64,000 bases of DNA from Sandaracinaceae bacterium (GTDB lineage: Bacteria; Myxococcota_A; Polyangia; Polyangiales; Sandaracinaceae): contig JAHBWG010000054.1 in NCBI GenBank assembly GCA_019637095.1, forward strand, positions 1 through 64,000. Reading direction: 5' to 3'. The translations under genes were made by a program, and so were the position numbers. Positions within the stretch are counted from its first letter, which is position 1, and every line of letters starts with the position of its first letter. Shown here one piece after another: positions 1 through 64,000 of this stretch. Below the pieces are notes generated by a model. It did no database searches and had not been told where the DNA came from. It saw only the letters and a program-made list of their open reading frames with translations.

Positions 1-84
1 GCCTTCGTCGCCGCCTTCGTCGCCGTCCTCGTCGCCGTCTTCGTCGCCGTCCTCGTCGCCGTCCTCGTCGCCGTCCTCGTCGGC
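1..84. repeat. 12-bp tandem repeat, probably an acidic coding tract
   Basis: Seven head-to-tail copies of a 12-bp unit of the type GCCGTCCTCGTC (variants with TTC). Read on the minus strand in one frame it encodes Asp-Glu-Asp-Gly repeats, which fits the acidic linkers common in myxobacterial surface proteins. A minus-strand gene running off the left edge is the simplest reading, but no convincing start is visible to the right of the repeat. The plus-strand frame that runs on into the PilZ gene would encode Ser/Pro repeats and is not believed. Confidence 0.45.
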
Positions 85-211
85 CTCGCTCACCGGGTCG
101 CCGGTGGCGCGCGTCGGCGCTTCCTCGCGCGCTCGTTCGCCGTCGCCGACGTCCGCGCGCCGCGCGTCGTCGTCGCCATCCTCGTCGCGTTCGTCGTCGC
201 GCGCGCTCACC

Positions 212-240
212 TTGACTTCACCGTCCGTGGCGAGGATAAC
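212..240 (+). promoter_or_regulatory. sigma70-type promoter of the PilZ gene
   Basis: A -35 element TTGACT (212-217), a 17-bp spacer and a -10 element GATAAC (235-240) lie 26 bp upstream of the PilZ start codon. This is an unusually good match to consensus for this GC-rich window, with about 18 nt of leader. It supports the ATG at 266 and argues against translation of the upstream Ser/Pro-rich frame. Confidence 0.6.
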
Positions 241-265
241 GCGCTTTCCCTGCTCGCCGGAGAGG

Positions 266-592
266 ATGCGAAGAGTGACCGGGCGCCGCGTCCACGAACG
301 ATACGATCGCCAGCTCGACGTGACGGTGGTCCACGCAGGCGGTGAGGTCGCGACGGTGTCGCGCAACATCAGCCTCGGCGGCATGTACCTCGTGGCCGAG
401 ACGCAGCTCCCCTATGGCACCGACGTCCAGGTCCGCTTCCTGCTGCCCGCGCTGAAGGAGCACGTCACGTTGCAGGCCGTCGTGCGGTGGGTGAAGGACG
501 ACGGGATGGGCGTGCAGTTCGGGAGCCTTCGCGCCCGCGAGGTGTGGGGCCTGAACCAGCTGTTCAAGGACAGCAAGCGCTCCGACGATTGA
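266..592 (+). CDS. PilZ domain protein
   Basis: A 108-residue protein that is essentially one PilZ domain, the c-di-GMP-binding module that couples the second messenger to motility or envelope functions. An N-terminal Arg-rich stretch (RRVHERYDR) and the later NISLGG motif correspond to the two PilZ binding signatures (RxxxR and D/NxSxxG). The C-terminus carries the usual VVRWVKDDGMGVQF strand pair. The ATG at 266 is chosen because GGAGAGG precedes it and the promoter at 212-240 would leave a short leader. No effector domain is attached, so it probably acts through a protein partner. A GGDEF-EAL protein is encoded about 35 kb away at 35369. Confidence 0.88.
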   Translation: MRRVTGRRVHERYDRQLDVTVVHAGGEVATVSRNISLGGMYLVAETQLPYGTDVQVRFLLPALKEHVTLQAVVRWVKDDGMGVQFGSLRAREVWGLNQLFKDSKRSDD

Positions 593-598
593 CGCTCG

Positions 599-1354
599 CT
601 ACGAGCGCCCGAAGCGCAGGCGATAGCTGAACTGCGCGTCGCCGCCGCGCGGCGCGGCAGACGCTCGGATCTGCTGCGCGGCCGTCCGGACGCAGCGCTC
701 GAACTCCGGATCGGAGAAGCGCGAGCTCTCGATCGTGACCTCGCGCGCGGGGCCCGCGCCGCGCAGCCAGAACACGAGGTCGAGCGTGGCGGCCTGGATC
801 GAGCCGCGGTCGAGGTGCTGCTCGTAGCAGCGATCGAGGCTCGGCACCGCGCCGCGGAACGCGCCGCGCACCGCGCCCGCGTCGAGCCGCCCGCGCCCGT
901 CGACCTGCTGCGCGAGGACCACGACGATGTGCTCCGACAGACGCGCCTCGCGCTCGACCGCGGGCAGGCTGCCGCCGGTCCCCGCCACCGCGTCGGCGGC
1001 CGGATCGGCCGGCGGCTCGAGCACCACCGTCGTCGGGCGCGGCCCGGGCACGGTGATGCGGAGGCACTCGGCCGCGTCGCGCTGGACCGACTGGATGCGC
1101 ACGAGCAGCGCCTCGATCGCCGCCTCCGCGTCGCGCCGCGCCGCCGGGTCCGGGGCGGTGTCGCGCTGGCGCTCCGCCGCGTCGAGCAGCGCCGTGACCC
1201 GCTGCATCTCCGCGGACTGCGCGGCGAGGCAGCTCGCGAGCTCGCGCGCGCGGCGCGCGCCGACCGCGCGATCGCCGGGTGACATGTCTTGTGCCGCGGC
1301 GGGCAGCGCCGCGAAGACGAGCCCGACGAGGGCGAGGGAGATCGAGGTGCGCAT
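599..1354 (-). CDS. AgmX/PglI C-terminal domain-type periplasmic protein
   Basis: A 251-residue secreted protein. The N-terminus is a signal peptide ending near AALPAAAQ; the next ~90 residues are charged and helical. The last ~90 residues match the AgmX/PglI C-terminal domain seen widely in myxobacteria, a TonB-C-like fold: a conserved Cys in SLDRCYEQ, a second in FERCVRTAAQQIR, and a final YRLRF strand. Such proteins are linked to gliding or envelope machinery in Myxococcus; the role here is inferred. The frame is open further upstream, but the ATG at 1354 immediately precedes a clean signal peptide. It follows ftsK on the same strand by 77 bp. Confidence 0.72.
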   Translation of the reverse strand: MRTSISLALVGLVFAALPAAAQDMSPGDRAVGARRARELASCLAAQSAEMQRVTALLDAAERQRDTAPDPAARRDAEAAIEALLVRIQSVQRDAAECLRITVPGPRPTTVVLEPPADPAADAVAGTGGSLPAVEREARLSEHIVVVLAQQVDGRGRLDAGAVRGAFRGAVPSLDRCYEQHLDRGSIQAATLDLVFWLRGAGPAREVTIESSRFSDPEFERCVRTAAQQIRASAAPRGGDAQFSYRLRFGRS

Positions 1355-1431
1355 GGGACCGTCCGTCCGAGAGTCTACCCGCTCGGCTCGGACGCGCCCG
1401 GCGGGCCCGGTGTTCACGCGCGCGCGCACGC

Positions 1432-3882
1432 TCACAGCGCCTGGACGAGCACCTCGCGCCGCCCGCCCGCCTTGCCGCTCGGCGGCCCGACCACCCCGCT
1501 CTTCTCCATCTGCTCGACGAGCTTGGCCGCCTTGTTGTAGCCCACCCCGAGCTGCCGCTGGATGTGGCTGATCGAGCAGTACCCCGCCTGCGCCACGCAC
1601 GCGACCGCGCGGTCGTAGATCGGGTCGTCGCTCCCGCCGCCGCCCTCGCCCGCCTCGTCGTCGTCGCCGCGCGGCTCGAGGATCTTCTCGTCGTAGACCG
1701 GCTTGCCCTGCTCGCGCAGGTGGTCGCAGAGGCGCTTGACCTCCTCCTCCGACACGTACGCGCTGTGCACGCGGTGCAGATCGCTCGAGCCCGGCGGGAT
1801 CATCAGCATGTCGCCCATCCCGAGCAGGTGCTCCGCGCCCTGCCGCCCGAGGATCGTCTTGCTGTCCTCGCGCTGGCTCACCTTGAACGCGATCCGCGCC
1901 GGGAAGTTCGCCTTGATCATCCCCGTGATCACGTCGACGCTCGGCCGCTGCGTCGCGAGGATCACGTGGATGCCCGCCGCGCGCGCCTTCTGCGCGAGCC
2001 GCGCGATCGCCGCCTCGACGTCCTTGGCCGCGACCATCATCAGGTCCGCGAACTCGTCGACGACGACCACCACGTACGGCAGCCGCTCCGGCACCGCGTC
2101 GAGCCCGTCGGCGCGCTCGCCGTCGACCGGATCGAGGAATTCGTCTTGCCCGTCGGCGCTGCGCGCCCGGACCTTGCCCTTGCGGCTCGCGAACACCTTG
2201 TCCGCCGTCAGCTCACCCGTCTCGATCTTCTCGATGCGCTTGTTGTAGGTCGTGATGTTGCGCGCGCCGGCGTCCGCGAAGAGCTGGTAGCGGCGCTCCA
2301 TCTCGTCGACCGCCCACCGCAGCGCGAGGGAGGCCTTCTTCATGTCGGTCACGACCGGCAACAGCATGTGCGGGATGCCATCGAAGACCGCGAGCTCGAC
2401 CACCTTCGGGTCGATCATCAGGAGGCGCACCTCTTCGGGCGAGCGGCGCTGGAGCAGCGAGCAGAGCATGACGTTGAGCCCGACGCTCTTGCCGGCGCCG
2501 GTCGCGCCCGCGACGAGCAGGTGCGGCATCTTCGCGAGGTCGCCGTAGACGGGCTGACCGGCGATGTCCTTGCCGAACGCGAGCGGCAGCGCCGACTTGA
2601 GGTTCGTCCAGCGATCGTCCTCGATCAGCTCGCGCAGGTACACCGTCTGGCGGTTCTCGTTGGGCAGCTCGAAGCCGACGCGCGCCTTGCCGGGGATCGG
2701 CGCGACGATCCGCACCTTGTGCGCGGCGAGCGCCATCGCGAGGTCGTCGGCGAGCCCCGCGATCTTCGAGATCTTCGTGCCGCTCTCCGGCTCGAACTCG
2801 TACATCGTCACGACCGGGCCGGGGTGGATCTCGTCGACGCGACCCTTCACCCGGTAGGCCTCGAGCTTCTCGGTGAGCTGCGCGGCGTTCGCGCGCAGCG
2901 CGGCGGCGTCGATCTGGATCGACTGCGGGGGCGGCGCGTCGAAGAGGTCCGTCGGCGGCAGCGCGAAGTCGCCGTGCACCTCCGGCATGCGCACGCGGTT
3001 GGGGGAGCGGCCCGGCTCCTCGGTGGGCGCGACGATCGTCGGGCCGCCCGCCTTCGCGCGCGGCGCCCGCGGCTTCTTCGCGGGCAGCGGCGGCGGCTCC
3101 GGCTCCTCGACCTCGTCGTCTTCGACGGGGGTCTCCTCGAGCTCGACGTCCGCGGGATCGGCCTGCGCGAAGATCACCGGCTTGCCGCGGTCGACCTCGA
3201 ACGACTCGTCGAGCGTGGACTCGCCCGCGACGATCCGCGGCGCGGCGGCGCGCGCGGCCTCCTCGCGCTCGCGGCGCTCGAGCTCCTTGGCCTCGCGCCA
3301 CGCGTCCCACACCTCGCGCAGCCACGCGCGCGCGCGCCGCGCCCCGGCGAGCCCGGCGATCGCGGCGCGCTGCACCGCCTCGATCACGCTGAAGGGCGTG
3401 CGCAGCACGAGCGTGATCAGGAGCACCGCCGTGCCGACGACGTACGCGCCGGCGACGCCGAGGAGCGAGCGCAGCACCTCGCCCATCACCTCGCCGAGCA
3501 CGCCACCCGGCAGGTGGCCGCCGAACACGGTCTGCCCCGTCAACGCGAGGTGCACCATCGCGCACCCGATCAGCACGATGACGACGGTGCTCGCGACGCG
3601 CCCGACGCCGAGGCCTCCGGCCGTGCGCATGAACATGCGCGCGGTCGCGAGCGCGAGCTCGGTGGGCACGAGCCACGCGGCGATCCCGAACGCGCTCGCG
3701 AGCACCCCGGCGAGCCCCTCGCCGACGGGGCCGATCCAGTTCTCGCCGCCCTCGGCGTCGTACGAGAGCAGCGCGAGGCCGACGAGGATCGTCAGCGCGA
3801 GGCCGAGGATCCCGAGCACTTCGTGCCTTCGCCCGAGGTCCGGGACCGTGTCGTCAGCGGATGTGATGTGAGGTGCGCCCAA
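1432..3882 (-). CDS. ftsK: DNA translocase FtsK/SpoIIIE
   Basis: Membrane-anchored ATPase that pumps chromosomal DNA through the division septum and activates XerCD recombination. The ~816-residue product has hydrophobic segments in the first ~160 residues, an acidic/Pro-rich linker, then the motor with Walker A GATGAGKS and a Walker B-like VVVVVDEFADLMM. A charged insertion sits in the motor after YNKRIEKIETG. The C-terminal winged-helix gamma domain (DPIYDRAVACVAQAGYCS onward, ending VLVQAL) recognises polar DNA motifs. I chose the TTG at 3882 because AGGGAG lies 9 nt upstream; another TTG at 3936 is in frame but lacks a ribosome site. The linker is short, as is usual outside Enterobacteria. 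Confidence 0.93.
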   Translation of the reverse strand: MGAPHITSADDTVPDLGRRHEVLGILGLALTILVGLALLSYDAEGGENWIGPVGEGLAGVLASAFGIAAWLVPTELALATARMFMRTAGGLGVGRVASTVVIVLIGCAMVHLALTGQTVFGGHLPGGVLGEVMGEVLRSLLGVAGAYVVGTAVLLITLVLRTPFSVIEAVQRAAIAGLAGARRARAWLREVWDAWREAKELERREREEAARAAAPRIVAGESTLDESFEVDRGKPVIFAQADPADVELEETPVEDDEVEEPEPPPLPAKKPRAPRAKAGGPTIVAPTEEPGRSPNRVRMPEVHGDFALPPTDLFDAPPPQSIQIDAAALRANAAQLTEKLEAYRVKGRVDEIHPGPVVTMYEFEPESGTKISKIAGLADDLAMALAAHKVRIVAPIPGKARVGFELPNENRQTVYLRELIEDDRWTNLKSALPLAFGKDIAGQPVYGDLAKMPHLLVAGATGAGKSVGLNVMLCSLLQRRSPEEVRLLMIDPKVVELAVFDGIPHMLLPVVTDMKKASLALRWAVDEMERRYQLFADAGARNITTYNKRIEKIETGELTADKVFASRKGKVRARSADGQDEFLDPVDGERADGLDAVPERLPYVVVVVDEFADLMMVAAKDVEAAIARLAQKARAAGIHVILATQRPSVDVITGMIKANFPARIAFKVSQREDSKTILGRQGAEHLLGMGDMLMIPPGSSDLHRVHSAYVSEEEVKRLCDHLREQGKPVYDEKILEPRGDDDEAGEGGGGSDDPIYDRAVACVAQAGYCSISHIQRQLGVGYNKAAKLVEQMEKSGVVGPPSGKAGGRREVLVQAL

Positions 3883-3941
3883 GTGGAACAACTCCCTACA
3901 TCGCGCACCATGACGGATCGGGCGGGCTTCCGTCAAGTTCG

Positions 3942-3957
3942 GGGACCGATCGGTCCC
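3942..3957. promoter_or_regulatory. perfect 16-bp palindrome between ftsK and the HEAT lipoprotein gene
   Basis: GGGACCGATCGGTCCC is a perfect 16-bp inverted repeat with no spacer, in the divergent region between ftsK and the lipoprotein gene at 4030. It directly abuts a possible plus-strand promoter, TTGCTT (3958-3963), 16 bp, TACTAT (3980-3985). The position is that of an operator for a dimeric regulator acting on one or both genes. The regulator is not identifiable. Confidence 0.5.
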
Positions 3958-4029
3958 TTGCTTGAAAGTCGGATTCCTCTACTATCGGGGGCCACCTCGA
4001 ACCCAGCTCTCCCGGCTCAACGAGGACCC

Positions 4030-5583
4030 ATGCGAAGCCGAAACGTCGTGACCGTGCTGTCCCTGCTGCTCTGCGCGGCGTTGCCGGGGTGCAAGGTCAC
4101 GACCGAGGACATCGACTACTGGATGGGCACGCAGAAGGGCCCCGGCAAGATCGTGGCCGTGCTGCTCGCCGACAAGTACGAGGACGAGCTGCGCGTCTAC
4201 GCGGGGCTCGCGCTCGTGCGGATGGAGCCCCGCCCGCCCTCGACGACGAGCGAGCCGATCGACGGAGTGACGGAGCTGCAGGCCGCGGTGCGGCGGCTGC
4301 CGGAGGAGACGCGCCGGCGGATCGTCGACCTGATGATCCCCGACCTCGTCAACATGATGCGCGGGGAGGACACGCCGCAGGCGACGGAGGGCGACGCGGT
4401 CGGCCTCCTGCAGATCCGCGCGAAGGACGCCGCGTTCCTGATCCTCCCGTACGCGAGCGAGGCCCAGGGAGCGCAGCTCCGCGACGAGATCGTCGACTGG
4501 TTCGCGCGCGACTTCAACGGGCGCAACCTCGCGGGCAACTTCAGCGCGGAGCAGGTCGTGCGGCAGCTCGGCGCCCCCGCCGCGTCGCGCCTCGTCAACG
4601 CGATGAACGCGCAGCTCCCGCAGCAGGCGCTCGTGAAGGTCGCGGAGCTGATCTCCACGCTCGGCTCGAGCGCCACCAAGGAGGCGGCGGGGCAGCGGCT
4701 CGTCGACATCGAGCGCGAGATGGAGTCGGCGGAGTTCACGAGCTCGCTCGTCGAGCGGCTGCGCCAGCAGATCCGGCGCGAGCGCGGCGAGGACGTGGAG
4801 ATCAACCAGGACGCCCTCACGCGCGCCGCGATCGAGAACCGCGAGAACTTCATCACGCTCGGCGCGCTGCCGGCGATGCGGCACCTCAACGACCAGCGGG
4901 TGGTGCAAGACCGCTTGCTCGAGCTCGCGCAGACGGCGCAGGTCGAGGGCCTGTTGCCACCCCGCGTCGAGGAGCGGCGGGTCAAGGCGCTGCAGGCGAT
5001 GGAGGGCGGCGTGCGCCGCGAGCAGGTCGACGCGCTGCTCGACCTCGCGCTCGCCGAGGCCTCGCCGCTCGCCGTGCGCGACTACGCGTTCGACCGCGTC
5101 GCCGACTCGCGCTCGACCGCGGCGATCCCGCGGCTGTGGCCGGTGTTCCGCGAGACGAGCGACTGGCGCGTGCGCTGGCGCGTCGGGAGCCTCATCCTGA
5201 CGCTCGGTGGCAACGACGTGGTGCAGGAGTTCTTCGGCGCGCTCCCTCCGGCCGAGTACGCGCGCGAGGAGCTGCACGGCTACGGCGAGCGCCTCGCGTC
5301 GATGCGCCCGCCGCCGGCGGACTTCGTGCTGGGTCAGCTCACGTCGTCGGATTGGCACAAGCGCTGTATCGCCCTCTACTACCTGGAGCGGCGCGCGCAG
5401 GAGCCCGACATCGCCCGCATCACGGCGCTCGAGGGAGACGCGGCCGAGACGCGGGGCCGAAACTGGGAAGATCAGACGACGGTGGGTAGGCTCGCGGCTG
5501 CAGTCGCCCGCGCCGTTCGTGAGCGGCTCGGTCAGGGCACGCAGGCAAACGACGAGTCAGGCTCGTCCGGCGAGGGCGAATGA
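4030..5583 (+). CDS. HEAT-repeat lipoprotein
   Basis: A 517-residue protein starting with a lipoprotein signal (LLCAALPGC, lipid-bearing Cys about residue 21). The rest is helical with repeated short helix pairs rich in Ala, Leu, Arg and Glu, typical of HEAT-like solenoids, for example the parts around AASRLVNAMNAQLPQQAL and IPRLWPVFRETSDWRVRWRVG. No catalytic motif is visible; a scaffold role at the inner face of an envelope membrane is inferred. The ATG at 4030 follows GAGGA and precedes a clean lipobox. The stop overlaps the next start (ATGA at 5580), so it is probably co-translated with the FHA protein. Confidence 0.7.
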   Translation: MRSRNVVTVLSLLLCAALPGCKVTTEDIDYWMGTQKGPGKIVAVLLADKYEDELRVYAGLALVRMEPRPPSTTSEPIDGVTELQAAVRRLPEETRRRIVDLMIPDLVNMMRGEDTPQATEGDAVGLLQIRAKDAAFLILPYASEAQGAQLRDEIVDWFARDFNGRNLAGNFSAEQVVRQLGAPAASRLVNAMNAQLPQQALVKVAELISTLGSSATKEAAGQRLVDIEREMESAEFTSSLVERLRQQIRRERGEDVEINQDALTRAAIENRENFITLGALPAMRHLNDQRVVQDRLLELAQTAQVEGLLPPRVEERRVKALQAMEGGVRREQVDALLDLALAEASPLAVRDYAFDRVADSRSTAAIPRLWPVFRETSDWRVRWRVGSLILTLGGNDVVQEFFGALPPAEYAREELHGYGERLASMRPPPADFVLGQLTSSDWHKRCIALYYLERRAQEPDIARITALEGDAAETRGRNWEDQTTVGRLAAAVARAVRERLGQGTQANDESGSSGEGE

Positions 5584-6419
5584 ACCACGACCAGAACAAG
5601 AAGACTCTCCGCCAGTTCCAGTGTCGGGACTACCTCTGGGAGATCTTCGAGCAGATGAGCGCCGAGCTCGAGTGCTCGGTGGACTACCTCATCAACGAGT
5701 CGATGCGGCAGTACGCGCGCTCGCGCAATTACGGCGTGCGCACGCCGGGACCGGGCGCGTCGCGCCCCGGCTCGCCGACTCCTGGCGCGATCCCGAGCCT
5801 CGCCGGCGGTCCGCAGCCGCACATCCCGTCCGCGCCGCCGCCGCCCGCGGCGCAAGGCGGCTACGGCTACGGCGGTGGAGGCGGCTACCCGCCGCCGCCC
5901 CAGCCCGCCCCGCCGCGGCCGGCGCCGCAGGGCTACGGCGGTGGGGGAGGCGGCTACCCGCCGCCGCCGCGTCCGTCGTCGTACCCGCCGCCGCCGCCGA
6001 CGCACCGCCCGCCCGCGTACGGGCAGCCCGGTCACCCGCCGCCGCAGGCCTACCCGCAGCCGGGCTTCGGCGGTCCGCCGCCGATGCAGCAGCAGCCTCC
6101 GCCGCCCTTGCCGATGGCGCACGCGCACGGCGGCGGCCTCATCCCCCTCTACGTGATCTTCAACGGCCAGAAGTTCCCCGTCGCCAAGGAAGAGTTCATC
6201 ATCGGGCGCGGCACCAAGACCGCCGACCTGCCGATCAAGGACGGCAACATCTCGCGGCGCCACGCCGCGGTCATCTGGCAGAACGGCGGCTGGTACATCA
6301 AGGATCTCGGCTCGACGAACGGCGTGGAGTTCCAGGGCCGTAAGGTCGACAGCAAGCGGATCGAAGAGGGCGACGTCTACCAGCTCTGCGACTACGAGAT
6401 CCGCTTCACCTACCGCTGA
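5580..6419 (+). CDS. FHA domain protein with N-terminal ribbon-helix-helix-like segment
   Basis: Three parts in 279 residues. Residues ~1-52 (KTLRQFQCRDYLWEIFEQMS, then ECSVDYLINESMRQYARS) look like a short strand plus two helices, as in ribbon-helix-helix proteins. Residues ~55-180 are a Pro/Gly/Tyr-rich disordered linker. Residues ~185-279 form a forkhead-associated domain with GRG, SRRHA and LGSTNG signatures, which bind phosphothreonine peptides. It is coupled by ATGA to the HEAT lipoprotein upstream and lies ~2 kb from a Ser/Thr kinase gene, so a phospho-dependent role is likely. DNA binding by the N-terminal part is only an inference from its pattern. Confidence 0.78.
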   Translation: MNHDQNKKTLRQFQCRDYLWEIFEQMSAELECSVDYLINESMRQYARSRNYGVRTPGPGASRPGSPTPGAIPSLAGGPQPHIPSAPPPPAAQGGYGYGGGGGYPPPPQPAPPRPAPQGYGGGGGGYPPPPRPSSYPPPPPTHRPPAYGQPGHPPPQAYPQPGFGGPPPMQQQPPPPLPMAHAHGGGLIPLYVIFNGQKFPVAKEEFIIGRGTKTADLPIKDGNISRRHAAVIWQNGGWYIKDLGSTNGVEFQGRKVDSKRIEEGDVYQLCDYEIRFTYR

Positions 6420-6427
6420 GCGACGGC

Positions 6428-7318
6428 GTGGCGATCGCGAGCCTCCCGAGCGGCATCGAGCTCTTCTACGACGACCGCGGCGAGGGCGAGCCCCTCGTGC
6501 TCATCATGGGGATCGGCTGCCAGTACCTCTACTGGCGCGAGGGCCTCGTGGACGCGCTGTGCGCGCGGGGCTTCCGCGTCATCCGCTTCGACCACCGCGA
6601 CATCGGCGAGTCGAGCCGGCTCGACCACCTCGGCGTGCCCCCGATCCTGCCGACGGTCTTCTCCGGGCTGCTCGGCGTCAACGTCGTCGGGCCGTACGCG
6701 CTCGAGGACATGGCGCGCGACGTCGTCGACCTCCTGGATCACCTCGGCCTCGCGTCCGCGCACGTCGCGGGCGCGTCGATGGGCGGGATGGTCGCGCAGA
6801 CGCTCGCGTTCACCCACCCGCACCGGGTGCGCTCGCTCGTCTCGATCATGAGCACCACGGGCGAGCCGCGGCGCTACATCCACGAGCCGCGCGCGATCCG
6901 CGCGATCCTCGGGACCCCGCCGCGCTCGCGCGAGGAGGCGATGGACCGCGGCGTCGAGGTGTGGCGTACGATCGGCTCGACGGGCTTCGCGTTCGACGAG
7001 GCCGCGATGCGCGAGCTGTCGGGCCGCGCGTACGACCGCGGCAACCACCCGCCGGGGTTCTTGCGGCACCTCGGCGCGATCGCGACGACCGGCGACCGGA
7101 CCGCGCGCCTGCGCTTCGTGCGCGCGCCCACGCTCGTCGTGCACGGCACGGTGGACCCGCTCATCCGCCCGCTCGGCGGCGTGCTCACGCACCGCGCGAT
7201 CGCCGGCTCGCACCTCGAGCTCGTCGAGGGGATGGGCCACGATCTCCCGGAGGCGCTCTGGCCCGCGCTCACCGGCTGGATCGGCGAGAACGCGGAGCGC
7301 GCGCGCGGCGCCGGCTGA
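6428..7318 (+). CDS. alpha/beta-fold hydrolase
   Basis: A 296-residue single-domain alpha/beta hydrolase. Visible features are the oxyanion-region strand LVLIMGIG, the FDHRDIGES turn, the nucleophile elbow GASMGG, the acid in VHGTVDPLI and the base in GMGHDLP. The sequence style is that of esterase/lactonase-like members (TesE/RdmC type); the substrate cannot be told. The GTG at 6428 is 8 nt after the FHA stop, suggesting the same transcript. There is no signal peptide, so it is cytoplasmic. Confidence 0.82.
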   Translation: MAIASLPSGIELFYDDRGEGEPLVLIMGIGCQYLYWREGLVDALCARGFRVIRFDHRDIGESSRLDHLGVPPILPTVFSGLLGVNVVGPYALEDMARDVVDLLDHLGLASAHVAGASMGGMVAQTLAFTHPHRVRSLVSIMSTTGEPRRYIHEPRAIRAILGTPPRSREEAMDRGVEVWRTIGSTGFAFDEAAMRELSGRAYDRGNHPPGFLRHLGAIATTGDRTARLRFVRAPTLVVHGTVDPLIRPLGGVLTHRAIAGSHLELVEGMGHDLPEALWPALTGWIGENAERARGAG

Positions 7319-7333
7319 GGTACGCTCCCGCGC

Positions 7334-8431
7334 ATGCGAAGGACGATCGCGATGGGGCTCGTGCTCGCGGCGTGCGGCGGCGCGCCGCGGAGCGACGGAG
7401 CGCGCGAGCCGGTCGACGCCTCGGCGCTGACGCGCTGCGACGCCGGCGACGCGAGCGGCTGCCTCGAGGCCGGGCGCGCGAGCGAGACCGGGCAGGGCGG
7501 CGAGGAGGACCTCGCGGCGGCGCACGCCCTCTACCAGCGCGCGTGCGACGGCGGCGAGCCGCGCGGGTGCACCGCGCTCGGCGCCCACGTGCTCACGGGC
7601 CGCGGCGTCGAGGCGAGCCCGAGCCGCGCGCTCGCGCTGTTCGACCGCGCGTGCGACGGCGGCGACCTGCTCGGCTGCTACAACCTCGGCGTCCTGATCG
7701 CGACGCCGCGCGACGGAGTGCCCGCGGACCCCGGGCGCGCGCGCGCGCTCTTCGAGCGCGCCTGTGACGGCGAGCTCTCGCCGGCGTGCAACAACCTCGC
7801 GCTCCTCGCGCGCGCGGACGGCGACGAGGCCCGCGCGATCGCGCTCTTCACGCGCGGCTGCGAGGGCGCGAGCGCCGACGCGTGCCACAACCTCGCGCTC
7901 GCGCTCGAGGCGCAGGGCGAGGCGCAGCTCGGGCGGGTGCGCGAGCTGCTCGATCGCGCGTGCGCGCGCGGCGTCGGCGCGAGCTGCGCGCGGCTCGGCG
8001 AGCTCCACGAGGAGGGCCGCGGGGGGCCGGCGAGCCCCGACGAGGCGCGCGCGATCTACGAGCGGAGCTGCGACGAGGCGCGGCCGGAGCCGTGCGTGAA
8101 TCTGGGCGCGATGTTCGCCGACGCGAGCCCGCCCGACTACGCGCGCGCCAGCGCGCTCTACGCGCGGGCATGCACGGCGGGCGAGATGCGCGGCTGCGTC
8201 GCGCTCGGCTCGCTCTACAGCTCGGCGCGCGGCGTCGAGCAGGACCACGCGCGCGCGAGCGGGCTGTTCGCCCGCGCCTGCGAGCGCGGCCTCGCGCGCG
8301 GCTGCTTCAACCTCGCGGCGAGCCACGCGAGCGGCCTCGGCGTCGCGCGCGATCGGGCGCGCGCCCGCGAGCTGTTCGCGCGCGCCTGCTCGCTCGGGAT
8401 GGACGAGGCCTGCCGCGTCGTCGGGCCCTGA
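7334..8431 (+). CDS. Sel1-repeat, Cys-rich lipoprotein
   Basis: A 365-residue protein with a short lipoprotein signal (MGLVLAACGG) followed by about nine ~35-residue Sel1/TPR-like repeats. Each repeat has paired cysteines in the pattern A..LY.RACDGG...GC..LG, as in the Helicobacter cysteine-rich (Hcp) solenoids where Cys pairs form disulfides between helices. This supports export to an oxidising compartment. Such proteins act as interaction scaffolds; no partner is evident. It sits 15 nt after the hydrolase gene and 14 nt before the kinase gene, so likely the same operon. Confidence 0.8.
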   Translation: MRRTIAMGLVLAACGGAPRSDGAREPVDASALTRCDAGDASGCLEAGRASETGQGGEEDLAAAHALYQRACDGGEPRGCTALGAHVLTGRGVEASPSRALALFDRACDGGDLLGCYNLGVLIATPRDGVPADPGRARALFERACDGELSPACNNLALLARADGDEARAIALFTRGCEGASADACHNLALALEAQGEAQLGRVRELLDRACARGVGASCARLGELHEEGRGGPASPDEARAIYERSCDEARPEPCVNLGAMFADASPPDYARASALYARACTAGEMRGCVALGSLYSSARGVEQDHARASGLFARACERGLARGCFNLAASHASGLGVARDRARARELFARACSLGMDEACRVVGP

Positions 8432-8445
8432 GGGGGCAGACCCGG

Positions 8446-10065
8446 GTGCCGCGCGACGAAGGACCTCGCTCGGGCGACACGGCGGTCGACGCCGCGGCGA
8501 GCACGGTGCCGATGACGCCGCTCACCCAGCCGCCGGTGACCACGCGGCGCGAGCCGCCGGCCGATGCGCTGACGACCGGCGGCAGCCGGCGCGCGGCGAC
8601 GAGCCCGACCGATCGGCAGCGCGCTCTGGCCCAGCGCGAGGAAGAGGCAGGGCACCGGCGCCGGCTGCTGCGCGCCTTCGCCGTCGGCCTCGGCGCGTGG
8701 CACCTGTTCATCCTCACGGACCTGCTGCGCTGGGGTCTGGGCACGCTCGAGGACCCGCGTACGATGATCCTCGCGCGCGTCGCGACGGCCTGGCCGGTGG
8801 TGCTCGCGTACGTCTGGCTGACCCGCGCGCGCGACGCGTCGATCCGCACGCTGCGCGCGATCGAGCTCTTCGGGTTCACCGTCGCGGGCGCGGGGGTCGG
8901 CCTCTTCGCCGTCGTCGACGGACACCTCGACAGCGTGCACGTGCCCGGCACCGCGCTCGTCCTGCTCGCGCACGCGGTCACGCTCGGCAGCGCGTGGCGT
9001 CACGCGATCGGCCCGCTGCTCGCGACGACCCTCATGGTGCCGGCGGTGCTCGGGCTCGCCGCGGCGTTCGAGCCCGAGCTCGCGCGACAGTGGGGCGACG
9101 CCGCGACGCGCACGCGCTTCTTCGAGAGCTACTCGCTCGTCGTCGGCGGGATGGCGCTCGCGCTCTTCGGCGGGCACGCGATGTGGTCGCTGCGCGCGCA
9201 GCTCTCGCAGGCGCGCTCGATCGGGCGCTACGAGCTGCGCCGGCGCCTCGCCGCCGGCGGGATGGGCGAGGTCTGGTCGGCGCGCCACGTCGGGCTCGAC
9301 CGCGACGTGGCGGTCAAGCTCATCCAGCCGCGCGTCGGCGCCGACCCGGACGCGGTCGCGCGCTTCGAGCGGGAGGTCAAGACGCTCACCGGGCTCACGC
9401 ACCCGTACGTCGTGCGCGTGTTCGACTACGGCGTGACCGAGGACGGCATCCTCTACTACGCGATGGAGCTGCTCGAGGGCGCGGACCTCGCGCAGCTCGT
9501 CGAGGACGAGGGCGCCATCGATCCCGAGCGCGCGGTGCGCCTGGTGCGGCAGGCCGCCGAGGCGCTGGCCGAGGCGCACGCGGCGGGCGTCGTCCACCGC
9601 GACGTGAAGCCGCAAAACCTCTTGCTCGTGACGAGCGACGTGAGCCGCGAGTTCGTCAAGCTCATCGACTTCGGCATCGCCCGGACCGGGTTCGGCGAGG
9701 AGCAGCTCACCGCCACCGGCATGATCATCGGCACGCCCGGCTACATCGCGCCGGAGGTGATCACGGGCCAGCCCGCGACGCCGGCGGCCGACATCTACGC
9801 GCTCGGGGGCGTGCTCTACTACCTGCTCGCGGGCGCGCCGCCGCTCAGCGCCGACTCCGCGCAGGCGCTCGCGCTCGCGCACCTCACGCGCGAGCCGCCC
9901 GCACCCTCGGAGCGGCTCGGTCGGCCGCTGCCGCCGCGCATCGAGGCGGTCGTCATGCGCTGCCTCGCGAAGGACCCCGACGCGCGCTTCCGCGACGCGA
10001 GCGAGCTCGCCGCGACCCTGCGCGCGATCGAGGGCATCGCCGGGCCGCCCGCCACGTCGCGCTGA
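8446..10065 (+). CDS. Ser/Thr protein kinase with N-terminal six-helix membrane module
   Basis: About 539 residues. After a ~70-residue cytosolic tail there are about six hydrophobic segments (residues ~75-255, e.g. LLRAFAVGLGAWHLFILTDL and FESYSLVVGGMALALFGG). A Hanks-type kinase follows: glycine loop LAAGGMGEVW, VAVKLI lysine, HRDVKPQN catalytic loop, DFGIAR and GTPGYIAPE. All catalytic residues are present. The membrane-first order is less usual than the kinase-first, single-TM layout of most bacterial members, so the N-terminal module may be a sensor. The GTG at 8446 follows AGGGGG by about nine nucleotides; a longer upstream frame overlaps the Sel1 gene and is rejected. Confidence 0.88.
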   Translation: MPRDEGPRSGDTAVDAAASTVPMTPLTQPPVTTRREPPADALTTGGSRRAATSPTDRQRALAQREEEAGHRRRLLRAFAVGLGAWHLFILTDLLRWGLGTLEDPRTMILARVATAWPVVLAYVWLTRARDASIRTLRAIELFGFTVAGAGVGLFAVVDGHLDSVHVPGTALVLLAHAVTLGSAWRHAIGPLLATTLMVPAVLGLAAAFEPELARQWGDAATRTRFFESYSLVVGGMALALFGGHAMWSLRAQLSQARSIGRYELRRRLAAGGMGEVWSARHVGLDRDVAVKLIQPRVGADPDAVARFEREVKTLTGLTHPYVVRVFDYGVTEDGILYYAMELLEGADLAQLVEDEGAIDPERAVRLVRQAAEALAEAHAAGVVHRDVKPQNLLLVTSDVSREFVKLIDFGIARTGFGEEQLTATGMIIGTPGYIAPEVITGQPATPAADIYALGGVLYYLLAGAPPLSADSAQALALAHLTREPPAPSERLGRPLPPRIEAVVMRCLAKDPDARFRDASELAATLRAIEGIAGPPATSR

Positions 10066-10115
10066 AGCTGGTCGCCGCGCGCCGCTGACCCCATGCTCCC
10101 GGCTTGGGGGTGGCG

Positions 10116-10805
10116 ATGACGGGCTCGACGCTGCGAAGGCTGACCGACGACGTGTGGCTGGACACGGAGCCCGTGCGGATCGTCGGGACGCGCCTGACGA
10201 CGACGATGGCCGTGCTCCGCCTCCCGGGGGGTGAGGTCGTGCTCTGGTCGCCGGTCCCGATGACGGCCGCGCGCGCGGCCGCGGTCGAGGCGGTGGGACG
10301 GGTGGCGCACCTCTACGCGCCGAACACGTTTCACCACCTCTGGCTCGGCGAGTGGGCCGCCGCGTTCCCCGACGCCCGCGTCCACGCACCGGCGGGTCTC
10401 GCGAGGAAGCGCCCGGACCTTCGCGTCGATCGGGTGGTCGGCGCGGCGCCCGAGCCGGCGTTCGCGGGTGTGATCGACGAGGTGCCCATCGAGGGCTTCC
10501 GGCTCGGGGAGACGGCGCTCGTGCACCTCGCGACGCGCACCGCGGTGGTGGCCGACCTCGTCCACAACATCGGTCGGCCCGAGGGCACCTGGACGAGGCT
10601 CTACGCCCAGGCGGGCGGGTTCTACGGCCGCGTGGCGCTGAGCCGCGTGATCCGCTGGACCGCGTTCTCGGATCGCCGGGCCGCGCGCCGCAGCGTCGAC
10701 GCGCTGCTCGCCCGCCCGTTCGAGCGGCTCGTGGTCGCCCACGGCGAACCGATCGAGGTGGACGCGCCGATGGCGCTCTCCGCCGCGTACGCCTGGTTGG
10801 GTTGA
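10116..10805 (+). CDS. DUF4336 family protein (metallo-beta-lactamase-like fold)
   Basis: A 229-residue protein matching the DUF4336 pattern: an N-terminal strand region (VWLDTEPVRIVGTRLTTTM), then APNTFHHLWLGEW and HAPAGLARKRPDL, and a late conserved AVVADLVHNIG. The family is a metallo-beta-lactamase-like fold with an incomplete metal site and has no settled function. The ATG at 10116 is preceded by GGGGG; GTG 10110 and TTG 10104 are in-frame alternatives. It lies 50 bp after the kinase gene and converges on the DUF3857 gene. In the 44-bp gap, GAAGAC (10804-10809) and GTCTTC (10826-10831) could form a weak hairpin. Confidence 0.72.
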   Translation: MTGSTLRRLTDDVWLDTEPVRIVGTRLTTTMAVLRLPGGEVVLWSPVPMTAARAAAVEAVGRVAHLYAPNTFHHLWLGEWAAAFPDARVHAPAGLARKRPDLRVDRVVGAAPEPAFAGVIDEVPIEGFRLGETALVHLATRTAVVADLVHNIGRPEGTWTRLYAQAGGFYGRVALSRVIRWTAFSDRRAARRSVDALLARPFERLVVAHGEPIEVDAPMALSAAYAWLG

Positions 10806-10848
10806 AGACGCTCCGGGGGCTCCGGGTCTTCGTCGGCGCGCTGCGCGA

Positions 10849-13800
10849 TCACATGCGGACGCGGATCTCGGCGGCCTCGGCGTCGTCGGCCTCGCGGCAG
10901 AAGCGCGCGAAGGCGGGGTAGTCCGCGGGGCTCACGCGCATGCGCGGGATGCGGTAGCTGCGGCGCACCGTGAGCTCGCGCGCGCCCGCGGCGCTCTGCT
11001 GCCGCATCTCTGCGCCGTGCACCGACGAGAGCGCCACGTCCGCCGGCGCGCCGGGGAACGCGGCGCCGTCCGGCAGCGTCACGCGCACCGACACGTCGAG
11101 CGCGAGGCCGGACGCGACGAGCATCGTCGTCGTGCGGCTCGCCGCGCTCGCGAACTGCGGCGCGAGCCGCGCGCGGAACAGCGGCGGCAGCACGCGGCCC
11201 TCGCGGGTCTCGCGCGCGAGCGAGCCGAGCTCGACCTCGTAGCGCAGCACGAGCGGCCCGTTCGGGTCGTCGCGGCCGGTGATCGAGAGCCGGCGCAGGT
11301 CGCCGCCGGGCAGGAAGCTCGCGACGTACTGCGACTCGAACTGCTGCTCGAGCACGTCCTCGGGGATCTCCTCGAGGTCGTTGCGCCACTGCGCGGCGAA
11401 GGTCCCGCGCTGGGTCTCGATCACCTCGACGCGCGCGCCGCCGTCGCGACGCAGCGCGACGCTGACCTCGACGGTGCGCAGGTCCTCCTCGAGCGGCCGC
11501 TCGGCGACGGTCACCTCCGCGGCGGACTCGTCGAGCAAGAGCGCCGTCATCCCCGCGAGCGGGCGCGGCAGGAACCCGAACGGCGTGTTGCGCGCGCCGC
11601 CCTGGGCCCAGATCCAGTCGTGCGTGCCGCGCACGCGGACGAGCAGGTGCTGGAACGTCTCGTCGTCCGCCATCGTCGAGATGGTCGCGTCGGTCGCGTA
11701 GCTGCGCGCGAGGGCGAGCTGGCTCGTGAGGCCGGCGATCCCGAAGAGGTAGTGCAGGATGCGCGTGCGGTTGCCGTTGCGCGCCGCGAGCATCGCGGGC
11801 GCGAGGCCGAACACGTCGTTCGAGTCCTCGACGTTCTCGAGCACCCAGCGGTAGATGCGCTCCGCGCGCTGTTCGCCCGTGGCCTGCGAGTCCTCCCCGA
11901 CGATCGCGCCCACGAGCCGGCGCGCGGCCGGATCGACGACGTCGCGATCGACGAGCACGTCGCGCAGCGCCTCGACGTAGCTCGGCCAGCTCACGTCGCG
12001 GCCCCAGTAGATCGACGGCAGGAACTCGCGCGCCGCGACCGAGCCCGGCTCGCGCACCAGCGGCCGGCTCTCCGAGACCGCCCAGCGATACACGCGCGTG
12101 CCGTCGGCGCGGCGCGTCTCGAGCGTCGGCGCCGGCCCGCGCGGGTCGAGCTCGAGCTCGACGCGCTCGGGTACGACGACCGCGAGCTCGGAGTGATCGA
12201 ACGGCGTCTCGAAGCTCTGGAAGTAGAAGCGGTCGCCGACGAAGCCGCCCGGGTAGCCGGCCGGCGGCGGCCGCGGCCGCACGTACTCGTACTCGATGTA
12301 GTCGCCGGGCGAGAGGCTCGGGAACGAGATGGTGTCCTTGCCGGCGATCTCGTCGGGCTCGAGCTGCGTGCCGTCCGCCTTCACGGTCCGCAGGGTGAGC
12401 ATCTGCGCGCCCTCGGGGACCTCGAACTCACCGCGCTCGTCGACCGCCTCCTGGCTCGCGAGGCGGTAGATGTTGTGCGTGAGCTCGAGCATCGAGCCGT
12501 CCTCGAACACGCGGTAGACCGTGTAGTCGAAGACGAGCACGAGGGCCTCCTCGTACACGCGGCCGCTCGCCTCGAGCGCGCGGATCACCTCCGCGCCGTC
12601 CCGGCGGTACGGCTCGAGCGGGCTCTCGCCGCCGATCGCGCGGAGCGTGCGGCGCAGCTCCGCCATCGCGTCCGGCTCGGCGAGCAGCGCGGCCTGGAGC
12701 GTGGCGCGCGCGGCGGCGCCGTCCCCGCTCGCGAGCTGCTGGTCCGCGACGCGCAGCACGAGGTCGCCGCTGCGCGGCAGGTGCTCGCGCATCCGCGCGA
12801 CGAGCCGGTCCACGCTCGCGGTGTCCCCCCGCGCGGTCGCGAGGTCGAGCTCGGCGCGCAGCGTGCCGAGCGTCTCGTCCTCGGGCTCGAGCGCGGCGAG
12901 GCGGCGCAGCTCCGCCGCGGCGGCGTCCCAGTCGCGACGCCGCACGTGGAGGCTCAGGAGCGCGTCCGAGCGCGCGTCGCAGGCGACGAGCGCGCGCGCG
13001 TGCTCGCTCACCTCGGCCGCGCGGTGGCGGCGCATCGCCTGGGTCATCGCGGCGCGGCGCGGGCGGCACGCGCTCGGCACCGCGCGCGAGGCCGCGTCGA
13101 CCGCCTCGGCGACCTGCGCGTGCCAGCCGCGCGCGCCGAGCAGGTCCACGAGCGAGAGCGGCAGGACCACCAGCTCGGGCCAGCGCCGGCTCCCCTCGCG
13201 CAAGAGCTCGATCGCCGCTTGCGGGCGGCCCTCGTTCGCCTCGAGCTGCGCGAGCGTCGCCACCGGGAACCACGCCGCCTCGTCGCGCGCGTGCGCCCAG
13301 CCGAGCAGGCGGCGCGCGTCGTCGTGGCGCTCCGTCGAGCCGCGCAGCGGGTCGTTGAGGGAGGCCGCCGCGCCCGCGACGAGGAACGCGGACGCGCCGC
13401 GCTCGACGAGGTGTGTGCGCAGCCGCTCGCGCGCCGCGACGACGTCGCCGCGCGCCATCGCGTCGCCCGCCGCGACGTAGGCCGCGGTCAACGAGCGCGT
13501 GCGGATCGGACCGCCGCCCGCGGGGCCCGCGGTGCGCGAGAGCGAGACGTTCAGCACCGGGTTCGGGTGGCGGCTCGTGATCCGCGCGCGGATGCGGTGC
13601 TCGCCCGCCTCGAGCGTGCGCGCGTGGTAGGTGACGCGGCCGACGGACTGGCGCCGCCGATCGATCGCCGCGAGCGGCGCGCCGTCGAGGAAGATCTGCA
13701 CGGGGTTCGGCGTCTCGACGCGCACCACGTAGCGGCCGCGCTCGGGCACGCGCACCGTCGCCTCCGCGAACGTCGTCCCGGAGCCCGCGGCGGGACCGCC

Positions 13801-14553
13801 GCCCACGTGCACGTTGCAGCCGCGCGCGCGGAGCGAGCGCGTCGCGCGCCGCCCGCGCGACGGGCCGAGCTCGTACGCGTCCGCGAGCGTGGCGTCCGCG
13901 TCCGGTGGGAGCTCGGCGTCGTAGCCGAGCAGGTGCCGCGGCCCGAACGGCCCCGCCACGCGCCACGCGGGCACGCAGCCGCCGGCCTCGACGAGCTCCG
14001 CCACGCGCGCGAGCTCCGCGCGCCGGTAGGCGATGTCGATCAGCACGTCGCCGATCGTCGCGCGGGCCTCGTCGCCGAGGTTCCCGGGCGCGGCGTGGAT
14101 CGGCGCGAGCGCGCTCGCCACGCGCTCCGCGTAGCCCTCGACCGCGTCGTCGAGCGACTCGATCTCCGCGGCCGCCACCGTCGCGTACGCCGGCGCGAGC
14201 GGATCCTCGGAGCTCACCGCGCGCCGGATCACCTCGAGGTAGTCGTCGAGCGCGGCCGACGGCGTCCCGTGCAGCTCGCGCTCGGTCGCGGCGAGGAACA
14301 CGAGGCCGAGGTCGTCCGGCGCGAGGCCCCGCGCGCGCTCGATCTGCGCGGCGGCGCGCGCGGCGTCGCCTCCTTCGAGCAAGAGCTCGGCCTCCGCGAG
14401 CGCGCGCTGCGCGTCGGGGTCGTCGGGGCGCTCGGCGGCGCGCCGTCGCAGGTCCTCGATCGTCGGCCGCGCGCCGTGCTGCGTGCCGCTGCACGCGAGC
14501 GCGACGAGCGCGAGCACCATCGGGATGAGCGAGATCTTCGTGGCTCGCCTCAC
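10849..14553 (-). CDS. DUF3857/transglutaminase-like lipoprotein with degenerate active site
   Basis: A 1234-residue lipoprotein (signal ending LALVALAC). The first ~600 residues are TPR-like helices with a carbohydrate-binding-like beta section (VGGGPAAGSGTTF region). A DUF3857 domain (from about FDYTVYRVFEDGS) and a transglutaminase-like domain follow, then a C-terminal beta region. In the coupled upstream paralogue the catalytic motif is GDCKDKA; here the matching position reads NGNRTRI, so the Cys is lost. The later His survives (FQHLLV) but the Asp of LDGTAEF is replaced. It is therefore probably a non-catalytic partner. The GTG at 14553 overlaps the upstream stop by 4 nt (GTGA). Confidence 0.8.
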   Translation of the reverse strand: MRRATKISLIPMVLALVALACSGTQHGARPTIEDLRRRAAERPDDPDAQRALAEAELLLEGGDAARAAAQIERARGLAPDDLGLVFLAATERELHGTPSAALDDYLEVIRRAVSSEDPLAPAYATVAAAEIESLDDAVEGYAERVASALAPIHAAPGNLGDEARATIGDVLIDIAYRRAELARVAELVEAGGCVPAWRVAGPFGPRHLLGYDAELPPDADATLADAYELGPSRGRRATRSLRARGCNVHVGGGPAAGSGTTFAEATVRVPERGRYVVRVETPNPVQIFLDGAPLAAIDRRRQSVGRVTYHARTLEAGEHRIRARITSRHPNPVLNVSLSRTAGPAGGGPIRTRSLTAAYVAAGDAMARGDVVAARERLRTHLVERGASAFLVAGAAASLNDPLRGSTERHDDARRLLGWAHARDEAAWFPVATLAQLEANEGRPQAAIELLREGSRRWPELVVLPLSLVDLLGARGWHAQVAEAVDAASRAVPSACRPRRAAMTQAMRRHRAAEVSEHARALVACDARSDALLSLHVRRRDWDAAAAELRRLAALEPEDETLGTLRAELDLATARGDTASVDRLVARMREHLPRSGDLVLRVADQQLASGDGAAARATLQAALLAEPDAMAELRRTLRAIGGESPLEPYRRDGAEVIRALEASGRVYEEALVLVFDYTVYRVFEDGSMLELTHNIYRLASQEAVDERGEFEVPEGAQMLTLRTVKADGTQLEPDEIAGKDTISFPSLSPGDYIEYEYVRPRPPPAGYPGGFVGDRFYFQSFETPFDHSELAVVVPERVELELDPRGPAPTLETRRADGTRVYRWAVSESRPLVREPGSVAAREFLPSIYWGRDVSWPSYVEALRDVLVDRDVVDPAARRLVGAIVGEDSQATGEQRAERIYRWVLENVEDSNDVFGLAPAMLAARNGNRTRILHYLFGIAGLTSQLALARSYATDATISTMADDETFQHLLVRVRGTHDWIWAQGGARNTPFGFLPRPLAGMTALLLDESAAEVTVAERPLEEDLRTVEVSVALRRDGGARVEVIETQRGTFAAQWRNDLEEIPEDVLEQQFESQYVASFLPGGDLRRLSITGRDDPNGPLVLRYEVELGSLARETREGRVLPPLFRARLAPQFASAASRTTTMLVASGLALDVSVRVTLPDGAAFPGAPADVALSSVHGAEMRQQSAAGARELTVRRSYRIPRMRVSPADYPAFARFCREADDAEAAEIRVRM

Positions 14554-17500
14554 GACTCACCTCCGGGCGCGACGACGAGGCGCTGCCGCAGGATGCGGTC
14601 GGCCTGCTCCACCCACTGCCGGAACTCCCGGTACTCCTCGGGCGCGACGCGGTCCGTCTCGATCGAGAACGTCGTGCGCGCGCGCACCGCCGCGCCCTGA
14701 CGCTCGACCTCGATCGACAGCCGGCCGAAGCGCGACTCCGCGACGCCGCCCTGCGGCAGCTCCGCGACGCGCCAGCCGGCGGGGAGGCGCACGCGGCGGT
14801 CCTCCACGTAGCTGGAGCGCCCGCCGAGCTCGAGCGGCAGCCGCCGGTCGGACGCGCGCGCGAGGCTCCCGCTCAGGTCGTCGAGCACGGTGGGGGCGAC
14901 GCGCAGCGCCGGGCCGTCGCGCACCGCGAGCGTCGGCGCGGTGGCGCGGAAGCGCAGCTCGACGGGCGCGTTGAAGTCGTCGAGGCGCTCGAAGGAGAGC
15001 TCTCCGAGCTCGACGCCGGGGAACAGCGTGCGCGCCTGCCGCTCGAGCCGCTCGCGCCGCAGGCCCTCCGCCTGGAAGCGGGAGCGGAAGCCGGGCGCGT
15101 CGACGCCGACGATCACCTCGCGCACCGCGACGCGGCCGGAGCCGTCGGCGGAGAGCTCGAGCTCGACCTCGCGCGTGCGCCGCGCGGCGTCGCTCGGCAG
15201 CACCGGCGTGCGCGCGAGCACCACGTCGTCGGGCCCGACGCGCAGCACCGTCACGCCCTGGTCCATGCGCGGCAGCTCGTCGATGCCGGAGAACTCCGCG
15301 GTGCCGTCGAGGTAGAGGTCGAGCTCGGGCACGTACGCGATCGCGTGGTCGAACACCGCGAGCGACGCGGGCAGGTCGTGGATCTGCCCGTTGCGCCGCG
15401 TGCGCGTGAGCACGATGCGCGCGTCGATCCCGGCCTCGCGCAGCATCACGTAGATCAGCGACGCCTTGTCCTTGCAGTCGCCGAAGCCGCGGTCGACGAT
15501 GTCCGTGACGCGGTACGGCAGGAAGCCGTGGATCCCGAACTCGAGCCCGACGTAGCGGGTGTTGCGGATCACCCAGTCGTAGATGCGCTGCACCTTGGTG
15601 CGCGTGTCGGGCGCGCCGGCGACGAGCTCTCGCACGGTGCGGCGCAGATCCTCGTCGGGGTGGAGCTGATCGCGGATGAGGCCCCAGTACCAGCGGCCGA
15701 CGTCCTCCCACGTCCGGTAGGTGGAGACGTGTAGGTACGGCACGAGCTCGGTCATCCCGGGCATCGACGGCTCGGGCCGCAGCGCCGGCACGTCCTCGAC
15801 GAGGTAGCGGTGGATGCGCAGCTCGCCCTCCTCGCGCACGTCGCGCGTGAGGCCGGGCATCGAGGGCTCGTTGAAGTGGAACGCGCGACCGCGCGGCGTG
15901 ATGAGGACGTAGTCGAGCCGCCCGAGCGGCACCGTGCGCTGGAGGTACGTCAGCGCGCCGAAGTAGTCGTGGAACAGGTTGCGCGGCGCGACGTCGTCGA
16001 CGCGGTACTGGACCTCCACGACGTCGCCGGGCTCGAGGTCGGGGAGGATCACGACGAGCGCGCGCGTGTCGTAGTAGATGCGGTACCACGGCTCGCCGAG
16101 CGACTGCTCCACCGTGCGGATCGCGCTCATGCGCTGCGTGCCGCGCAGGACCCGCGCCTGGCGGATCTCGACGCGCTGCACGTCGGGGTCGTACTGGATC
16201 GGGAAGGTGCGGTACTGGCGTGCGCCCTCCGCGTCGTGGATCTGCACGGCGACTTGACGGAAGCGAGAGCCCAGGCCGCTCTCGAACACGGTGGTGACGG
16301 AGAGATCCTGCAGCACCGAGAGCGGGTAGCCGCCGGCCTCGCGGCGCCGCGCGAGGAGCTCCTCGGCGCCGAGCGCGTAGGCCTCGTCACGCCGCTCCTC
16401 CGGCTCGAGGTCCTCGAGCAGCTCGCGGGTCGCCGCGTCCTGGGGGCGCAGCGCGAGCGCCTCGCGCAGCACCGCGGCGCCCGCGTCGCGCTGCCCGGCG
16501 CGCAACAGCACGTGCCCCTGCGCGACGTGGAGGGCGGCCTCCTCGGGCGCCATCTCCAGGCCGCGGCGCAGCGCGGCGAGCGCCTCGTCGACGCGGCCGA
16601 TCGCCTCGTAGATCTCCGCGGCCATCGTGTACGTGCCCGTGTGCGACGCCGCGAGCCGCTCGTAGACGGCGAGCTGATCGAGCACCTCGTCGGTCGCGCC
16701 GCGGGTGAGCGCGTCGTCGATGAGGACGCGGCGCGAGCCGAGGTCGTCGTAGGCGAGGGCGAGTAGCGCACGCCGCAGCGCGATCATCTCGTCGCGGCGC
16801 GTGACGCTGCCCGCGGCGTTCGCGCGCGCGGCGACCCAACGCGAGGCGCCCGGCGCGAGCGCGGCGGCCTCCTCGACGCGCGCCCGCGCCGCCTCTCCGA
16901 GGCCGAGGGTGCTCAGGATGCTCGACGCGAGGAGCGCGCCGCTCATCCACTGGGTCGTCCCGCGCGGGAGCCGGTCGACGAGCGGCAGCGCGTCCTCCGG
17001 GCTCGGGCCGCCGCTCGCGAGGTTCGCGGAGAACAGCAGCGTGCGCGCGTCGTTTGGCGCGATCGCGCGCGCGCGCGCCAAGAAGCGCATCGCGACGCCC
17101 CGCTGCGTCGCGAGCGAGGCCGCGAGGCCGAGGCGCTCCACCGTCGGCTCGGCCTCGGCGGCGCGCGCGGCGAGGTCGCGCGCGCGGCCCTCCGCGGGAT
17201 CGTCCGCGCCGGTCCATACGAGGAAGCGCGCGAGGTCCTCGAGCGCCTGCGCCGAGGCGCCCTCTCGCCCGCCGGCCTCGCTCAGCGCGGCGAACGGCGC
17301 GAGCGGCGCGCGGGGAAGCGGCGCGCCGTGGCCCGGGCGGACGCGCGCGACGTCCTCGGGCGCGAGCACGGCGTTCAGCACGACGCCGCGCGCGCCGGGC
17401 TCGCCGCGGGCGTCGCCGATCCGCAGGTAGAAGCCCCACGCGCCGTCGGTGACGCAGGTCTTCACGAGCACGCGGTTCGGGCCCGCGTGCGCGCCGACCA

Positions 17501-18221
17501 TCGCGACGGCGCGGTCCGGGTGCGGGCCGCGGTACGCGGCGTCCTGGTGGACGACCTCGCCGTTCCACCACACGCGCGTCGCGCCGCCGCCGCCGATCCA
17601 GAGCGAGAGCGCCTGCGCCCGCTCGCTCGTCACGAACGTTTCGGCGTAGCCGCAGACGTTGTTGCGCGGGCGCAGCGGCGCGTCGAACGAGACGTACCCG
17701 CCGCGCGTGACCTCGGGGTACGCGCGCCACGACACCGCGCGCTCGCGGCCCGGGTACGAGGCGTCCGCCTCGAGCGGCTCCATCCGGCGCGCCTCGGGCG
17801 GATCGGCGCGGTCGAAGCCGGTCTTGCCCTCGTTGTCGAACGGGCCGATCACGCGCCACTCGTGCACGTAGCCGAGCGCGTGGAGCTCGCGGTCCTCCGC
17901 GTCGGGGTCGCCCATGCGGGTGCGGGTGCGCGCGACCAGCCAGCGGGCGTAGGCGCGCGTCGCCGGCGCGAGCCGCCGGTCGGCCGCGATCCGCTCGAAG
18001 TGCGCGAGGGTGATCGCCGCCGGCACGTTGCCGAACGAGCGGTCGAGCTCGAGCAGGGAGAGCATCGCGCGCGGCGAGGCGCCCGCGCGCCGCGTCGCGT
18101 CGGCGAGCCGCTGCTGCTCGGCCTCGTAGGGGTTGCCCTGCGCGAGCGCGGGGAGGGACGTGGTGAGGACGAGCAGCCCGAGCCCGAGCACGAGCGGTCG
18201 CCGTCGGGACGGATGGTCCAA
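14550..18221 (-). CDS. DUF3857/transglutaminase-like secreted protein
   Basis: About 1223 residues: signal peptide (RRRPLVLGLGLLVLTTSLP, cleavage near ALAQ), TPR-rich N-terminal half, DUF3857 (from about LSVTTVFESGLGSRFRQ) and a transglutaminase core. The core has Cys916 in GFGDCKDKA, His in FDHAIAYV and Asp in YLDGTAEF, an intact Cys-His-Asp triad. Family members act outside the cytoplasm as proteases or cross-linkers; the substrate is unknown. The frame is open for 54 codons upstream into the divergent UbiA gene; I chose the TTG at 18221 because GGAG lies 7 nt upstream and the signal peptide starts there. It is translationally coupled to the degenerate paralogue downstream. Confidence 0.84.
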   Translation of the reverse strand: MDHPSRRRPLVLGLGLLVLTTSLPALAQGNPYEAEQQRLADATRRAGASPRAMLSLLELDRSFGNVPAAITLAHFERIAADRRLAPATRAYARWLVARTRTRMGDPDAEDRELHALGYVHEWRVIGPFDNEGKTGFDRADPPEARRMEPLEADASYPGRERAVSWRAYPEVTRGGYVSFDAPLRPRNNVCGYAETFVTSERAQALSLWIGGGGATRVWWNGEVVHQDAAYRGPHPDRAVAMVGAHAGPNRVLVKTCVTDGAWGFYLRIGDARGEPGARGVVLNAVLAPEDVARVRPGHGAPLPRAPLAPFAALSEAGGREGASAQALEDLARFLVWTGADDPAEGRARDLAARAAEAEPTVERLGLAASLATQRGVAMRFLARARAIAPNDARTLLFSANLASGGPSPEDALPLVDRLPRGTTQWMSGALLASSILSTLGLGEAARARVEEAAALAPGASRWVAARANAAGSVTRRDEMIALRRALLALAYDDLGSRRVLIDDALTRGATDEVLDQLAVYERLAASHTGTYTMAAEIYEAIGRVDEALAALRRGLEMAPEEAALHVAQGHVLLRAGQRDAGAAVLREALALRPQDAATRELLEDLEPEERRDEAYALGAEELLARRREAGGYPLSVLQDLSVTTVFESGLGSRFRQVAVQIHDAEGARQYRTFPIQYDPDVQRVEIRQARVLRGTQRMSAIRTVEQSLGEPWYRIYYDTRALVVILPDLEPGDVVEVQYRVDDVAPRNLFHDYFGALTYLQRTVPLGRLDYVLITPRGRAFHFNEPSMPGLTRDVREEGELRIHRYLVEDVPALRPEPSMPGMTELVPYLHVSTYRTWEDVGRWYWGLIRDQLHPDEDLRRTVRELVAGAPDTRTKVQRIYDWVIRNTRYVGLEFGIHGFLPYRVTDIVDRGFGDCKDKASLIYVMLREAGIDARIVLTRTRRNGQIHDLPASLAVFDHAIAYVPELDLYLDGTAEFSGIDELPRMDQGVTVLRVGPDDVVLARTPVLPSDAARRTREVELELSADGSGRVAVREVIVGVDAPGFRSRFQAEGLRRERLERQARTLFPGVELGELSFERLDDFNAPVELRFRATAPTLAVRDGPALRVAPTVLDDLSGSLARASDRRLPLELGGRSSYVEDRRVRLPAGWRVAELPQGGVAESRFGRLSIEVERQGAAVRARTTFSIETDRVAPEEYREFRQWVEQADRILRQRLVVAPGGES

Positions 18222-18249
18222 GCGCGTTCTCCGAGAGTGAGGAAGGCGA

Positions 18250-18278
18250 ACGGTACCCACGCGGTGTGGGCTGGACAA
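18250..18278 (-). promoter_or_regulatory. candidate promoter of the DUF3857 pair with palindromic spacer
   Basis: On the minus strand TTGTCC (18278-18273), a 17-bp spacer and TACCGT (18255-18250) precede the TTG start at 18221, leaving about 20 nt of leader. The spacer contains the inverted repeat CCCAC-GCGGT-GTGGG (18256-18270), placed where a bound regulator would compete with RNA polymerase. The -10 match is modest (3/6). Confidence 0.35.
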
Positions 18279-18351
18279 GCGCGGCGAGCCGAGGTTCCCC
18301 GCCGGCGCGTTACCGACGCGCGAGAGCACGCGGCGATCTTTTGCGCTATGG

Positions 18352-19257
18352 ATGGCCGCCATGGTCCGGGGGCTCCTGCGCACGATGCGGCCTCAGCAGT
18401 GGGTGAAGAACCTCTTCGTCCTCGCGCCCGTCGTCTACTACGAGCTGCCTCGCGCCCACGCGACCGGACACGTCGACGTCGACAAGATCCTCGGCGCGCT
18501 GCTGGGTTTCGCCTGCTTCTCGCTGCTCGCGAGCGCGGTCTACGTGCTCAACGACGTGGTCGACGTCGAGGCGGATCGCGCGCACCCGGTGAAGTGCAAC
18601 CGCCCGATCGCCGCCGGCGTCGTGTCGCTCCCGGCGGCGCGCGTCGCGATGGTGGCGCTCGCGCTCGCCGCCTTCGCCGCGGGCGGGCTGCTCGGCGGGC
18701 TGTTCGTCGCGACGCTCGCCGGCTACGTGGCGAACAACGTCGCCTACAGCTTCGGCGTCAAGCGGATCGCCTACGTCGACGTCCTGTCGATCGCGCTCGG
18801 CTTCGAGCTGCGCGTGCTCGCCGGCTCCTTCGCGGCCGACGTGCCGCCGTCGACCTACCTCCTGATCGTCACCTTCGTGCTCGCCGCCTTCCTCGGGCTC
18901 GGCAAGCGCATGCACGAGCTGGTGCAGCAAGAGAAGGTCGGCTCGAGCAAGACGCGCAAGGTGCTCGAGCGCTACGACAAGCGCGTCGTGCACGTGCTGC
19001 TGCTCGCGACCGGCACGGCCACGGTCGTGACCTACGTCGTGTACACGCTCGACCCGAGCACGCGCGCGCAGTTCGGGACCGACTACATGGTGGTCAGCGC
19101 GCTGTTCATGCTCGCCGGCGTGCTGCGGTTCGTGATGCTCGTGCGCACCCACCCCGAGGTGGAGAGCCCCACCGAGCAGATGCTGCGCGACGTGCCGTTC
19201 GTCGCCACCGGCGTCCTCGGGGCGATCTCGCTCGTGTTGATCGTCTTCTTCACTTGA
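18352..19257 (+). CDS. UbiA-family prenyltransferase, decaprenyl-phosphate phosphoribosyltransferase-like
   Basis: An integral membrane protein of ~301 residues with about eight or nine helices. The first Asp-rich motif NDVVDVEADRAHP and the loop around YSFGVKRIAYVDV match UbiA enzymes. The MRPQQWVKNLFVLAPV start and RPIAAG motif are typical of the branch that transfers phosphoribose to a polyprenyl phosphate (DPPR synthase), a donor step for cell-surface arabinose-type sugars in actinobacteria. In myxobacteria the sugar acceptor is unknown, so the specific function is inferred. ATG codons at 18352 and 18361 are both possible starts. It is divergent from the DUF3857 operon with 130 bp between. 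Confidence 0.82.
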   Translation: MAAMVRGLLRTMRPQQWVKNLFVLAPVVYYELPRAHATGHVDVDKILGALLGFACFSLLASAVYVLNDVVDVEADRAHPVKCNRPIAAGVVSLPAARVAMVALALAAFAAGGLLGGLFVATLAGYVANNVAYSFGVKRIAYVDVLSIALGFELRVLAGSFAADVPPSTYLLIVTFVLAAFLGLGKRMHELVQQEKVGSSKTRKVLERYDKRVVHVLLLATGTATVVTYVVYTLDPSTRAQFGTDYMVVSALFMLAGVLRFVMLVRTHPEVESPTEQMLRDVPFVATGVLGAISLVLIVFFT

Positions 19258-19303
19258 GCCCGCGGCCGTCGGCCACCGCCGCGCGATGGCCGGGCCCCGA
19301 TCG

Positions 19304-20473
19304 CTAGCGCGTCGGCAGGCGGGGGGTGCGGAAGGTGATCGTGAAGCCGTCGGGCCCGCGGAACGTGCCGGGGCCGACGAGGACGAGGCGCGCTGGCGGC
19401 CAGTTCTGCCAGGCGAGCACGAGCGTCGTGCCCTCCACGTACCAGCGCCCGGGGTCCCCCGTGCCGCCGCGGCGGAAGGTGCCGTCCGGGAACACCTGCA
19501 CGCGGTCCTGCCACTGCGGGTGCACGCCGTCGTAGGTGCCCGGCGCGACGACGAGCGCCGGGACCGGCGGCGGCGGCGGGTTCTGCCGCGGCTGCACGGT
19601 GACGCGGTGCGTGAGCGTGAAGCCGTTGGCGGCGCGGTAGGCGCCGGGGCCCACGCGGCGCAGGCGCTCGGGGCCCCAGTTCTGCCACGCGAGCACGAGC
19701 TCGTCGCCCTCGACCGACCAGCGGCCCGGGTCGCCGTTGCCGCGGCGATAGCTCCCGTCGGGCGCGAGCGTGACGCTGTCGCGCCAGTGCGGGTGCACGC
19801 CGTCGTAGATCCCCGGCGTGACCGTGATGGCAGGGGGCGGCGGGGGCGGGGGCGGGGCCGGCGGCGGCGGAGGCGGCGGCGGCGGCGGAGGCCCGGCCAT
19901 CCGCCGCGCCATCTGCGTGCCCCGGTCGCCGAGGAACTCGCCGCGCTCGACGCGGCGGAAGCGCTCGACGTCGCGCCGGCTCCACTCGATCACGAGGAGC
20001 GGCTCCTGGACGTACCAGCGGCCACGGCCGCCGCGCCGCATCCCCGCGCGGGTGACCGTGCCGTCGGGCGCGAGCGTGTAGACGTCGGTGCGGCCGCGCG
20101 CGTCGCGGACGTCGAACTCGCCGGGCCCGATGCGCAGCGGGCGGTCCGGCGGCGGCGCCGGGCGGCGGCCGGCCACGGGCGCGCACAGCGTGTGGCCGAG
20201 CGGGCGGCCGTCCTGCGGACGGATCTGACAGCGATAGCCGGGGCCATCCATCGAGCCGCCGCCCGCGAGCCGCGCGATGACCCACTGACCGAGCTGCCCG
20301 CAGACGGCGGCGCGCTGCGCCTCCGCCTGCCCGACGGTCAGCGGGGCCATCCCCGCGGGACAGACGCCGTCGCCTTGGACGACGGCGACGCCCTGCGCGT
20401 CGGCGCGGGCGACGTGGAAGAGCGAGATGGCCGCGAAGGCCGCGAGCGCCTGGAGGGTCGCGCGAGAGTGCAT
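19304..20473 (-). CDS. secreted polyproline protein with three ~65-residue repeats
   Basis: A 389-residue exported protein (signal peptide ending ARADAQ). Residues ~20-95 contain Cys-rich segments. Three copies of a ~65-residue beta-rich unit follow: (D/Y)DG-type start, LAPDG, GRW-(Y/S)-V-(Q/E), a Trp-containing LxWQNW-type strand, and a VGPG turn. Copies one and two are separated by a run of about 20 prolines; copies two and three by a shorter Pro stretch. Copies two and three are close relatives, copy one divergent. No enzyme motif is seen; a cell-surface or periplasmic binding role is inferred. The ATG at 20473 is preferred over the TTG at 20494. Confidence 0.62.
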   Translation of the reverse strand: MHSRATLQALAAFAAISLFHVARADAQGVAVVQGDGVCPAGMAPLTVGQAEAQRAAVCGQLGQWVIARLAGGGSMDGPGYRCQIRPQDGRPLGHTLCAPVAGRRPAPPPDRPLRIGPGEFDVRDARGRTDVYTLAPDGTVTRAGMRRGGRGRWYVQEPLLVIEWSRRDVERFRRVERGEFLGDRGTQMARRMAGPPPPPPPPPPPAPPPPPPPPAITVTPGIYDGVHPHWRDSVTLAPDGSYRRGNGDPGRWSVEGDELVLAWQNWGPERLRRVGPGAYRAANGFTLTHRVTVQPRQNPPPPPVPALVVAPGTYDGVHPQWQDRVQVFPDGTFRRGGTGDPGRWYVEGTTLVLAWQNWPPARLVLVGPGTFRGPDGFTITFRTPRLPTR

Positions 20474-20499
20474 GCGACGGAGACTGTGCCGCAAGCCGC

Positions 20500-20539
20500 G
20501 TATTCAGACTACGGCCTCCGCGCGCGTCCCCATGAATAC
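20500..20539. promoter_or_regulatory. AT-containing inverted repeat upstream of the polyproline protein gene
   Basis: GTATTCA (20500-20506) and TGAATAC (20533-20539) are a perfect 7-bp inverted pair 26 bp apart, lying between the start of the polyproline protein gene and the end of xthA. The A/T content stands out against the surroundings. It may mark a regulator site; no clear -35/-10 pair accompanies it. Confidence 0.3.
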
Positions 20540-20577
20540 CCCTTGGAACCGGCGCGGGCGCTGACCTCCCCCCGAGC

Positions 20578-21351
20578 TCAATCGAGATCGACCCACACCG
20601 GCGCGTGGTCGCTCGGGGTGAGCCCCTCGACCTTCTTGCGCCAGTCGCGCGCGACGTGCGCCGCCGCGGCGCGCGCGGCGATGGGCGCCGTGCCGAGCAC
20701 GAGGTCGATGCGCAGGCCCATCCGCTTGTGGAACGCGCCCGCGCGGTAGTCCCACCACGAGTGGCCCGGATCGTCGGGGCGCAGGTGGCGCCAGAGGTCG
20801 ACGAGGCCCCAGTCGCACAGGCGCGCGAGGCGCGCGCGCTCCGCGTCGGTGTGGAAGATCCCGCCGCGCAGCCGCTCCTCGTTCCACGAGTCGATCGCCG
20901 CGGGCACGACGTTGAAGTCTCCGCAGAGCACCAACGGCGCGCTCGGGTCGTGCGCCTGCTCGAGCCACGCGGCGAGCGCGTCGAGCCACGCGAGCTTGCC
21001 CGCGAAGTCCTCGTGGTCGACCGTCTTTCCGTTCGGGCAGTAGACGGTGACGAACGTGATCCCGGCGACCTCGGCGGCGAGCAGGCGCGCCCCGAGCTCG
21101 CCGTACGAGGGCAAGCCGACTTGCGTGGCGCGCGCCGGCTCGCGGCTGAGGACCGCGACGCCGTTCCAGCTCCTCTGCCCGTGCGTGAGCGCGCGGTAGC
21201 CGAGCGCGGCGAACGCGTCGTGCGGGAACTTGTCGTCCGTCATCTTGAGCTCCTGCAGCCCCACCACGTCGGGCGAGACGGCGCGGAGCCAGTGGCCCAC
21301 GTAGTCGAGGCGGGCGTTGAGCCCGTTCACGTTCCAGGTCGCGATGCGCAC
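20578..21351 (-). CDS. xthA: exodeoxyribonuclease III
   Basis: A 257-residue exonuclease III/AP endonuclease of the endonuclease-exonuclease-phosphatase family, used in base-excision repair to incise abasic sites. All hallmark motifs are present in order: WNVNGLNAR near the start, LQELK (metal-binding Glu), YCPNG, GDFNV, HSWWDYR, GLRIDLVLG and SDHAPV (catalytic His). Length is normal for the family. It is a single cytoplasmic gene with no obvious operon partner. Confidence 0.95.
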   Translation of the reverse strand: MRIATWNVNGLNARLDYVGHWLRAVSPDVVGLQELKMTDDKFPHDAFAALGYRALTHGQRSWNGVAVLSREPARATQVGLPSYGELGARLLAAEVAGITFVTVYCPNGKTVDHEDFAGKLAWLDALAAWLEQAHDPSAPLVLCGDFNVVPAAIDSWNEERLRGGIFHTDAERARLARLCDWGLVDLWRHLRPDDPGHSWWDYRAGAFHKRMGLRIDLVLGTAPIAARAAAAHVARDWRKKVEGLTPSDHAPVWVDLD

Positions 21352-21449
21352 GCGCCGGACCTTACCTCAGCGGCGCGCGGCGCGGCTCAGCGACCGTCGA
21401 CTAGTCGAGCGCCCACGCGGCCGAATGCGCCATCGAGGCCGCGATGGGG

Positions 21450-21480
21450 GGAGGGGTTGGAACGTTGGAACAACCCCTCC
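21450..21480 (-). terminator. strong hairpin after the Hint lipoprotein gene
   Basis: GGAGGGGTTG (21450-21459) and CAACCCCTCC (21471-21480) form a perfect 10-bp stem with an 11-nt loop, starting seven bases past the Hint gene stop. No T-run follows on the minus strand, so it may act as a transcript-end stabiliser or a non-canonical terminator. Confidence 0.5.
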
Positions 21481-21486
21481 GAAGGC

Positions 21487-22467
21487 TCAGCGAGCGAGCG
21501 TGCTGCCGACGCGGACGCCGCCGGCGTAGTAAGTCGCGCTGTCCGAGGCGGGCAGGATGTCGTAGGTGAAGGCGCCCTCGTAGGGCTCGAGCGCGGCCTC
21601 GAGGATCGCGACGCCGTCGAGCGCGTCACCGCCCGCGAGGTCCGCGAAGCGGCGGCCGTCCGCCGTCGGGTGGATCGGGCTCGCCCTCAGCGTCGCGCCG
21701 CTCGCGAGCCGCACGCGCACGACGACGTGATCGACCACGGGCACCCGGCGCAGCTCGACGATGGGCACGGCGACGATGCCGCCGTCGTGCTCGCTGAACA
21801 CCAGGTCGCCCACCGACAACGCCGAGACGAGCACCTCGCCCGAGGGCGTCGCGATGGGCGTGTCCGCGGCGAGGCAGCGGCACGGCACGCTGCACACGCT
21901 GGCTGCACACGCGCAACACCCGTTGCCCGTCGGGCCGGTGGGCAGCTCGCACACGTCCGAGGCCACGCGGCACTCGCCGGTCTGACAGGCGGGGAGGCCC
22001 GCGTCGAGGTCGATCCCGCTCGCGGCGTCGACGCCCGCGTCCATCGCGCCCGCGTCCATCCCGCCGTCGTCCTCGGCGCCCGCGTCCACCCCGGCGTCGT
22101 CCTCGGCCCCGGCGTCGTCCTCGGCGCCCGCGTCGTCTTCGGTCCCCGCGTCGTCTTCGGTCCCCGCGTCCTCGGCGCCGGCGTCCTCCTCGAGGCCCGC
22201 GTCCGCGAGCATCCCCGCGTCTTGGGCGGCCGCGTCGAGCGGCGAGGCCGCGTCGGCGCCCGCGTCGGGCGCCGCGCCCGCGTCCGTCGGGCCCGCGTCA
22301 CGACACGAGCCCACGTCGGGGCAGCTCGCCGCGCAGTACTGCCTCCCGCCGCACGCGGTGCAGCACGTCTGGCCCGCGCTGCACGCGGTGCTCCCGCATC
22401 GGTTCGAGGTCGGCGGCGCGCTGCACGCGGCGATCAGGAGCGTGAGCGCGACGAGGCCGAGCCTCAC
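21487..22467 (-). CDS. lipoprotein with Asp/Ala repeat linker and C-terminal Hint domain
   Basis: A 326-residue protein. The lipoprotein signal is MRLGLVALTLLIAAC. A Cys-rich section (~18-50) is followed by a long Asp/Ala/Gly/Glu linker (~55-150) and another Cys-rich section ending CRC. From Cys198 to the end is a Hedgehog/intein (Hint) fold: CLAADTPI (nucleophile Cys), LSVGDLVF, ASPIHPT with His266 (equivalent to the TxxH motif) and a final TYYAGGVRVGSTL. Hint domains cleave themselves from the preceding polypeptide through a Cys thioester. It ends without an Asn-Cys splice junction, so cleavage rather than splicing is expected. The GTG overlaps the upstream desaturase-superfamily stop by 4 nt. 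Confidence 0.78.
   Translation of the reverse strand: MRLGLVALTLLIAACSAPPTSNRCGSTACSAGQTCCTACGGRQYCAASCPDVGSCRDAGPTDAGAAPDAGADAASPLDAAAQDAGMLADAGLEEDAGAEDAGTEDDAGTEDDAGAEDDAGAEDDAGVDAGAEDDGGMDAGAMDAGVDAASGIDLDAGLPACQTGECRVASDVCELPTGPTGNGCCACAASVCSVPCRCLAADTPIATPSGEVLVSALSVGDLVFSEHDGGIVAVPIVELRRVPVVDHVVVRVRLASGATLRASPIHPTADGRRFADLAGGDALDGVAILEAALEPYEGAFTYDILPASDSATYYAGGVRVGSTLAR
22062..22190 (-). repeat. in-frame tandem repeats encoding (T/A)EDDAG
   Basis: A stretch of imperfect 15- to 18-bp units inside the Hint lipoprotein gene. On the minus strand they encode repeated Glu-Asp-Asp-Ala-Gly blocks with Thr or Ala between. Two adjacent 18-bp units at ~22130-22165 are almost identical, so copy number probably varies by slippage. 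The product is a flexible acidic linker. Confidence 0.7.
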
Positions 22468-23186
22468 GGCGCCTCGGCGACCTTCGCCTCGCGCTCCTCG
22501 CGCTGCTGCTTCCGCCACGACTGCTCGAGCGGCATGTAGGTCCCGAACACGAGGTCCCAGAGCGGCGAGGTGATCCCGAAGCGGTGATGTGGCGAGTCGA
22601 AGTGGTGGAGCATGTGGTAGCGCTTCAGCCACTTGCCCGGCCCACCCTTCGGGTTGAAGTGGTGGGTGTAGTAGTGGAGCCAGTCGTAGGCGATGTACCC
22701 GAGCGCGGTCCCGCCCAGGACGACCCAGAAGTACGGCCCGAACACGAAGTAGTAGAGGACGCTCACGCCCACCGCGACCGGCCAGATGCCGATCGGCGGC
22801 AACACGAGCCGCATCGGGTCGTTCGGGAACTCGTGGTGGTAGCCGTGCAGGATGAAGTGGTTGAGGCGCCCGCTCTCGCTCTTGGGCTCGAAGTGGAACG
22901 CGAAGCGGTGCAGGAAGTACTCGATCAGCGTCGTGATCATGACGCCGCCCGCGAACGCGAGCAGCCCGATCCACGCCGGGTGCGCGGTCACCGCGACGTA
23001 GAGCCCGTAGACCACCATCCAGCCGAACCAGATGCCGGGGGTGATGGGATGAGCCTGCGCGAACCACTTCTCGAGGAAGGTGTTCTTGTAGACCTGGATC
23101 CGAATCGGCCGGTCCTTACCCTTCGGGAGCTTGATCTTCCCGTCGGCGAGCTGGTGGACCTCCTCGGTGAACTCGAACAGGCGCAT
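22464..23186 (-). CDS. fatty-acid hydroxylase / sterol desaturase superfamily membrane enzyme
   Basis: A 240-residue integral membrane di-iron enzyme. About four hydrophobic segments (e.g. GIWFGWMVVYGLYVAV and VSVLYYFVFGPYFWVV) alternate with the His clusters that bind iron: LHRFAFH, HGYHHE, HYYTHH and HMLHHFDSPHH. The short length and cluster spacing are closest to fatty acid 2-hydroxylases, although sterol C4/C5 enzymes share the fold; the substrate cannot be settled from sequence. The ATG at 23186 begins MRLFEFTEEV. The stop codon overlaps the GTG start of the Hint lipoprotein (GTGA), so the two are made from one message in fixed order. Confidence 0.85.
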   Translation of the reverse strand: MRLFEFTEEVHQLADGKIKLPKGKDRPIRIQVYKNTFLEKWFAQAHPITPGIWFGWMVVYGLYVAVTAHPAWIGLLAFAGGVMITTLIEYFLHRFAFHFEPKSESGRLNHFILHGYHHEFPNDPMRLVLPPIGIWPVAVGVSVLYYFVFGPYFWVVLGGTALGYIAYDWLHYYTHHFNPKGGPGKWLKRYHMLHHFDSPHHRFGITSPLWDLVFGTYMPLEQSWRKQQREEREAKVAEAP

Positions 23187-23276
23187 GGGGTTGGGGCTAG
23201 CATACCCCCTCGGGGCGAGAAAGCCGCGAAGGCTGCGCGCGCGTCCGCTCGCGAGTAGGATGGCGGCGACGGCGGG

Positions 23277-24913
<1,637 letters not shown>

Positions 24914-24914
<1 letters not shown>

Positions 24915-26281
24915 TGCGACGGGCGCTCCCCTTCTTCTTGGCTTCGTTCACGTTCCTCTCGATCGCTCACGTCGCGCCCCGCGCGGCCGCGCAGGAGGGC
25001 GAGGCGCGCCTGCTCTTCGAGCGCGGCAACCAGCACCTCGCGGCGGGCATGCGCGCGCGCGGCGCGCGGCGCGATCGCGAGCTGAGCGAGGCGCTCGACG
25101 CGTACCTCGGCGTGCTGCGGTTGGGCGCGCGCACGCGCAACGTCCTGTTCAACCTCGGGCTCACTCTCCAGGAGCTCCGGCGCGAGGCCGAGGCGTTCAA
25201 CTACTTCAGCCAGTACCTGCGCGAGTTCGAGCTCAGCGCGGAGGAGCGCGCCGCGGGGCAGGAGCGGGTCGACGCGATGCGACCGCGCCTCGCCGTCGCC
25301 TCGATCACGAGCACGCCGCCCGGCGCCGAGGTGCGGGTGGGGCGCCGCGACCTGCCCGCCCGCGGCACGACGCCGCTCGAGCTCGCGCTGCCGCCCGGCC
25401 CGCACGAGCTCCTGTTCTCGCGCGCGGGCTACGAAGACGCGCGGGCGTCGGTGAACGTCGACGTCGGCCACACGGCCATCGTCGCCGTAGAGCTCAGCGG
25501 CGAGCCGGTCGCCGTGCAGTTCATCGCGCCGGGCGGCGGCCGCCTGCTGCTCGACGGCGCCGAGATCGCCGCCGGGCGAGCCGTGCGGGTCGCGCCGGGG
25601 CCGCACCTGGTGCGGCTCGAGCTGCCGAACGAGCCGCCGGTCGAGCGGCGCTTCGAGGTGCCTCCCGGCGGCGAGCCGATGCACATCTCGCTCGGCGCGG
25701 GCAGCGCCGCGGGCGCCGCGCGCGTGGTGGTGAGCGCGAACGTCGAGGCGCAGGTCTTCCTCGACGGGATGGCGGTCGGGCGCGGCGATCGGGTCGAGCT
25801 GCCGGCGCCCCCGGGCGAGCACGTCGTGCGCGTCGAGGCCGCCGGGCGCCACACCGCGACCCGGTCGATCACGCTCGCGGCGGACCAGACGCTCGCGCTC
25901 GACGTCACGATGGGCGAGGAGGTCTCCGCGGGAGGGCTGTACGCGGCGCGCGGGGTGACCGGCGCGCTCGCCGCGTTCAGCTTGATCGGCGCCGCGGTCG
26001 CGACCGGCGCGGCGGTCGATCTGCGCGGCGAGTGGGACCGCCGGATCGCGGCCCAGCCCGCGGACGGTAGCGAGGCCCGCGAGCTCGAGGACCTCGCGGA
26101 TCGGCTCGAGGTCGCGGCGATCGCGACGGACGTCCTCTGGAGCGTGACCGCGGTGATGGGCACGATCGCGATCGCGCTCTTGATCGTCGACCCGGGGACG
26201 GACACGCCCTCGACGATCGAGCTCGCCGCGCAGCCGCTGCCTTTCGGCGGCGCGCTCGCGCTGCGCGGGAGGGGCTTCTGA
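24914..26281 (+). CDS. PEGA-domain TPR envelope protein
   Basis: A 455-residue exported protein (signal peptide ending APRAAAQ). Residues ~25-125 are TPR-like helices (FERGNQHLAAGMRARG, ALDAYLGVLRLG, NVLFNLGLTLQEL). PEGA-type beta repeats follow (STPPGAEVRVGRRDLP, then two more GPH/GEHVVRVEAAG units). A hydrophobic pair near residues ~340-365 and ~395-420 could anchor the C-terminus. The ATG at 24914 shares its A with the kinase stop; a GTG at 24911 is an alternative. The stop overlaps the next ATG by one base. It is likely the partner of the upstream kinase. Confidence 0.8.
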
Positions 26282-28296
26282 TGCGGCGCGCGCTCGTCGC
26301 CGTCGCGTTGCTCGCGAGCGGCTGCTCGCTCCTGTTCGCGCCCGACCGCGACGAGATCCGGCGCCCCGACGCCAGCCTCGACGCGGGGATCGACGCCGAC
26401 GTCTTCCCCGACGGAGGCGACGGCGGCGAGGACGGCGGCGACGCCGGGTACGACGGCGGCGGCTGCACGCCGAACGAGGCGCTCGAGGTGAGCTGCAGCG
26501 ACGGCGTCGACAACGACTGCGATCGCAACGTCGACTGCGCCGACCCGGACTGCGCGGCGGACGGCTACTGCTGCGACCTCGGGCGCGGCACCACGGCGTG
26601 GACGGGCGACCTCGTCACGTTCCCGAGCTGGCAGGCGCACGGCAGCACGCCGACCGCGGGCGCCGCGAACGTCGAGTTCGGCACCGGCATCGGGCAGCGC
26701 GTGCACCCGGACTGCGCGCCGCTCGCGTTCGGCGTCCGCCTCTCGCTGAGTTTCTCGCGGGCCGGCGGTCCAGCCCAGCCCACGCACTTCGCCTCGCTCG
26801 TGCTCGCGCCCGTCCGCACGCCGCGGGTGGGAGGCGACCGCACGCTGCTCGCGGACCTCACGCTGCGCGTGAGCGGCGACGGACGCGCGCGCCTCGAGCG
26901 CGCGGGCGCGCTGCTCGGCCAGACCCCCGACGGAACGGAGCTGCCGGTCGGCGCCTCCGACGCGCGCATCGACCTCACGCCGTCCATCGACGCGGCCGGC
27001 CGCCCGATCTTGCTCGTGAGCGCCACCATCGGCGACTTCGCGCTCGCCGACGGCGAGATGCTCATGCCGCTCACCGGCCTCGTCGACGCGGGCGGTGGGT
27101 GCTCGCCCGACGGGCTCTTCGTCGCGGTCGAGGGTCGCGGCGACGCCGTGACCATCGGGAGCGCGCTCAGCACGCGGATCGGGAGCTGCAACAACCCGAC
27201 GCAGTTCCTGAGCGACGCGATGGGCCCGCTCGCCGACGCGAGCCTGTTGCCCCCCGACACCGGCGACTGGCGCGCCGGAGGCGCCGGCGAGCCGACCCTC
27301 GCGACGCGCGCGAGCATGGGCGCGACCAGCGAGCTGTCGCTCCTCTTCGACGCCTCGCGCACGGAGCGCAGCGACGAGATCTTCCGCTTCGTCGACTTCG
27401 CGATCGCGGGCAGCTTCCGGAGCAACTCGAGCGGAGGCTGGCTGCACCGCACGCGCGGCGCAGGCGGACACGAGCTGATCGGCCCGAGCCCCGTCTCGAG
27501 CCGCGAGCCCGCGTTCGTCGTCGGCGAGGGGCTCGACCCGCACTTCGTGCTGTTCGCCCGGCGCCGCGCGACCGGCGGTGACGTGTACGAGCTCGCGCGC
27601 TTCGATCTCGACGACGCGATCGCGGCGAGCCCGACGCCGACGCCGCTGCTGGTGCCCGGCCGCAACGACGACGTCGAGATCGACTGCGTGAGCCTGCGCG
27701 ATCCCGCCGCCATCGCGCTCGACGGGCGCAACGCGTTGTTCGTCCTCTTCACCTGCGAGCGGCAGGGCGAGCCGAGCCATATCGCGGGGGTGCGCGTGCG
27801 GCGCGACGCGGCGGCGCCCAACGGCTACCGGGTGACGGGTGCGCCCATGACGCTCCTCGCCCCCGAGATCGGCGCGTACGCGAGCCAGGGTGTGTGGTCG
27901 CCGGAGCTGGTCGTGACATCCGTCGACGCGGCGGCGCGGCGCGTCTCGTTCCGCCTCTGGTTCCTCGCGCGCGACGGAGACGGCGAGGTCCGCGTCGGGC
28001 TCGCGTACGGCGACGTCGACGCGAGCGAGGGCTCGTCGGGCGCGCCACGGCTCGGGCCCTATCCGGGCAACCCGATCCTGTCTGCCGAGGATCCGCTCCT
28101 CGGCGGGCCGTGCCCGGGCGGCTGCCTCATCGAGTCCCTCGGCGTGGCGGCGACGGTGGGCCGCCCGTCGCTGTGGCCCGACCGCTTCGGGCGAGAGCCC
28201 TCGTACGTGTTCCTCGTCGAGCGCAGCGTGTTCCGCGCGGGCGGCGTCGACCACCAGCTCATCCCGCTGCGCCAGCCGCGCCCGAGCGGCGGCTGA
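26281..28296 (+). CDS. MopE-motif lipoprotein, paralogue 1 of 4
   Basis: A 671-residue lipoprotein (lipobox LLASGC). An Asp/Gly-rich linker is followed by the motif CSDGVDNDCDRNVDCADPDC ending in paired Cys (residues ~77-104), like the Cys/Asp repeats of MopE-type surface metal-binding proteins. Next comes a ~200-residue beta-rich domain, then a C-terminal domain (~320-671) with repeated strands such as PHFVLFARR and RRVSFRLWFLARDG that resembles a five-bladed glycosidase propeller. Catalytic acids cannot be assigned with confidence. It is the most divergent of four tandem paralogues. Its start is one base into the previous stop, so it belongs to the kinase/PEGA operon. Confidence 0.72.
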   Translation: MRRALVAVALLASGCSLLFAPDRDEIRRPDASLDAGIDADVFPDGGDGGEDGGDAGYDGGGCTPNEALEVSCSDGVDNDCDRNVDCADPDCAADGYCCDLGRGTTAWTGDLVTFPSWQAHGSTPTAGAANVEFGTGIGQRVHPDCAPLAFGVRLSLSFSRAGGPAQPTHFASLVLAPVRTPRVGGDRTLLADLTLRVSGDGRARLERAGALLGQTPDGTELPVGASDARIDLTPSIDAAGRPILLVSATIGDFALADGEMLMPLTGLVDAGGGCSPDGLFVAVEGRGDAVTIGSALSTRIGSCNNPTQFLSDAMGPLADASLLPPDTGDWRAGGAGEPTLATRASMGATSELSLLFDASRTERSDEIFRFVDFAIAGSFRSNSSGGWLHRTRGAGGHELIGPSPVSSREPAFVVGEGLDPHFVLFARRRATGGDVYELARFDLDDAIAASPTPTPLLVPGRNDDVEIDCVSLRDPAAIALDGRNALFVLFTCERQGEPSHIAGVRVRRDAAAPNGYRVTGAPMTLLAPEIGAYASQGVWSPELVVTSVDAAARRVSFRLWFLARDGDGEVRVGLAYGDVDASEGSSGAPRLGPYPGNPILSAEDPLLGGPCPGGCLIESLGVAATVGRPSLWPDRFGREPSYVFLVERSVFRAGGVDHQLIPLRQPRPSGG

Positions 28297-28306
28297 CGGC
28301 CACGCG

Positions 28307-30124
28307 ATGGATCGATCGTTGCAGCCCCGACGTTCGGTCATGCGACTGGCACGCCTCGGCACGCTCTCGTTGCTCTTCCTGCTTCTGCTTCCCGCCTGCG
28401 ACGGCGGCGGGGTGGGGCGCGAGGACAGCGACGCGGCCACGCCGCTCTCCCCGATCGACGGGGGCCTCGCCGCCGACGGCGCGATCGACGCGGGGCGCGG
28501 GCTGGGCGAGGAGCGCCGGGGGGTCCCCGGCACCTGCTACGACGGCGTCGACAACGACGCCGACGGTCAGACGGACTGCGCGGACGAGGACTGCGCCGAT
28601 GACCCCGTGTGCTGCGTCGCGAACGCCGCGTGCTGCGCCGAGGCCCGGACGAGCGCGTCCTTCGACGCGCCGGCCGCGTGCGATGGCGACTTCGCCGCAT
28701 GCGGCGGGCTCGACCCCGCGCTGGTCCCGTTCGGCGCGATCTCGCCGAGCTTCGAGGACGGGGGCCTCGTGCCCGGCGGCGGCGCGAGCTACGGCGGCGT
28801 CGCGCTCGGGCCCGCGCTCGACCCGCGCGCGGTGAACGTCGTCGTGCGCGCCGAGGTCGAGATCCCTTCCGCGCCGTGCACCGCCTGCATCGACGCGGCG
28901 GGGATCGGCTTGCTCGACGCGGTGCCCGTCGACGGACAGCGCGTCGGGATCCGCGTCGGCGTCCTCGCCAACGCGGGGCGAGGTGAGCTGCAGGTGCTGA
29001 TCGCGGATCGCGTGATCCACGCGGAGTCGCTCGGCGCGGCGGGCGTACGCTCGCTCGCGATCACGCTGACGATCGACGGGCGCGCGACGATCGAGGGGCT
29101 CACCGACGCGCGCACGCTCGAGGTCGCGCTGCCGAGCGCGCTCGTCCCCGCCGTGATCGGGCGCACCGACGAGGTCCCGGCCGGCGCGGCCACCGTGCGC
29201 GTGCGCGAGGCGTCCGCGGCCTTCGAGGCCTGCGACGTGCCCGCTGCGCTCGGCCGCGCGACGCAACCCGTCTTGCCCAACGGCGCGAGCGGCTTCCGCC
29301 CGACTTCGCTGGGCCGCGTGGCGGTGCTCGACACGCCCGAGCGCCGGCTCGTCGTGTTCGCGCACGACCGCGCGCTCTACGTCGCGTCGCCCGACGCCGC
29401 GGGCCGGCTCGTCGGCGCCGACGGCGCGCCGGACCTGCTGCTCACCGCGCCCGAGGGCTACGAGGCGTTGCACGATCCCTGGCTGCTGCTCCACGGCGAG
29501 CGCGTGGTCGTCTACTTCGCGGGCGAGCGGCCCGACGGCAAGCTCGAAGTCTTGCGCGCCGAGGGCGGCCCGGATCGCTCGCTCGTCCTGGCGACGCCCG
29601 CGCCGGTCGTGCTGCCCGTCGAGGTCGACTCGGCGGACGGACCGACCGTGTGGGTCGAGGACCTCGCGGCCGGCCGCTGGCGCATGATCGCGAGGGTCGG
29701 GACGGGCGAGCACGCGCGGCTGGCCGAGCTGGTCTCGATGGACGGCGGCGGCCGCTTCCTCTGGGCGCGCGGCGAGCTGGCCAGCTCCACCGTGCGCGCG
29801 CCCTCCGGCGACGCGTTCGCGCTCGATCGCGACGAGGTCGCGGAGCCGGCGCTCGTCCGCGTCGGCGACACGTGGCGCGTCTACTACGCGGGGCGCAGCG
29901 GGCAGCGCTGGTCGATCGGGCTCCTCGTCTCCGAAGAGGGATCGGCGTGGCGCGACCTCGGCCTGGTGCTCGCCGGAGACCGGAGCGGCTTCGACGCGCT
30001 CGGCGCGCGCGCGCCCGCGCCCTGGCTCGACGACGACGGCGCCGTGCGGCTCTACTACGTCGGCACCGGCGGCGACGAGGGGGCGATTGGGCTCGCTGGA
30101 CCTCGTGGCACGTACGGTGAATGA
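28307..30124 (+). CDS. MopE-motif lipoprotein, paralogue 2 of 4
   Basis: A 605-residue lipoprotein (lipobox LLLLPAC). Layout matches its neighbours: short DAG linker, the CYDGVDNDADGQTDCADEDC motif with trailing Cys pairs (~68-100), a laminin-G-like beta domain starting GGVALGPALDPRAVNVV, then the propeller-like domain with FALDRDEVAEPALV and RVYYAGRSGQRWSIGLLVS (~500-560). The conserved Asp/Glu in DRDEV and DALGARAP are candidate functional residues shared by paralogues 2-4. ATG 28340 is a second possible start. The last codon overlaps the next start (ATGA). Confidence 0.72.
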   Translation: MDRSLQPRRSVMRLARLGTLSLLFLLLLPACDGGGVGREDSDAATPLSPIDGGLAADGAIDAGRGLGEERRGVPGTCYDGVDNDADGQTDCADEDCADDPVCCVANAACCAEARTSASFDAPAACDGDFAACGGLDPALVPFGAISPSFEDGGLVPGGGASYGGVALGPALDPRAVNVVVRAEVEIPSAPCTACIDAAGIGLLDAVPVDGQRVGIRVGVLANAGRGELQVLIADRVIHAESLGAAGVRSLAITLTIDGRATIEGLTDARTLEVALPSALVPAVIGRTDEVPAGAATVRVREASAAFEACDVPAALGRATQPVLPNGASGFRPTSLGRVAVLDTPERRLVVFAHDRALYVASPDAAGRLVGADGAPDLLLTAPEGYEALHDPWLLLHGERVVVYFAGERPDGKLEVLRAEGGPDRSLVLATPAPVVLPVEVDSADGPTVWVEDLAAGRWRMIARVGTGEHARLAELVSMDGGGRFLWARGELASSTVRAPSGDAFALDRDEVAEPALVRVGDTWRVYYAGRSGQRWSIGLLVSEEGSAWRDLGLVLAGDRSGFDALGARAPAPWLDDDGAVRLYYVGTGGDEGAIGLAGPRGTYGE

Positions 30125-31986
30125 TCCCCTTCGGGGTGCTCCCGACTGTGCCAAAGCGTGATCTTCGACCGTCCCGGCTCGCGCCGATCGTGCGGATCGG
30201 CCCGATCGCGTGGCTGCTCGTGCTGCCCGCGTGCGAGCTCGGGGCTCCGTCCTCGTTCCCCGACGACGCGGACGGCGCCGGCGACGCCGGCGCGATCGCC
30301 GACTACCCGGACGGCGCGCCGGGCGCGGGCATCGACGCGGGGGCCGCGAGCGACGCGTCTGCCCCCCCGTCTCCCGACGCGGGGAGCGGCCTCTTCGGCG
30401 AGGAGGACGACGCCTGCTTCGACGGCCTCGACAACGACGCCAACGAGGCGGCCGACTGCGAGGACGACGGCTGCAGCGCGGCGCCGTACTGCTGCGTCGG
30501 CAGCGCCGCGCCCGCGTGCTGCACCGGCGCGGGCACCTCGCTCTCCGTCGACTTCGACGCGTGCGCCGGGACGGACCCGCGCGGGTGCGCTCCGTCGCTC
30601 GTGGTGTTCGGCGGCGCCCGCCTCGAGGGAGGCGCGCTCGTCCCGCAAGGCGACGCGCACTCGGACGGCGGCCTCGTGCTCGGCCCCGCGCTCGATCCGA
30701 CCCGCGAGCGCGTCGAGCTGCGCGCGCGGATCACGGCGCCCGCGGACGGCTGCACGGACTGCCTCGACGTGCTCGCGCTCGGCCTCGCGGGGCCGCCCGC
30801 CGATGGCCGCGTGCTCGCGGACGTCGCGGTGATGGTGCGCGCCTCGCGCCGCGACGTCGCGCTCGTCGTCGCCGGCGAGGCCGTGGCGAGCGAGGCGCTG
30901 GTCGACGGCGCCGAGCACGAATACGTGCTCGCGATCGCGCCGGACGGCGCGGTGACGCTCCACGTCGACGGTCGCCGCGCGCTCGGCGCGAGCGCGAGCC
31001 CGCGACGAGACCGCGTGCCGATGCTCTTCGGTCGCACGCACGTGCCCGGCGACGCGCCGACGGCGCGCGCGCGCTCGGTCTCGATCCGCACGAGCGGCTG
31101 CGACATCCCCGCCGCGTTGCGGCGCGACCCGCGGCCCACCCTCCCGTTCGACGGCGTCGCGTGGGACTGGCGCGCCGTGGCCAATCCGTCGATCGCGGCG
31201 GACGGCGACGGGCACCTCGTCGCGTTCTCCCTCGACCGCGCGATCCACCTCGCGCGGCGCGCGGCCGACGGAACGCTCCGGCTCGCCGGCAGCGGCCGCG
31301 TCGAGGCGCCGCTCTTCGTGCCCGAGATCAACGACGAGGTGCGCGACGCGGAGCTCGTCCGCGAGCCGACGCGCTGGGTGCTCTACGCCACGCGCCAGGT
31401 CGACGGGGAGGCGCCGCGGATCGTCCGCGCCGACGGCGGCGAGGGACACGCCGAGTCGTTCACGGCGCTCGAGGACGTGGCGCTGCCCGCCGACGTCCCG
31501 TGGGCCGAGTCGCCCGCCGTGCTCGAGCATCGCGGCCAGCGTTATCTCGCGGCGCGCACGGAGGTCGACGCAGAGACGGTGATCGCGCTCTTCGTCGCGA
31601 TCGACGGCCGCGGCGCGGTCTTCGACTGGGCGGCCGGCAGCGCGGCGGGCTCGGTGCTCGTGCGGCGGGGCGCGGAGGGGTCGCGCTTCGACCAGGACGA
31701 GGTGGCCGACCCCGACCTCCTCGAGGACCGCTTCGGCCTGATGCGCCTCTACTACGCGGGGCGCCGCGGGACGCGCTGGAGCGTCGGCGTGCGCGTCTCG
31801 GGGGACGGGCTCACCTGGCGCGAGCCCGGGGCCCCCCTCGTGTTGTCCGGCTCGGGACGCGGGCACGACGCGCTCGGCGTGCGCCACCCGAGCGTGCTGC
31901 TCGCGGGCGGGCGGCTCGAGCTCCTCTACACGGCGTCGAACGGCGTGACCGTCGCGATCGGGCGCGCAGAAGGGGCGGCTCCATGA
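30121..31986 (+). CDS. MopE-motif lipoprotein, paralogue 3 of 4
   Basis: A 621-residue lipoprotein; the lipobox LLVLPAC lies ~37 residues in, so the true start may be a GTG downstream of 30121. The motif CFDGLDNDANEAADCEDDGC is followed by four further Cys, then a LamG-like beta domain (GLVLGPALDPTRERVEL) and the propeller-like C-terminus with FDQDEVADPDLL, RLYYAGRRGTRWSVGVRVS and RGHDALGVRHP. About 45 percent of aligned C-terminal residues look shared with paralogue 4 by eye (estimate, not computed). Coupled at both ends by ATGA overlaps. Confidence 0.72.
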   Translation: MIPFGVLPTVPKRDLRPSRLAPIVRIGPIAWLLVLPACELGAPSSFPDDADGAGDAGAIADYPDGAPGAGIDAGAASDASAPPSPDAGSGLFGEEDDACFDGLDNDANEAADCEDDGCSAAPYCCVGSAAPACCTGAGTSLSVDFDACAGTDPRGCAPSLVVFGGARLEGGALVPQGDAHSDGGLVLGPALDPTRERVELRARITAPADGCTDCLDVLALGLAGPPADGRVLADVAVMVRASRRDVALVVAGEAVASEALVDGAEHEYVLAIAPDGAVTLHVDGRRALGASASPRRDRVPMLFGRTHVPGDAPTARARSVSIRTSGCDIPAALRRDPRPTLPFDGVAWDWRAVANPSIAADGDGHLVAFSLDRAIHLARRAADGTLRLAGSGRVEAPLFVPEINDEVRDAELVREPTRWVLYATRQVDGEAPRIVRADGGEGHAESFTALEDVALPADVPWAESPAVLEHRGQRYLAARTEVDAETVIALFVAIDGRGAVFDWAAGSAAGSVLVRRGAEGSRFDQDEVADPDLLEDRFGLMRLYYAGRRGTRWSVGVRVSGDGLTWREPGAPLVLSGSGRGHDALGVRHPSVLLAGGRLELLYTASNGVTVAIGRAEGAAP

Positions 31987-33833
31987 GGCGAGCGGTGAAG
32001 ATCGCGGGCGTGGCGCTGCTCCTCGGCCACGCCGCGTGCATGGCCGGCGCGGACGGCGGCGCCACGGACGCGGGCGCGGTGATGGCGCCCGAGGCGGGCG
32101 CCCCCGGCTCCGACGCCGGCGCCGGCGACGCCGGCCCGGTCGCCGCGGCCGACGCCGGGGTCCCTGCTCCGGGCCGCGCCGAGTTCGACGAGGCCGCGGC
32201 GGACGCGACCGAGGCCCGCGCCGCGTGCTTCGACGGGATCGACAACGACGGCGACGGCGTCTACGACTGCGCCGACGCGAGCTGTCAACGAAACGTGCGA
32301 AGCTGCTGCGTCGGTCGCGCGAGCGGCGCGTGCTGTACCGACGGCGAGGAGCAGACCCTCACCGCCACGGGCTGCGTCGGACCGCTCGCCGACTGCGCGA
32401 TCGCGGGGGTCCCCTTCGCGACGTTCGGCGCGCCCGGGCCGATCGCGCGCGAGCTCGACGGCGTCCCGGTGGTCCTGCCCGGCGGGCGCGAGAGCGACGC
32501 GGGCGCGGTGCTCTCGCGCGCGCTCGACCCGCGCGCGGGCGCGCTGCGGCTCGAGGCGCGCATCGCGGCGCCCCTCGACGGAGGCGCGCCCGAGGGCGTC
32601 GAGGCCGTCGGGGTCGGGCTCATCGACGCGCGGATCGACGTCACCCAGCTCTCGAGGCCGGTGCCGATCGCGGGCCTGATCGTGAGCCGCGACCGCGGCG
32701 AGGTGCTCTTGGTGGTCGCCGGCGACGTGGTGCACCGCGCGCCGCTCACGACCGACGCGGCGGTCGACTACACGCTCGAGCTCGCGCCGACCGGCGAGGT
32801 GCGGCTGAGCTCGACGCCCTCCGTGATCGAGGCGAGCGCGCGCGTCGCGTACACGTCCTCGCTGCGCGCGCTCGTGTACGGGCGCACCGCGGACCCGGCC
32901 GCCGTGGCGCCGGCGCGGCTCGAGCGGCTGCGTGTCGTGCCCAGCGTCTGCGACATCCCGTCCGCGCTCGATCGGCCGAGCGCGCCGAGCGTGCCCGCGC
33001 CCGGGGCCGATCCGTCGTGGGCGAGCGTCCACGGGCTGATCGGCGAGCCCGACGTGCTGCGCTACGTCGACGTCCGCGGCGAGCCGCAGGTGCGCATGGC
33101 GTTGATGGTCGACGGCGAGCTGCACCTCGCCGTCCCCGGGGCGGGCGGGTTCGTGCTGACCCACCCGATCGGCGAGCCGCCGCTCGCGCGGCCGACCGTG
33201 CCGTGGGCCGCCGACGGCGTGAGCGACCCCGCGCTGCTCTACCGCGCGGACCGGCTCGAGGTGCTGTTCACCGGCTGGGCGAGCGGCCGCGGCACCATCG
33301 GGCGCGCGATCTACGACGACGGGCTCGAGGCGTTCGGCGCGCCGCTCGAGGTGGCCGGCCTCGAGGCGACCGAGCTCGCGAGCTTCCGCGCGGCCGAGAC
33401 CTTCGAGATCCACGGCACGCTCCACGTCGTCGTGCGCGTCGACGACGGCACGACGCACCGCCTCGCGCTCTACCGCCTCACCGGCGCAGCCGAGCACCTC
33501 GCGGACCTCCACGCGCCCCGGACCGACGACACGTTCGCGTTCGACCGCGACGAGATCGACGGCCCGGCCGTGCTGCTGCGCGACGGCGTCTTCCGGCTCT
33601 ACTACGCCGGCCGGCGCGGGACGCGCTGGAGCCTCGGCATGCTCGTCAGCGACGACGGCACCTCCTTCTGGCACGAGCCCGTGGGCGTGCCCGTCCTGGG
33701 CCCGAGCGGCCGCGGCCTCGACGCGCTCGGCGTGCGCGATCCCGCGTTCGACGACGACGGCACCCGCCTGCGCGTGTACTACGCGGCCGACGACGGACGC
33801 GTGATCCGGATCGCCGCCGCGAGCACCCGCTGA
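31983..33833 (+). CDS. MopE-motif lipoprotein, paralogue 4 of 4
   Basis: A 616-residue lipoprotein (signal ending LLLGHAAC). It has the longest DAG linker of the four, the motif CFDGIDNDGDGVYDCADASC with trailing Cys pairs, the LamG-like domain (GAVLSRALDPRAGALRL) and the C-terminal repeats with FDRDEIDGPAVLL, RLYYAGRRGTRWSLGMLVS and RGLDALGVRDPAF. It is the last gene of the operon; a strong hairpin follows the stop. The extracellular or outer-membrane location is inferred from the signal and disulfide-rich content. Confidence 0.73.
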   Translation: MRRAVKIAGVALLLGHAACMAGADGGATDAGAVMAPEAGAPGSDAGAGDAGPVAAADAGVPAPGRAEFDEAAADATEARAACFDGIDNDGDGVYDCADASCQRNVRSCCVGRASGACCTDGEEQTLTATGCVGPLADCAIAGVPFATFGAPGPIARELDGVPVVLPGGRESDAGAVLSRALDPRAGALRLEARIAAPLDGGAPEGVEAVGVGLIDARIDVTQLSRPVPIAGLIVSRDRGEVLLVVAGDVVHRAPLTTDAAVDYTLELAPTGEVRLSSTPSVIEASARVAYTSSLRALVYGRTADPAAVAPARLERLRVVPSVCDIPSALDRPSAPSVPAPGADPSWASVHGLIGEPDVLRYVDVRGEPQVRMALMVDGELHLAVPGAGGFVLTHPIGEPPLARPTVPWAADGVSDPALLYRADRLEVLFTGWASGRGTIGRAIYDDGLEAFGAPLEVAGLEATELASFRAAETFEIHGTLHVVVRVDDGTTHRLALYRLTGAAEHLADLHAPRTDDTFAFDRDEIDGPAVLLRDGVFRLYYAGRRGTRWSLGMLVSDDGTSFWHEPVGVPVLGPSGRGLDALGVRDPAFDDDGTRLRVYYAADDGRVIRIAAASTR

Positions 33834-33842
33834 CCCGCGCCG

Positions 33843-33904
33843 GCGCGTCCGCTGGCCCGGAGCGCGGGTCGGCGTTCCGGGCTCCGGGCCAGCGGCCGAC
33901 GCGC
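33843..33904. terminator. long bulged hairpin between convergent genes
   Basis: A perfect 14-bp stem (CGCTGGCCCGGAGC 33850-33863 with 33881-33894, 17-nt loop) is extended by a second 7-bp stem (GCGCGTC 33843-33849 with GACGCGC 33898-33904) across a 3-nt bulge. It lies between the end of the four-paralogue operon and the end of the outer-membrane protein gene, so it can serve both strands. No T-tract is present. Confidence 0.6.
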
Positions 33905-33915
33905 GGTCACCGATC

Positions 33916-34857
33916 TCAGAACGTGCCCGTGACGGTGAGCTTGTAGAACTCGCCGACGCGCGTGTCGGCGTCGGCGATGTCGGGGCCGGCGGTGAAGCGC
34001 AGCGCGAAGCTGTCCACCGTGACCTCGGCGTACGGGCCGATCCATGCGTAGAGGTGCTCGCCGCCGGCCGCCGCGCCGCGCGAGTGGACCAGGTGCTCGA
34101 AGTGCGCGCCGAAGGCGAGGAAGCTCGTCGGCCGCAGCCCCGCGTTGACCCAGTAGTGGATGAAGTCGTTCGTCCGCTGCTCGCGCAGGCCGAGGTAGTA
34201 GCCGAAGTACACCTGCGCCTGGAAGAGGTCGTTGACGTAGTTGGCGGTGAGGTTCGGCACGATGCCGTCGAACACCACGCCGGCGTCCGCGCCCGACAAG
34301 AGGACGCCGTTCAGGATGCCGACCTGCGGGTTGATGGTGAGCGTGTCGTCGAGCAGCGAGAAGACCACGCCGGCCCCGACCTCCGTCCACAGCCCGCTGC
34401 CGCCGCTGCCGTTGGCGGAGAAGCTCGGGGTCGTCCAGAGGATCGTGTAGATGCTGAACGCGACACCCGGGGTCAGCTCGATGGTGCCCTGCGCGGTCCC
34501 GTAGAAGCCGAAGAACGCATCCTGGTTCAGGCTCGCGGTGAAGCCCGTGCGCGGGCCCGAGCTCTCGGCGGGGGCCTCCGCGGCCGCCGCGGCGGGGGCG
34601 CTCGGCGCCGCCTCGTCGTTGGCGGCCGGGGCGGCCTCGAGCGGCGCGTGCGCCGCCGGGGTCGCGTCGGTGCTCGTGGGCACCGCGTCCTCGTTGGACG
34701 CAGCGGCCGTCGCGGAGACGTCGGCGATCGGCTCGGACACGGTGTCGTCGAGCTCCTGCGCCGCGGCCGGCGCGCTCGGCGCGAGGCTGCCGAGGGCGAG
34801 CGTCGCGATGACGAGCCAAGAGACGCGGAGGCGGTGGGACGTGGGATCGAAAGACAT
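33916..34857 (-). CDS. outer-membrane beta-barrel protein
   Basis: A 313-residue exported protein: signal peptide (VIATLALGSLAPSAPAAAQ), an Ala/Pro/Glu-rich disordered stretch (~35-105), then ~200 residues of alternating amphipathic strands (GFTASLNQDAFFGFYG, QAQVYFGYYLGLREQ, YAWIGPYAEVTVDSFALRF) ending in KLTVTGTF with a terminal Phe, the usual outer-membrane barrel signature. I do not recognise the family. The ATG at 34857 follows AGGAGAG. Two inverted repeats lie 47-88 bp upstream. Confidence 0.68.
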   Translation of the reverse strand: MSFDPTSHRLRVSWLVIATLALGSLAPSAPAAAQELDDTVSEPIADVSATAAASNEDAVPTSTDATPAAHAPLEAAPAANDEAAPSAPAAAAAEAPAESSGPRTGFTASLNQDAFFGFYGTAQGTIELTPGVAFSIYTILWTTPSFSANGSGGSGLWTEVGAGVVFSLLDDTLTINPQVGILNGVLLSGADAGVVFDGIVPNLTANYVNDLFQAQVYFGYYLGLREQRTNDFIHYWVNAGLRPTSFLAFGAHFEHLVHSRGAAAGGEHLYAWIGPYAEVTVDSFALRFTAGPDIADADTRVGEFYKLTVTGTF

Positions 34858-34903
34858 GGATCTCTCCTCTGGGTGGACGGAGCGCGGGCGCACCTCGACC
34901 GTC

Positions 34904-34921
34904 TCCGACGCTCGCGTCGGA
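34904..34921. promoter_or_regulatory. 18-bp inverted repeat upstream of the outer-membrane protein gene
   Basis: TCCGACGCTCGCGTCGGA has 8-bp arms around a TC centre and lies 47 bp before the ATG at 34857. Its arm-2nt-arm design is the same as the second repeat 10 bp further upstream, suggesting a pair of operator half-sets or a transcript hairpin. Confidence 0.4.
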
Positions 34922-34931
34922 TCGACTGCGC

Positions 34932-34945
34932 GGCCTCGAGAGGCC
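34932..34945. promoter_or_regulatory. second inverted repeat upstream of the outer-membrane protein gene
   Basis: GGCCTC-GA-GAGGCC, 6-bp arms around GA, adjacent to the repeat at 34904-34921 in the divergent region. No convincing -35/-10 pair was found between the sites and the gene. Confidence 0.35.
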
Positions 34946-35008
34946 CCCGCCTCCGTGTCGCGGCATGTCTACCGAGGCCGGATTTCCGCCGTGTTTCGTC
35001 CGAGTACA

Positions 35009-35356
35009 TTGTGCTCGAACGCACACGGAGAGCACCGCGCGCGGCTACGTCCAGACCGCCTGCCCACCGCCGAGGGCGCGATCACGCTCGAGCTCCCGAA
35101 CCGCGTCCGCGCCGAGCGGACGGACGGAACGAGCGACACTGAGCAAGTGGACTTGCCTGCGGGATCGCTCGCGGCGCCCGCGATGGAGGCCGTGCTCCGC
35201 GAGAAGCTCGTGAGCGAGGTCGGCGCGCGCCTCGGCGAGCCGGCCGCGCTCGCCGCCCTCTCGGGCGACCTCGCGGCCGAAGACCTGAGCGTCGGTGCGC
35301 TCGTCGAGCACCTCGCCGCGCCCGTCGCCTCCGTCGCACCCCGTGCCACGTCGTGA
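35009..35356 (+). CDS. small hypothetical protein upstream of the GGDEF-EAL gene
   Basis: An open frame with strong G/C third-position bias from about 35080 to its stop, which lies 12 nt before the GGDEF-EAL start. The product (up to ~115 residues) has a beta-like AITLELPNRVRAERT section and an amphipathic helical part (AMEAVLREKLVSEVGARLG, ALAALSGDLAAEDLS). The start is unclear: TTG 35009 is the longest choice, GTG 35147 would give 69 residues, and neither has a good ribosome site. No family recognised. Close spacing suggests co-transcription with the c-di-GMP gene. Confidence 0.4.
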   Translation: MCSNAHGEHRARLRPDRLPTAEGAITLELPNRVRAERTDGTSDTEQVDLPAGSLAAPAMEAVLREKLVSEVGARLGEPAALAALSGDLAAEDLSVGALVEHLAAPVASVAPRATS

Positions 35357-35368
35357 CGAGGGGCCGCG

Positions 35369-37219
35369 GTGGCCACGCGGCGCACGGATCGAAGCCACGT
35401 CCGCGACCTCCACGCGCTATGCTGCTGGGCCGTGTCCACGGACGAGCACGCGTTGACCGCCCAGCTCCGCGTCGCGTGCGCCATCGCGCGGATGCCGCTC
35501 GGGGTGATCTATCGGCTCGCCGGCAACCACGCCCAGAAGGTCGCGGCCTTCGGGCCGCCCGATTGGGTCGCCGACCTCCCGGCCGAGGCGCCCGCGTGGC
35601 GGCTCGCGCGCGAGGACGTCGCCCTCGTGCCGATCGTCGGGCGCGGCCCGGCGGCGCCGGAGATCGCGCTGTTCCCACCGACCGTCCGCGTCGCCGCGGC
35701 GGTGAGCGTGCCCGTCGTGCAGGACGGAAGGCAGTTCGGCGCGATGGTCCTGGTCGACGCCGAGCCGCGCGAGGACCTCGACTCCGTCGACCCCGGCGCG
35801 CTCCGCACGGTCGCGGCGCAGACGACGATCCACCTCGCGCCCCCGACGCCGGTCCGAGGGGTCCTCCGCGAGAGGAAAGAGACGTTGCCCCCCCACATCC
35901 GCGACCTCGCGGCGTGGCCGCTCGCCGCCGGAGCCCACGACGCGGTGACCGGGCTCCCGGACCGGCGCATGCTCGAGGAGCCGGTGGAGGTCGCGCTCGA
36001 CGACGCGGAGCGCGACGGAACGGGCGTCGCCATCGCGATCCTCGCGCTCGACCGCTTCCACCGCATCGACGACTGGCTGGGCCGCGAGGTCGGCGACGGC
36101 CTCCTGCGCCAGGTCGCCGAGCGGCTCCTCGACACCACGTCGGAGCGCGACCTCGTCGGGCGCGGCTCGGGAGACGAGTTCGTCGTGGTGCTCACCGGAC
36201 GGCCGCGCGGGAGCTCGGCGCTCGGCCTCGCCGACCGGATGCTCCAGGTGGTGCGCGAGCCCTTCCACGTGCAGGGCTACGAGCTGAGCCTGAGCGCGTC
36301 GGTGGGCATCGCGCGCTACCCGGAGGACGCGACGGACGGCACGACGCTCCTGCGCTACGCGGGCATCGCGATGCACCGCGCGAAGGCCTCGCGGCGACGC
36401 GGCAGCATCGAGTGCTTCACGGACGAGCTGCGCGGCGAGGTCGAGCGGCGCGGCGACCTCGAGCGGCACCTGCGCCGCGCGCTCGGCGCCGGCGAGCTGC
36501 TCCTGCACTACCAGCCGAAGGTCAGCCTCGCGACGCGCCGCTCGACCGAGCTCGAGGCGCTGATCCGCTGGCAGCGCCAGGACGGGCTCGTGAGCCCCGC
36601 GCACTTCCTCCCCGTCGCGGAGGACTCGGAGCTGATCGTCCCGATCGGGAGCTGGGTGCTGCTCGAGGCGTCACGCCAGATCGCGAAGTGGCGCGCGGCG
36701 GGGCTCCCCATCGAGCGCGTGTCGGTCAACGTCTCGGCGCACCAGTTCGCGCGGCCCGACTTCTTCGGTACAGTGCAACGTGTCTTGTCGAGCGCGCGCC
36801 TGCCCGCGGAGCACCTCGAGCTCGAGGTGACCGAGACCTCTCTGATGGACGACGTCGAAGCGGCCGTCGAGAAGCTGCGCGCGCTGCGCGGGCTCGGCGT
36901 GCGCGTCTCCGTCGACGACTTCGGCACCGGCTACTCCTCGCTCGCGTACCTCCAGCGCCTGCCGGTCGACGTGCTCAAGATCGATCGCGCGTTCGTGAAG
37001 GACCTCGACGGCGAGGGGCTCGCGCGCCAGCACGCGCACGCGCTCACCCAAGCGATCACCGTCCTGGGCAAGAGCCTGGGCCTCGAGGTGCTCGCGGAGG
37101 GCGTGGAGACGGAAGCCCAGCTCGCCGTGCTCGACGCGCTCGGCTGCCACGCGGTGCAGGGCTACTACTTCTCGCGCCCGCTCCCGGCCGACTTGGTGCC
37201 CGCCTTCTTCGGGGCGTGA
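35369..37219 (+). CDS. GAF-GGDEF-EAL cyclic-di-GMP protein
   Basis: A 616-residue cytoplasmic protein. Residues ~25-165 form a GAF-like sensor (MPLGVIYRLAG, then VSVPVVQDGRQFGAMVLVDA). Residues ~195-350 are a diguanylate cyclase domain with the active-site variant GSGDEF; no RxxD inhibitory site is seen just upstream. Residues ~370-616 are an EAL phosphodiesterase domain with ELEALIRW, VNVSAHQF, EVTETSL, DDFGTGYSS, KIDRAF and AEGVET, so its metal and catalytic residues are complete. It may make, break, or switch between both activities. The GTG start at 35369 follows GAGGGG. The PilZ protein at 266 is a possible downstream effector. Confidence 0.92.
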   Translation: MATRRTDRSHVRDLHALCCWAVSTDEHALTAQLRVACAIARMPLGVIYRLAGNHAQKVAAFGPPDWVADLPAEAPAWRLAREDVALVPIVGRGPAAPEIALFPPTVRVAAAVSVPVVQDGRQFGAMVLVDAEPREDLDSVDPGALRTVAAQTTIHLAPPTPVRGVLRERKETLPPHIRDLAAWPLAAGAHDAVTGLPDRRMLEEPVEVALDDAERDGTGVAIAILALDRFHRIDDWLGREVGDGLLRQVAERLLDTTSERDLVGRGSGDEFVVVLTGRPRGSSALGLADRMLQVVREPFHVQGYELSLSASVGIARYPEDATDGTTLLRYAGIAMHRAKASRRRGSIECFTDELRGEVERRGDLERHLRRALGAGELLLHYQPKVSLATRRSTELEALIRWQRQDGLVSPAHFLPVAEDSELIVPIGSWVLLEASRQIAKWRAAGLPIERVSVNVSAHQFARPDFFGTVQRVLSSARLPAEHLELEVTETSLMDDVEAAVEKLRALRGLGVRVSVDDFGTGYSSLAYLQRLPVDVLKIDRAFVKDLDGEGLARQHAHALTQAITVLGKSLGLEVLAEGVETEAQLAVLDALGCHAVQGYYFSRPLPADLVPAFFGA

Positions 37220-37225
37220 GCCAGC

Positions 37226-37993
37226 TCAGCCCCCGCGACTCGCGGCGATCGCGCGCAGCGCCGGGACGGCCAAGCCCGCCGTGTCCGCGCGTGCGAGCGC
37301 GCGCGCGAGCCGCGCCGGCGCCGAGCGGCCCGTCGCCTGGTGGGTCGGGTCCGCCTCGAACGCCTCGACCATCGCGGCGACGAGCTCCGCCTCCGGGAGC
37401 GGCGCGCCGAGCCGCCACGCCTCGATCGCGAGGACGTCGCGCGCCACGTCGTGGGCGAGCGCGCGGTGCGCGCGCCACAGCTCGCTCACCGTCCCTCCCG
37501 TCACCAGCCCGGCGACGTTCGCGGTGAGGATGTAGAGGTTCTTCTTCACGAGCTCGTACGCGAGCCGCTCGCGCCCGACGACCTCGGCGGGCAGCGCGAG
37601 CGCCGTGACCGCGTCCGCCAAGAGCTGCGCCCGCGGTCCCGCGACCACCGTCGGCAGCACCACGTTGAGCGGCTTGCTTCGCTTCTTCTCGAACCACACG
37701 ATCGCCACCGTCGGATCGACGATCCCGTGCGTCTCCCAGTCGGCCGGTGACAGCTCGTTTTGCAATAGTCCGACGTGGCCTCGCCACGCGGCGGGGAGCC
37801 CCTCGAGCGCACCGGCGAGGTCGTCCTCGCCCACCGCGACGAGCACGAGCTCCGGGTCGACGTCGATCGCGCGCGGATCGTCCCCGCGGTTGACCGGGAC
37901 GATCTTGCGCCCGAGGCGCAAGAGCCCGTGGGCGAACGCGGCGCCCATCTCACCGAGCCCGACGATCACGATCGGTGCGTCCGCGCGCGACAT
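37226..37993 (-). CDS. ketopantoate reductase-like NAD(P)-binding protein
   Basis: A 255-residue protein with an N-terminal Rossmann motif (IVIVGLGEMGAAF) and the overall layout of ketopantoate reductase-like dehydrogenases: a nucleotide-binding half (~1-140) and a helical C-terminal half with KKNLYILTANVAGL and ELVAAMVEAFEADP. The usual catalytic Lys region could be the KKN at ~165. The substrate is unknown; pantothenate synthesis is possible but not shown. It is 70 bp downstream of the NadR-like gene on the same strand and may be the last gene of that operon. The ATG at 37993 starts directly at the Rossmann strand. Confidence 0.62.
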   Translation of the reverse strand: MSRADAPIVIVGLGEMGAAFAHGLLRLGRKIVPVNRGDDPRAIDVDPELVLVAVGEDDLAGALEGLPAAWRGHVGLLQNELSPADWETHGIVDPTVAIVWFEKKRSKPLNVVLPTVVAGPRAQLLADAVTALALPAEVVGRERLAYELVKKNLYILTANVAGLVTGGTVSELWRAHRALAHDVARDVLAIEAWRLGAPLPEAELVAAMVEAFEADPTHQATGRSAPARLARALARADTAGLAVPALRAIAASRGG

Positions 37994-38064
37994 GCTCGCG
38001 ATGCTACCACCGCGTGCCGCCTCGGAGCCGCGGTCGCCGGCGGCCGCGCACCCCGCGGCGGGCG

Positions 38065-39087
38065 TCAGTCGACCTCGCCCAGCGCGCGGATCTCCGCGAG
38101 CGCGCGCGCCTGCCGCTCCGCCCAGCCCCCGTCGACGACGACGTAGCGACGACCGAGCCGCTCGAGCTTCGCGCGGGCTCGCTCGAAGAACGCTGCGCGC
38201 CCGTCGCGGTCGACGCGGTGGACGTCGCTCGTCCAGGGGACGTCGGGCGCGCTGAGCAGGGTCAGCGGATAGCGGCGCGCGCCGGCCTCGGCGGTGATCC
38301 ACGCGGGGCAATCACCGAGCAGGCGCTCGGCGTAGAGCTGGGTCGTGAGCGCGTCGGAGTCGCAGAGGAGCCACGCGCCGCCGAAGCTCGCGAGCGTGTC
38401 CTCGCTCGCGCGCTGACCGCGCGCGAAGTCCTCGAAGTCACGCGCCGTGAGCGCGCTCGGGTCGCACACACCCGCCGCGATCATCGTCTCTGCGTGCTCG
38501 GGCACGAAGCGCGCGTCGAGACACTTCGCGAGCGCGCGCGCGAGCGTCGACTTCCCGGTGGACTCCGGCCCGACGAGGGCCACGCGCCGCGGCGGACCGG
38601 CGGGCAGCGACGCCGGCAGGCCGTAGTGCGCGCGCACGGGCGCCGGGAGGAAGCGCGCGTTCGCCTCGGGATCGTCGCGCACCGCCGTCCCGCTGACCGG
38701 CACCACCTGGCGCCCGGGATCGACGGGCAGGAAGCGCGCGCCGAGCTCTCGCGCGAGCCGGTGGCCGTAGGTCTCGGACGCGAAGACCACCTCGGGCGGC
38801 GCCGGCGCGAGCCCGAGCAGCGCCTCGCGCCACAGCGCCCAGAAGCGCGGGTGCGCGGCCGGCTCCTGCGGCATCGCGCGCTCGAGGTGCAGGACCTCCG
38901 CCTCGGGCACGAGCGCGCGCACCCACGCCGCACGCAGCGCGCTGGGGATCGGCTCGCCCTCGACGTGCTCGACCACGACGAAGAGGCGCTCGACCTGCCG
39001 GAGCGCGCAGCCGATCAGGTAGAGATGACCCAAGTGCGGCGGCATCATCTTGCCGAGCACGAGCCCGCTCGCGAGCTTGGGGATCAC
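38065..39087 (-). CDS. NadR-like NMN adenylyltransferase / ribosylnicotinamide kinase
   Basis: A 340-residue bifunctional protein. Residues ~5-165 are a nucleotidyltransferase with the HxGH motif PPHLGH (18-21) and a late VSGTAVRDDP in the place of the ISxTxxR signature: the NMN adenylyltransferase that makes NAD from NMN and ATP. Residues ~175-340 are a P-loop kinase with GPESTGKST, matching the ribosylnicotinamide kinase half of NadR. The DNA-binding repressor domain of enterobacterial NadR is absent. The GTG start overlaps the NRPS stop by 4 nt, placing NAD salvage chemistry inside a biosynthetic operon. Confidence 0.85.
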   Translation of the reverse strand: MIPKLASGLVLGKMMPPHLGHLYLIGCALRQVERLFVVVEHVEGEPIPSALRAAWVRALVPEAEVLHLERAMPQEPAAHPRFWALWREALLGLAPAPPEVVFASETYGHRLARELGARFLPVDPGRQVVPVSGTAVRDDPEANARFLPAPVRAHYGLPASLPAGPPRRVALVGPESTGKSTLARALAKCLDARFVPEHAETMIAAGVCDPSALTARDFEDFARGQRASEDTLASFGGAWLLCDSDALTTQLYAERLLGDCPAWITAEAGARRYPLTLLSAPDVPWTSDVHRVDRDGRAAFFERARAKLERLGRRYVVVDGGWAERQARALAEIRALGEVD

Positions 39088-41819
39088 GACGCCTCGAGCA
39101 TCGCCCGCACGCACGCGTGGAGGTAGTCGTCGTCGACCGCCGGCGCGATGACGCCCTCGGCGCGGGCGCGAGCGTCGTCGAAGCGCACGCCGCTCGCGGC
39201 GAACAGGTCGAGCGCGCGGTGTCGGCCGTGGCGCGCGCCGTCGTACGCGCGCGCCGCACCGAGCCCGAGCGCGGCGCCGGCGCCGCCGCCTGACGCCTCG
39301 GGCGCGAGCCGCGCGCCAGCGCGGCGCAGCGCGGCGAGCAGCCGGGGCGCCGCCACCGCGCGCGCCCCCGCGACGTGGAAGGTCCCCCGCGTCTGCCGCT
39401 CGATCAGCCGCGCGGTCGCGTCCACCGCGTGATCGAGCGGGGTCGCGTCGAAGGCGAGCGCGTCGTCGTCGAGGCCGCGCGGGTAGGCGCCGCGCGCCGC
39501 GAGCTCGCGTACGAAGCGGGCGAGCCAGTCGCCGGGCGCCGCGCGGTGACGCTCGCGGTCTGGCGTGAGCAACCCGTACCGCACGATGGTGGCCGGGACC
39601 TCGGCGCGGCGCACCAGCTGCTCGGCGACCCACTTGGTCTGCGCGTAGCCGCCCGCGATCGTGCATGGCACCGCGGCGTCGTCGTCCTCGAAGTAGGTCG
39701 CGTCCGCGCGATCGCTGGCGACGAACACCGAGAGCGTCGAGGCGTACACGATGGGCGCGCCCGCGCGCGCGGCGAAGGCGAGCGCATGCGCGGTGCCCTC
39801 GACGTTGACGGGCGCGAGCGCCTCGTAGCTCGCGGCGAGGCACACGCGCGCCGCGAGGTGGACGATGCACGCCGCGCGCGCGGCGAGCGCGTCGAACGCG
39901 GGCTGCGAGAGGCCGAGCTGCGGGCGGGAGACGTCCGCGGCGAGCGCGTCGCCGCCCACACGCGCGCGCGCGGCCTCGTCCGAAGGAGCGCGCACGAGGC
40001 ACAGCACGCGATGGCCGCGATCCGAGAGCGCGCGGCGCAACCGCACGCCGAGCGATCCGGTCGCGCCCGTGAGCACGAGCGTGTCATGCGCGCCGCCCTC
40101 CACGCGCGCCGCCGCGACGCGCCAGACGTGCCGCCCGAGCTCCGCGATCGATCGGCGCTCGGGGTCGCCGCCGCGCGCGAGCGACTGCGCGAGCGCGCGC
40201 ACGCCCGGCGTCGCGTGGACCTGCGACGCGCTGAGCGCGAGGCCCTCCCGCTCCGCGTGCGCGAGCAGCGTGAGGAGCGCGAGCGAGTCGCCGCCGAGCG
40301 CGAAGAAGTCGTCGTCCGGGCCCGCCGAGGCGAGCCCGAGCGTCGCCGCGTAGAGCCTCGCGATTCGGCGCTCCTCGGGATCGCGCGGCCACGGCTGCGC
40401 CGCGGGCGCGGGCAACCGCGCGGCGAGCGCGGCGAGGTCGATTTTGCCGTGCGCGGTGCGCGGCAGCGCGTCGACCTCGACCCAACGCGAAGGGACGAGC
40501 CACGCAGGCAGAAGCGCCTCGAGCCCGCGCCGCAGCTCGCTCGTGCGTTCTGCCGCGGCGTCGTGCGCGCTCGCGACGAACGCGACCAGCTCGGTGTGGC
40601 CGCGTGTCGCGTCGGGGATCACCGCCGCCTCGACGCCGAGCGCGCGCAGCGCCGCCTCCACCTCCTCGGGCTCCGCGCGCCGGCCCGCGAGCTGCACCTG
40701 GCGATCGAGGCGACCCTCGAACACCCACGCCTCGCCGTCGCGCCGCACGCGATCGCCGGTCCGATACCACCGCGTGCCGTCGCGCCAGACGAAGCGCTCG
40801 GCGCCGAGATCGCCCGCGTAGTCGCGCGCGAGGCAGCGCCCGCCGATCCAGAGCTCGCCCTGCTCGAGGCGGTAGCGGACGTGCGGGAGCGGCGCGCCGA
40901 TCGTGCCGCCCCGCCAGTCTTCGAGGCAGCGCTCGAGGCTCGTGCAGACGGTCGCTTCCGTCGGCCCGTAGACGTTGACCACGCGCACGCGCGCGGCGGC
41001 GCGTCGCACCGCGGCCGTGTCCGCGACCTCGCCTCCGATCACCACCGTGCGCAGGCACCCCGGGAGCGCGCCCGCGTCGAGGCGCGTCAGCACGCTCGGC
41101 GGTAGGTCGATCGTGCTCACCTCGCGCCGCGCGAGCGCGTCGCGCAGCCGCCGCGGATCGGCGAGCAGGTCGGGCGCGTCGATCAGCAGCGTGGCGCCGG
41201 CGAGCAGCGCCGTACCGACGTCCGACACGCTCGCGTCGAAGCTCGGTGAGAGCACCCAGAGCGCGCGACTCCACGCGTCGAGCGCGAACGCCTCGATCTG
41301 GGCGCGCAGCATCGGCAGCAGCCCGCCGTGCTCTACCCGCACGCCCTTGGGCTCGCCCGAGGAGCCCGAAGTGAAGGCGACGTACGCGAGCGCGTCGTCG
41401 GCGCTCCGCGCGGGCGGCGCCATGCCGCGTCTGCGCGACGCGAGCGGCCGCGCCACGAGCCGGTCGGTCTCGATCTCCACGGCGGCGCGCGCGCCCGCGA
41501 GGGCGACGAGCCGCGCGCGACGCGCTGCCGGCAAGCTCGGCTCGACGACCACCCACGCCGCGCCCGCGCGCCAGACCGCGAGCATCCCGACGACGAGCGC
41601 CGACGAGCGCGCGAGCGACAGCGCGACGACGTCCTCCGGGCCGATGCCGAGGGCGCCGAGGGCGCGCGCGAGCGCGTCTGCCTGTGACCAGAGCGCCGCG
41701 TGCGTGAGCGCGACCACGTCCCCCTCGCGCGCGTCTTCGATCGCGAGGTGCGCGCCGCGCGCCGCCACGACGTCGCGGTACGCCGCGATGAACGGCGCCT
41801 CGGCAGCGGCCACGCTCAC
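39084..41819 (-). CDS. NRPS-like adenylation-carrier-thioester reductase (A-T-R)
   Basis: A 911-residue single-module enzyme that activates an amino or carboxylic acid, loads it on its carrier and releases it reductively as an aldehyde or alcohol. Adenylation domain (~1-490): FTSGSSGEPKG, NVYGPTEAT, YRTGD, GRLDRQVQLAGRRAEPEE and PRTAHGKID. Carrier (~495-565): FFALGGDSL with Ser512. Reductase (~575-911): LTGATGSLGVRL NADPH loop, YASTLSVF and YAQTK. Reading specificity positions by eye against GrsA gives D-A-S-D-V-G-V-V-C-K, nearest to the glutamine code; this is tentative. There is no condensation domain. Both ends overlap neighbours by 4 nt (GTGA). Confidence 0.9.
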   Translation of the reverse strand: MSVAAAEAPFIAAYRDVVAARGAHLAIEDAREGDVVALTHAALWSQADALARALGALGIGPEDVVALSLARSSALVVGMLAVWRAGAAWVVVEPSLPAARRARLVALAGARAAVEIETDRLVARPLASRRRGMAPPARSADDALAYVAFTSGSSGEPKGVRVEHGGLLPMLRAQIEAFALDAWSRALWVLSPSFDASVSDVGTALLAGATLLIDAPDLLADPRRLRDALARREVSTIDLPPSVLTRLDAGALPGCLRTVVIGGEVADTAAVRRAAARVRVVNVYGPTEATVCTSLERCLEDWRGGTIGAPLPHVRYRLEQGELWIGGRCLARDYAGDLGAERFVWRDGTRWYRTGDRVRRDGEAWVFEGRLDRQVQLAGRRAEPEEVEAALRALGVEAAVIPDATRGHTELVAFVASAHDAAAERTSELRRGLEALLPAWLVPSRWVEVDALPRTAHGKIDLAALAARLPAPAAQPWPRDPEERRIARLYAATLGLASAGPDDDFFALGGDSLALLTLLAHAEREGLALSASQVHATPGVRALAQSLARGGDPERRSIAELGRHVWRVAAARVEGGAHDTLVLTGATGSLGVRLRRALSDRGHRVLCLVRAPSDEAARARVGGDALAADVSRPQLGLSQPAFDALAARAACIVHLAARVCLAASYEALAPVNVEGTAHALAFAARAGAPIVYASTLSVFVASDRADATYFEDDDAAVPCTIAGGYAQTKWVAEQLVRRAEVPATIVRYGLLTPDRERHRAAPGDWLARFVRELAARGAYPRGLDDDALAFDATPLDHAVDATARLIERQTRGTFHVAGARAVAAPRLLAALRRAGARLAPEASGGGAGAALGLGAARAYDGARHGRHRALDLFAASGVRFDDARARAEGVIAPAVDDDYLHACVRAMLEAS

Positions 41820-42670
41820 GGCGTCCTCACGTAGTCCCGGAGCGCGCTCCCGCGCGAGCGCCCGTCGACGTTCGGCGCGCCCTCGCCCGCGGCCTCGTCG
41901 CCGAGGTGCACGAGCCGGAAGTCGAGACTGAAGCGCGTCCGCCCCGTCGCCTGCGGGAGCGTGGCGTGGAAGTGCGCCCCCGAGAACGCGAGGTGCTGCC
42001 CGCGCTGGCAGCTGAACCCGACCGCGCGGCCCGCCGCGATCTCGCCGAGCACGCCCGGGTATCGTGCGGTCAGCCCTGCGTCGCGGCGTTGCCAGCCGAT
42101 CTTCAGCTCCCAGCCGTCGCGGACCCACTCGTCGTAGTCGAACGCCTCGGAGTCGTTCGGGACCTCGCGCTCGAACCGCTCGGGGAAGAACGCGAACGTC
42201 TCGTCCTCGCCGAGATCGTCGAGCGGGATCCACCACGCGACGAGGCTCTGCGGGTGCGCGTACCACGTGTCGCGGTGCGGGTAGTAGACGGCCCGCGCGG
42301 CCGGCACCTCGACGTCCCCGCGGCTCCGCACGACCCGCAGGCGCAGCGGGTCGAACGCGAGCGCGGCCGGATCGCCGCCCTGCTCGCGCAGCAACGCGCG
42401 GAGCGCATCGTGGTAGGTCGCGTCGCAGTAGAGCTCGCGCCGCAGCGGCGAGAGGCGCGCGAAGAGCTCGTCGTTGCTCATGCGGTGCTGCGCGCGGCGC
42501 GGGTCGTCCCCGAGCACGTCCGCGAGCCGCGCGCGCACCCGCTCGACGAGCGCGAGCGAGCCGGGCGTCGGCTCGAGCAGGTACACCTCGCCCGCGTACA
42601 CGCCGCGGCGCAGCGCCGCGAAGCTCGGCGGCGCCTCGCGCGTGATCGCGAACGACGCAGGCTCGATCAT
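41816..42670 (-). CDS. putative Fe(II)/2-oxoglutarate-type oxygenase
   Basis: A 284-residue protein with the spacing of a phytanoyl-CoA dioxygenase-like jelly roll: PHRDTW gives the HxD pair (~132-134), a distal His in SGAHFHAT (~240) and an Arg in GRTRFSLDFR for 2-oxoglutarate. Conserved AWWIPLDDLGEDETFAFFP between them fits the family. It would hydroxylate or desaturate the amino-acid substrate or the released product of the operon. The assignment is moderate because no close relative is recalled. The ATG overlaps the methyltransferase stop (ATGA). Confidence 0.6.
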   Translation of the reverse strand: MIEPASFAITREAPPSFAALRRGVYAGEVYLLEPTPGSLALVERVRARLADVLGDDPRRAQHRMSNDELFARLSPLRRELYCDATYHDALRALLREQGGDPAALAFDPLRLRVVRSRGDVEVPAARAVYYPHRDTWYAHPQSLVAWWIPLDDLGEDETFAFFPERFEREVPNDSEAFDYDEWVRDGWELKIGWQRRDAGLTARYPGVLGEIAAGRAVGFSCQRGQHLAFSGAHFHATLPQATGRTRFSLDFRLVHLGDEAAGEGAPNVDGRSRGSALRDYVRTP

Positions 42671-43431
42671 CGCGCGTCCTTCGCGGCGATCGCGATGCAG
42701 CGCGGGCTCTCGACGGTGAGCGGCGAGCCGTCGACGTCGCCGACGAGCGTCACCCCCGAGAAGCCCGCCGCCTCGAGCAGCGCGCGCAGCTCCCACGGGG
42801 TGTGTAGGCGGACCGTGCTGTGGCGCTCGAGCGGCTGCCCGTCCGGGAGCGTGTACGACCAGCGCTTGTGGAGCAGGCCCGCCTCGAGGTCGAGCGCGCT
42901 GCGGCGCACGAGGCGGATGCCTCGACGCTCGAGCGTCACCTCTGGACGGAACGCCCGGACGACGCCGGGCACGTTCATCGTGTCGAGCGCGAAGCGCCCG
43001 CCGGGCGCGAGCGATTCGTAGGCGCGCCGCAGCATCTCGAGGTTCTTCGCGTCGTCACGCGCGTAGCCGAAGCCGGTCCACCAGTTGAAGCCCGCGTCGC
43101 ACGGCGCGGACGGTACGAACGCGAACGCGTCGGCCGCGTGGAGCTCGAGCGCGAGCCCCGCTTGCGCCGCGTCCGCGCGCGCCCGCGCCACGTACGACGG
43201 AACGAGATCCCAGCCGACGAGCGCGTAGCCGCGCGCGGCGAGGGGCACCGCGAGGCTCCCGATCCCACAGCACTGATCGAACACGCGGGCACCCTGGCGC
43301 AGGCCGAGCGCGCGCTCGAGGAAGTCGAGCGTGGCGAGCGGCGCCTCGTCGCGCTCGAGCAGCACGTCCGCGAGGTGCTCGTCGTAGAGCTCCGCCCACC
43401 ACCCGTCCGCCGCGCCGATCGCATCCGTCAC
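42667..43431 (-). CDS. class I SAM-dependent methyltransferase
   Basis: A 254-residue methyltransferase: SAM-binding motif VFDQCCGIGSLAVPLA, acidic end of strand two (VGWDLVPSYV), NWWTGFGYARDD motif IV region and LAPGGRFALDT. The C-terminal third (WSYTLPDGQPLERHSTVRLHTPWEL) resembles small-molecule N/O-methyltransferases. It sits between AsnB and the oxygenase, with GTGA overlap upstream and ATGA overlap downstream, so it probably methylates the operon's product. Confidence 0.85.
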   Translation of the reverse strand: MTDAIGAADGWWAELYDEHLADVLLERDEAPLATLDFLERALGLRQGARVFDQCCGIGSLAVPLAARGYALVGWDLVPSYVARARADAAQAGLALELHAADAFAFVPSAPCDAGFNWWTGFGYARDDAKNLEMLRRAYESLAPGGRFALDTMNVPGVVRAFRPEVTLERRGIRLVRRSALDLEAGLLHKRWSYTLPDGQPLERHSTVRLHTPWELRALLEAAGFSGVTLVGDVDGSPLTVESPRCIAIAAKDAR

Positions 43432-45275
43432 GAGACCTCCGAGAGGCCGAGCGCGCGCCCGAGGAGTCCCGCGCTGGTCAACGTCGTCCACACCGGATCC
43501 GCGGCGGCGCGCGCGTCGTCCGCTTCGAGGCCGTCGATCCACGCGCGCGCGGCGCCGCGCGCCACGAACGGCGCGTGCTCGATCGCGTCGAGGAACAGCG
43601 CGCGCGCGTCGTCGTAGACGTCGACGAGCACCGGGGGCGCGAGGAACGGCTGCTTCGCGCGCACGCGGACCGCCTCGGGCACCACGCCGCGCAGCGCCTC
43701 GCGCAGGACCGCCTTCTCGGTCCCGCCCGCGTCGAGGCGCAGCGCGACCGGCAGCGACCACGCGTGCTCGAAGACGTGGTGATCGAGGAACGGCGGCCGC
43801 CCCTCGATCGACGCGGCCATCTCCGTTCCGTCGCCGAGCGTGCGGACGATGTAGCCGCCGAGCGCGAGCCGCGTCCAGAGCCACGCCGCGCGCTCCACCG
43901 GCGCGCCGGGCGGAGGCGTGAGCTCCGCGAAGAGGCGCTCGAACGGGTCCTCGCCCCGCGCGAGCTCCGGCGAAACGAGCGCGGTGAGGCGCGCCCCGAA
44001 CGCCGCCTTCGCGCGCACGAAGCTCGGCACGAAGCCCAGCGCGCGCTCCACCGCGTCGAGCGGCGGTGCGTCCCCGTCGCCCGGGATCATCACCCCGCGC
44101 GCGATCGCGTCGCCCGCGCGCGCCGCCGCGGCGCCGTAGTGATCGAGGCGCAGATGCGGGTAACCGAGGTACGCCTCGTCGGCGCCCTCTCCCGTGAGCA
44201 CCACGCGGACCCCCGCGGCGCGGGCGGCGCGGGCGAGGCGGTGCTTGGCGACGAGCTGGCCGTTGATCGCGAGCCCTTCCGCGAGGCGCACCGCCTCCGC
44301 GAGCCCGTCCACGAGGTCGCGCTGTCCGACGCACACCGGCTCGAACGGCACGCCGAGCGCCGCGGCGCTCGCGGCGGCGAGCGCGCCCTCGTCCCAGGGC
44401 GCGCGCTCGAACTCGACGCCGAACGCGACGAGGCCCGGGTGAGCTCGCGCCGCGAGCGCGACGACCGCCGCCGAGTCGAGCCCACCGCTGAGGTAGGCGC
44501 CCACCGGCGCGTCGCCGCGCACGCGCAGCCCGACCGCCTCCTCGAGCCGCGCGCGCACCTCCGCGGCCGCGCTCGCCATCGACGGCGCGTCGCGTGGGCT
44601 CGACGGCGCGAGCTCGTGGTAGCGCCGCAGCGCGGGCGGCCCCTCGAGCGAGGCGACGAGCACGTGGCCCGGCGGCACCGCGTGCGCGCCGGCGACGAGT
44701 GTGCGCGAGGGCGGCAGGTACTGGTGCGCGAGCGCGTGGCGCATGCTCGCGGCGTCCCAGCGCGGCGGCAGGCCCAGCGCGATCAGCGCCGCGAGCTCGG
44801 ACGCGAGGCAGAGCCGCCCGCGCACCATCGCCCAGTAGAGCGGCTTGATCCCGAAGCGGTCGCGGCCCGCGAGGACGCGGCCGCGCCGTGCGTCGAAGAG
44901 CACGAAGGCCAGCTCCCCGCGCACGTGCTCGACGCACGCGTCGCCGTGCTCCTCGTAGAGGTGCACCAGGAGCTCGCTGTCCGACCGGCTCGCGAAGCGG
45001 TGCCCCTTCGCCTCGAGCCGCGCGCGCAGCCGCGCGTCGTCGTAGATCTCGCCGTTGACCACCGCGAAGACGTGCTCGTCCTCGCTCGCGAGGGGCTGCG
45101 CGCCGCCCGCGGGATCGACGAGGGCGAGCCGCCGGTGGCCCAGCCACACCCGCCCGCCCGCGAGGCGCGCGAGGCCCTCCGCGTCCGGCCCGCGATGCGC
45201 GAGCGCCGCGAGCGCCGCGCGCATCACCGGCGCGAGCTCGGCCGGCGCGCCGGCGGACGCGACTACGCCGCACAC
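43428..45275 (-). CDS. asnB: asparagine synthase (glutamine-hydrolysing)-like amidotransferase
   Basis: A 615-residue AsnB-type enzyme. Cys2 (MCGVVASAG) is the glutaminase nucleophile; RGPDAEG, NGEIYD and SELLVHLYEEHGD complete the N-terminal Ntn domain. The synthetase half has the PPi loop SGGLDSA (~260), LTGEGADEAYLGY and MAASIEGRPPFLDH. In secondary-metabolite clusters such enzymes amidate a carboxylate or form a ring amide; general asparagine synthesis is the alternative. The GTG start overlaps the dehydrogenase gene by 13 nt and the stop overlaps the methyltransferase start by 4. Confidence 0.88.
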   Translation of the reverse strand: MCGVVASAGAPAELAPVMRAALAALAHRGPDAEGLARLAGGRVWLGHRRLALVDPAGGAQPLASEDEHVFAVVNGEIYDDARLRARLEAKGHRFASRSDSELLVHLYEEHGDACVEHVRGELAFVLFDARRGRVLAGRDRFGIKPLYWAMVRGRLCLASELAALIALGLPPRWDAASMRHALAHQYLPPSRTLVAGAHAVPPGHVLVASLEGPPALRRYHELAPSSPRDAPSMASAAAEVRARLEEAVGLRVRGDAPVGAYLSGGLDSAAVVALAARAHPGLVAFGVEFERAPWDEGALAAASAAALGVPFEPVCVGQRDLVDGLAEAVRLAEGLAINGQLVAKHRLARAARAAGVRVVLTGEGADEAYLGYPHLRLDHYGAAAARAGDAIARGVMIPGDGDAPPLDAVERALGFVPSFVRAKAAFGARLTALVSPELARGEDPFERLFAELTPPPGAPVERAAWLWTRLALGGYIVRTLGDGTEMAASIEGRPPFLDHHVFEHAWSLPVALRLDAGGTEKAVLREALRGVVPEAVRVRAKQPFLAPPVLVDVYDDARALFLDAIEHAPFVARGAARAWIDGLEADDARAAADPVWTTLTSAGLLGRALGLSEVS

Positions 45276-46108
45276 GCGTCCGGCTCCGGCGCGAGGAAGA
45301 GCTTCTTGTCGTCGGGCGCGGCGAGGAGGTCACCGAGCGCGTCGAGCGGGAACACCGGACCGAGCAGATCGTCGACGCGCAGCGAGGGCAGGAGCGCGAA
45401 CGCGTCCTCGAAGCTCGCCCAGCCCACGGCGAACAAGCGCAGCTCGCGCGTCACCGCCTGCGCGACGTCGAAGGCGATCGGCGCGGGCGGCCGGCTCTTG
45501 AGGACGACGAGCCCACGCTCCGGCGCGGTGGCCATCGCCTCGGCGAGCGACGCGGCCGTTCCCTCGGTCTCGATCACCACGTCCGCGTCGCGCTCGACGC
45601 ACGCGTGCCCGAGCGCGACCACCACCCGGCGGGTCAGCGCCGCGATGCGGCCGCGGCCCAGGACGCGCACGCGACCCGCGAGGGGCGCGCGCTTCACCGC
45701 GAGGCATGCCGCGACCGGCTCGACCAGCGCCGCGCGCCGCCAGTCGAGCCCGCTCGGGATCCGCGCGAGCGCCCGCTCCGGGAGCACGAGGCGCTCGGCG
45801 AAGCCGCCGTCGCGATCGACCCCTACGCGCGCCGCGTCCACGCGCGGAAGGCAGGCGACGCGATCGCCGGGCGCGAGCCCGCGCACCGCGGGTCCGACCT
45901 CCTCGACCACGCCGGCGACCTCGTGGCCGAGCACGCACGGCTCCGCGCAGGCGAGCTGCCCGCGCGCGACCGCGACATCGGTCCGGCAGAGCCCCGCGAT
46001 CACCACCCGCACGCTCACGTCGTCCGACGCGGCGAGGCGGGGAACCGCGCGAACGCCGAAGCGCAGCGCCCCCTCGCGCCACCACGCGCGCATCCCCTCC
46101 CGTTGCAT
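45263..46108 (-). CDS. short zinc-type alcohol dehydrogenase (MDR family)
   Basis: A 281-residue medium-chain dehydrogenase, shorter than the usual ~345. Catalytic zinc ligands are visible: Cys in GLCRTD, His-Glu in LGHEVAG and Glu in LVEPVAACLA. The four-Cys structural zinc lobe is missing, and the Rossmann half (RVLGRGRIAALTRRV onward) is compact. DRDGGFAE matches the family motif before the cofactor fold. It may oxidise or reduce the product of the A-T-R enzyme. ATG 46108 would be almost leaderless given the promoter at 46116-46143; ATG 46093, preceded by GGGAGG, is a shorter choice. Confidence 0.75.
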   Translation of the reverse strand: MQREGMRAWWREGALRFGVRAVPRLAASDDVSVRVVIAGLCRTDVAVARGQLACAEPCVLGHEVAGVVEEVGPAVRGLAPGDRVACLPRVDAARVGVDRDGGFAERLVLPERALARIPSGLDWRRAALVEPVAACLAVKRAPLAGRVRVLGRGRIAALTRRVVVALGHACVERDADVVIETEGTAASLAEAMATAPERGLVVLKSRPPAPIAFDVAQAVTRELRLFAVGWASFEDAFALLPSLRVDDLLGPVFPLDALGDLLAAPDDKKLFLAPEPDACAA

Positions 46109-46143
46109 AGTGTCGATTGTACACTTATCCCGGCGGCGGGCAA
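46109..46143 (-). promoter_or_regulatory. promoter and overlapping operator of the A-T-R operon
   Basis: On the minus strand TTGCCC (46143-46138), 16 bp, TACAAT (46121-46116; 5/6 consensus). The +1 would fall at about 46109, just before the first ATG. AGTGT (46109-46113) and ACACT (46121-46125), 7 bp apart, form an inverted repeat spanning the -10 box, the expected position for a repressor. It lies in the 60-bp gap after rtcA, so the biosynthetic operon has its own promoter. Confidence 0.6.
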
Positions 46144-46167
46144 GCGCTCCGGCGTCGCGCGCGACGT

Positions 46168-47187
46168 TCAGGCCTCGCCGACCTCGACGAGGAAGCGGTC
46201 GTCGCCGAGCTCGGTGGTGCGCACGCGCTGATCGAGGAACGCCGCGATCACCTCCGCCTGCGAGCGCGTGTGCGCGGTCGGTCGCAGCGTCGTGAAGCGG
46301 CCGCCGCCGCCGAGCGCCATCGGCAAGAGGAGCTGGTCGGCCAGGTGCTCGTCGACGGCGACGCCGGCGCGCTCGAAGCGCCGCACCTGGCTCGCGAGCC
46401 GCGCCGCCACTTGCTCGGCCGGCAGCCCCTTCGCGCCGTGCTCGGTGAACACGAGGCTCGCGCGTGCGTAGCGCAGCTCCACGCGGCACAGGTTCCCGGG
46501 CCCGCGCCCGTGCGGGAGCACCTCCTCGACCTGATCCTCGGGCGCGAGGCCGAGCTTCTTCGCGAGCGTGTCGAGCTCGCGCCGCGCGACGTGGCGCGGA
46601 AGATCGGCCACCGTCGCCGTCGCGACGCGCCGCTCGAGCGGACCGAGCGCGTCGAGCTCGAGCGCGCCGAGCGTGCCCGGCGTGATCTCGGCGCGGATGC
46701 GGCCGCCGCCCGCCGGGTAGAAGCCGTGCCGCTCCAGGGTGAGCCGCACCTCGACGCCCATCCGCGCGAGCAGCGGCAGGAAGCTGAAGCGCAGGAACTC
46801 GAACGTCGGCGCGAGCGGGTTGTGCGTCCCGCCCTCGATGACGAGCACGCTGGGCTCGTCCGCGAGCGCGAGCGCGGGCAGCACGGTGGCGAGCACGAGC
46901 GGGGCGCTGCCCGCGGTGCCGATCGCGAGGTGGAACGTGCCGCCGGTCACCGGCCCGGGCTCGAGCTCGACCTCGGTCGAGCCGAGCTCCGCGCCGCGCA
47001 CGCGGCCGCTCGAGCAGCGCGCCGCCGCCTCGACCGCCGCGAGGTGCTGGCGCGCGAGGCCCGGTTTCGCGCGCCCGGCGCGCACCCGCTCGACGCGCAC
47101 GGGCTCGCCCGTGACCATCGAGAGCGCGAGCGCGCTGCGCAGGATCTGCCCGCCGCCCTCACCCCGGCTGCCGTCGACGACGATCAC
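46168..47187 (-). CDS. rtcA: RNA 3'-terminal phosphate cyclase
   Basis: A 339-residue RtcA: it converts RNA 3'-phosphate ends to 2',3'-cyclic phosphates by an ATP-dependent adenylylated-His intermediate. Motifs are complete: VDGSRGEGGGQILRSAL at the start, KPGLARQHLAAV, EGGTHNPLAPTFEF, HGFYPAGGGRI and the catalytic His in DEHLADQLLLPMALGGGG. No RtcB ligase or RtcR regulator is visible in this window. The GTG start overlaps the stop of the upstream methyltransferase gene by 4 nt, an unusual partner. Confidence 0.93.
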   Translation of the reverse strand: MIVVDGSRGEGGGQILRSALALSMVTGEPVRVERVRAGRAKPGLARQHLAAVEAAARCSSGRVRGAELGSTEVELEPGPVTGGTFHLAIGTAGSAPLVLATVLPALALADEPSVLVIEGGTHNPLAPTFEFLRFSFLPLLARMGVEVRLTLERHGFYPAGGGRIRAEITPGTLGALELDALGPLERRVATATVADLPRHVARRELDTLAKKLGLAPEDQVEEVLPHGRGPGNLCRVELRYARASLVFTEHGAKGLPAEQVAARLASQVRRFERAGVAVDEHLADQLLLPMALGGGGRFTTLRPTAHTRSQAEVIAAFLDQRVRTTELGDDRFLVEVGEA

Positions 47188-47924
47188 AGCGGCCGACGCG
47201 TGGCGGGCTTCTGCGCGATCACCAGCTTCGCGCGCGCGAACGGCTTGGGGAACGCGCCCGAGATCACCTCGACCTCGAGCCCGTTGGCCTCGCAGAGCCA
47301 GCGCGCGCCGGGGAGCAGGAAGGTGAGGTAGTACATGATGAACTCGGGCTTGAGCAGCGCGTTGCGCACGCGCATCACGGCGTTGAAGCCCTTGGCGACC
47401 CAGAGCTCGGGCGCCCACGCGGGCGGCCGCTCGCCCGTGATGAACACGAAGCGGCCGCCGGGCGCGAGCAGGCGCGTCACCTCGCGCACGAAGCGCGGCT
47501 CGTCCTCGACGAGGATGTGCCCGAACGCCCCGAAGCAGGTGACGAGGCCGAAGCTCCCGCTCTCGAAGGGTGTCTCGAGCGCGTCGCCCCGGACGAGCTC
47601 GACGCGCGCGGTGCCCGGCGCGTCCGCGAGCCGCTCGCGGGCGACCGCGAGCATCCCCTCGGAGCGATCGATCCCGACGATCGCCTCGGTGCACAGCGGC
47701 CGGAACGCGCGAAGCCCGGCGCCCGTCCCGCAGCAGAGGTCGAGGCCGCGCGCGGTCGCGCCGCCGCGCTCGCGCACGAGCTCCGCGGCGCGCTCGAGGA
47801 GCACGTCCGGCGTGCGGAACGGCGTGTAGTCGAACTTGGGGGCGAGCAGGTCGTAGCCCCGGTCGGTCGAGGACAGCGCCTGCTGCGCGAGCTCGCGCAG
47901 CGTCGGGCCCTTCTCGTGGTACAT
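47184..47924 (-). CDS. SAM-dependent methyltransferase coupled to rtcA
   Basis: A 246-residue class I methyltransferase. GLDLCCGTGAGLRAF is the SAM-binding loop, GIDRSEGML the second strand, and LAPGGRFVFITGERP the motif after strand five. The 40-residue N-terminal extension (YDLLAPKFDYTPFRTPDVLL) and the long C-terminal part with MYYLTFLLPGARWL resemble lipid or quinone methyltransferases more than RNA-end methyltransferases such as Hen1. The substrate is unknown. Translational coupling to rtcA (GTGA) suggests linked expression. Confidence 0.8.
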   Translation of the reverse strand: MYHEKGPTLRELAQQALSSTDRGYDLLAPKFDYTPFRTPDVLLERAAELVRERGGATARGLDLCCGTGAGLRAFRPLCTEAIVGIDRSEGMLAVARERLADAPGTARVELVRGDALETPFESGSFGLVTCFGAFGHILVEDEPRFVREVTRLLAPGGRFVFITGERPPAWAPELWVAKGFNAVMRVRNALLKPEFIMYYLTFLLPGARWLCEANGLEVEVISGAFPKPFARAKLVIAQKPATRRPL

Positions 47925-47971
47925 GCCCCCAGCGTATACCGCCGGGGCGCGGGGACGCGCCAGCCCCGGCC

Positions 47972-49726
47972 TCAACGCGGGTGCAACGTATTTTGCTCCG
48001 CCGCGCGCGGCTCGCCGGCCCGCTCGGCGGCGATCTCGTGCGGGAGCGGGAACCACCGCAGCGTCTCGAAGTCGGCGCTCAGCTTCGGCGGCTCGACGAC
48101 CTGCGCTTCGGAGACCGCCTGATCGAGGATCGCGCGGGCCTGGTCGAGGTAGCCCGCGAGCACGTGCTCCGGCTCCGTCGCGTGGCGCGAGCGGTACTCG
48201 AGCTTGCCGGCGCGGTAGGTCACGTCGTGGAGGCTCCGCGGCGCCGTCCGCGTGGCGTCGCGGTGGTGGAACAGGCCCGTCGACGGCTCGAAGCGGTAGT
48301 GCGGCAGGAGCCGGTGGCCCTCGCGCGCGGCGAGGTGCACCGCGGCGAGCAGGAACTCGAACGTCGCCTCGCTGATGAAGTAATTGAAGTTGACGCGCAC
48401 CCAGCCGGGCTTGATGCCCTCGCAGCCGCCGATGATCTCGCGCTCGAAGGCGCGCGAGGTCGCGAGGTCGATCCCGAGCAGGCGGTGCCCGTAAGGGCCG
48501 GCGCACGAGCAGCCTGCTCGCGCCTGGATCCCGAACAGGTCGTTCAGCAGCGCCGCGAGGAAGTTGTGGTGCAGGTAGCGCTCCCCGTGACGCACGACGA
48601 ACGAGACGATGCTCAGCCGCCACGCGTCGGGGTTCCCGAGGATCCGGATGTTCTCGTTCTGCGACCAGCTCTCGATCGCGCGGCGGATCAGCGCGTGCTC
48701 GCGCTCGCGGATCACCGCCTCGCCGACGGCGCTCTTGAGCTGGAACACGAGCCCCGCGCGGATCGACTCGACGATCGCGGGCGTCCCGCCCTCCTCGCGC
48801 ACCTCCGGGTCGTCGAGGTAGCGGTGCTCCTTCGGGTTCACGTAGGCGACGGTGCCGCCGCCGGGCACCGCGGGCACCGGGTTGCGGAAGAGCCGGCGCT
48901 TCGCGACGAGCACGCCCGGCGTGCCCGGCCCGCCGACGAACTTGTGCGGCGACAGGAAGATCGCGTCCTTGTAGACGAGGTGCCCGTCGGGGCCGTCGTC
49001 CTGCATGTTCATGTCGATCTTCACGTACGGGCCGGCGGCGGCGAAGTCCCAGAACGACAGCGCCCCGTAGCGGTGGAGCAGCGCCGCGATCGCGCGCGTG
49101 TCCGAGCCGATCCCCGTCACGTTCGAGGCCGCGCTGAAGCTCCCGATCTTGAGCGGTCGGTCGCCGTGCCGCGCGAGCTCCTCCTCGAGGTGCGCGAGAT
49201 CGACGTGCCCGTCCGCGTCCTCCGCGATCGTGACGACGTCGCAGATCGACTCGCGCCACGGGAGCTCGTTCGAGTGGTGCTCGTAGGGGCCGATGAACAC
49301 GACCGGCCGCTCGTCCGCGGGGATCCGATCGCTGAGGCCGTAGCGGCGGTCGAGCTCGCGCGGGATGCGCAGCCCGAGCACGTCGATGAGCTTGCAGATG
49401 GCGCCGGTCGCGCCCGAGCCGGTGAAGATCAGGACGTCGCGCTCGTCGGCGCCCACCGCGCGCTTGATGATGTCGCGCGCGTCCTCGCGCAGGCGCGTGG
49501 TCTGCAGGCCGGTGCCCGACGCCTCGGTGTGCGTGTTCGCGTAGAACGGCAGCACCTCCGCCTGGATCAGCTCCTCGAGGAACGAGAGCGCGCGGCCCGA
49601 CGCGGTGTAGTCCGCGTAGGTCACGCGCCGCGGGCCATAGGGCCCCTCGATCACCTCGTCGTCGCCGATGATCGAGGCCCGGATCGTCTCGATCAGCCGC
49701 TCGCTCCGTGCCCGCTCCGCGTCCAT
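47972..49726 (-). CDS. class V aminotransferase / cysteine desulfurase-like PLP enzyme
   Basis: A 584-residue fold-type I PLP enzyme, longer than typical desulfurases (~400). Visible features: TGSGATGAI cofactor phosphate loop, FIGPYEHHSNELPW substrate loop, SFSAASNVTG, WDFAAAGPYVKID (Asp for the pyridine nitrogen) and the Schiff-base Lys in FLSPHKFVGGPGTPG. RAGCSCAGPYGH offers Cys residues on the active-site loop as in SufS/IscS-type proteins. The last ~130 residues are an extra segment with no recognised motif. It could be a desulfurase, lyase or aminotransferase; the choice is open. Confidence 0.8.
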   Translation of the reverse strand: MDAERARSERLIETIRASIIGDDEVIEGPYGPRRVTYADYTASGRALSFLEELIQAEVLPFYANTHTEASGTGLQTTRLREDARDIIKRAVGADERDVLIFTGSGATGAICKLIDVLGLRIPRELDRRYGLSDRIPADERPVVFIGPYEHHSNELPWRESICDVVTIAEDADGHVDLAHLEEELARHGDRPLKIGSFSAASNVTGIGSDTRAIAALLHRYGALSFWDFAAAGPYVKIDMNMQDDGPDGHLVYKDAIFLSPHKFVGGPGTPGVLVAKRRLFRNPVPAVPGGGTVAYVNPKEHRYLDDPEVREEGGTPAIVESIRAGLVFQLKSAVGEAVIREREHALIRRAIESWSQNENIRILGNPDAWRLSIVSFVVRHGERYLHHNFLAALLNDLFGIQARAGCSCAGPYGHRLLGIDLATSRAFEREIIGGCEGIKPGWVRVNFNYFISEATFEFLLAAVHLAAREGHRLLPHYRFEPSTGLFHHRDATRTAPRSLHDVTYRAGKLEYRSRHATEPEHVLAGYLDQARAILDQAVSEAQVVEPPKLSADFETLRWFPLPHEIAAERAGEPRAAEQNTLHPR

Positions 49727-49787
49727 ACGGCTCCAACCTACCGCGAGGCGTTGCGGAGTCGCGAGCGGAAGGTCACGCTCCGCGCCG

Positions 49788-50240
49788 ATGAGCTCCCCCC
49801 GAGACGAGATGAACGCGCTCCTCAACGGCGCGATCGACGTGGCGACCGACCTGCTCGCCGAGCACTCCGAGTTCGCTCCGTTCGCGATGGCGATGGCCAG
49901 CGAAGACGGGGAGATCTTCCACATCGAGCCCGACGAGGACGAGGCGGACGACGGCGCGTCGGACGAGGTGATCCTCGCCGCGCTCTACGGCGGGCTGCGC
50001 GAGTCGGTCGGCGAGGGCCGCTGGCGCGCGATCGCGGTATGCGCGGACGTGACGCTCGAGGGCGACGACGGCGAGCCGATCACGAGCGCGATCCTCGTGC
50101 GCCTCGAGCACGAGGGCGAGGCGCCCGTGAGCTGCACGGTGCCGTACGAGATCGGCGAGGAGACGGTGGAGCTCTCCGACGAGCTCCTCGCCGAGCCCGG
50201 CGAGGCGCACGTGTTCGTGACCGAGACGCCCCCGAACTGA
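49788..50240 (+). CDS. small acidic hypothetical protein
   Basis: A 150-residue protein with a high Asp/Glu content and no cysteine-rich or membrane segments. Its pattern, SEFAPFAMAMASEDGEIFHIEP, then EVILAALYGGLRE, RWRAIAVCADVTL, AILVRLEHEGEAPVSCTVPYEI, is that of a small alpha/beta domain seen in uncharacterised conserved proteins. It is divergent from the PLP enzyme gene with 61 bp between. ATG 49788 is chosen; ATG 49809 is an alternative. No function can be given. Confidence 0.6.
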   Translation: MSSPRDEMNALLNGAIDVATDLLAEHSEFAPFAMAMASEDGEIFHIEPDEDEADDGASDEVILAALYGGLRESVGEGRWRAIAVCADVTLEGDDGEPITSAILVRLEHEGEAPVSCTVPYEIGEETVELSDELLAEPGEAHVFVTETPPN

Positions 50241-50285
50241 GCTGGCGGAGGAGCACGTTCCAGCGTGCCAACCCTCCTCGTCTCC

Positions 50286-50313
50286 CCTTCTCACTCCGTC
50301 TCCCGTGAGAAGG
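50286..50313. terminator. hairpin after the small acidic protein gene
   Basis: CCTTCTCAC (50286-50294) and GTGAGAAGG (50305-50313) make a perfect 9-bp stem with a 10-nt loop, 46 bp past the stop at 50240. No T-run follows. Confidence 0.4.
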
Positions 50314-50667
50314 CGGGAGGCGACGAGACCCGGAGGCGAGCAGAGTGCGCCCGCGGCGCGGGGAGGGGTCTCGCGCAGACGCCTCGACGGGCGCTCGTCC
50401 GCGTGGGCGCTCGATTGATCGACAGACCTCGAGCTGAGGTCCACGTCGCCGTTCACGACCACGTCGACGACCACGTCCACGCACGCCTCCCGCCTTGCCG
50501 CCTCGCGATCGTCGACGTGATCGTGATCGTGGTCGGCGACGGCTCGCGCGCTCCCGTACCCCCTCGGCGCCCAGACGGCGCCCGCGCGCGCGGTGTCGGT
50601 GCGGGCCGACAGGTAGGCGGTTTCGCCCGGGGCGAGCGGCCACCAGCGCGGACGCCGCGGAGACGAA

Positions 50668-50687
50668 GTGTCCTTTGCGCAGGACAC
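50668..50687. promoter_or_regulatory. operator-like inverted repeat upstream of the NRPS gene
   Basis: GTGTCC-TTTGCGCA-GGACAC: perfect 6-bp arms around an 8-bp centre, 80 bp before the NRPS ATG. A regulator site is inferred from form and position only. Confidence 0.35.
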
Positions 50688-50712
50688 ACGCGCGCGCGTC
50701 GAGGCGATCACG

Positions 50713-50746
50713 CCGTTGGCATGACCGTCGCGTTTGAGCCCAACGG
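50713..50746. promoter_or_regulatory. inverted repeat next to the NRPS start
   Basis: CCGTTGG (50713-50719) and CCAACGG (50740-50746) are perfect 7-bp arms 20 bp apart, ending 20 bp before the ATG at 50767. They could form a leader hairpin or bind a regulator. Confidence 0.3.
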
Positions 50747-50766
50747 ATTTCTTCCGAAACGGCGGT

Positions 50767-53700
50767 ATGAACGAGGTGGGGACGGAGCTCGAGCGCGCGC
50801 CGAGAGGGCGCGCCGAGGCGGGGCGCGCGATGGCTCCCGTGGAGGAGCGCTTCTGGGTGCTGCACGAGGCGGCCGGCGGGGCGCCCGTGTGCAACGAGAC
50901 GATCCTGCTCCGGCTCCGGGGCCGGCTGGATGAGCACGCGCTGCGAGGCGCGCTCGACGGCCTCGTCGCGCGCCACGCGCCGCTGCGCACTGCCTACCGC
51001 CGCGAGGGCGCGCGCTTCGTCGCCGAGGCGCGCCCGCCGACCCGCTGCCCGCTCGATCACCTCTCGCTCGAGGATCACGCCGCGCCCGAGGATGGGCTCG
51101 AGGAGGCGGCGCGCACGTTCGCCCGCGTGCCGTTCGATCTCGCGCGCCCGCCGCTCGTCGCCGCGCTGCTCGCGCGGCTCGGCCGCGACGACCACGCGCT
51201 CGTCGTCCGCGTGCACCACATCGCCGCGGACGGCGGCTCGTTCCTGCGCGTGATCCCCGCGGAGCTCGCCGCCGCGTACGCGGGCGCGCCGCTGCCCGCG
51301 CTCGCAGAGGAGTACGCGGCGTTCGCAGAGGCGCAACGCCGATTGCTCGATCCAGAGCGGCTCGAGCCGGCGATGGCCTACTGGCGCGCCGCGCTCGACG
51401 GCGCCCCCACCGTGCTCTCGCTGCCGACCGACCGCCCGCATCCGCCGCGGCCGAGCATGGAGGGCGAGCGGATCGATCGGTGGCTCGCGCCCGGCAGCGT
51501 GGCGCGGATCTCGGAGGTCGCCGAGGCGATCGGCGTGCGCGCCCACCACGTCATGCTCGCCGCGTGGGCGCTCCTCGTCGCGCGCTACGCCGAGGAGGAG
51601 GAGGTCCTCGTCGGCATGCCGATCGCGAATCGCCCGCCCGGGCTCGAGGCGCACGTCGGTTGCTTCATCGACACGCTGATCCTGCGCATCGCCGCGCCGG
51701 ACGACTACACGCACGGCTTCGCGGACGTCGCGCGCGAGGCGCGGCAGCGCATCCGCGACGCCCGCGCCCGCGGCGCGCTGCCCTTCGGGGCGATCCTCGA
51801 TCGGCTGGAGGTCGAGCGCGACCCGGCCCGCGCGCCCGTCTACCAGGTGATGTTCAACTATCTCCCGTTCTCGCTCGCGGACGCGCGCTTCGCCGGCCTC
51901 GAGGTCGAAGCTCGCCGCGTGAGCGCCGGCGTCGCGACCATGGACCTCGCCCTCGACGTCACCGAGGTCGGCGGGCGCCACCGGCTCACGCTCGAGCACG
52001 CGTCGGACGTGTTCGACCGCGCGCACGCGGCGCGCATCCTCGAGCACTACGTGTTCGTGCTCGAGCAGGCGCTCGAAGAGCCGGCGCGCCCGCTCGCGCG
52101 CTTCGCGCTCGTCCCGCCCGAGGAGCGCGCGCAGATCGAGCAGCTCGCGCGCGGCCCGGCGCTCGCGACGTCGGAGGGGCCGCGGACGTTCCACGGCCTG
52201 ATCTTCGAGGCGGCGCGAGCCCACCCGGACCGGATCGCCGCGCGGCTCGGCGAGCGCACGCTGACGTACGCGGCGCTCGAGGGCGCAGCGTGCGCGCTCG
52301 CGCGCCGCCTCGTGTCGGCCGGCATCGGTCCGGGCGAGCGCGTCGCGCTCTGGCTCGCCGATCCGCTCGAGTGCCTCGTCGCGCTGCTCGGCGTGATGGC
52401 GAGCGGCGCCGCGTACGTCCCGATCGATCCGTCCAACCCCGACGCGCGGCTGCGGAGCCTCTTGCGCGACGCGACGCCGCGCGTCCTGATCGCGCGCGAC
52501 ACGCCGCCGCTGCACGGCGCGGTCGACGAGGTCTGGTCGCCCGACGCGCCGGACGACGCGCCCGACGTGCCGCTGCCCGACGTCGATCCCTGTGCGTGCG
52601 CGTACGTGATCTACACCTCCGGGTCCACCGGGCGGCCCAAGGGCGTCGCGATCCGTCACGAGAACGTGGCGTGGCAGTGCGCGGCGCGCCGCGCCCGCTA
52701 CCCCGTCGCGGCCGAGCGGACGCTCGCGATCTACTCGTTCGGCTTCGACTCCTGCATCGCGCCGATCACCGGGACGCTCCTCTGCGGCGGGACGCTCACG
52801 TTCCTCGGGCCCTCGGAGCGCCAGGACCCGCGGTGCGTCCGCGACGCGATCGAGCGGGACGCGATCACGCACCTCGACGCGGTGCCGTCGATGTACGCCG
52901 CGCTCGCGTCCGCGCCCGAGGCGAGCCGCGCGCTCCGCTCGCTCGAGATGGTGATCTGCGGCGGCGAGGCCCTGCCGCCTGCGCTCGTGCGGCAGCACTT
53001 CGAGGTCGCGCCGCGCGCGCGCCTCTTCAACGAGTACGGGCCGACGGAGACGACGGTGTTCGCGACGGTGCACGAGTGCACGCTCGAAGACGCGGGCGGC
53101 TCGGTGCCGATCGGCGCGCCGGTCGGCGGCGCGGAGGCGTGGGTGCTCGACGCGCGCGGCCGGCTCACGCCGCTCGGTCACCCCGGCGAGCTCCACGTCG
53201 GCGGCGGCGGGGTCGGCGCCGGCTACCTGGGCCAGCCCGAGCGCAGCCGGCAGCGGTTCGTCGAGCAGGGTGGCGACCGGCGGTATCGGACGGGCGATCG
53301 CGTGCGGCTCGCCCCGCACGGCGTGCTCGAGTTCCTGGGCCGCGTCGACGATCAGCTCCAGATCCGCGGCTTCCGCGTCGAGCCCGCCGAGGTGGAGCAG
53401 GCGCTCGCGCGCCTCCCGGGGATCGCCGAGGCCGTCGTCGTCGCGCTCGACTCGGAGGCGGGCCGCCGCCTCGTCGCCTACGTGGTGCTGCGGCCGGGCG
53501 CCGCGCTCGACGCGAGCCGGGTCCGCGCACGGCTCGGCCGCGAGCTGCCCGCGTACATGGTCCCCTCGGCGCTCGTCGCGCTCGAGCGCATCCCGCGCAC
53601 GAGCCGCGGCAAGCTGGACAAGCGCGCGCTGCCGGAGCCCGTGGCGAGCACCGAGATGGAGCGCGTCGAGGCGCAGCCCCCCGAGGGGCCGCTCGAGCAG

Positions 53701-54705
53701 ACGATCGCGCGCCACGTCGCGCAGCTGCTCGGCGTCGCCGCCGTGGGGCGCGACGAGGGCTTCTTCACGCTCGGCGGCCACTCGCTGCTCGCGATCGAGC
53801 TGCTCGAGCGGATCGATCGCTCGTACGGCGTGCGCGTCCCGCTCGCCGAGGTGTTCCGCACGCCCACCGTCGCCGGGCTCGCGGCGCTGGTGCGCGGCGA
53901 GCTCACCGGCAGCGCGCTCCCGACCCTCGAGACGCTCCGGCCCACCGGCTCGCGCGCGCCGCTGCTCTTCGTCGGGAGCACGCACCAGGCGCGGCTCTTG
54001 ATGCCGCACCTCGAGCCGGAGCGGCCGGTCTACGGGCTCAACCTGTTCGGGCTGCCGGGCGATGTGGGAGAGGCGATGACCGTCGAGTGGATCGCCGAGC
54101 GCTACCTCGACGACGTGCGCGCGGTGCGACCCCACGGCCCGTACGCGCTCGCCGGCTACTGCATCGACGCGAAGGTCGCGCTCGAGATGGCGCACCGCCT
54201 GCGCGCGGCGGGCGAGATCGTCGAGGCGCTCGTCGTGATCGACGGCGTGTGGCTCCTCGACGACACGGAGGTGAAGGTGCGGGAGCCTCTCTCCCGTCGG
54301 TTCGCGCGCCACGTGCGGACGTTGGGACGGCGTGGCCCGGCGCTGGCCGCGCGCAAGCTCCAGCGCAACCTCGTCTACCGTGGCCGGGAGCTGCGCCAGC
54401 GCGCGGCCCGGCTCGAGTCCCGCGCGCGCGGCTGGCTCGGCGAGCGCCTCCCGCTCGAGCTCGAGCATCGGCTGCTCCTCGCGCACTACTTCGAGGCGCT
54501 CGACCGCTACGAGCCTCGCCCCTTCGACGGCCGCACCGTCCTGATCCTCGCCGAGGAGTGGGACGTGAACGCGAGCGTGGGGCGCGCGCCGATCGTGCGC
54601 GTGCTCGAGGGCGTCCACGAGACGATGTTCGAGGGCGCCCAGCTCGGCGCGCTCGGCGCGCTCGTGCGCGAGGCGCTCGCCGAGAGTGAGCCCGCCGGCG
54701 CCTGA
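50767..54705 (+). CDS. single-module NRPS (C-A-T-TE) with Cys-type thioesterase
   Basis: A 1312-residue one-module synthetase. Condensation (~20-450): HHIAADG with His151 and Asp155. Adenylation (~455-960): YTSGSTGRPKG, NEYGPTETT, YRTGD, GRVDDQLQIRGFRVEPAE and SRGKLDKRAL; specificity positions read by eye as D-S-A-D-I-G-E-V-F-K, no known match recalled. Carrier (~970-1040): FFTLGGHSL with Ser1006. Thioesterase (~1060-1312): nucleophile elbow AGYCIDA with Cys1132 in place of Ser, Asp in VVIDGVW and His in GVHETMF. The C domain needs an upstream acyl donor not encoded next to it. The ATG at 50767 is preferred over TTG 50734. Confidence 0.9.
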   Translation: MNEVGTELERAPRGRAEAGRAMAPVEERFWVLHEAAGGAPVCNETILLRLRGRLDEHALRGALDGLVARHAPLRTAYRREGARFVAEARPPTRCPLDHLSLEDHAAPEDGLEEAARTFARVPFDLARPPLVAALLARLGRDDHALVVRVHHIAADGGSFLRVIPAELAAAYAGAPLPALAEEYAAFAEAQRRLLDPERLEPAMAYWRAALDGAPTVLSLPTDRPHPPRPSMEGERIDRWLAPGSVARISEVAEAIGVRAHHVMLAAWALLVARYAEEEEVLVGMPIANRPPGLEAHVGCFIDTLILRIAAPDDYTHGFADVAREARQRIRDARARGALPFGAILDRLEVERDPARAPVYQVMFNYLPFSLADARFAGLEVEARRVSAGVATMDLALDVTEVGGRHRLTLEHASDVFDRAHAARILEHYVFVLEQALEEPARPLARFALVPPEERAQIEQLARGPALATSEGPRTFHGLIFEAARAHPDRIAARLGERTLTYAALEGAACALARRLVSAGIGPGERVALWLADPLECLVALLGVMASGAAYVPIDPSNPDARLRSLLRDATPRVLIARDTPPLHGAVDEVWSPDAPDDAPDVPLPDVDPCACAYVIYTSGSTGRPKGVAIRHENVAWQCAARRARYPVAAERTLAIYSFGFDSCIAPITGTLLCGGTLTFLGPSERQDPRCVRDAIERDAITHLDAVPSMYAALASAPEASRALRSLEMVICGGEALPPALVRQHFEVAPRARLFNEYGPTETTVFATVHECTLEDAGGSVPIGAPVGGAEAWVLDARGRLTPLGHPGELHVGGGGVGAGYLGQPERSRQRFVEQGGDRRYRTGDRVRLAPHGVLEFLGRVDDQLQIRGFRVEPAEVEQALARLPGIAEAVVVALDSEAGRRLVAYVVLRPGAALDASRVRARLGRELPAYMVPSALVALERIPRTSRGKLDKRALPEPVASTEMERVEAQPPEGPLEQTIARHVAQLLGVAAVGRDEGFFTLGGHSLLAIELLERIDRSYGVRVPLAEVFRTPTVAGLAALVRGELTGSALPTLETLRPTGSRAPLLFVGSTHQARLLMPHLEPERPVYGLNLFGLPGDVGEAMTVEWIAERYLDDVRAVRPHGPYALAGYCIDAKVALEMAHRLRAAGEIVEALVVIDGVWLLDDTEVKVREPLSRRFARHVRTLGRRGPALAARKLQRNLVYRGRELRQRAARLESRARGWLGERLPLELEHRLLLAHYFEALDRYEPRPFDGRTVLILAEEWDVNASVGRAPIVRVLEGVHETMFEGAQLGALGALVREALAESEPAGA

Positions 54706-54791
54706 TCGAGGCGGCGTAGAAATCAGATCTTGCTCTCCGCGCCGGGATTCACTAGGTCGTGGGCTCCAGTCACCGACCGGAGGAGAGAGAC

Positions 54792-55211
54792 ATGCCGGAG
54801 CTGAAGGGCACCAAGACCCACGAGAACCTCAAGGCCGCGTTCGCGGGCGAGTCGCAGGCCAACCGCCGCTACCTCTACTTCGCCAAGATCGCGGACGTCG
54901 AGGGCTTCCCGGACATCGCGGGGAACTTCCGCCAGACCGCCGAGGGCGAGACCGGGCACGCGCACGGGCACCTCGACTACCTCAAGAAGGTCGGCGATCC
55001 GGCGACCGGCCTCCCGATCGGCGGCACGCAGGAGAACCTCGCCGCGTCCGTCGCGGGCGAGACGCACGAGTACACGGACATGTACCCGGGCATGGCCAAG
55101 ACCGCGCGCGAGGAAGGCTTCGGCGAGATCGCGGACTGGTTCGAGACGCTCGCGAAGGCGGAGAAGTCGCACGCGGGCCGCTTCCAGCAGCTGCTCGACG
55201 AGATCTCCTGA
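54792..55211 (+). CDS. rubrerythrin
   Basis: A 139-residue four-helix di-iron protein that reduces hydrogen peroxide. Iron ligands are visible as Glu in [22 protein letters not shown] (ExxH), AGETHEY and EKSHAGRF. The C-terminal rubredoxin domain is absent, so electrons must come from a separate donor. The ATG at 54792 follows the strong ribosome site AGGAGAGAG. It heads a three-gene set with a CCG-type Fe-S protein and DUF3501, an arrangement known in many bacteria. Confidence 0.93.
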
Positions 55212-55233
55212 CGCGGCGAGGACACCGGCAGCC

Positions 55234-56592
55234 GTGAGCGACGGACCCATCTCGTACCTGCCCTCCGACGGCCTCTCGTACGATCCGACGGAGGCCGTCT
55301 ACTGGGACGAGGCCGCGCTCGCCAAGGAGCTCGAGCGCGCGTTCGAGGTCTGCCACGGCTGCCGGATGTGCTTCAAGTACTGCGACTCCTTCCCGACGCT
55401 CTTCCGTTTCATCGACGAGCGCCACGGGGGCGACGTCCGCAAGCTCACGCGCGCCGAGACGGAGGAGGTCGTCGACCACTGCTTCCAGTGCAAGCTGTGC
55501 GAGGTCCAGTGCCCGTACACCCCGCGCGACGGGCACGAGTTCCAGCTCGACTTCCCCAAGCTCGTGCACCGCTACAACGCGGTGCACGGCTCCCGGAGGT
55601 CGTGGCTCCAGCGCGCCGCGCTCTCGGACCCGGATCGGACCGGCGCCGCCGCGCGCGCGAGCTTCGGGCTCGCCAATGCGATGAACCGCGTCGCGCTGCA
55701 CCGCTGGTTCATGGAGAAGGCGCTCGGCATCCACCGCGACAAGCTGCTGCCCGACTTCGCCGCGTCGACGTTCGAGCGCTGGGCCACCGCCGAGGGGCTC
55801 ACCGACGGAGAGCCCGGCGAGGTCGTGCTCTTCTCGACCTGCTACGTCGAGCACAACGAGCCCGAGGTCGGCAAGGACACGGTGAAGGTCCTGCGGCGCA
55901 ACGGGGTCGAGGTCCGCTGTCAACGCGGGTTGCAATGCTGCGGCATGCCCGCGTGGGAGTCGGGCGACCTCGCCACGCTGCGCCGGAAGGCGCACGCGAA
56001 CCTCGACCGGCTGATGCCGCACGTCGAGGCGGGCGCGAAGGTCGTCGTGATCAACCCCACCTGCTCGATGATGCTGCGCCGCGAGTGGCCGGAGCTGCTC
56101 GAGGGCGCGGACCGAGAGCGCAGCGAGCGGCTCGCGGGCGCGGTGATGGACGCGGGCGAGTACCTCTGGTCGATCCGCAACGAGGCGCGCTTCGACGCGA
56201 AGTTCGCCTCGAGCCCGGGGGACAAGGTCGCCTACCACGCGCCCTGTCACCTGCGCGCGCAGGGCGTCGGCTTCAAGGGGCGCGATCTGTTGCGCAAGAT
56301 CCCCGGCGTGAAGCCGGCGACGGTGATGGAGTGCTGCGGGCACGACGGCACCTACGCGATGACGGTGGATGGGTTCGAACCCTCCGCGCGCCTCGGCAAG
56401 AAGGCGTTCGAGGGCATGGCCGAGGCGGGCGCCGAGATCTGGGCGACGGACTGCCCGCTCGCGGCGCTCCAGTTCCAGCAGCACGCGGGCGTCAAGCCGA
56501 TGCACCCGATGAGCATCCTCGCGCGCGCCTACGAGCCGGACGGCTTCGGGCCCGCGGGCGAGGCGCAGGACGAAGGAGAGGGCGAAGGATGA
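55234..56592 (+). CDS. CCG-domain Fe-S oxidoreductase (GlpC/HdrD-like)
   Basis: A 452-residue cytoplasmic electron-transfer protein. Two [4Fe-4S] motifs occur near the N-terminus ([11 protein letters not shown] and [12 protein letters not shown]). Two CCG domains follow, with Cys-Cys in [11 protein letters not shown] and [11 protein letters not shown] plus supporting Cys in [15 protein letters not shown] and APCHLRA. These resemble the non-cubane cluster domains of heterodisulfide reductase D and GlpC. It lies 22 nt after rubrerythrin and overlaps DUF3501 (ATGA), so it is probably the electron donor for the rubrerythrin. Confidence 0.9.
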
Positions 56593-57143
56593 GGCCGATC
56601 GAGCGCGCCGAGATCGTCGACTGGCAGACCTACGAGGACGGCCGCGAGGCGACGCGTCCCGCCGCGCTCGCGGCCAAGGACCTGCGTCGCGTCCAGCTCG
56701 GCGAGCACTTCACCTTCCTCTTCGAGAACCGCGACACCATCCGCTATCAGATCCAAGAGATGATGCGGGTCGAGAAGATCGTGCGCGAGGCGGACATCGA
56801 GCACGAGATCGCCACGTACAACGAGCTCTTGTTCGACGACGGCCGCCTCGGCTGCTCGCTGTTGATCGGGATCGACGACCCCGAGGAGCGCGCGCACCTC
56901 CTGACCGAGTGGCTCGGGCTGCCCGAGCACCTCTACGCGGAGCTCCCCGACGGAACGCGCGTGCGCCCCGAGTTCGACGCGCGGCAGGTCGGCGAGACGC
57001 GCCTCTCGTCGGTGCAGTACCTCGCGTTCCGGCTCGGACGGACGGCGCCCGTCGCGCTCGGGGTCGACCACCCGAAGATCCGCGCACGCGTCGCGCTGAC
57101 CGACGTCCAGCGCGCCGCGCTGCAGTCGGACCTCGAGGGGTGA
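56589..57143 (+). CDS. DUF3501 family protein
   Basis: A 184-residue protein matching DUF3501: [17 protein letters not shown] near the start, [31 protein letters not shown] and a late [12 protein letters not shown]. The family has no settled biochemical role but is regularly found with rubrerythrin and CCG Fe-S genes, as here. The overlapping ATGA with the Fe-S gene indicates coupled translation. A role in the same redox pathway is inferred from context alone. Confidence 0.85.
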
Positions 57144-57152
57144 GCTGCCCAA

Positions 57153-57182
57153 GACGACGAGATGACGGGGATCGTCCCCTCC
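57153..57182. repeat. inverted copy of the repeat found upstream of the radical SAM gene
   Basis: The segment contains GACGAGATGACGGGGATCGT, and its reverse complement matches the copies at 59027-59093 almost base for base. It also holds the small hairpin GGGGA-TCG-TCCCC (57167-57179), which sits between two convergent stop codons and could aid termination. Confidence 0.65.
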
Positions 57183-57187
57183 GCTCT

Positions 57188-59005
57188 TCACGCGCCGCGG
57201 GGCGGCGCGAGCGCGTAGAGGGCCTGCGGGCTGATCGGGGCGAGCTCTGCCCAGCCGTAGCGGTCGACGTAGAGGGCGTACTGCTCGCCGGCGCACGCGG
57301 GCGCGAGCGCGCACGCGGTGAGGTGCGGGCACGGGACGGTGGCGGCGGCGAACGCAGGCTCGCCCGTGGGGTCCGAGCCGACGTGGACGAAGGCGAGGGA
57401 GCGGTACTCGGTGCCGTGCAGGTGTCGCGGCGCGCCGACCTCGCGGAGCGAGAGGAGCGGGAGGCCGCGCGCCTGCTCCTCGCGCAGGAGCAAGCAGGGG
57501 TGGGCGACGAGGTGGGCGAGCTCGCGACGCACGCGCTCGGAGGCGCTCACGGCCAGGACGCGGGCGAGCACGTCGGCCTCGGCGAGCGCCGCGTCGCGCC
57601 AGCGGTCGTGTGGGCTCTGCGTCATCGGGTACGGCAGGTGGACGTGCATCGGCACGCCGAGCGCGTCCGCGTGCGCGAGCAGCCGAGGGAGCTCGTCGAC
57701 GTTGTCGCGCACGACGACCGTCGAGAGCACGAGGGCGCCCGGTGGCGTCAATACGTCTTGCAACACATCGATCGCGCGGCGCACCTCGTCGAACGCGCCG
57801 GGGCGGCCGGTGACCCGGTCGTGCGTCTGCGCGTCGAGCCCGTAGAGCGGGACGACGACGGTGAGCGCCGCGGGCGCGGCCGCGACGAGCCGGCGCGCGA
57901 AGGCGGCGTCGGCGAAGCGCCGGCCGGTGCTCAGCACGGTGAGCCGCTCGAAGCCCTGCGCGCGCATCGACGCGACGAGCGGCAGGACCTCCGAGAACGC
58001 GAGCGGGTCGATGCCGTTGAGGCGGACCTCGCGGGCGCCCGCGCGGCGCGCGAGGGCGAGCTCGCGCTCGAGGCGCGCGCGCTCCTCGGCGCCGCCGTCG
58101 CTCGGCGGCTGGTACTCCTTGACCGAACAGAAGGCGCACGCCTGGCCGCAGTCCGCGTCGACCGCGAGGTTCAGCACCGGCCGCGCGAGCACGCCGGCGC
58201 CGCTCTCGACGCTCGTCGGCACGCTCGCCTCGCCCTCGGCGGGCACCGCGAGCGCGCGCAGCTCCGCGAGCGAGCGCGGGAAGCGCAGCGTCACGCCCTC
58301 GAGCGCGCGGCCGAGGTGCGCCGCGAGGTGCGAGAGCAGCGAGGCCACCTCGAGCGAGAGCAACGTCTCTTGCGAGCTCCCGCGGCCGAAGCGGCGCAGG
58401 GCGATCTCGATCGGCCCGACGCGCGCGAAGGGGCGCCCGAGCGCGGGGCCGACCTCGACGTGGACGAGCTCGCCGTCGGGCGTGGCGAGCGCGCAGAGGT
58501 AGGTGCCCGGCGCGGCGTCGGTCGTGCGCGGCAGCTCGATCGAGCGGAGCGTGAAGCCGACGAGCGGCGGCCCGCCGACCTCGAGCGCGGGCGCGAGCAG
58601 CGCGGCGAGCCCTGGCGGATCGAACGGCACCTCACGCGTCGGGCTCGCGCCGAGCTCGCCGGGCAAGCGCGCGGGTACGGGCGCGACGTGGGGGAAGCGC
58701 GCGATCACGCCACCTGGCGCGCGCGCGAGGCTCCGCGCGAACGCGCGCCCGACCCGCACCGCCTCCGCGTCGTCGAGGCCGTGGCGCGCCACGTACGTCA
58801 CGTCCCCGGCGGGCGTCGACGCGAGCGCGCGCGGCTCGCTCCCCGCTGGATGGACCATCAGCTCGAGCGCCGCCCCGTCGTCGCGCGCGAGCCGGACGCG
58901 CAGCCGCCCGTCCTCGTCGGCGCCGAGCGGCTCCACCCGGTAGCGCCCGAGCCGCGCGCCCTTCCCATCCGTGGTCGCGAGCCGCGGCGCCTCGTCGTCC
59001 GCCAT
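57188..59005 (-). CDS. radical SAM protein
   Basis: A 605-residue protein. The N-terminal ~300 residues are a mixed alpha/beta region without a recognised domain (HPAGSEPRALASTPAGDVTY, LRRFGRGSSQETLLSLE). The radical SAM core begins LNLAVDADCGQACAFCSVKEY with CxxxCxxC, followed by LNGIDPLAFSEVLPLVASM and VVVRDNVDELPRLL. Late cysteines in CPHLTACALAPACAG may bind an auxiliary cluster as in SPASM/twitch enzymes, which modify peptides or proteins. The substrate is unknown and no precursor peptide was seen. The ATG at 59005 is 22 bp from the nearest repeat copy. Confidence 0.85.
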   Translation of the reverse strand: MADDEAPRLATTDGKGARLGRYRVEPLGADEDGRLRVRLARDDGAALELMVHPAGSEPRALASTPAGDVTYVARHGLDDAEAVRVGRAFARSLARAPGGVIARFPHVAPVPARLPGELGASPTREVPFDPPGLAALLAPALEVGGPPLVGFTLRSIELPRTTDAAPGTYLCALATPDGELVHVEVGPALGRPFARVGPIEIALRRFGRGSSQETLLSLEVASLLSHLAAHLGRALEGVTLRFPRSLAELRALAVPAEGEASVPTSVESGAGVLARPVLNLAVDADCGQACAFCSVKEYQPPSDGGAEERARLERELALARRAGAREVRLNGIDPLAFSEVLPLVASMRAQGFERLTVLSTGRRFADAAFARRLVAAAPAALTVVVPLYGLDAQTHDRVTGRPGAFDEVRRAIDVLQDVLTPPGALVLSTVVVRDNVDELPRLLAHADALGVPMHVHLPYPMTQSPHDRWRDAALAEADVLARVLAVSASERVRRELAHLVAHPCLLLREEQARGLPLLSLREVGAPRHLHGTEYRSLAFVHVGSDPTGEPAFAAATVPCPHLTACALAPACAGEQYALYVDRYGWAELAPISPQALYALAPPRGA

Positions 59006-59026
59006 CCCGGTGAAGCGTAGCGGGAT

Positions 59027-59093
59027 GGGGGACGATCTTCTCCATTTCGTCATTCGCGAGGGGGGACGATCCTCGTCATCTCGTCATTCGCGC
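59027..59093. repeat. two tandem copies of a 34-bp repeat upstream of the radical SAM gene
   Basis: Copies begin at 59027 and 59061, each opening GGGGGACGATC and containing TTTCGTCATTCGCG or CTCGTCATTCGCG; they differ at about six positions. A third, inverted copy lies past the far end of the gene at 57153-57182. The tandem copies sit just upstream of the radical SAM start and could act as regulator sites. Confidence 0.7.
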
Positions 59094-59132
59094 TCGGCGT
59101 CGACGTCGGGCGCGAAGCACCCCGCGGCCAAC

Positions 59133-59570
59133 TCAACGCACGTCGGTCTCGCGCCCGAACAGCTCCGCCTCGAAGCGATCCGCGAAGACCGCCACCTCGC
59201 GCAGCCGCGCGGCGAGGTGCTCGGGATCGAGGCCGCGCGTCTCGACCGCGCTGCCGACCTTCAGGTGCTCGACGCCGTGGGCGTCCGGCCCCGCGAGGTA
59301 GATCGAGCAGCGCAGCGCGCCGACCATCTGGCGCAGGAGCGACGCGAGATCGAGCGCGGGCTCGTAGGGGCCGACCGTGCTCGCGAGGTAGAGCCGATCG
59401 CCGGCCTCGCCCTCGAAGAGCTGCACGATCTGCCGGCGCGCGCCGCCGGACGCGTCGTGCGGATCGAGGAACACCCAGACGTCCACGAACCAGCTGCCCG
59501 CGTCCGTTTGGACTGGCGCGTCGAGGAGCTGCGCGGCGCTGCGCACGATGTCGTCGAGCACGGGCGTCAC
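59133..59570 (-). CDS. YbjN/secretion-chaperone-like small protein
   Basis: A 145-residue protein with helix-strand-strand-strand-helix character: LDDIVRSAAQLLD, then SWFVDVWVFLDP, IVQLFEG, RLYLASTVGPY, then ASLLRQMVGALRCSIYLA. This order is typical of YbjN and of type III secretion chaperone-fold proteins, but I see no diagnostic motif. The start GTG (59570) is 4 nt after the kinase stop, so it is likely expressed with the RDD kinase. A partner role for the kinase is possible. Confidence 0.5.
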   Translation of the reverse strand: MTPVLDDIVRSAAQLLDAPVQTDAGSWFVDVWVFLDPHDASGGARRQIVQLFEGEAGDRLYLASTVGPYEPALDLASLLRQMVGALRCSIYLAGPDAHGVEHLKVGSAVETRGLDPEHLAARLREVAVFADRFEAELFGRETDVR

Positions 59571-59574
59571 GCTA

Positions 59575-61083
59575 TCACGAGCTGCGCGCGGGCGTGGCGT
59601 CGCGCGAGCCGCCCGCGCCCTGCTTCACCGAGCGCCGGCCCGCGCTCGACGGGGGCGGGCGCGGCGCGATCGTGCGGCGGTCGAGCCGGTGCACGACCAC
59701 CGTCCCGAGCACCATGTCGTGCACCGTCTTTCGCTGCGGATGGAAGAGCGCCACGCCGAGCCCGACCACGTAGAGCACGGTGAGGAACCCGTGGCTGAGC
59801 CCCGCCGCGATCAAGAGCCGCTCGAGGTCCTGCAGCGAGTCGGCGCGCAGCCCCTCCATCGTCTCGAGCAGCTGCGGGATCCCCGCCGACAGCGCGATCG
59901 TCGCGCCCGCGAGCATGGGCATCCAGAGCGAGACGAGCGTCCGCGCGGCGGCGCGCACCCAGCCGAGCTTGCCGTAGTCGTCGCGCACCACCTCGATGCC
60001 GAGCAGGTACTTCACCGGCGACTGCCCGCGCCAACCGTGCCCGACCGTGACGATCGACAGGTAGACCACGAGGCCGATCCAACCGAGGAACCCGATCAAG
60101 AGGCCGGCGAGCACGAAGTCGCCGAGCACCGCGAAGAGGCGCGTCGTGAAGGTCGCGTAGCTGCGCGCCTGCGGCGCCGCCGCCTCGAGGTCGGCGATGA
60201 GCGCCGCGTAGCTCTCGTAGCGGTCGTCCGGCTTCTTCGCGAGGAGCCGCTCGACGACCTTCGCCAGCGGCCGCGGCACGTGCGCCGCGCGCTTGGCGAG
60301 CGGCACCAGATCCTCGCTCAGGTGCTTGGCGACGACGGCGAGCGGCCGCGGGCCCTCGAACGGCGGCTCGCCCACGAGCAGGTGGTGGAACGCGGCGCCC
60401 ATCGAGTACATGTCGGCGCGGAAGTCGATGGTGTCGCCCGTCGCCTGCTCGGGCGCGATGTAGTAGGGGCTCCCGACGAGCGCGCCCTCCTGCGTGATCT
60501 GGTTGTCGCCGTCCATCGGCTTGGCGAGGCCGAAGTCGGCGATCTTGATGCGGCCGTCGAGGTCGCGCATCAGGTTCGACGGCTTGATGTCGCGGTGGAT
60601 GACGCCTGCCTTCTGCGCGGCCTCGAGCCCGCGCGCGACCTCGATCATCGCGACGCGCGCTTGCTCCGGGTCCATCGTCTCGCCGGCCTTGAGGACGTCC
60701 TCGAGGTCGCCGCCCTCGACGCGCTCCATCGCGAAGAAGAGCGACGTGTTCCCGTCGGGCGCGGGGCGCCGCCCGATGTAGTAGATGTGGACGATGTTCG
60801 GGTGCTTGAGCCGCGCCTGCGCGCGCGCCTCGCGCAGGAATCGATCGGTCATCTCCGGGCCGCCCGTCGCGTCCGCGCGCAGCACCTTGATCGCCACCGG
60901 CCGATCGAGCGAGACGTCGGTCGCCGCGTAGACCTCGCCCATCCCGCCGCGCCCGAGCAGCGCCTCGATCGCGAAGTGGTCGAGCCGCGACTCCGTCAGC
61001 GACGGGCGCGCGGGCGCGACGCTCGAGGGCGTCGTCCCCGAGGCCGCGGCGACGGTCTCCGCCAGGGCGCGCGAGTCGTCCAC
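59575..61083 (-). CDS. Ser/Thr protein kinase with C-terminal RDD membrane domain
   Basis: A 502-residue membrane kinase. Residues ~35-300: Hanks kinase with LGRGGMGEVY, VAIKVL, HRDIKPSN, DFGLAK and GSPYYIAPEQ, all catalytic residues present. Residues ~315-465: an RDD-family membrane module with several helices (FAVLGDFVLAGLLIGFLGWI, LVVYLSIVTVGHGWRGQSPV and LLIAAGLSHGFLTVLYVVGL), then FHPQRKTVHDMVLGTVVVHR. RDD domains are proposed transport or membrane-sensing modules. The pairing puts the kinase before the membrane part, unlike the kinase at 8446. Divergent from speA with 68 bp between. Confidence 0.9.
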   Translation of the reverse strand: MDDSRALAETVAAASGTTPSSVAPARPSLTESRLDHFAIEALLGRGGMGEVYAATDVSLDRPVAIKVLRADATGGPEMTDRFLREARAQARLKHPNIVHIYYIGRRPAPDGNTSLFFAMERVEGGDLEDVLKAGETMDPEQARVAMIEVARGLEAAQKAGVIHRDIKPSNLMRDLDGRIKIADFGLAKPMDGDNQITQEGALVGSPYYIAPEQATGDTIDFRADMYSMGAAFHHLLVGEPPFEGPRPLAVVAKHLSEDLVPLAKRAAHVPRPLAKVVERLLAKKPDDRYESYAALIADLEAAAPQARSYATFTTRLFAVLGDFVLAGLLIGFLGWIGLVVYLSIVTVGHGWRGQSPVKYLLGIEVVRDDYGKLGWVRAAARTLVSLWMPMLAGATIALSAGIPQLLETMEGLRADSLQDLERLLIAAGLSHGFLTVLYVVGLGVALFHPQRKTVHDMVLGTVVVHRLDRRTIAPRPPPSSAGRRSVKQGAGGSRDATPARSS

Positions 61084-61151
61084 GGGCCGAATGCTACACC
61101 GCCGCGTTTTCCTTTGCTCGCCGGGCCCGAACCGCTTAGAAACCGCCCGAC

Positions 61152-63062
61152 ATGGACGACGACACGCCCTGGACGGCGGCGAAGAGCGCCGAGCTGTACC
61201 AGATCAACGGCTGGGGCACCCCGTACTTCCGCGTCAGCGAGGCGGGGCGCGTCGAGGTGGTCCCGTTCCCGGACGACGACCGCAAGACGTTCGACCTCTA
61301 CGACCTCGTCCTGGATCTCGAGGCGCGCGGGCTCGACCTGCCGCTCTTGATCCGCTTCAGCGACGTGCTCGCGGATCGCATCCGGCACATCAACCAGTGC
61401 TTCGCGAACGCGATCCAGGAGTACGAGTACGCAGGGATCTACCGCGGCGTGTTCCCGGTGAAGGTGAACCAGCAGCGCCACCTCATCGACGAGGTCGTCG
61501 AGCACGGCAAGCCGTGGCGCGTCGGGCTCGAGGCGGGCAGCAAGCCCGAGCTGCTCATCGCGCTGAGCGCCACGCGCGATCCGGGCGAGCTCATCATCTG
61601 CAACGGCTACAAGGACCGCGCGTACATCGAGACGGCGCTGCTCGCGCAGCTCTTCGACAAGACGGTCATCGTGGTGCTCGAGCGCTTCGAAGAGCTCGGG
61701 TTCGCGCTCGAGGCGGCGGAGCGCACGGGCGTGCGGCCCACGCTCGGCGTGCGCAGCAAGCTCACCTCGCGCGGCGTCGGGCGCTGGATGACCTCGGCCG
61801 GAGATCGCGCGAAGTTCGGCCTGAGCGCGGACGAGATCGTCCGCGTCGTCGACACGCTCGCCGAGCGCGGGATGCTCGACTGCCTCCAGCTCCTGCACTT
61901 CCACATCGGCAGCCAGATCTCGAGCATCACGCCGATCAAGAACGCGCTGCGCGAGGCGGCGACGATCTACGTGGAGCTCGCGCGCATGGGCGCGAAGATG
62001 GGCTACCTCGACGTCGGCGGCGGCCTCGCGGTCGACTACGACGGCTCCCAGACCGACTTCCACGCCTCGAAGAACTACACGGAGCAGGAGTACGCCTACG
62101 ACGTCGTCTCGACGCTCAAGGAGGCGTGCGACAAGGCGCAGATCACGCCGCCGACGATCGTGAGCGAGAGCGGCCGCGGGATCAGCGCGCACCAGTCGGT
62201 GCTCGTGTTCGAGATCGTGGGCGAGAGCCGGATCGGCGCGCCGGCGCCGCCGGAGCGGCCGGAGGCCGACGCGCACCGGATCCTCAAGGGGCTGTACGAG
62301 ACCTGGGAGAACATCCGCCCCAAGAACGTGCAAGAGAGCTTGCATGACGCACAGCAGGCGAAGGACGAGGCGTCGAGCCTCTTCAACTTCGGCTACTTCA
62401 GCCTGCGTCAGCGCGCGCAGGCCGAACGGCTCTACTGGAAGTGCATCGAGAAGATCCTCGACGCGTCGACCCGCCGCCGCCGCATGCCCGAGGAGATCGA
62501 CCAGCTCCGCGACGCGGTGGCGTCGATCTACTACGGGAACTTCTCGGTGTTCCAGTCGGCGCCGGACGTGTGGGCGATCGACCAGCTGTTCCCGATCATG
62601 CCGATCCACCGGCTGAACGAGCAGCCGACCGCGCGCGCGACGATCGCGGACCTGACGTGCGACAGCGACGGCAAGATCGATCGCTTCATCGACGTCGAGG
62701 ACGTGAAGCACGCGCTCGAGGTGCACGAGCTGCGCGTCGGAGAGCGCTACTTCCTCGGGCTGTTCCTGAACGGCGCCTACCAGGAGATCCTCGGCGACCT
62801 GCACAACCTGTTCGGCGACACCAACGCGGTGCACGTTCGGATGGAGGAGGAGGGCTACATGGTCTCCGCCGTCATCAAGGGTGACAGCGTGCAGGAGGTG
62901 CTCGGCTACGTGGAGTACGAGCCGTTGCGCATGGTGGAGCGCGTGCGCCGGCAAGCGGAGCGCGCGATGCGGCAGGGCCTCATCACGGTCGAGAACGTGA
63001 AGCTCCTGATGAAGCACTACGAGGACGCCCTGCGGGGCTACACGTACCTCACGGACGATTGA
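61152..63062 (+). CDS. speA: biosynthetic arginine decarboxylase
   Basis: A 636-residue PLP enzyme that makes agmatine from arginine for polyamine synthesis. Fold-type III motifs are present: PLP Lys in YRGVFPVKVNQQ, LEAGSKPELL, LLHFHIGSQ, YLDVGGGLAVDYDG, SESGRGISAHQS and the CDSDGKID substrate/dimer motif, which carries the catalytic Cys. Length matches the family (~630-650). The ATG at 61152 is the first in frame after a short divergent region that contains TTGCTC (61114), 17 bp, TAGAAA (61137), a weak promoter with an almost absent leader. Confidence 0.95.
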   Translation: MDDDTPWTAAKSAELYQINGWGTPYFRVSEAGRVEVVPFPDDDRKTFDLYDLVLDLEARGLDLPLLIRFSDVLADRIRHINQCFANAIQEYEYAGIYRGVFPVKVNQQRHLIDEVVEHGKPWRVGLEAGSKPELLIALSATRDPGELIICNGYKDRAYIETALLAQLFDKTVIVVLERFEELGFALEAAERTGVRPTLGVRSKLTSRGVGRWMTSAGDRAKFGLSADEIVRVVDTLAERGMLDCLQLLHFHIGSQISSITPIKNALREAATIYVELARMGAKMGYLDVGGGLAVDYDGSQTDFHASKNYTEQEYAYDVVSTLKEACDKAQITPPTIVSESGRGISAHQSVLVFEIVGESRIGAPAPPERPEADAHRILKGLYETWENIRPKNVQESLHDAQQAKDEASSLFNFGYFSLRQRAQAERLYWKCIEKILDASTRRRRMPEEIDQLRDAVASIYYGNFSVFQSAPDVWAIDQLFPIMPIHRLNEQPTARATIADLTCDSDGKIDRFIDVEDVKHALEVHELRVGERYFLGLFLNGAYQEILGDLHNLFGDTNAVHVRMEEEGYMVSAVIKGDSVQEVLGYVEYEPLRMVERVRRQAERAMRQGLITVENVKLLMKHYEDALRGYTYLTDD

Positions 63063-63064
63063 GC

Positions 63065-63096
63065 GCCGCAGCCTGGGCTAGCCGCAGCCTGGGCTA
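63065..63096. repeat. perfect 16-bp tandem duplication at convergent gene ends
   Basis: GCCGCAGCCTGGGCTA occurs twice head to tail (63065-63080 and 63081-63096). Each copy contains AGCC-TG-GGCT, a small hairpin, and the second supplies the stop codon of the MazG-like gene. It may help end transcription of speA and of the MazG-like gene. Confidence 0.75.
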
Positions 63097-63438
63097 CTGG
63101 CCGCTCCAGGTGCGCGCTTGGTTCGCCGCGTTCTTGCGGCGGAACGCCTCCTCGATGTCGATGTCCAGACGATTTGCGATCGCCAGGAGGTAGTTGAGCA
63201 CGTCGACGAGCTCGTCGGCGACCTCGTCGCGGCGCGCGCTCGCGTCGCCGGTCGGCGCGCCGCCCTCCTCGAACATGCGCCGCGCCCGCCGCACCGCCTT
63301 GAACAGCTCGCCGACCTCCTCGCCCATCAGGAAGCAGTTGTGGACGAGGTCCACGTCCAGCCAGCCGTGCATCGCCTCCAGCGCGTGGACGTAGCGCTGG
63401 TACTCGCGCATCGGGGCGCCCTCGGGTAGCTCGATCAT
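63094..63438 (-). CDS. MazG-like nucleotide pyrophosphohydrolase
   Basis: A 114-residue all-alpha protein with the MazG/dUTPase-like metal-binding pattern: EExxE-type GEEVGELFKAVRR and, after a loop, DEVADELVDVLNYLL (ExxD). Such enzymes hydrolyse nucleoside triphosphates to monophosphate and pyrophosphate, as house-cleaning or regulatory enzymes. It is a single-domain short form. The ATG at 63438 starts MIELPEG. It converges with speA, with the tandem duplication between. Confidence 0.85.
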   Translation of the reverse strand: MIELPEGAPMREYQRYVHALEAMHGWLDVDLVHNCFLMGEEVGELFKAVRRARRMFEEGGAPTGDASARRDEVADELVDVLNYLLAIANRLDIDIEEAFRRKNAANQARTWSGQ

Positions 63439-63463
63439 CGGAGCTCCCGTGTAGCACGCGCTC

Positions 63464-64000
63464 TCAGCGCGCGCGCCGCTCGCGCAGGAACGCCAGCAGC
63501 GCCGCGCCGTCCGCGCCGGGGACGACCGTCGAGAGCACGTCCTCGCGCTGCCGGGCGCGCACGAGCGAGAGCGCCCGGCGCGGCCCCGTCGGCCCGCCGC
63601 GCGCCTCGAGGAAGAGGTACATCGCGAGGCTCTGGTGGTACGCGAGCCGCGCCGCGTCCGCGTCGTCGATCGAGAACAGCTCTCCCTCGAGTGACGCGAA
63701 CGGGATCCAGTACCCGCGCTCGACCATCCGCTGCCACGCCGCCTCGTTCGCCGCGGTCGGCGGGCCCTCCATCGCCTGCGCGAGGCCCTCGCCGAGCCAG
63801 GTCGGGATCGGCGCCGCCAGCATCGCGAGCGCGGCGTGCGCCGCCTCGTGCCGGGTCACGCGCGAGGCGCGCGGGCCCTCGAGCGTGCGCGCGTCGACGT
63901 GCAGCGCTCCGTCGAACACCGCGCCGCTCCAGCTCGGCGCGCACGTCGCGCGGCGCATGTCCTCGACGTCGTGGTAGACCACGACGAGCAGCTCCGCGCG
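63464..64000 (-). CDS. zinc metallopeptidase-like protein (partial, 5' end outside window)
   Basis: The frame is open to the right edge, so only the C-terminal ~178 residues are present. They contain a gluzincin-type HExxH motif (TRHEAAHAALA) and a downstream acidic residue in PTWLGEGLAQAMEG that fits the third zinc ligand, as in the peptidase MA-like domains often preceded by TPR repeats in myxobacterial proteins. The C-terminal part is helical. N-terminal domains and a signal peptide cannot be seen. Confidence 0.75.
   Translation of the reverse strand, partial: RAELLVVVYHDVEDMRRATCAPSWSGAVFDGALHVDARTLEGPRASRVTRHEAAHAALAMLAAPIPTWLGEGLAQAMEGPPTAANEAAWQRMVERGYWIPFASLEGELFSIDDADAARLAYHQSLAMYLFLEARGGPTGPRRALSLVRARQREDVLSTVVPGADGAALLAFLRERRAR

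Follow-up and report, generated by a model that had tools for sequence, protein, structure and literature searches.

TIRYT genes encode Y1/HUH transposases and are framed by terminal inverted repeats, some of which carry the sequence GGGGWSAS and some of which are dispersed as repeats, according to the available text of PMC3733652. The available text of PMC6006769 places 20 of 26 TIRYT in TnpA-Y1 subclass 2.1, with HTH or DnaA-type C-termini, gives HuH and Y-x3-NP as the signature of class 2, and leaves the reading of the target open. The RAYT-type HUH enzymes process folded single-stranded ends (PMC8266576, available text).

A repeat of about 28 bp with the consensus GGGGACGATCCTCGTCATYTCGTCATTC occurs in the genome of a Sandaracinaceae bacterium. 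We consider it very likely that this repeat is a REP-like non-autonomous element, that it is the terminal repeat of an element on contig C150 which encodes a Y1/HUH (RAYT/TIRYT-type) transposase with a DnaA domain IV-like domain, and that this transposase dispersed it. The closest described system is TIRYT/TIRtron (PMC3733652), probably within TnpA-Y1 subclass 2.1 (PMC6006769), as far as the available text of both sources goes. The finding at the radical SAM gene where the repeat was noticed is ordinary; what lies behind it is a myxobacterial population of REP-like repeats linked to a single Y1 transposase that has a DnaA-type domain.

Repeat copies beside a radical SAM gene

The source genome comprises 9.25 Mb in 197 contigs, and the window is the whole 64,000-nucleotide stretch of contig C148 that was analysed. 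A 24-mer pattern of the repeat, allowing up to three mismatches, has exactly three matches in the window, and these are the copies at the radical SAM locus (Table 1), two direct ones upstream of the gene and an inverted one past its stop codon, just as the preliminary description had it. Its view that chance would hardly place three copies within 2 kb also holds, the mean expected from shuffles of the window being 0.01 and none of 100 shuffles giving three. The copy at 59062 is identical to the consensus, and those at 59028 and 57152 show 3 and 4 mismatches to it over the 28 positions. The inverted copy sits in the gap where the DUF3501 and radical SAM genes converge, and the gap that separates the radical SAM start from the end of the following gene holds the two direct copies. 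All three are non-coding according to our own ORF caller, as had been supposed; a mechanical first-start ORF stretches the radical SAM frame to 59053, across one copy, while the coding model sets the start at 59005.

Table 1. Repeat copies and genes at the radical SAM locus, in window coordinates.
Feature	Position	Strand	Remarks
DUF3501 gene, convergent neighbour	56589..57143	+	PF12007, E 1.7e-50; limits from coding model
Repeat copy	57152..57179	-	head at 57179 towards radical SAM 3' end, 8 nt from stop codon
Radical SAM protein gene, apparent bystander	57188..59005	-	605 aa; PF04055, E 3.2e-9
Repeat copy	59028..59055	+	head at 59028 towards radical SAM 5' end
Repeat copy, consensus-identical	59062..59089	+	tandem with the 59028 copy, 6 nt between
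145-aa gene upstream of the two direct copies	59133..59570	-	coding model; no family match

The best NCBIfam match of the radical SAM gene product is HxsC, far below the cut-off. Homologues that are 38–46% identical, the best in the family, are present in three genomes (G002, G006 and G001); these are distant and not clear orthologues, and the 24-mer is absent from all three genomes. Elsewhere in the window a long NRPS-like gene (50767–54705, + strand) has, by eye, condensation and adenylation motifs and a thioesterase-like end, and is located close to rubrerythrin, GlpC-like and DUF3501 genes.

A dispersed and intergenic repeat population

The 13-mer core of the repeat has 142 exact matches in the source genome, some of them chance matches inside genes, compared with none for the reversed pattern, and the 24-mer has 95 exact matches. 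The 24-mer has no match in any of the 55 relatives screened, of which nine belong to the family of the source genome and 46 to its order, and the genome_contigs and viral_contigs collections, both of which may omit the source genome, contain no exact match to the repeat. The preliminary description had named a dispersed genomic repeat as one option, and with more than 100 copies genome-wide this option is the right one. It had also linked the repeat to the radical SAM gene and set hundreds of copies, or their absence from close relatives that keep the gene, as the finding that would speak against this; both the copy number and the lack of the 24-mer in the three genomes that keep distant radical SAM homologues go against the link.

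Copies were studied in a sample of 1,366,412 bases (1.37 Mb), made up of 60 stretches around listed matches, 20 stretches picked blind to the matches, and the window. Scanned with position weights, the sample yields 104 copies in about 70 clusters, including two low-scoring copies (18.5 and 16.4) that may be chance, and six column-permuted controls yield none. The blind stretches contain five copies in 390,010 bases. The two commonest forms, which have C or T at position 19, account for 28 copies each, and 89 of the 104 copies have at most three differences from the consensus. The sampled copies are dispersed as singles, dimers and clusters; of the neighbour pairs less than 200 bp apart 16 are head-out, 15 direct and three head-in. 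One cluster on contig C121 (~150079–150526, L114 11081–11527) comprises seven same-strand copies in ~450 bp with related spacers. On contigs C8, C11, C16, C28, C30 and C126 copies are found within ~70 bases of the contig ends, as if the assembly broke there.

By our own ORF caller 0.897 of the sampled sequence is coding, while 102 of the 104 copies are intergenic, and the two counted as coding are at the very ends of predicted genes. For the 96 copies with a gene on both sides the gaps are convergent in 35 cases, co-directional in 51 and divergent in 10, compared with 157, 467 and 178 of 802 background gaps. In 18 of 104 copies the head directly abuts a stop codon, where 3.6 are expected from random placement in the same gaps (maximum of 2000 simulations, 9); ten of these heads follow TGA and in eight the first G of the head completes TAG. 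Both ends of the C150 element are also flush with stop codons. An A stands immediately before the head in 52 of 104 copies, against 13.7% in the intergenic background. These preferences for stop codons and for A may come from the choice of target, from selection, or from both. Folding of a single copy is weak (-6.0 kcal/mol), and the one head-out pair that was folded forms a long hairpin (-57.9 kcal/mol).

The transposase element and its homologues

The C150 element is about 1 kb long (about 7542–8528) and consists of a transposase gene with the repeat on either side in inverted orientation. The inverted pair is perfect over 31 bp, with the heads pointing outward and 985 bp from head to head, and the gene is single copy and encodes 297 amino acids. 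The protein itself has no significant domain match. It is among eight matches in the genome to NF047646 (REP-associated tyrosine transposase), none of which is above the cut-off, with E 1.7e-6 and 28 bits against a cut-off of 80, and it scores 11.8 bits against Y1_Tnp, where the cut-off is 23. We base its Y1 identity on its motifs, HVH and Y-HHR-NP, and on two more distant homologues that exceed the Y1_Tnp cut-off (26.8 and 23.1 bits against 23). The two motifs fit the class 2 signature given in the available text of PMC6006769.

The C-terminus of the transposase is modelled as a DnaA domain IV-like fold. In DnaA itself this domain is the part that binds duplex DNA, at a 9-bp box. The fold model is of the homologue from genome G025, was built from five sequences, and is poor over the core and confident over much of residues 211–297. 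Its six best structural matches are all DnaA (Z 8.8–11.4), with the next row unrelated (Z 6.0), and the top two are structures of domain IV on DnaA-box DNA (Z 11.4, rmsd 2.1, 88 aligned; Z 10.8, rmsd 2.2, 86 aligned). Foldseek itself gives the DnaA matches weak E-values (0.6 and 2.3), and by sequence the C-terminus of the transposase reaches E 0.11 at best against DnaA. Bac_DnaA_C matches the G037 homologue below the cut-off (E 6.7e-6), and HTH_23 matches the G053 homologue above it. There is no HUH fold among the structural matches of the G025 model, which decides nothing.

Other transposases of the source genome were considered as movers of the repeat. Three of the four Y1_Tnp matches look IS200-type, having short frames. 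The IS200-type element on contig C124 (L045, repeat at 1991–2018), identical over 658 bp to one on contig C90, has an end at or next to a repeat copy; this suggests that it inserted into the repeat, so that it seems to be a guest there and the repeat's origin seems to lie elsewhere. The other RAYT-like genes (on C62, C140, and two on C155) have no repeat copy within ~1.5 kb.

Relatives of the C150 transposase are found at six loci in five other genomes, out of 96 genomes searched, and are 54–57% identical in a six-row alignment; the sixth, L058, corresponds to the L057 locus in a second species, with 98% identity over 2.7 kb. Each of the six loci has bracketing repeats of its own, which have GGGACG(A/C)T in common and then diverge, for example GGGGACGCTC TGCGTCAT TGCGTCAT and GGGGACGATC CTACCCAT CTACCCAA. 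The heads point outward beside the gene at five of the six, and at L054 a head-out pair stands on either side of the gene. With a profile at E 1e-30, 16 of 183 genomes of the order give matches, as do 6 of 282 genomes in a phylum sample that overlaps the order set. Of 17 further loci (L145–L161), L155 repeats a tier-1 locus and most of the others have bracketing inverted repeats starting GGGACG; by an exact-match criterion L151 and L153 have no bracketing repeats, and L152, L159 and L161 have none of at least 15 nt.

The relatives' own repeats are dispersed in 41 copies in G067, 28 in G053, six in G008 and three in G005, the first two numbers being counts of one pattern. A generic pattern with 9-nt box spacing matches in 13 of 183 genomes, none of which, besides G067 and G053, has more than two matches; as it is set for that spacing it misses the source genome's own copies and scores 1 there. 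At the same locus G008 and G005 differ by one extra repeat copy beside the transposase gene, the only polymorphism seen. The L164 locus is identical to the G008 locus, and G008 is in the same family as the source genome. G008 and G005 each have a second transposase of the group (L157 and L160), whose repeat is headed GGGGACGGTG, with GGGGACAG directly before the head on one side.

Homologues are also found on plasmids, with bracketing inverted repeats in six of eight loci examined, from 13 records found. Among the plasmid loci (L177–L184), the homologues of Legionella, Rhodospirillum, Pseudoalteromonas, Iodobacter and Sporomusa are bracketed by repeats headed GGGTCAG and that of Acetoanaerobium by a repeat headed GGGACGGTT, so that two head types exist in the transposase group.

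The bias of the copies to convergent gaps and stop-flush positions, and the long hairpin formed by a head-out pair, would also be expected of RNA or DNA structural elements, such as terminators or mRNA 3'-end stabilisers, that are kept for expression and of which the transposase merely carries two. We regard this as improbable, since the exact repeat is peculiar to the source genome and the transposases of the relatives each come with a different one, the fold of a single copy is weak, and the same position bias is expected if insertions into promoters and genes are selected against.

The preliminary description had also proposed regulator sites. Two copies do lie directly upstream of the radical SAM start codon, and tandem direct boxes could bind a protein, but nothing besides this proximity favours the proposal. 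More than 100 copies exist, only 10 of 96 are in divergent gaps against 178 of 802 gaps in the background, one of the three copies in the window is at the 3' end of the gene, and a perfect pair of repeats frames the transposase gene, so that binding sites for a regulator of this gene or its regulon are very unlikely. The mobile option in that description fits the repeat and not the gene, since the heads beside the radical SAM gene point inward whereas those of the C150 element point outward. This orientation, the three and four positions by which the bounding copies depart from the consensus, and the many other copies that have no such gene between them make it scarcely credible that the three copies bound a cassette which moved together with the radical SAM gene, in spite of their inverted arrangement about it. 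As the copies face inwards and differ from each other there is no sign of a cargo segment; they do not form a cassette, and the gene looks like a bystander that happens to sit between repeat insertions.

Layout of the ends and comparison with known systems

The ends of these elements consist of a head followed by two direct 8-bp boxes. We collected one end per system from 21 systems, the copy being chosen by the author where several bracket a gene, and analysed 20, as G003 shares its genus and repeat with G007. The systems are related and are not independent draws, the comparison of boxes across lineages is the control for this kinship. Bases 2–7 (GGGACG) are invariant in all 20 systems, which is partly by construction because the sites were found by the same motif; the tails are unaffected by this. 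The self-match of the 18-nt tails at lag 8 is 0.565, compared with 0.292 (sd 0.030) when shuffled, a value that none of 5000 shuffles reaches. It is 0.372 at lag 9 (p 0.009) and 0.367 at lag 12 (p 0.023), and is at or under chance level at lags 3–7, 10 and 11. Control tails behind 565 chance GGGGACG sites of the source genome give 0.288 at lag 8.

The first and second 8-mers agree at 4.75 of 8 positions within a lineage and at 2.46 of 8 between lineages (p 1e-5, 100,000 permutations). The corresponding values are 4.57 and 2.56 for the 14 more distant systems alone (p 2e-5), and 5.17 and 3.73 for the six closest (p 0.024). The fixed 8-nt frame misreads the 9-nt-spaced repeats of G067 and G053, which were kept as low scores (0 and 3 of 8). 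The boxes agree more within lineages than between them, and the two therefore appear to change together. The correlation between likeness of the DNA-binding domains and likeness of the boxes is weak (Mantel r 0.17, p 0.021; p 0.054 with the core held constant), which is suggestive only.

If the repeats are terminal repeats dispersed by the C150 transposase, the HUH core would act at the GGGGACG head, nicking and joining single-stranded DNA there, and the two direct 8-bp boxes would be held by the DnaA-like domain, which would give the address. Intergenic sites would in this way have received copies of single repeats or head-out pairs, many of them directly 3' of an A and many abutting a stop codon. 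A fixed head with two lineage-specific boxes would fit an enzyme that has a core for the head and a DnaA-like domain for the address. We give even odds to the more specific proposal that this Y1 branch reads its ends in two parts, the GGGGACG head by the HUH core and the direct box pair by the DnaA domain IV-like module, with the boxes turning over together and forming each lineage's own address for its non-autonomous copies. If true, this would answer the question left open in the available text of PMC6006769, whether the C-terminal domain recognises the target. The end grammar over 20 systems makes the role of the DnaA-type domain directly testable.

Among known systems, IS200/IS605 (TnpA class 1.1) shares the HUH/Y1 transposase superfamily with the C150 element. 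Unlike IS200/IS605 the C150 transposase is single copy, longer (297 aa, against a short core that has no added domain) and has Y-x3-NP in place of Y-x3-Q, and its element has inverted repeats at the ends. Genes of IS200 type occur separately in the source genome.

The REP/RAYT systems (REPtrons) likewise have one transposase gene per repeat family, extragenic, species-specific repeats that are paired or clustered, and a transposase with Y-x3-NP. In contrast to REP/RAYT, the repeat described here has a GGGG head and no GT[AG]G, and its transposase has ~300 aa with a DnaA-like domain and does not reach the NF047646 cut-off (28 against 80 bits). A palindromic sequence, GACGA-TCC-TCGTC, is present in the source genome and folds weakly; it is not conserved among the relatives' repeats, and is absent, for example, from the CTACCCAT repeat.

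The TIRYT/TIRtron system is similar in having a Y1/HUH gene framed by terminal inverted repeats that start with a G-run, here a 31-bp perfect pair, and related repeats dispersed as singles, pairs and clusters. The HTH or DnaA-type C-terminal domain of subclass 2.1 is matched on homologues of the C150 protein (the modelled G025 fold, G053 and G037). Unlike the GGGGWSAS reported for some TIRYT, GGGGACG has G and not A at base 7 in 20 of 20 systems; the copy number here is REP-like, and each end has two lineage-specific 8-bp boxes in direct orientation. Such a box pair was not found described in the available text of PMC3733652 and PMC6006769, and may be visible in the repeat sequences of figure 9 of PMC3733652. 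The class of element is known, this member of it appears to be new, and the grammar of head and boxes may be new as well.
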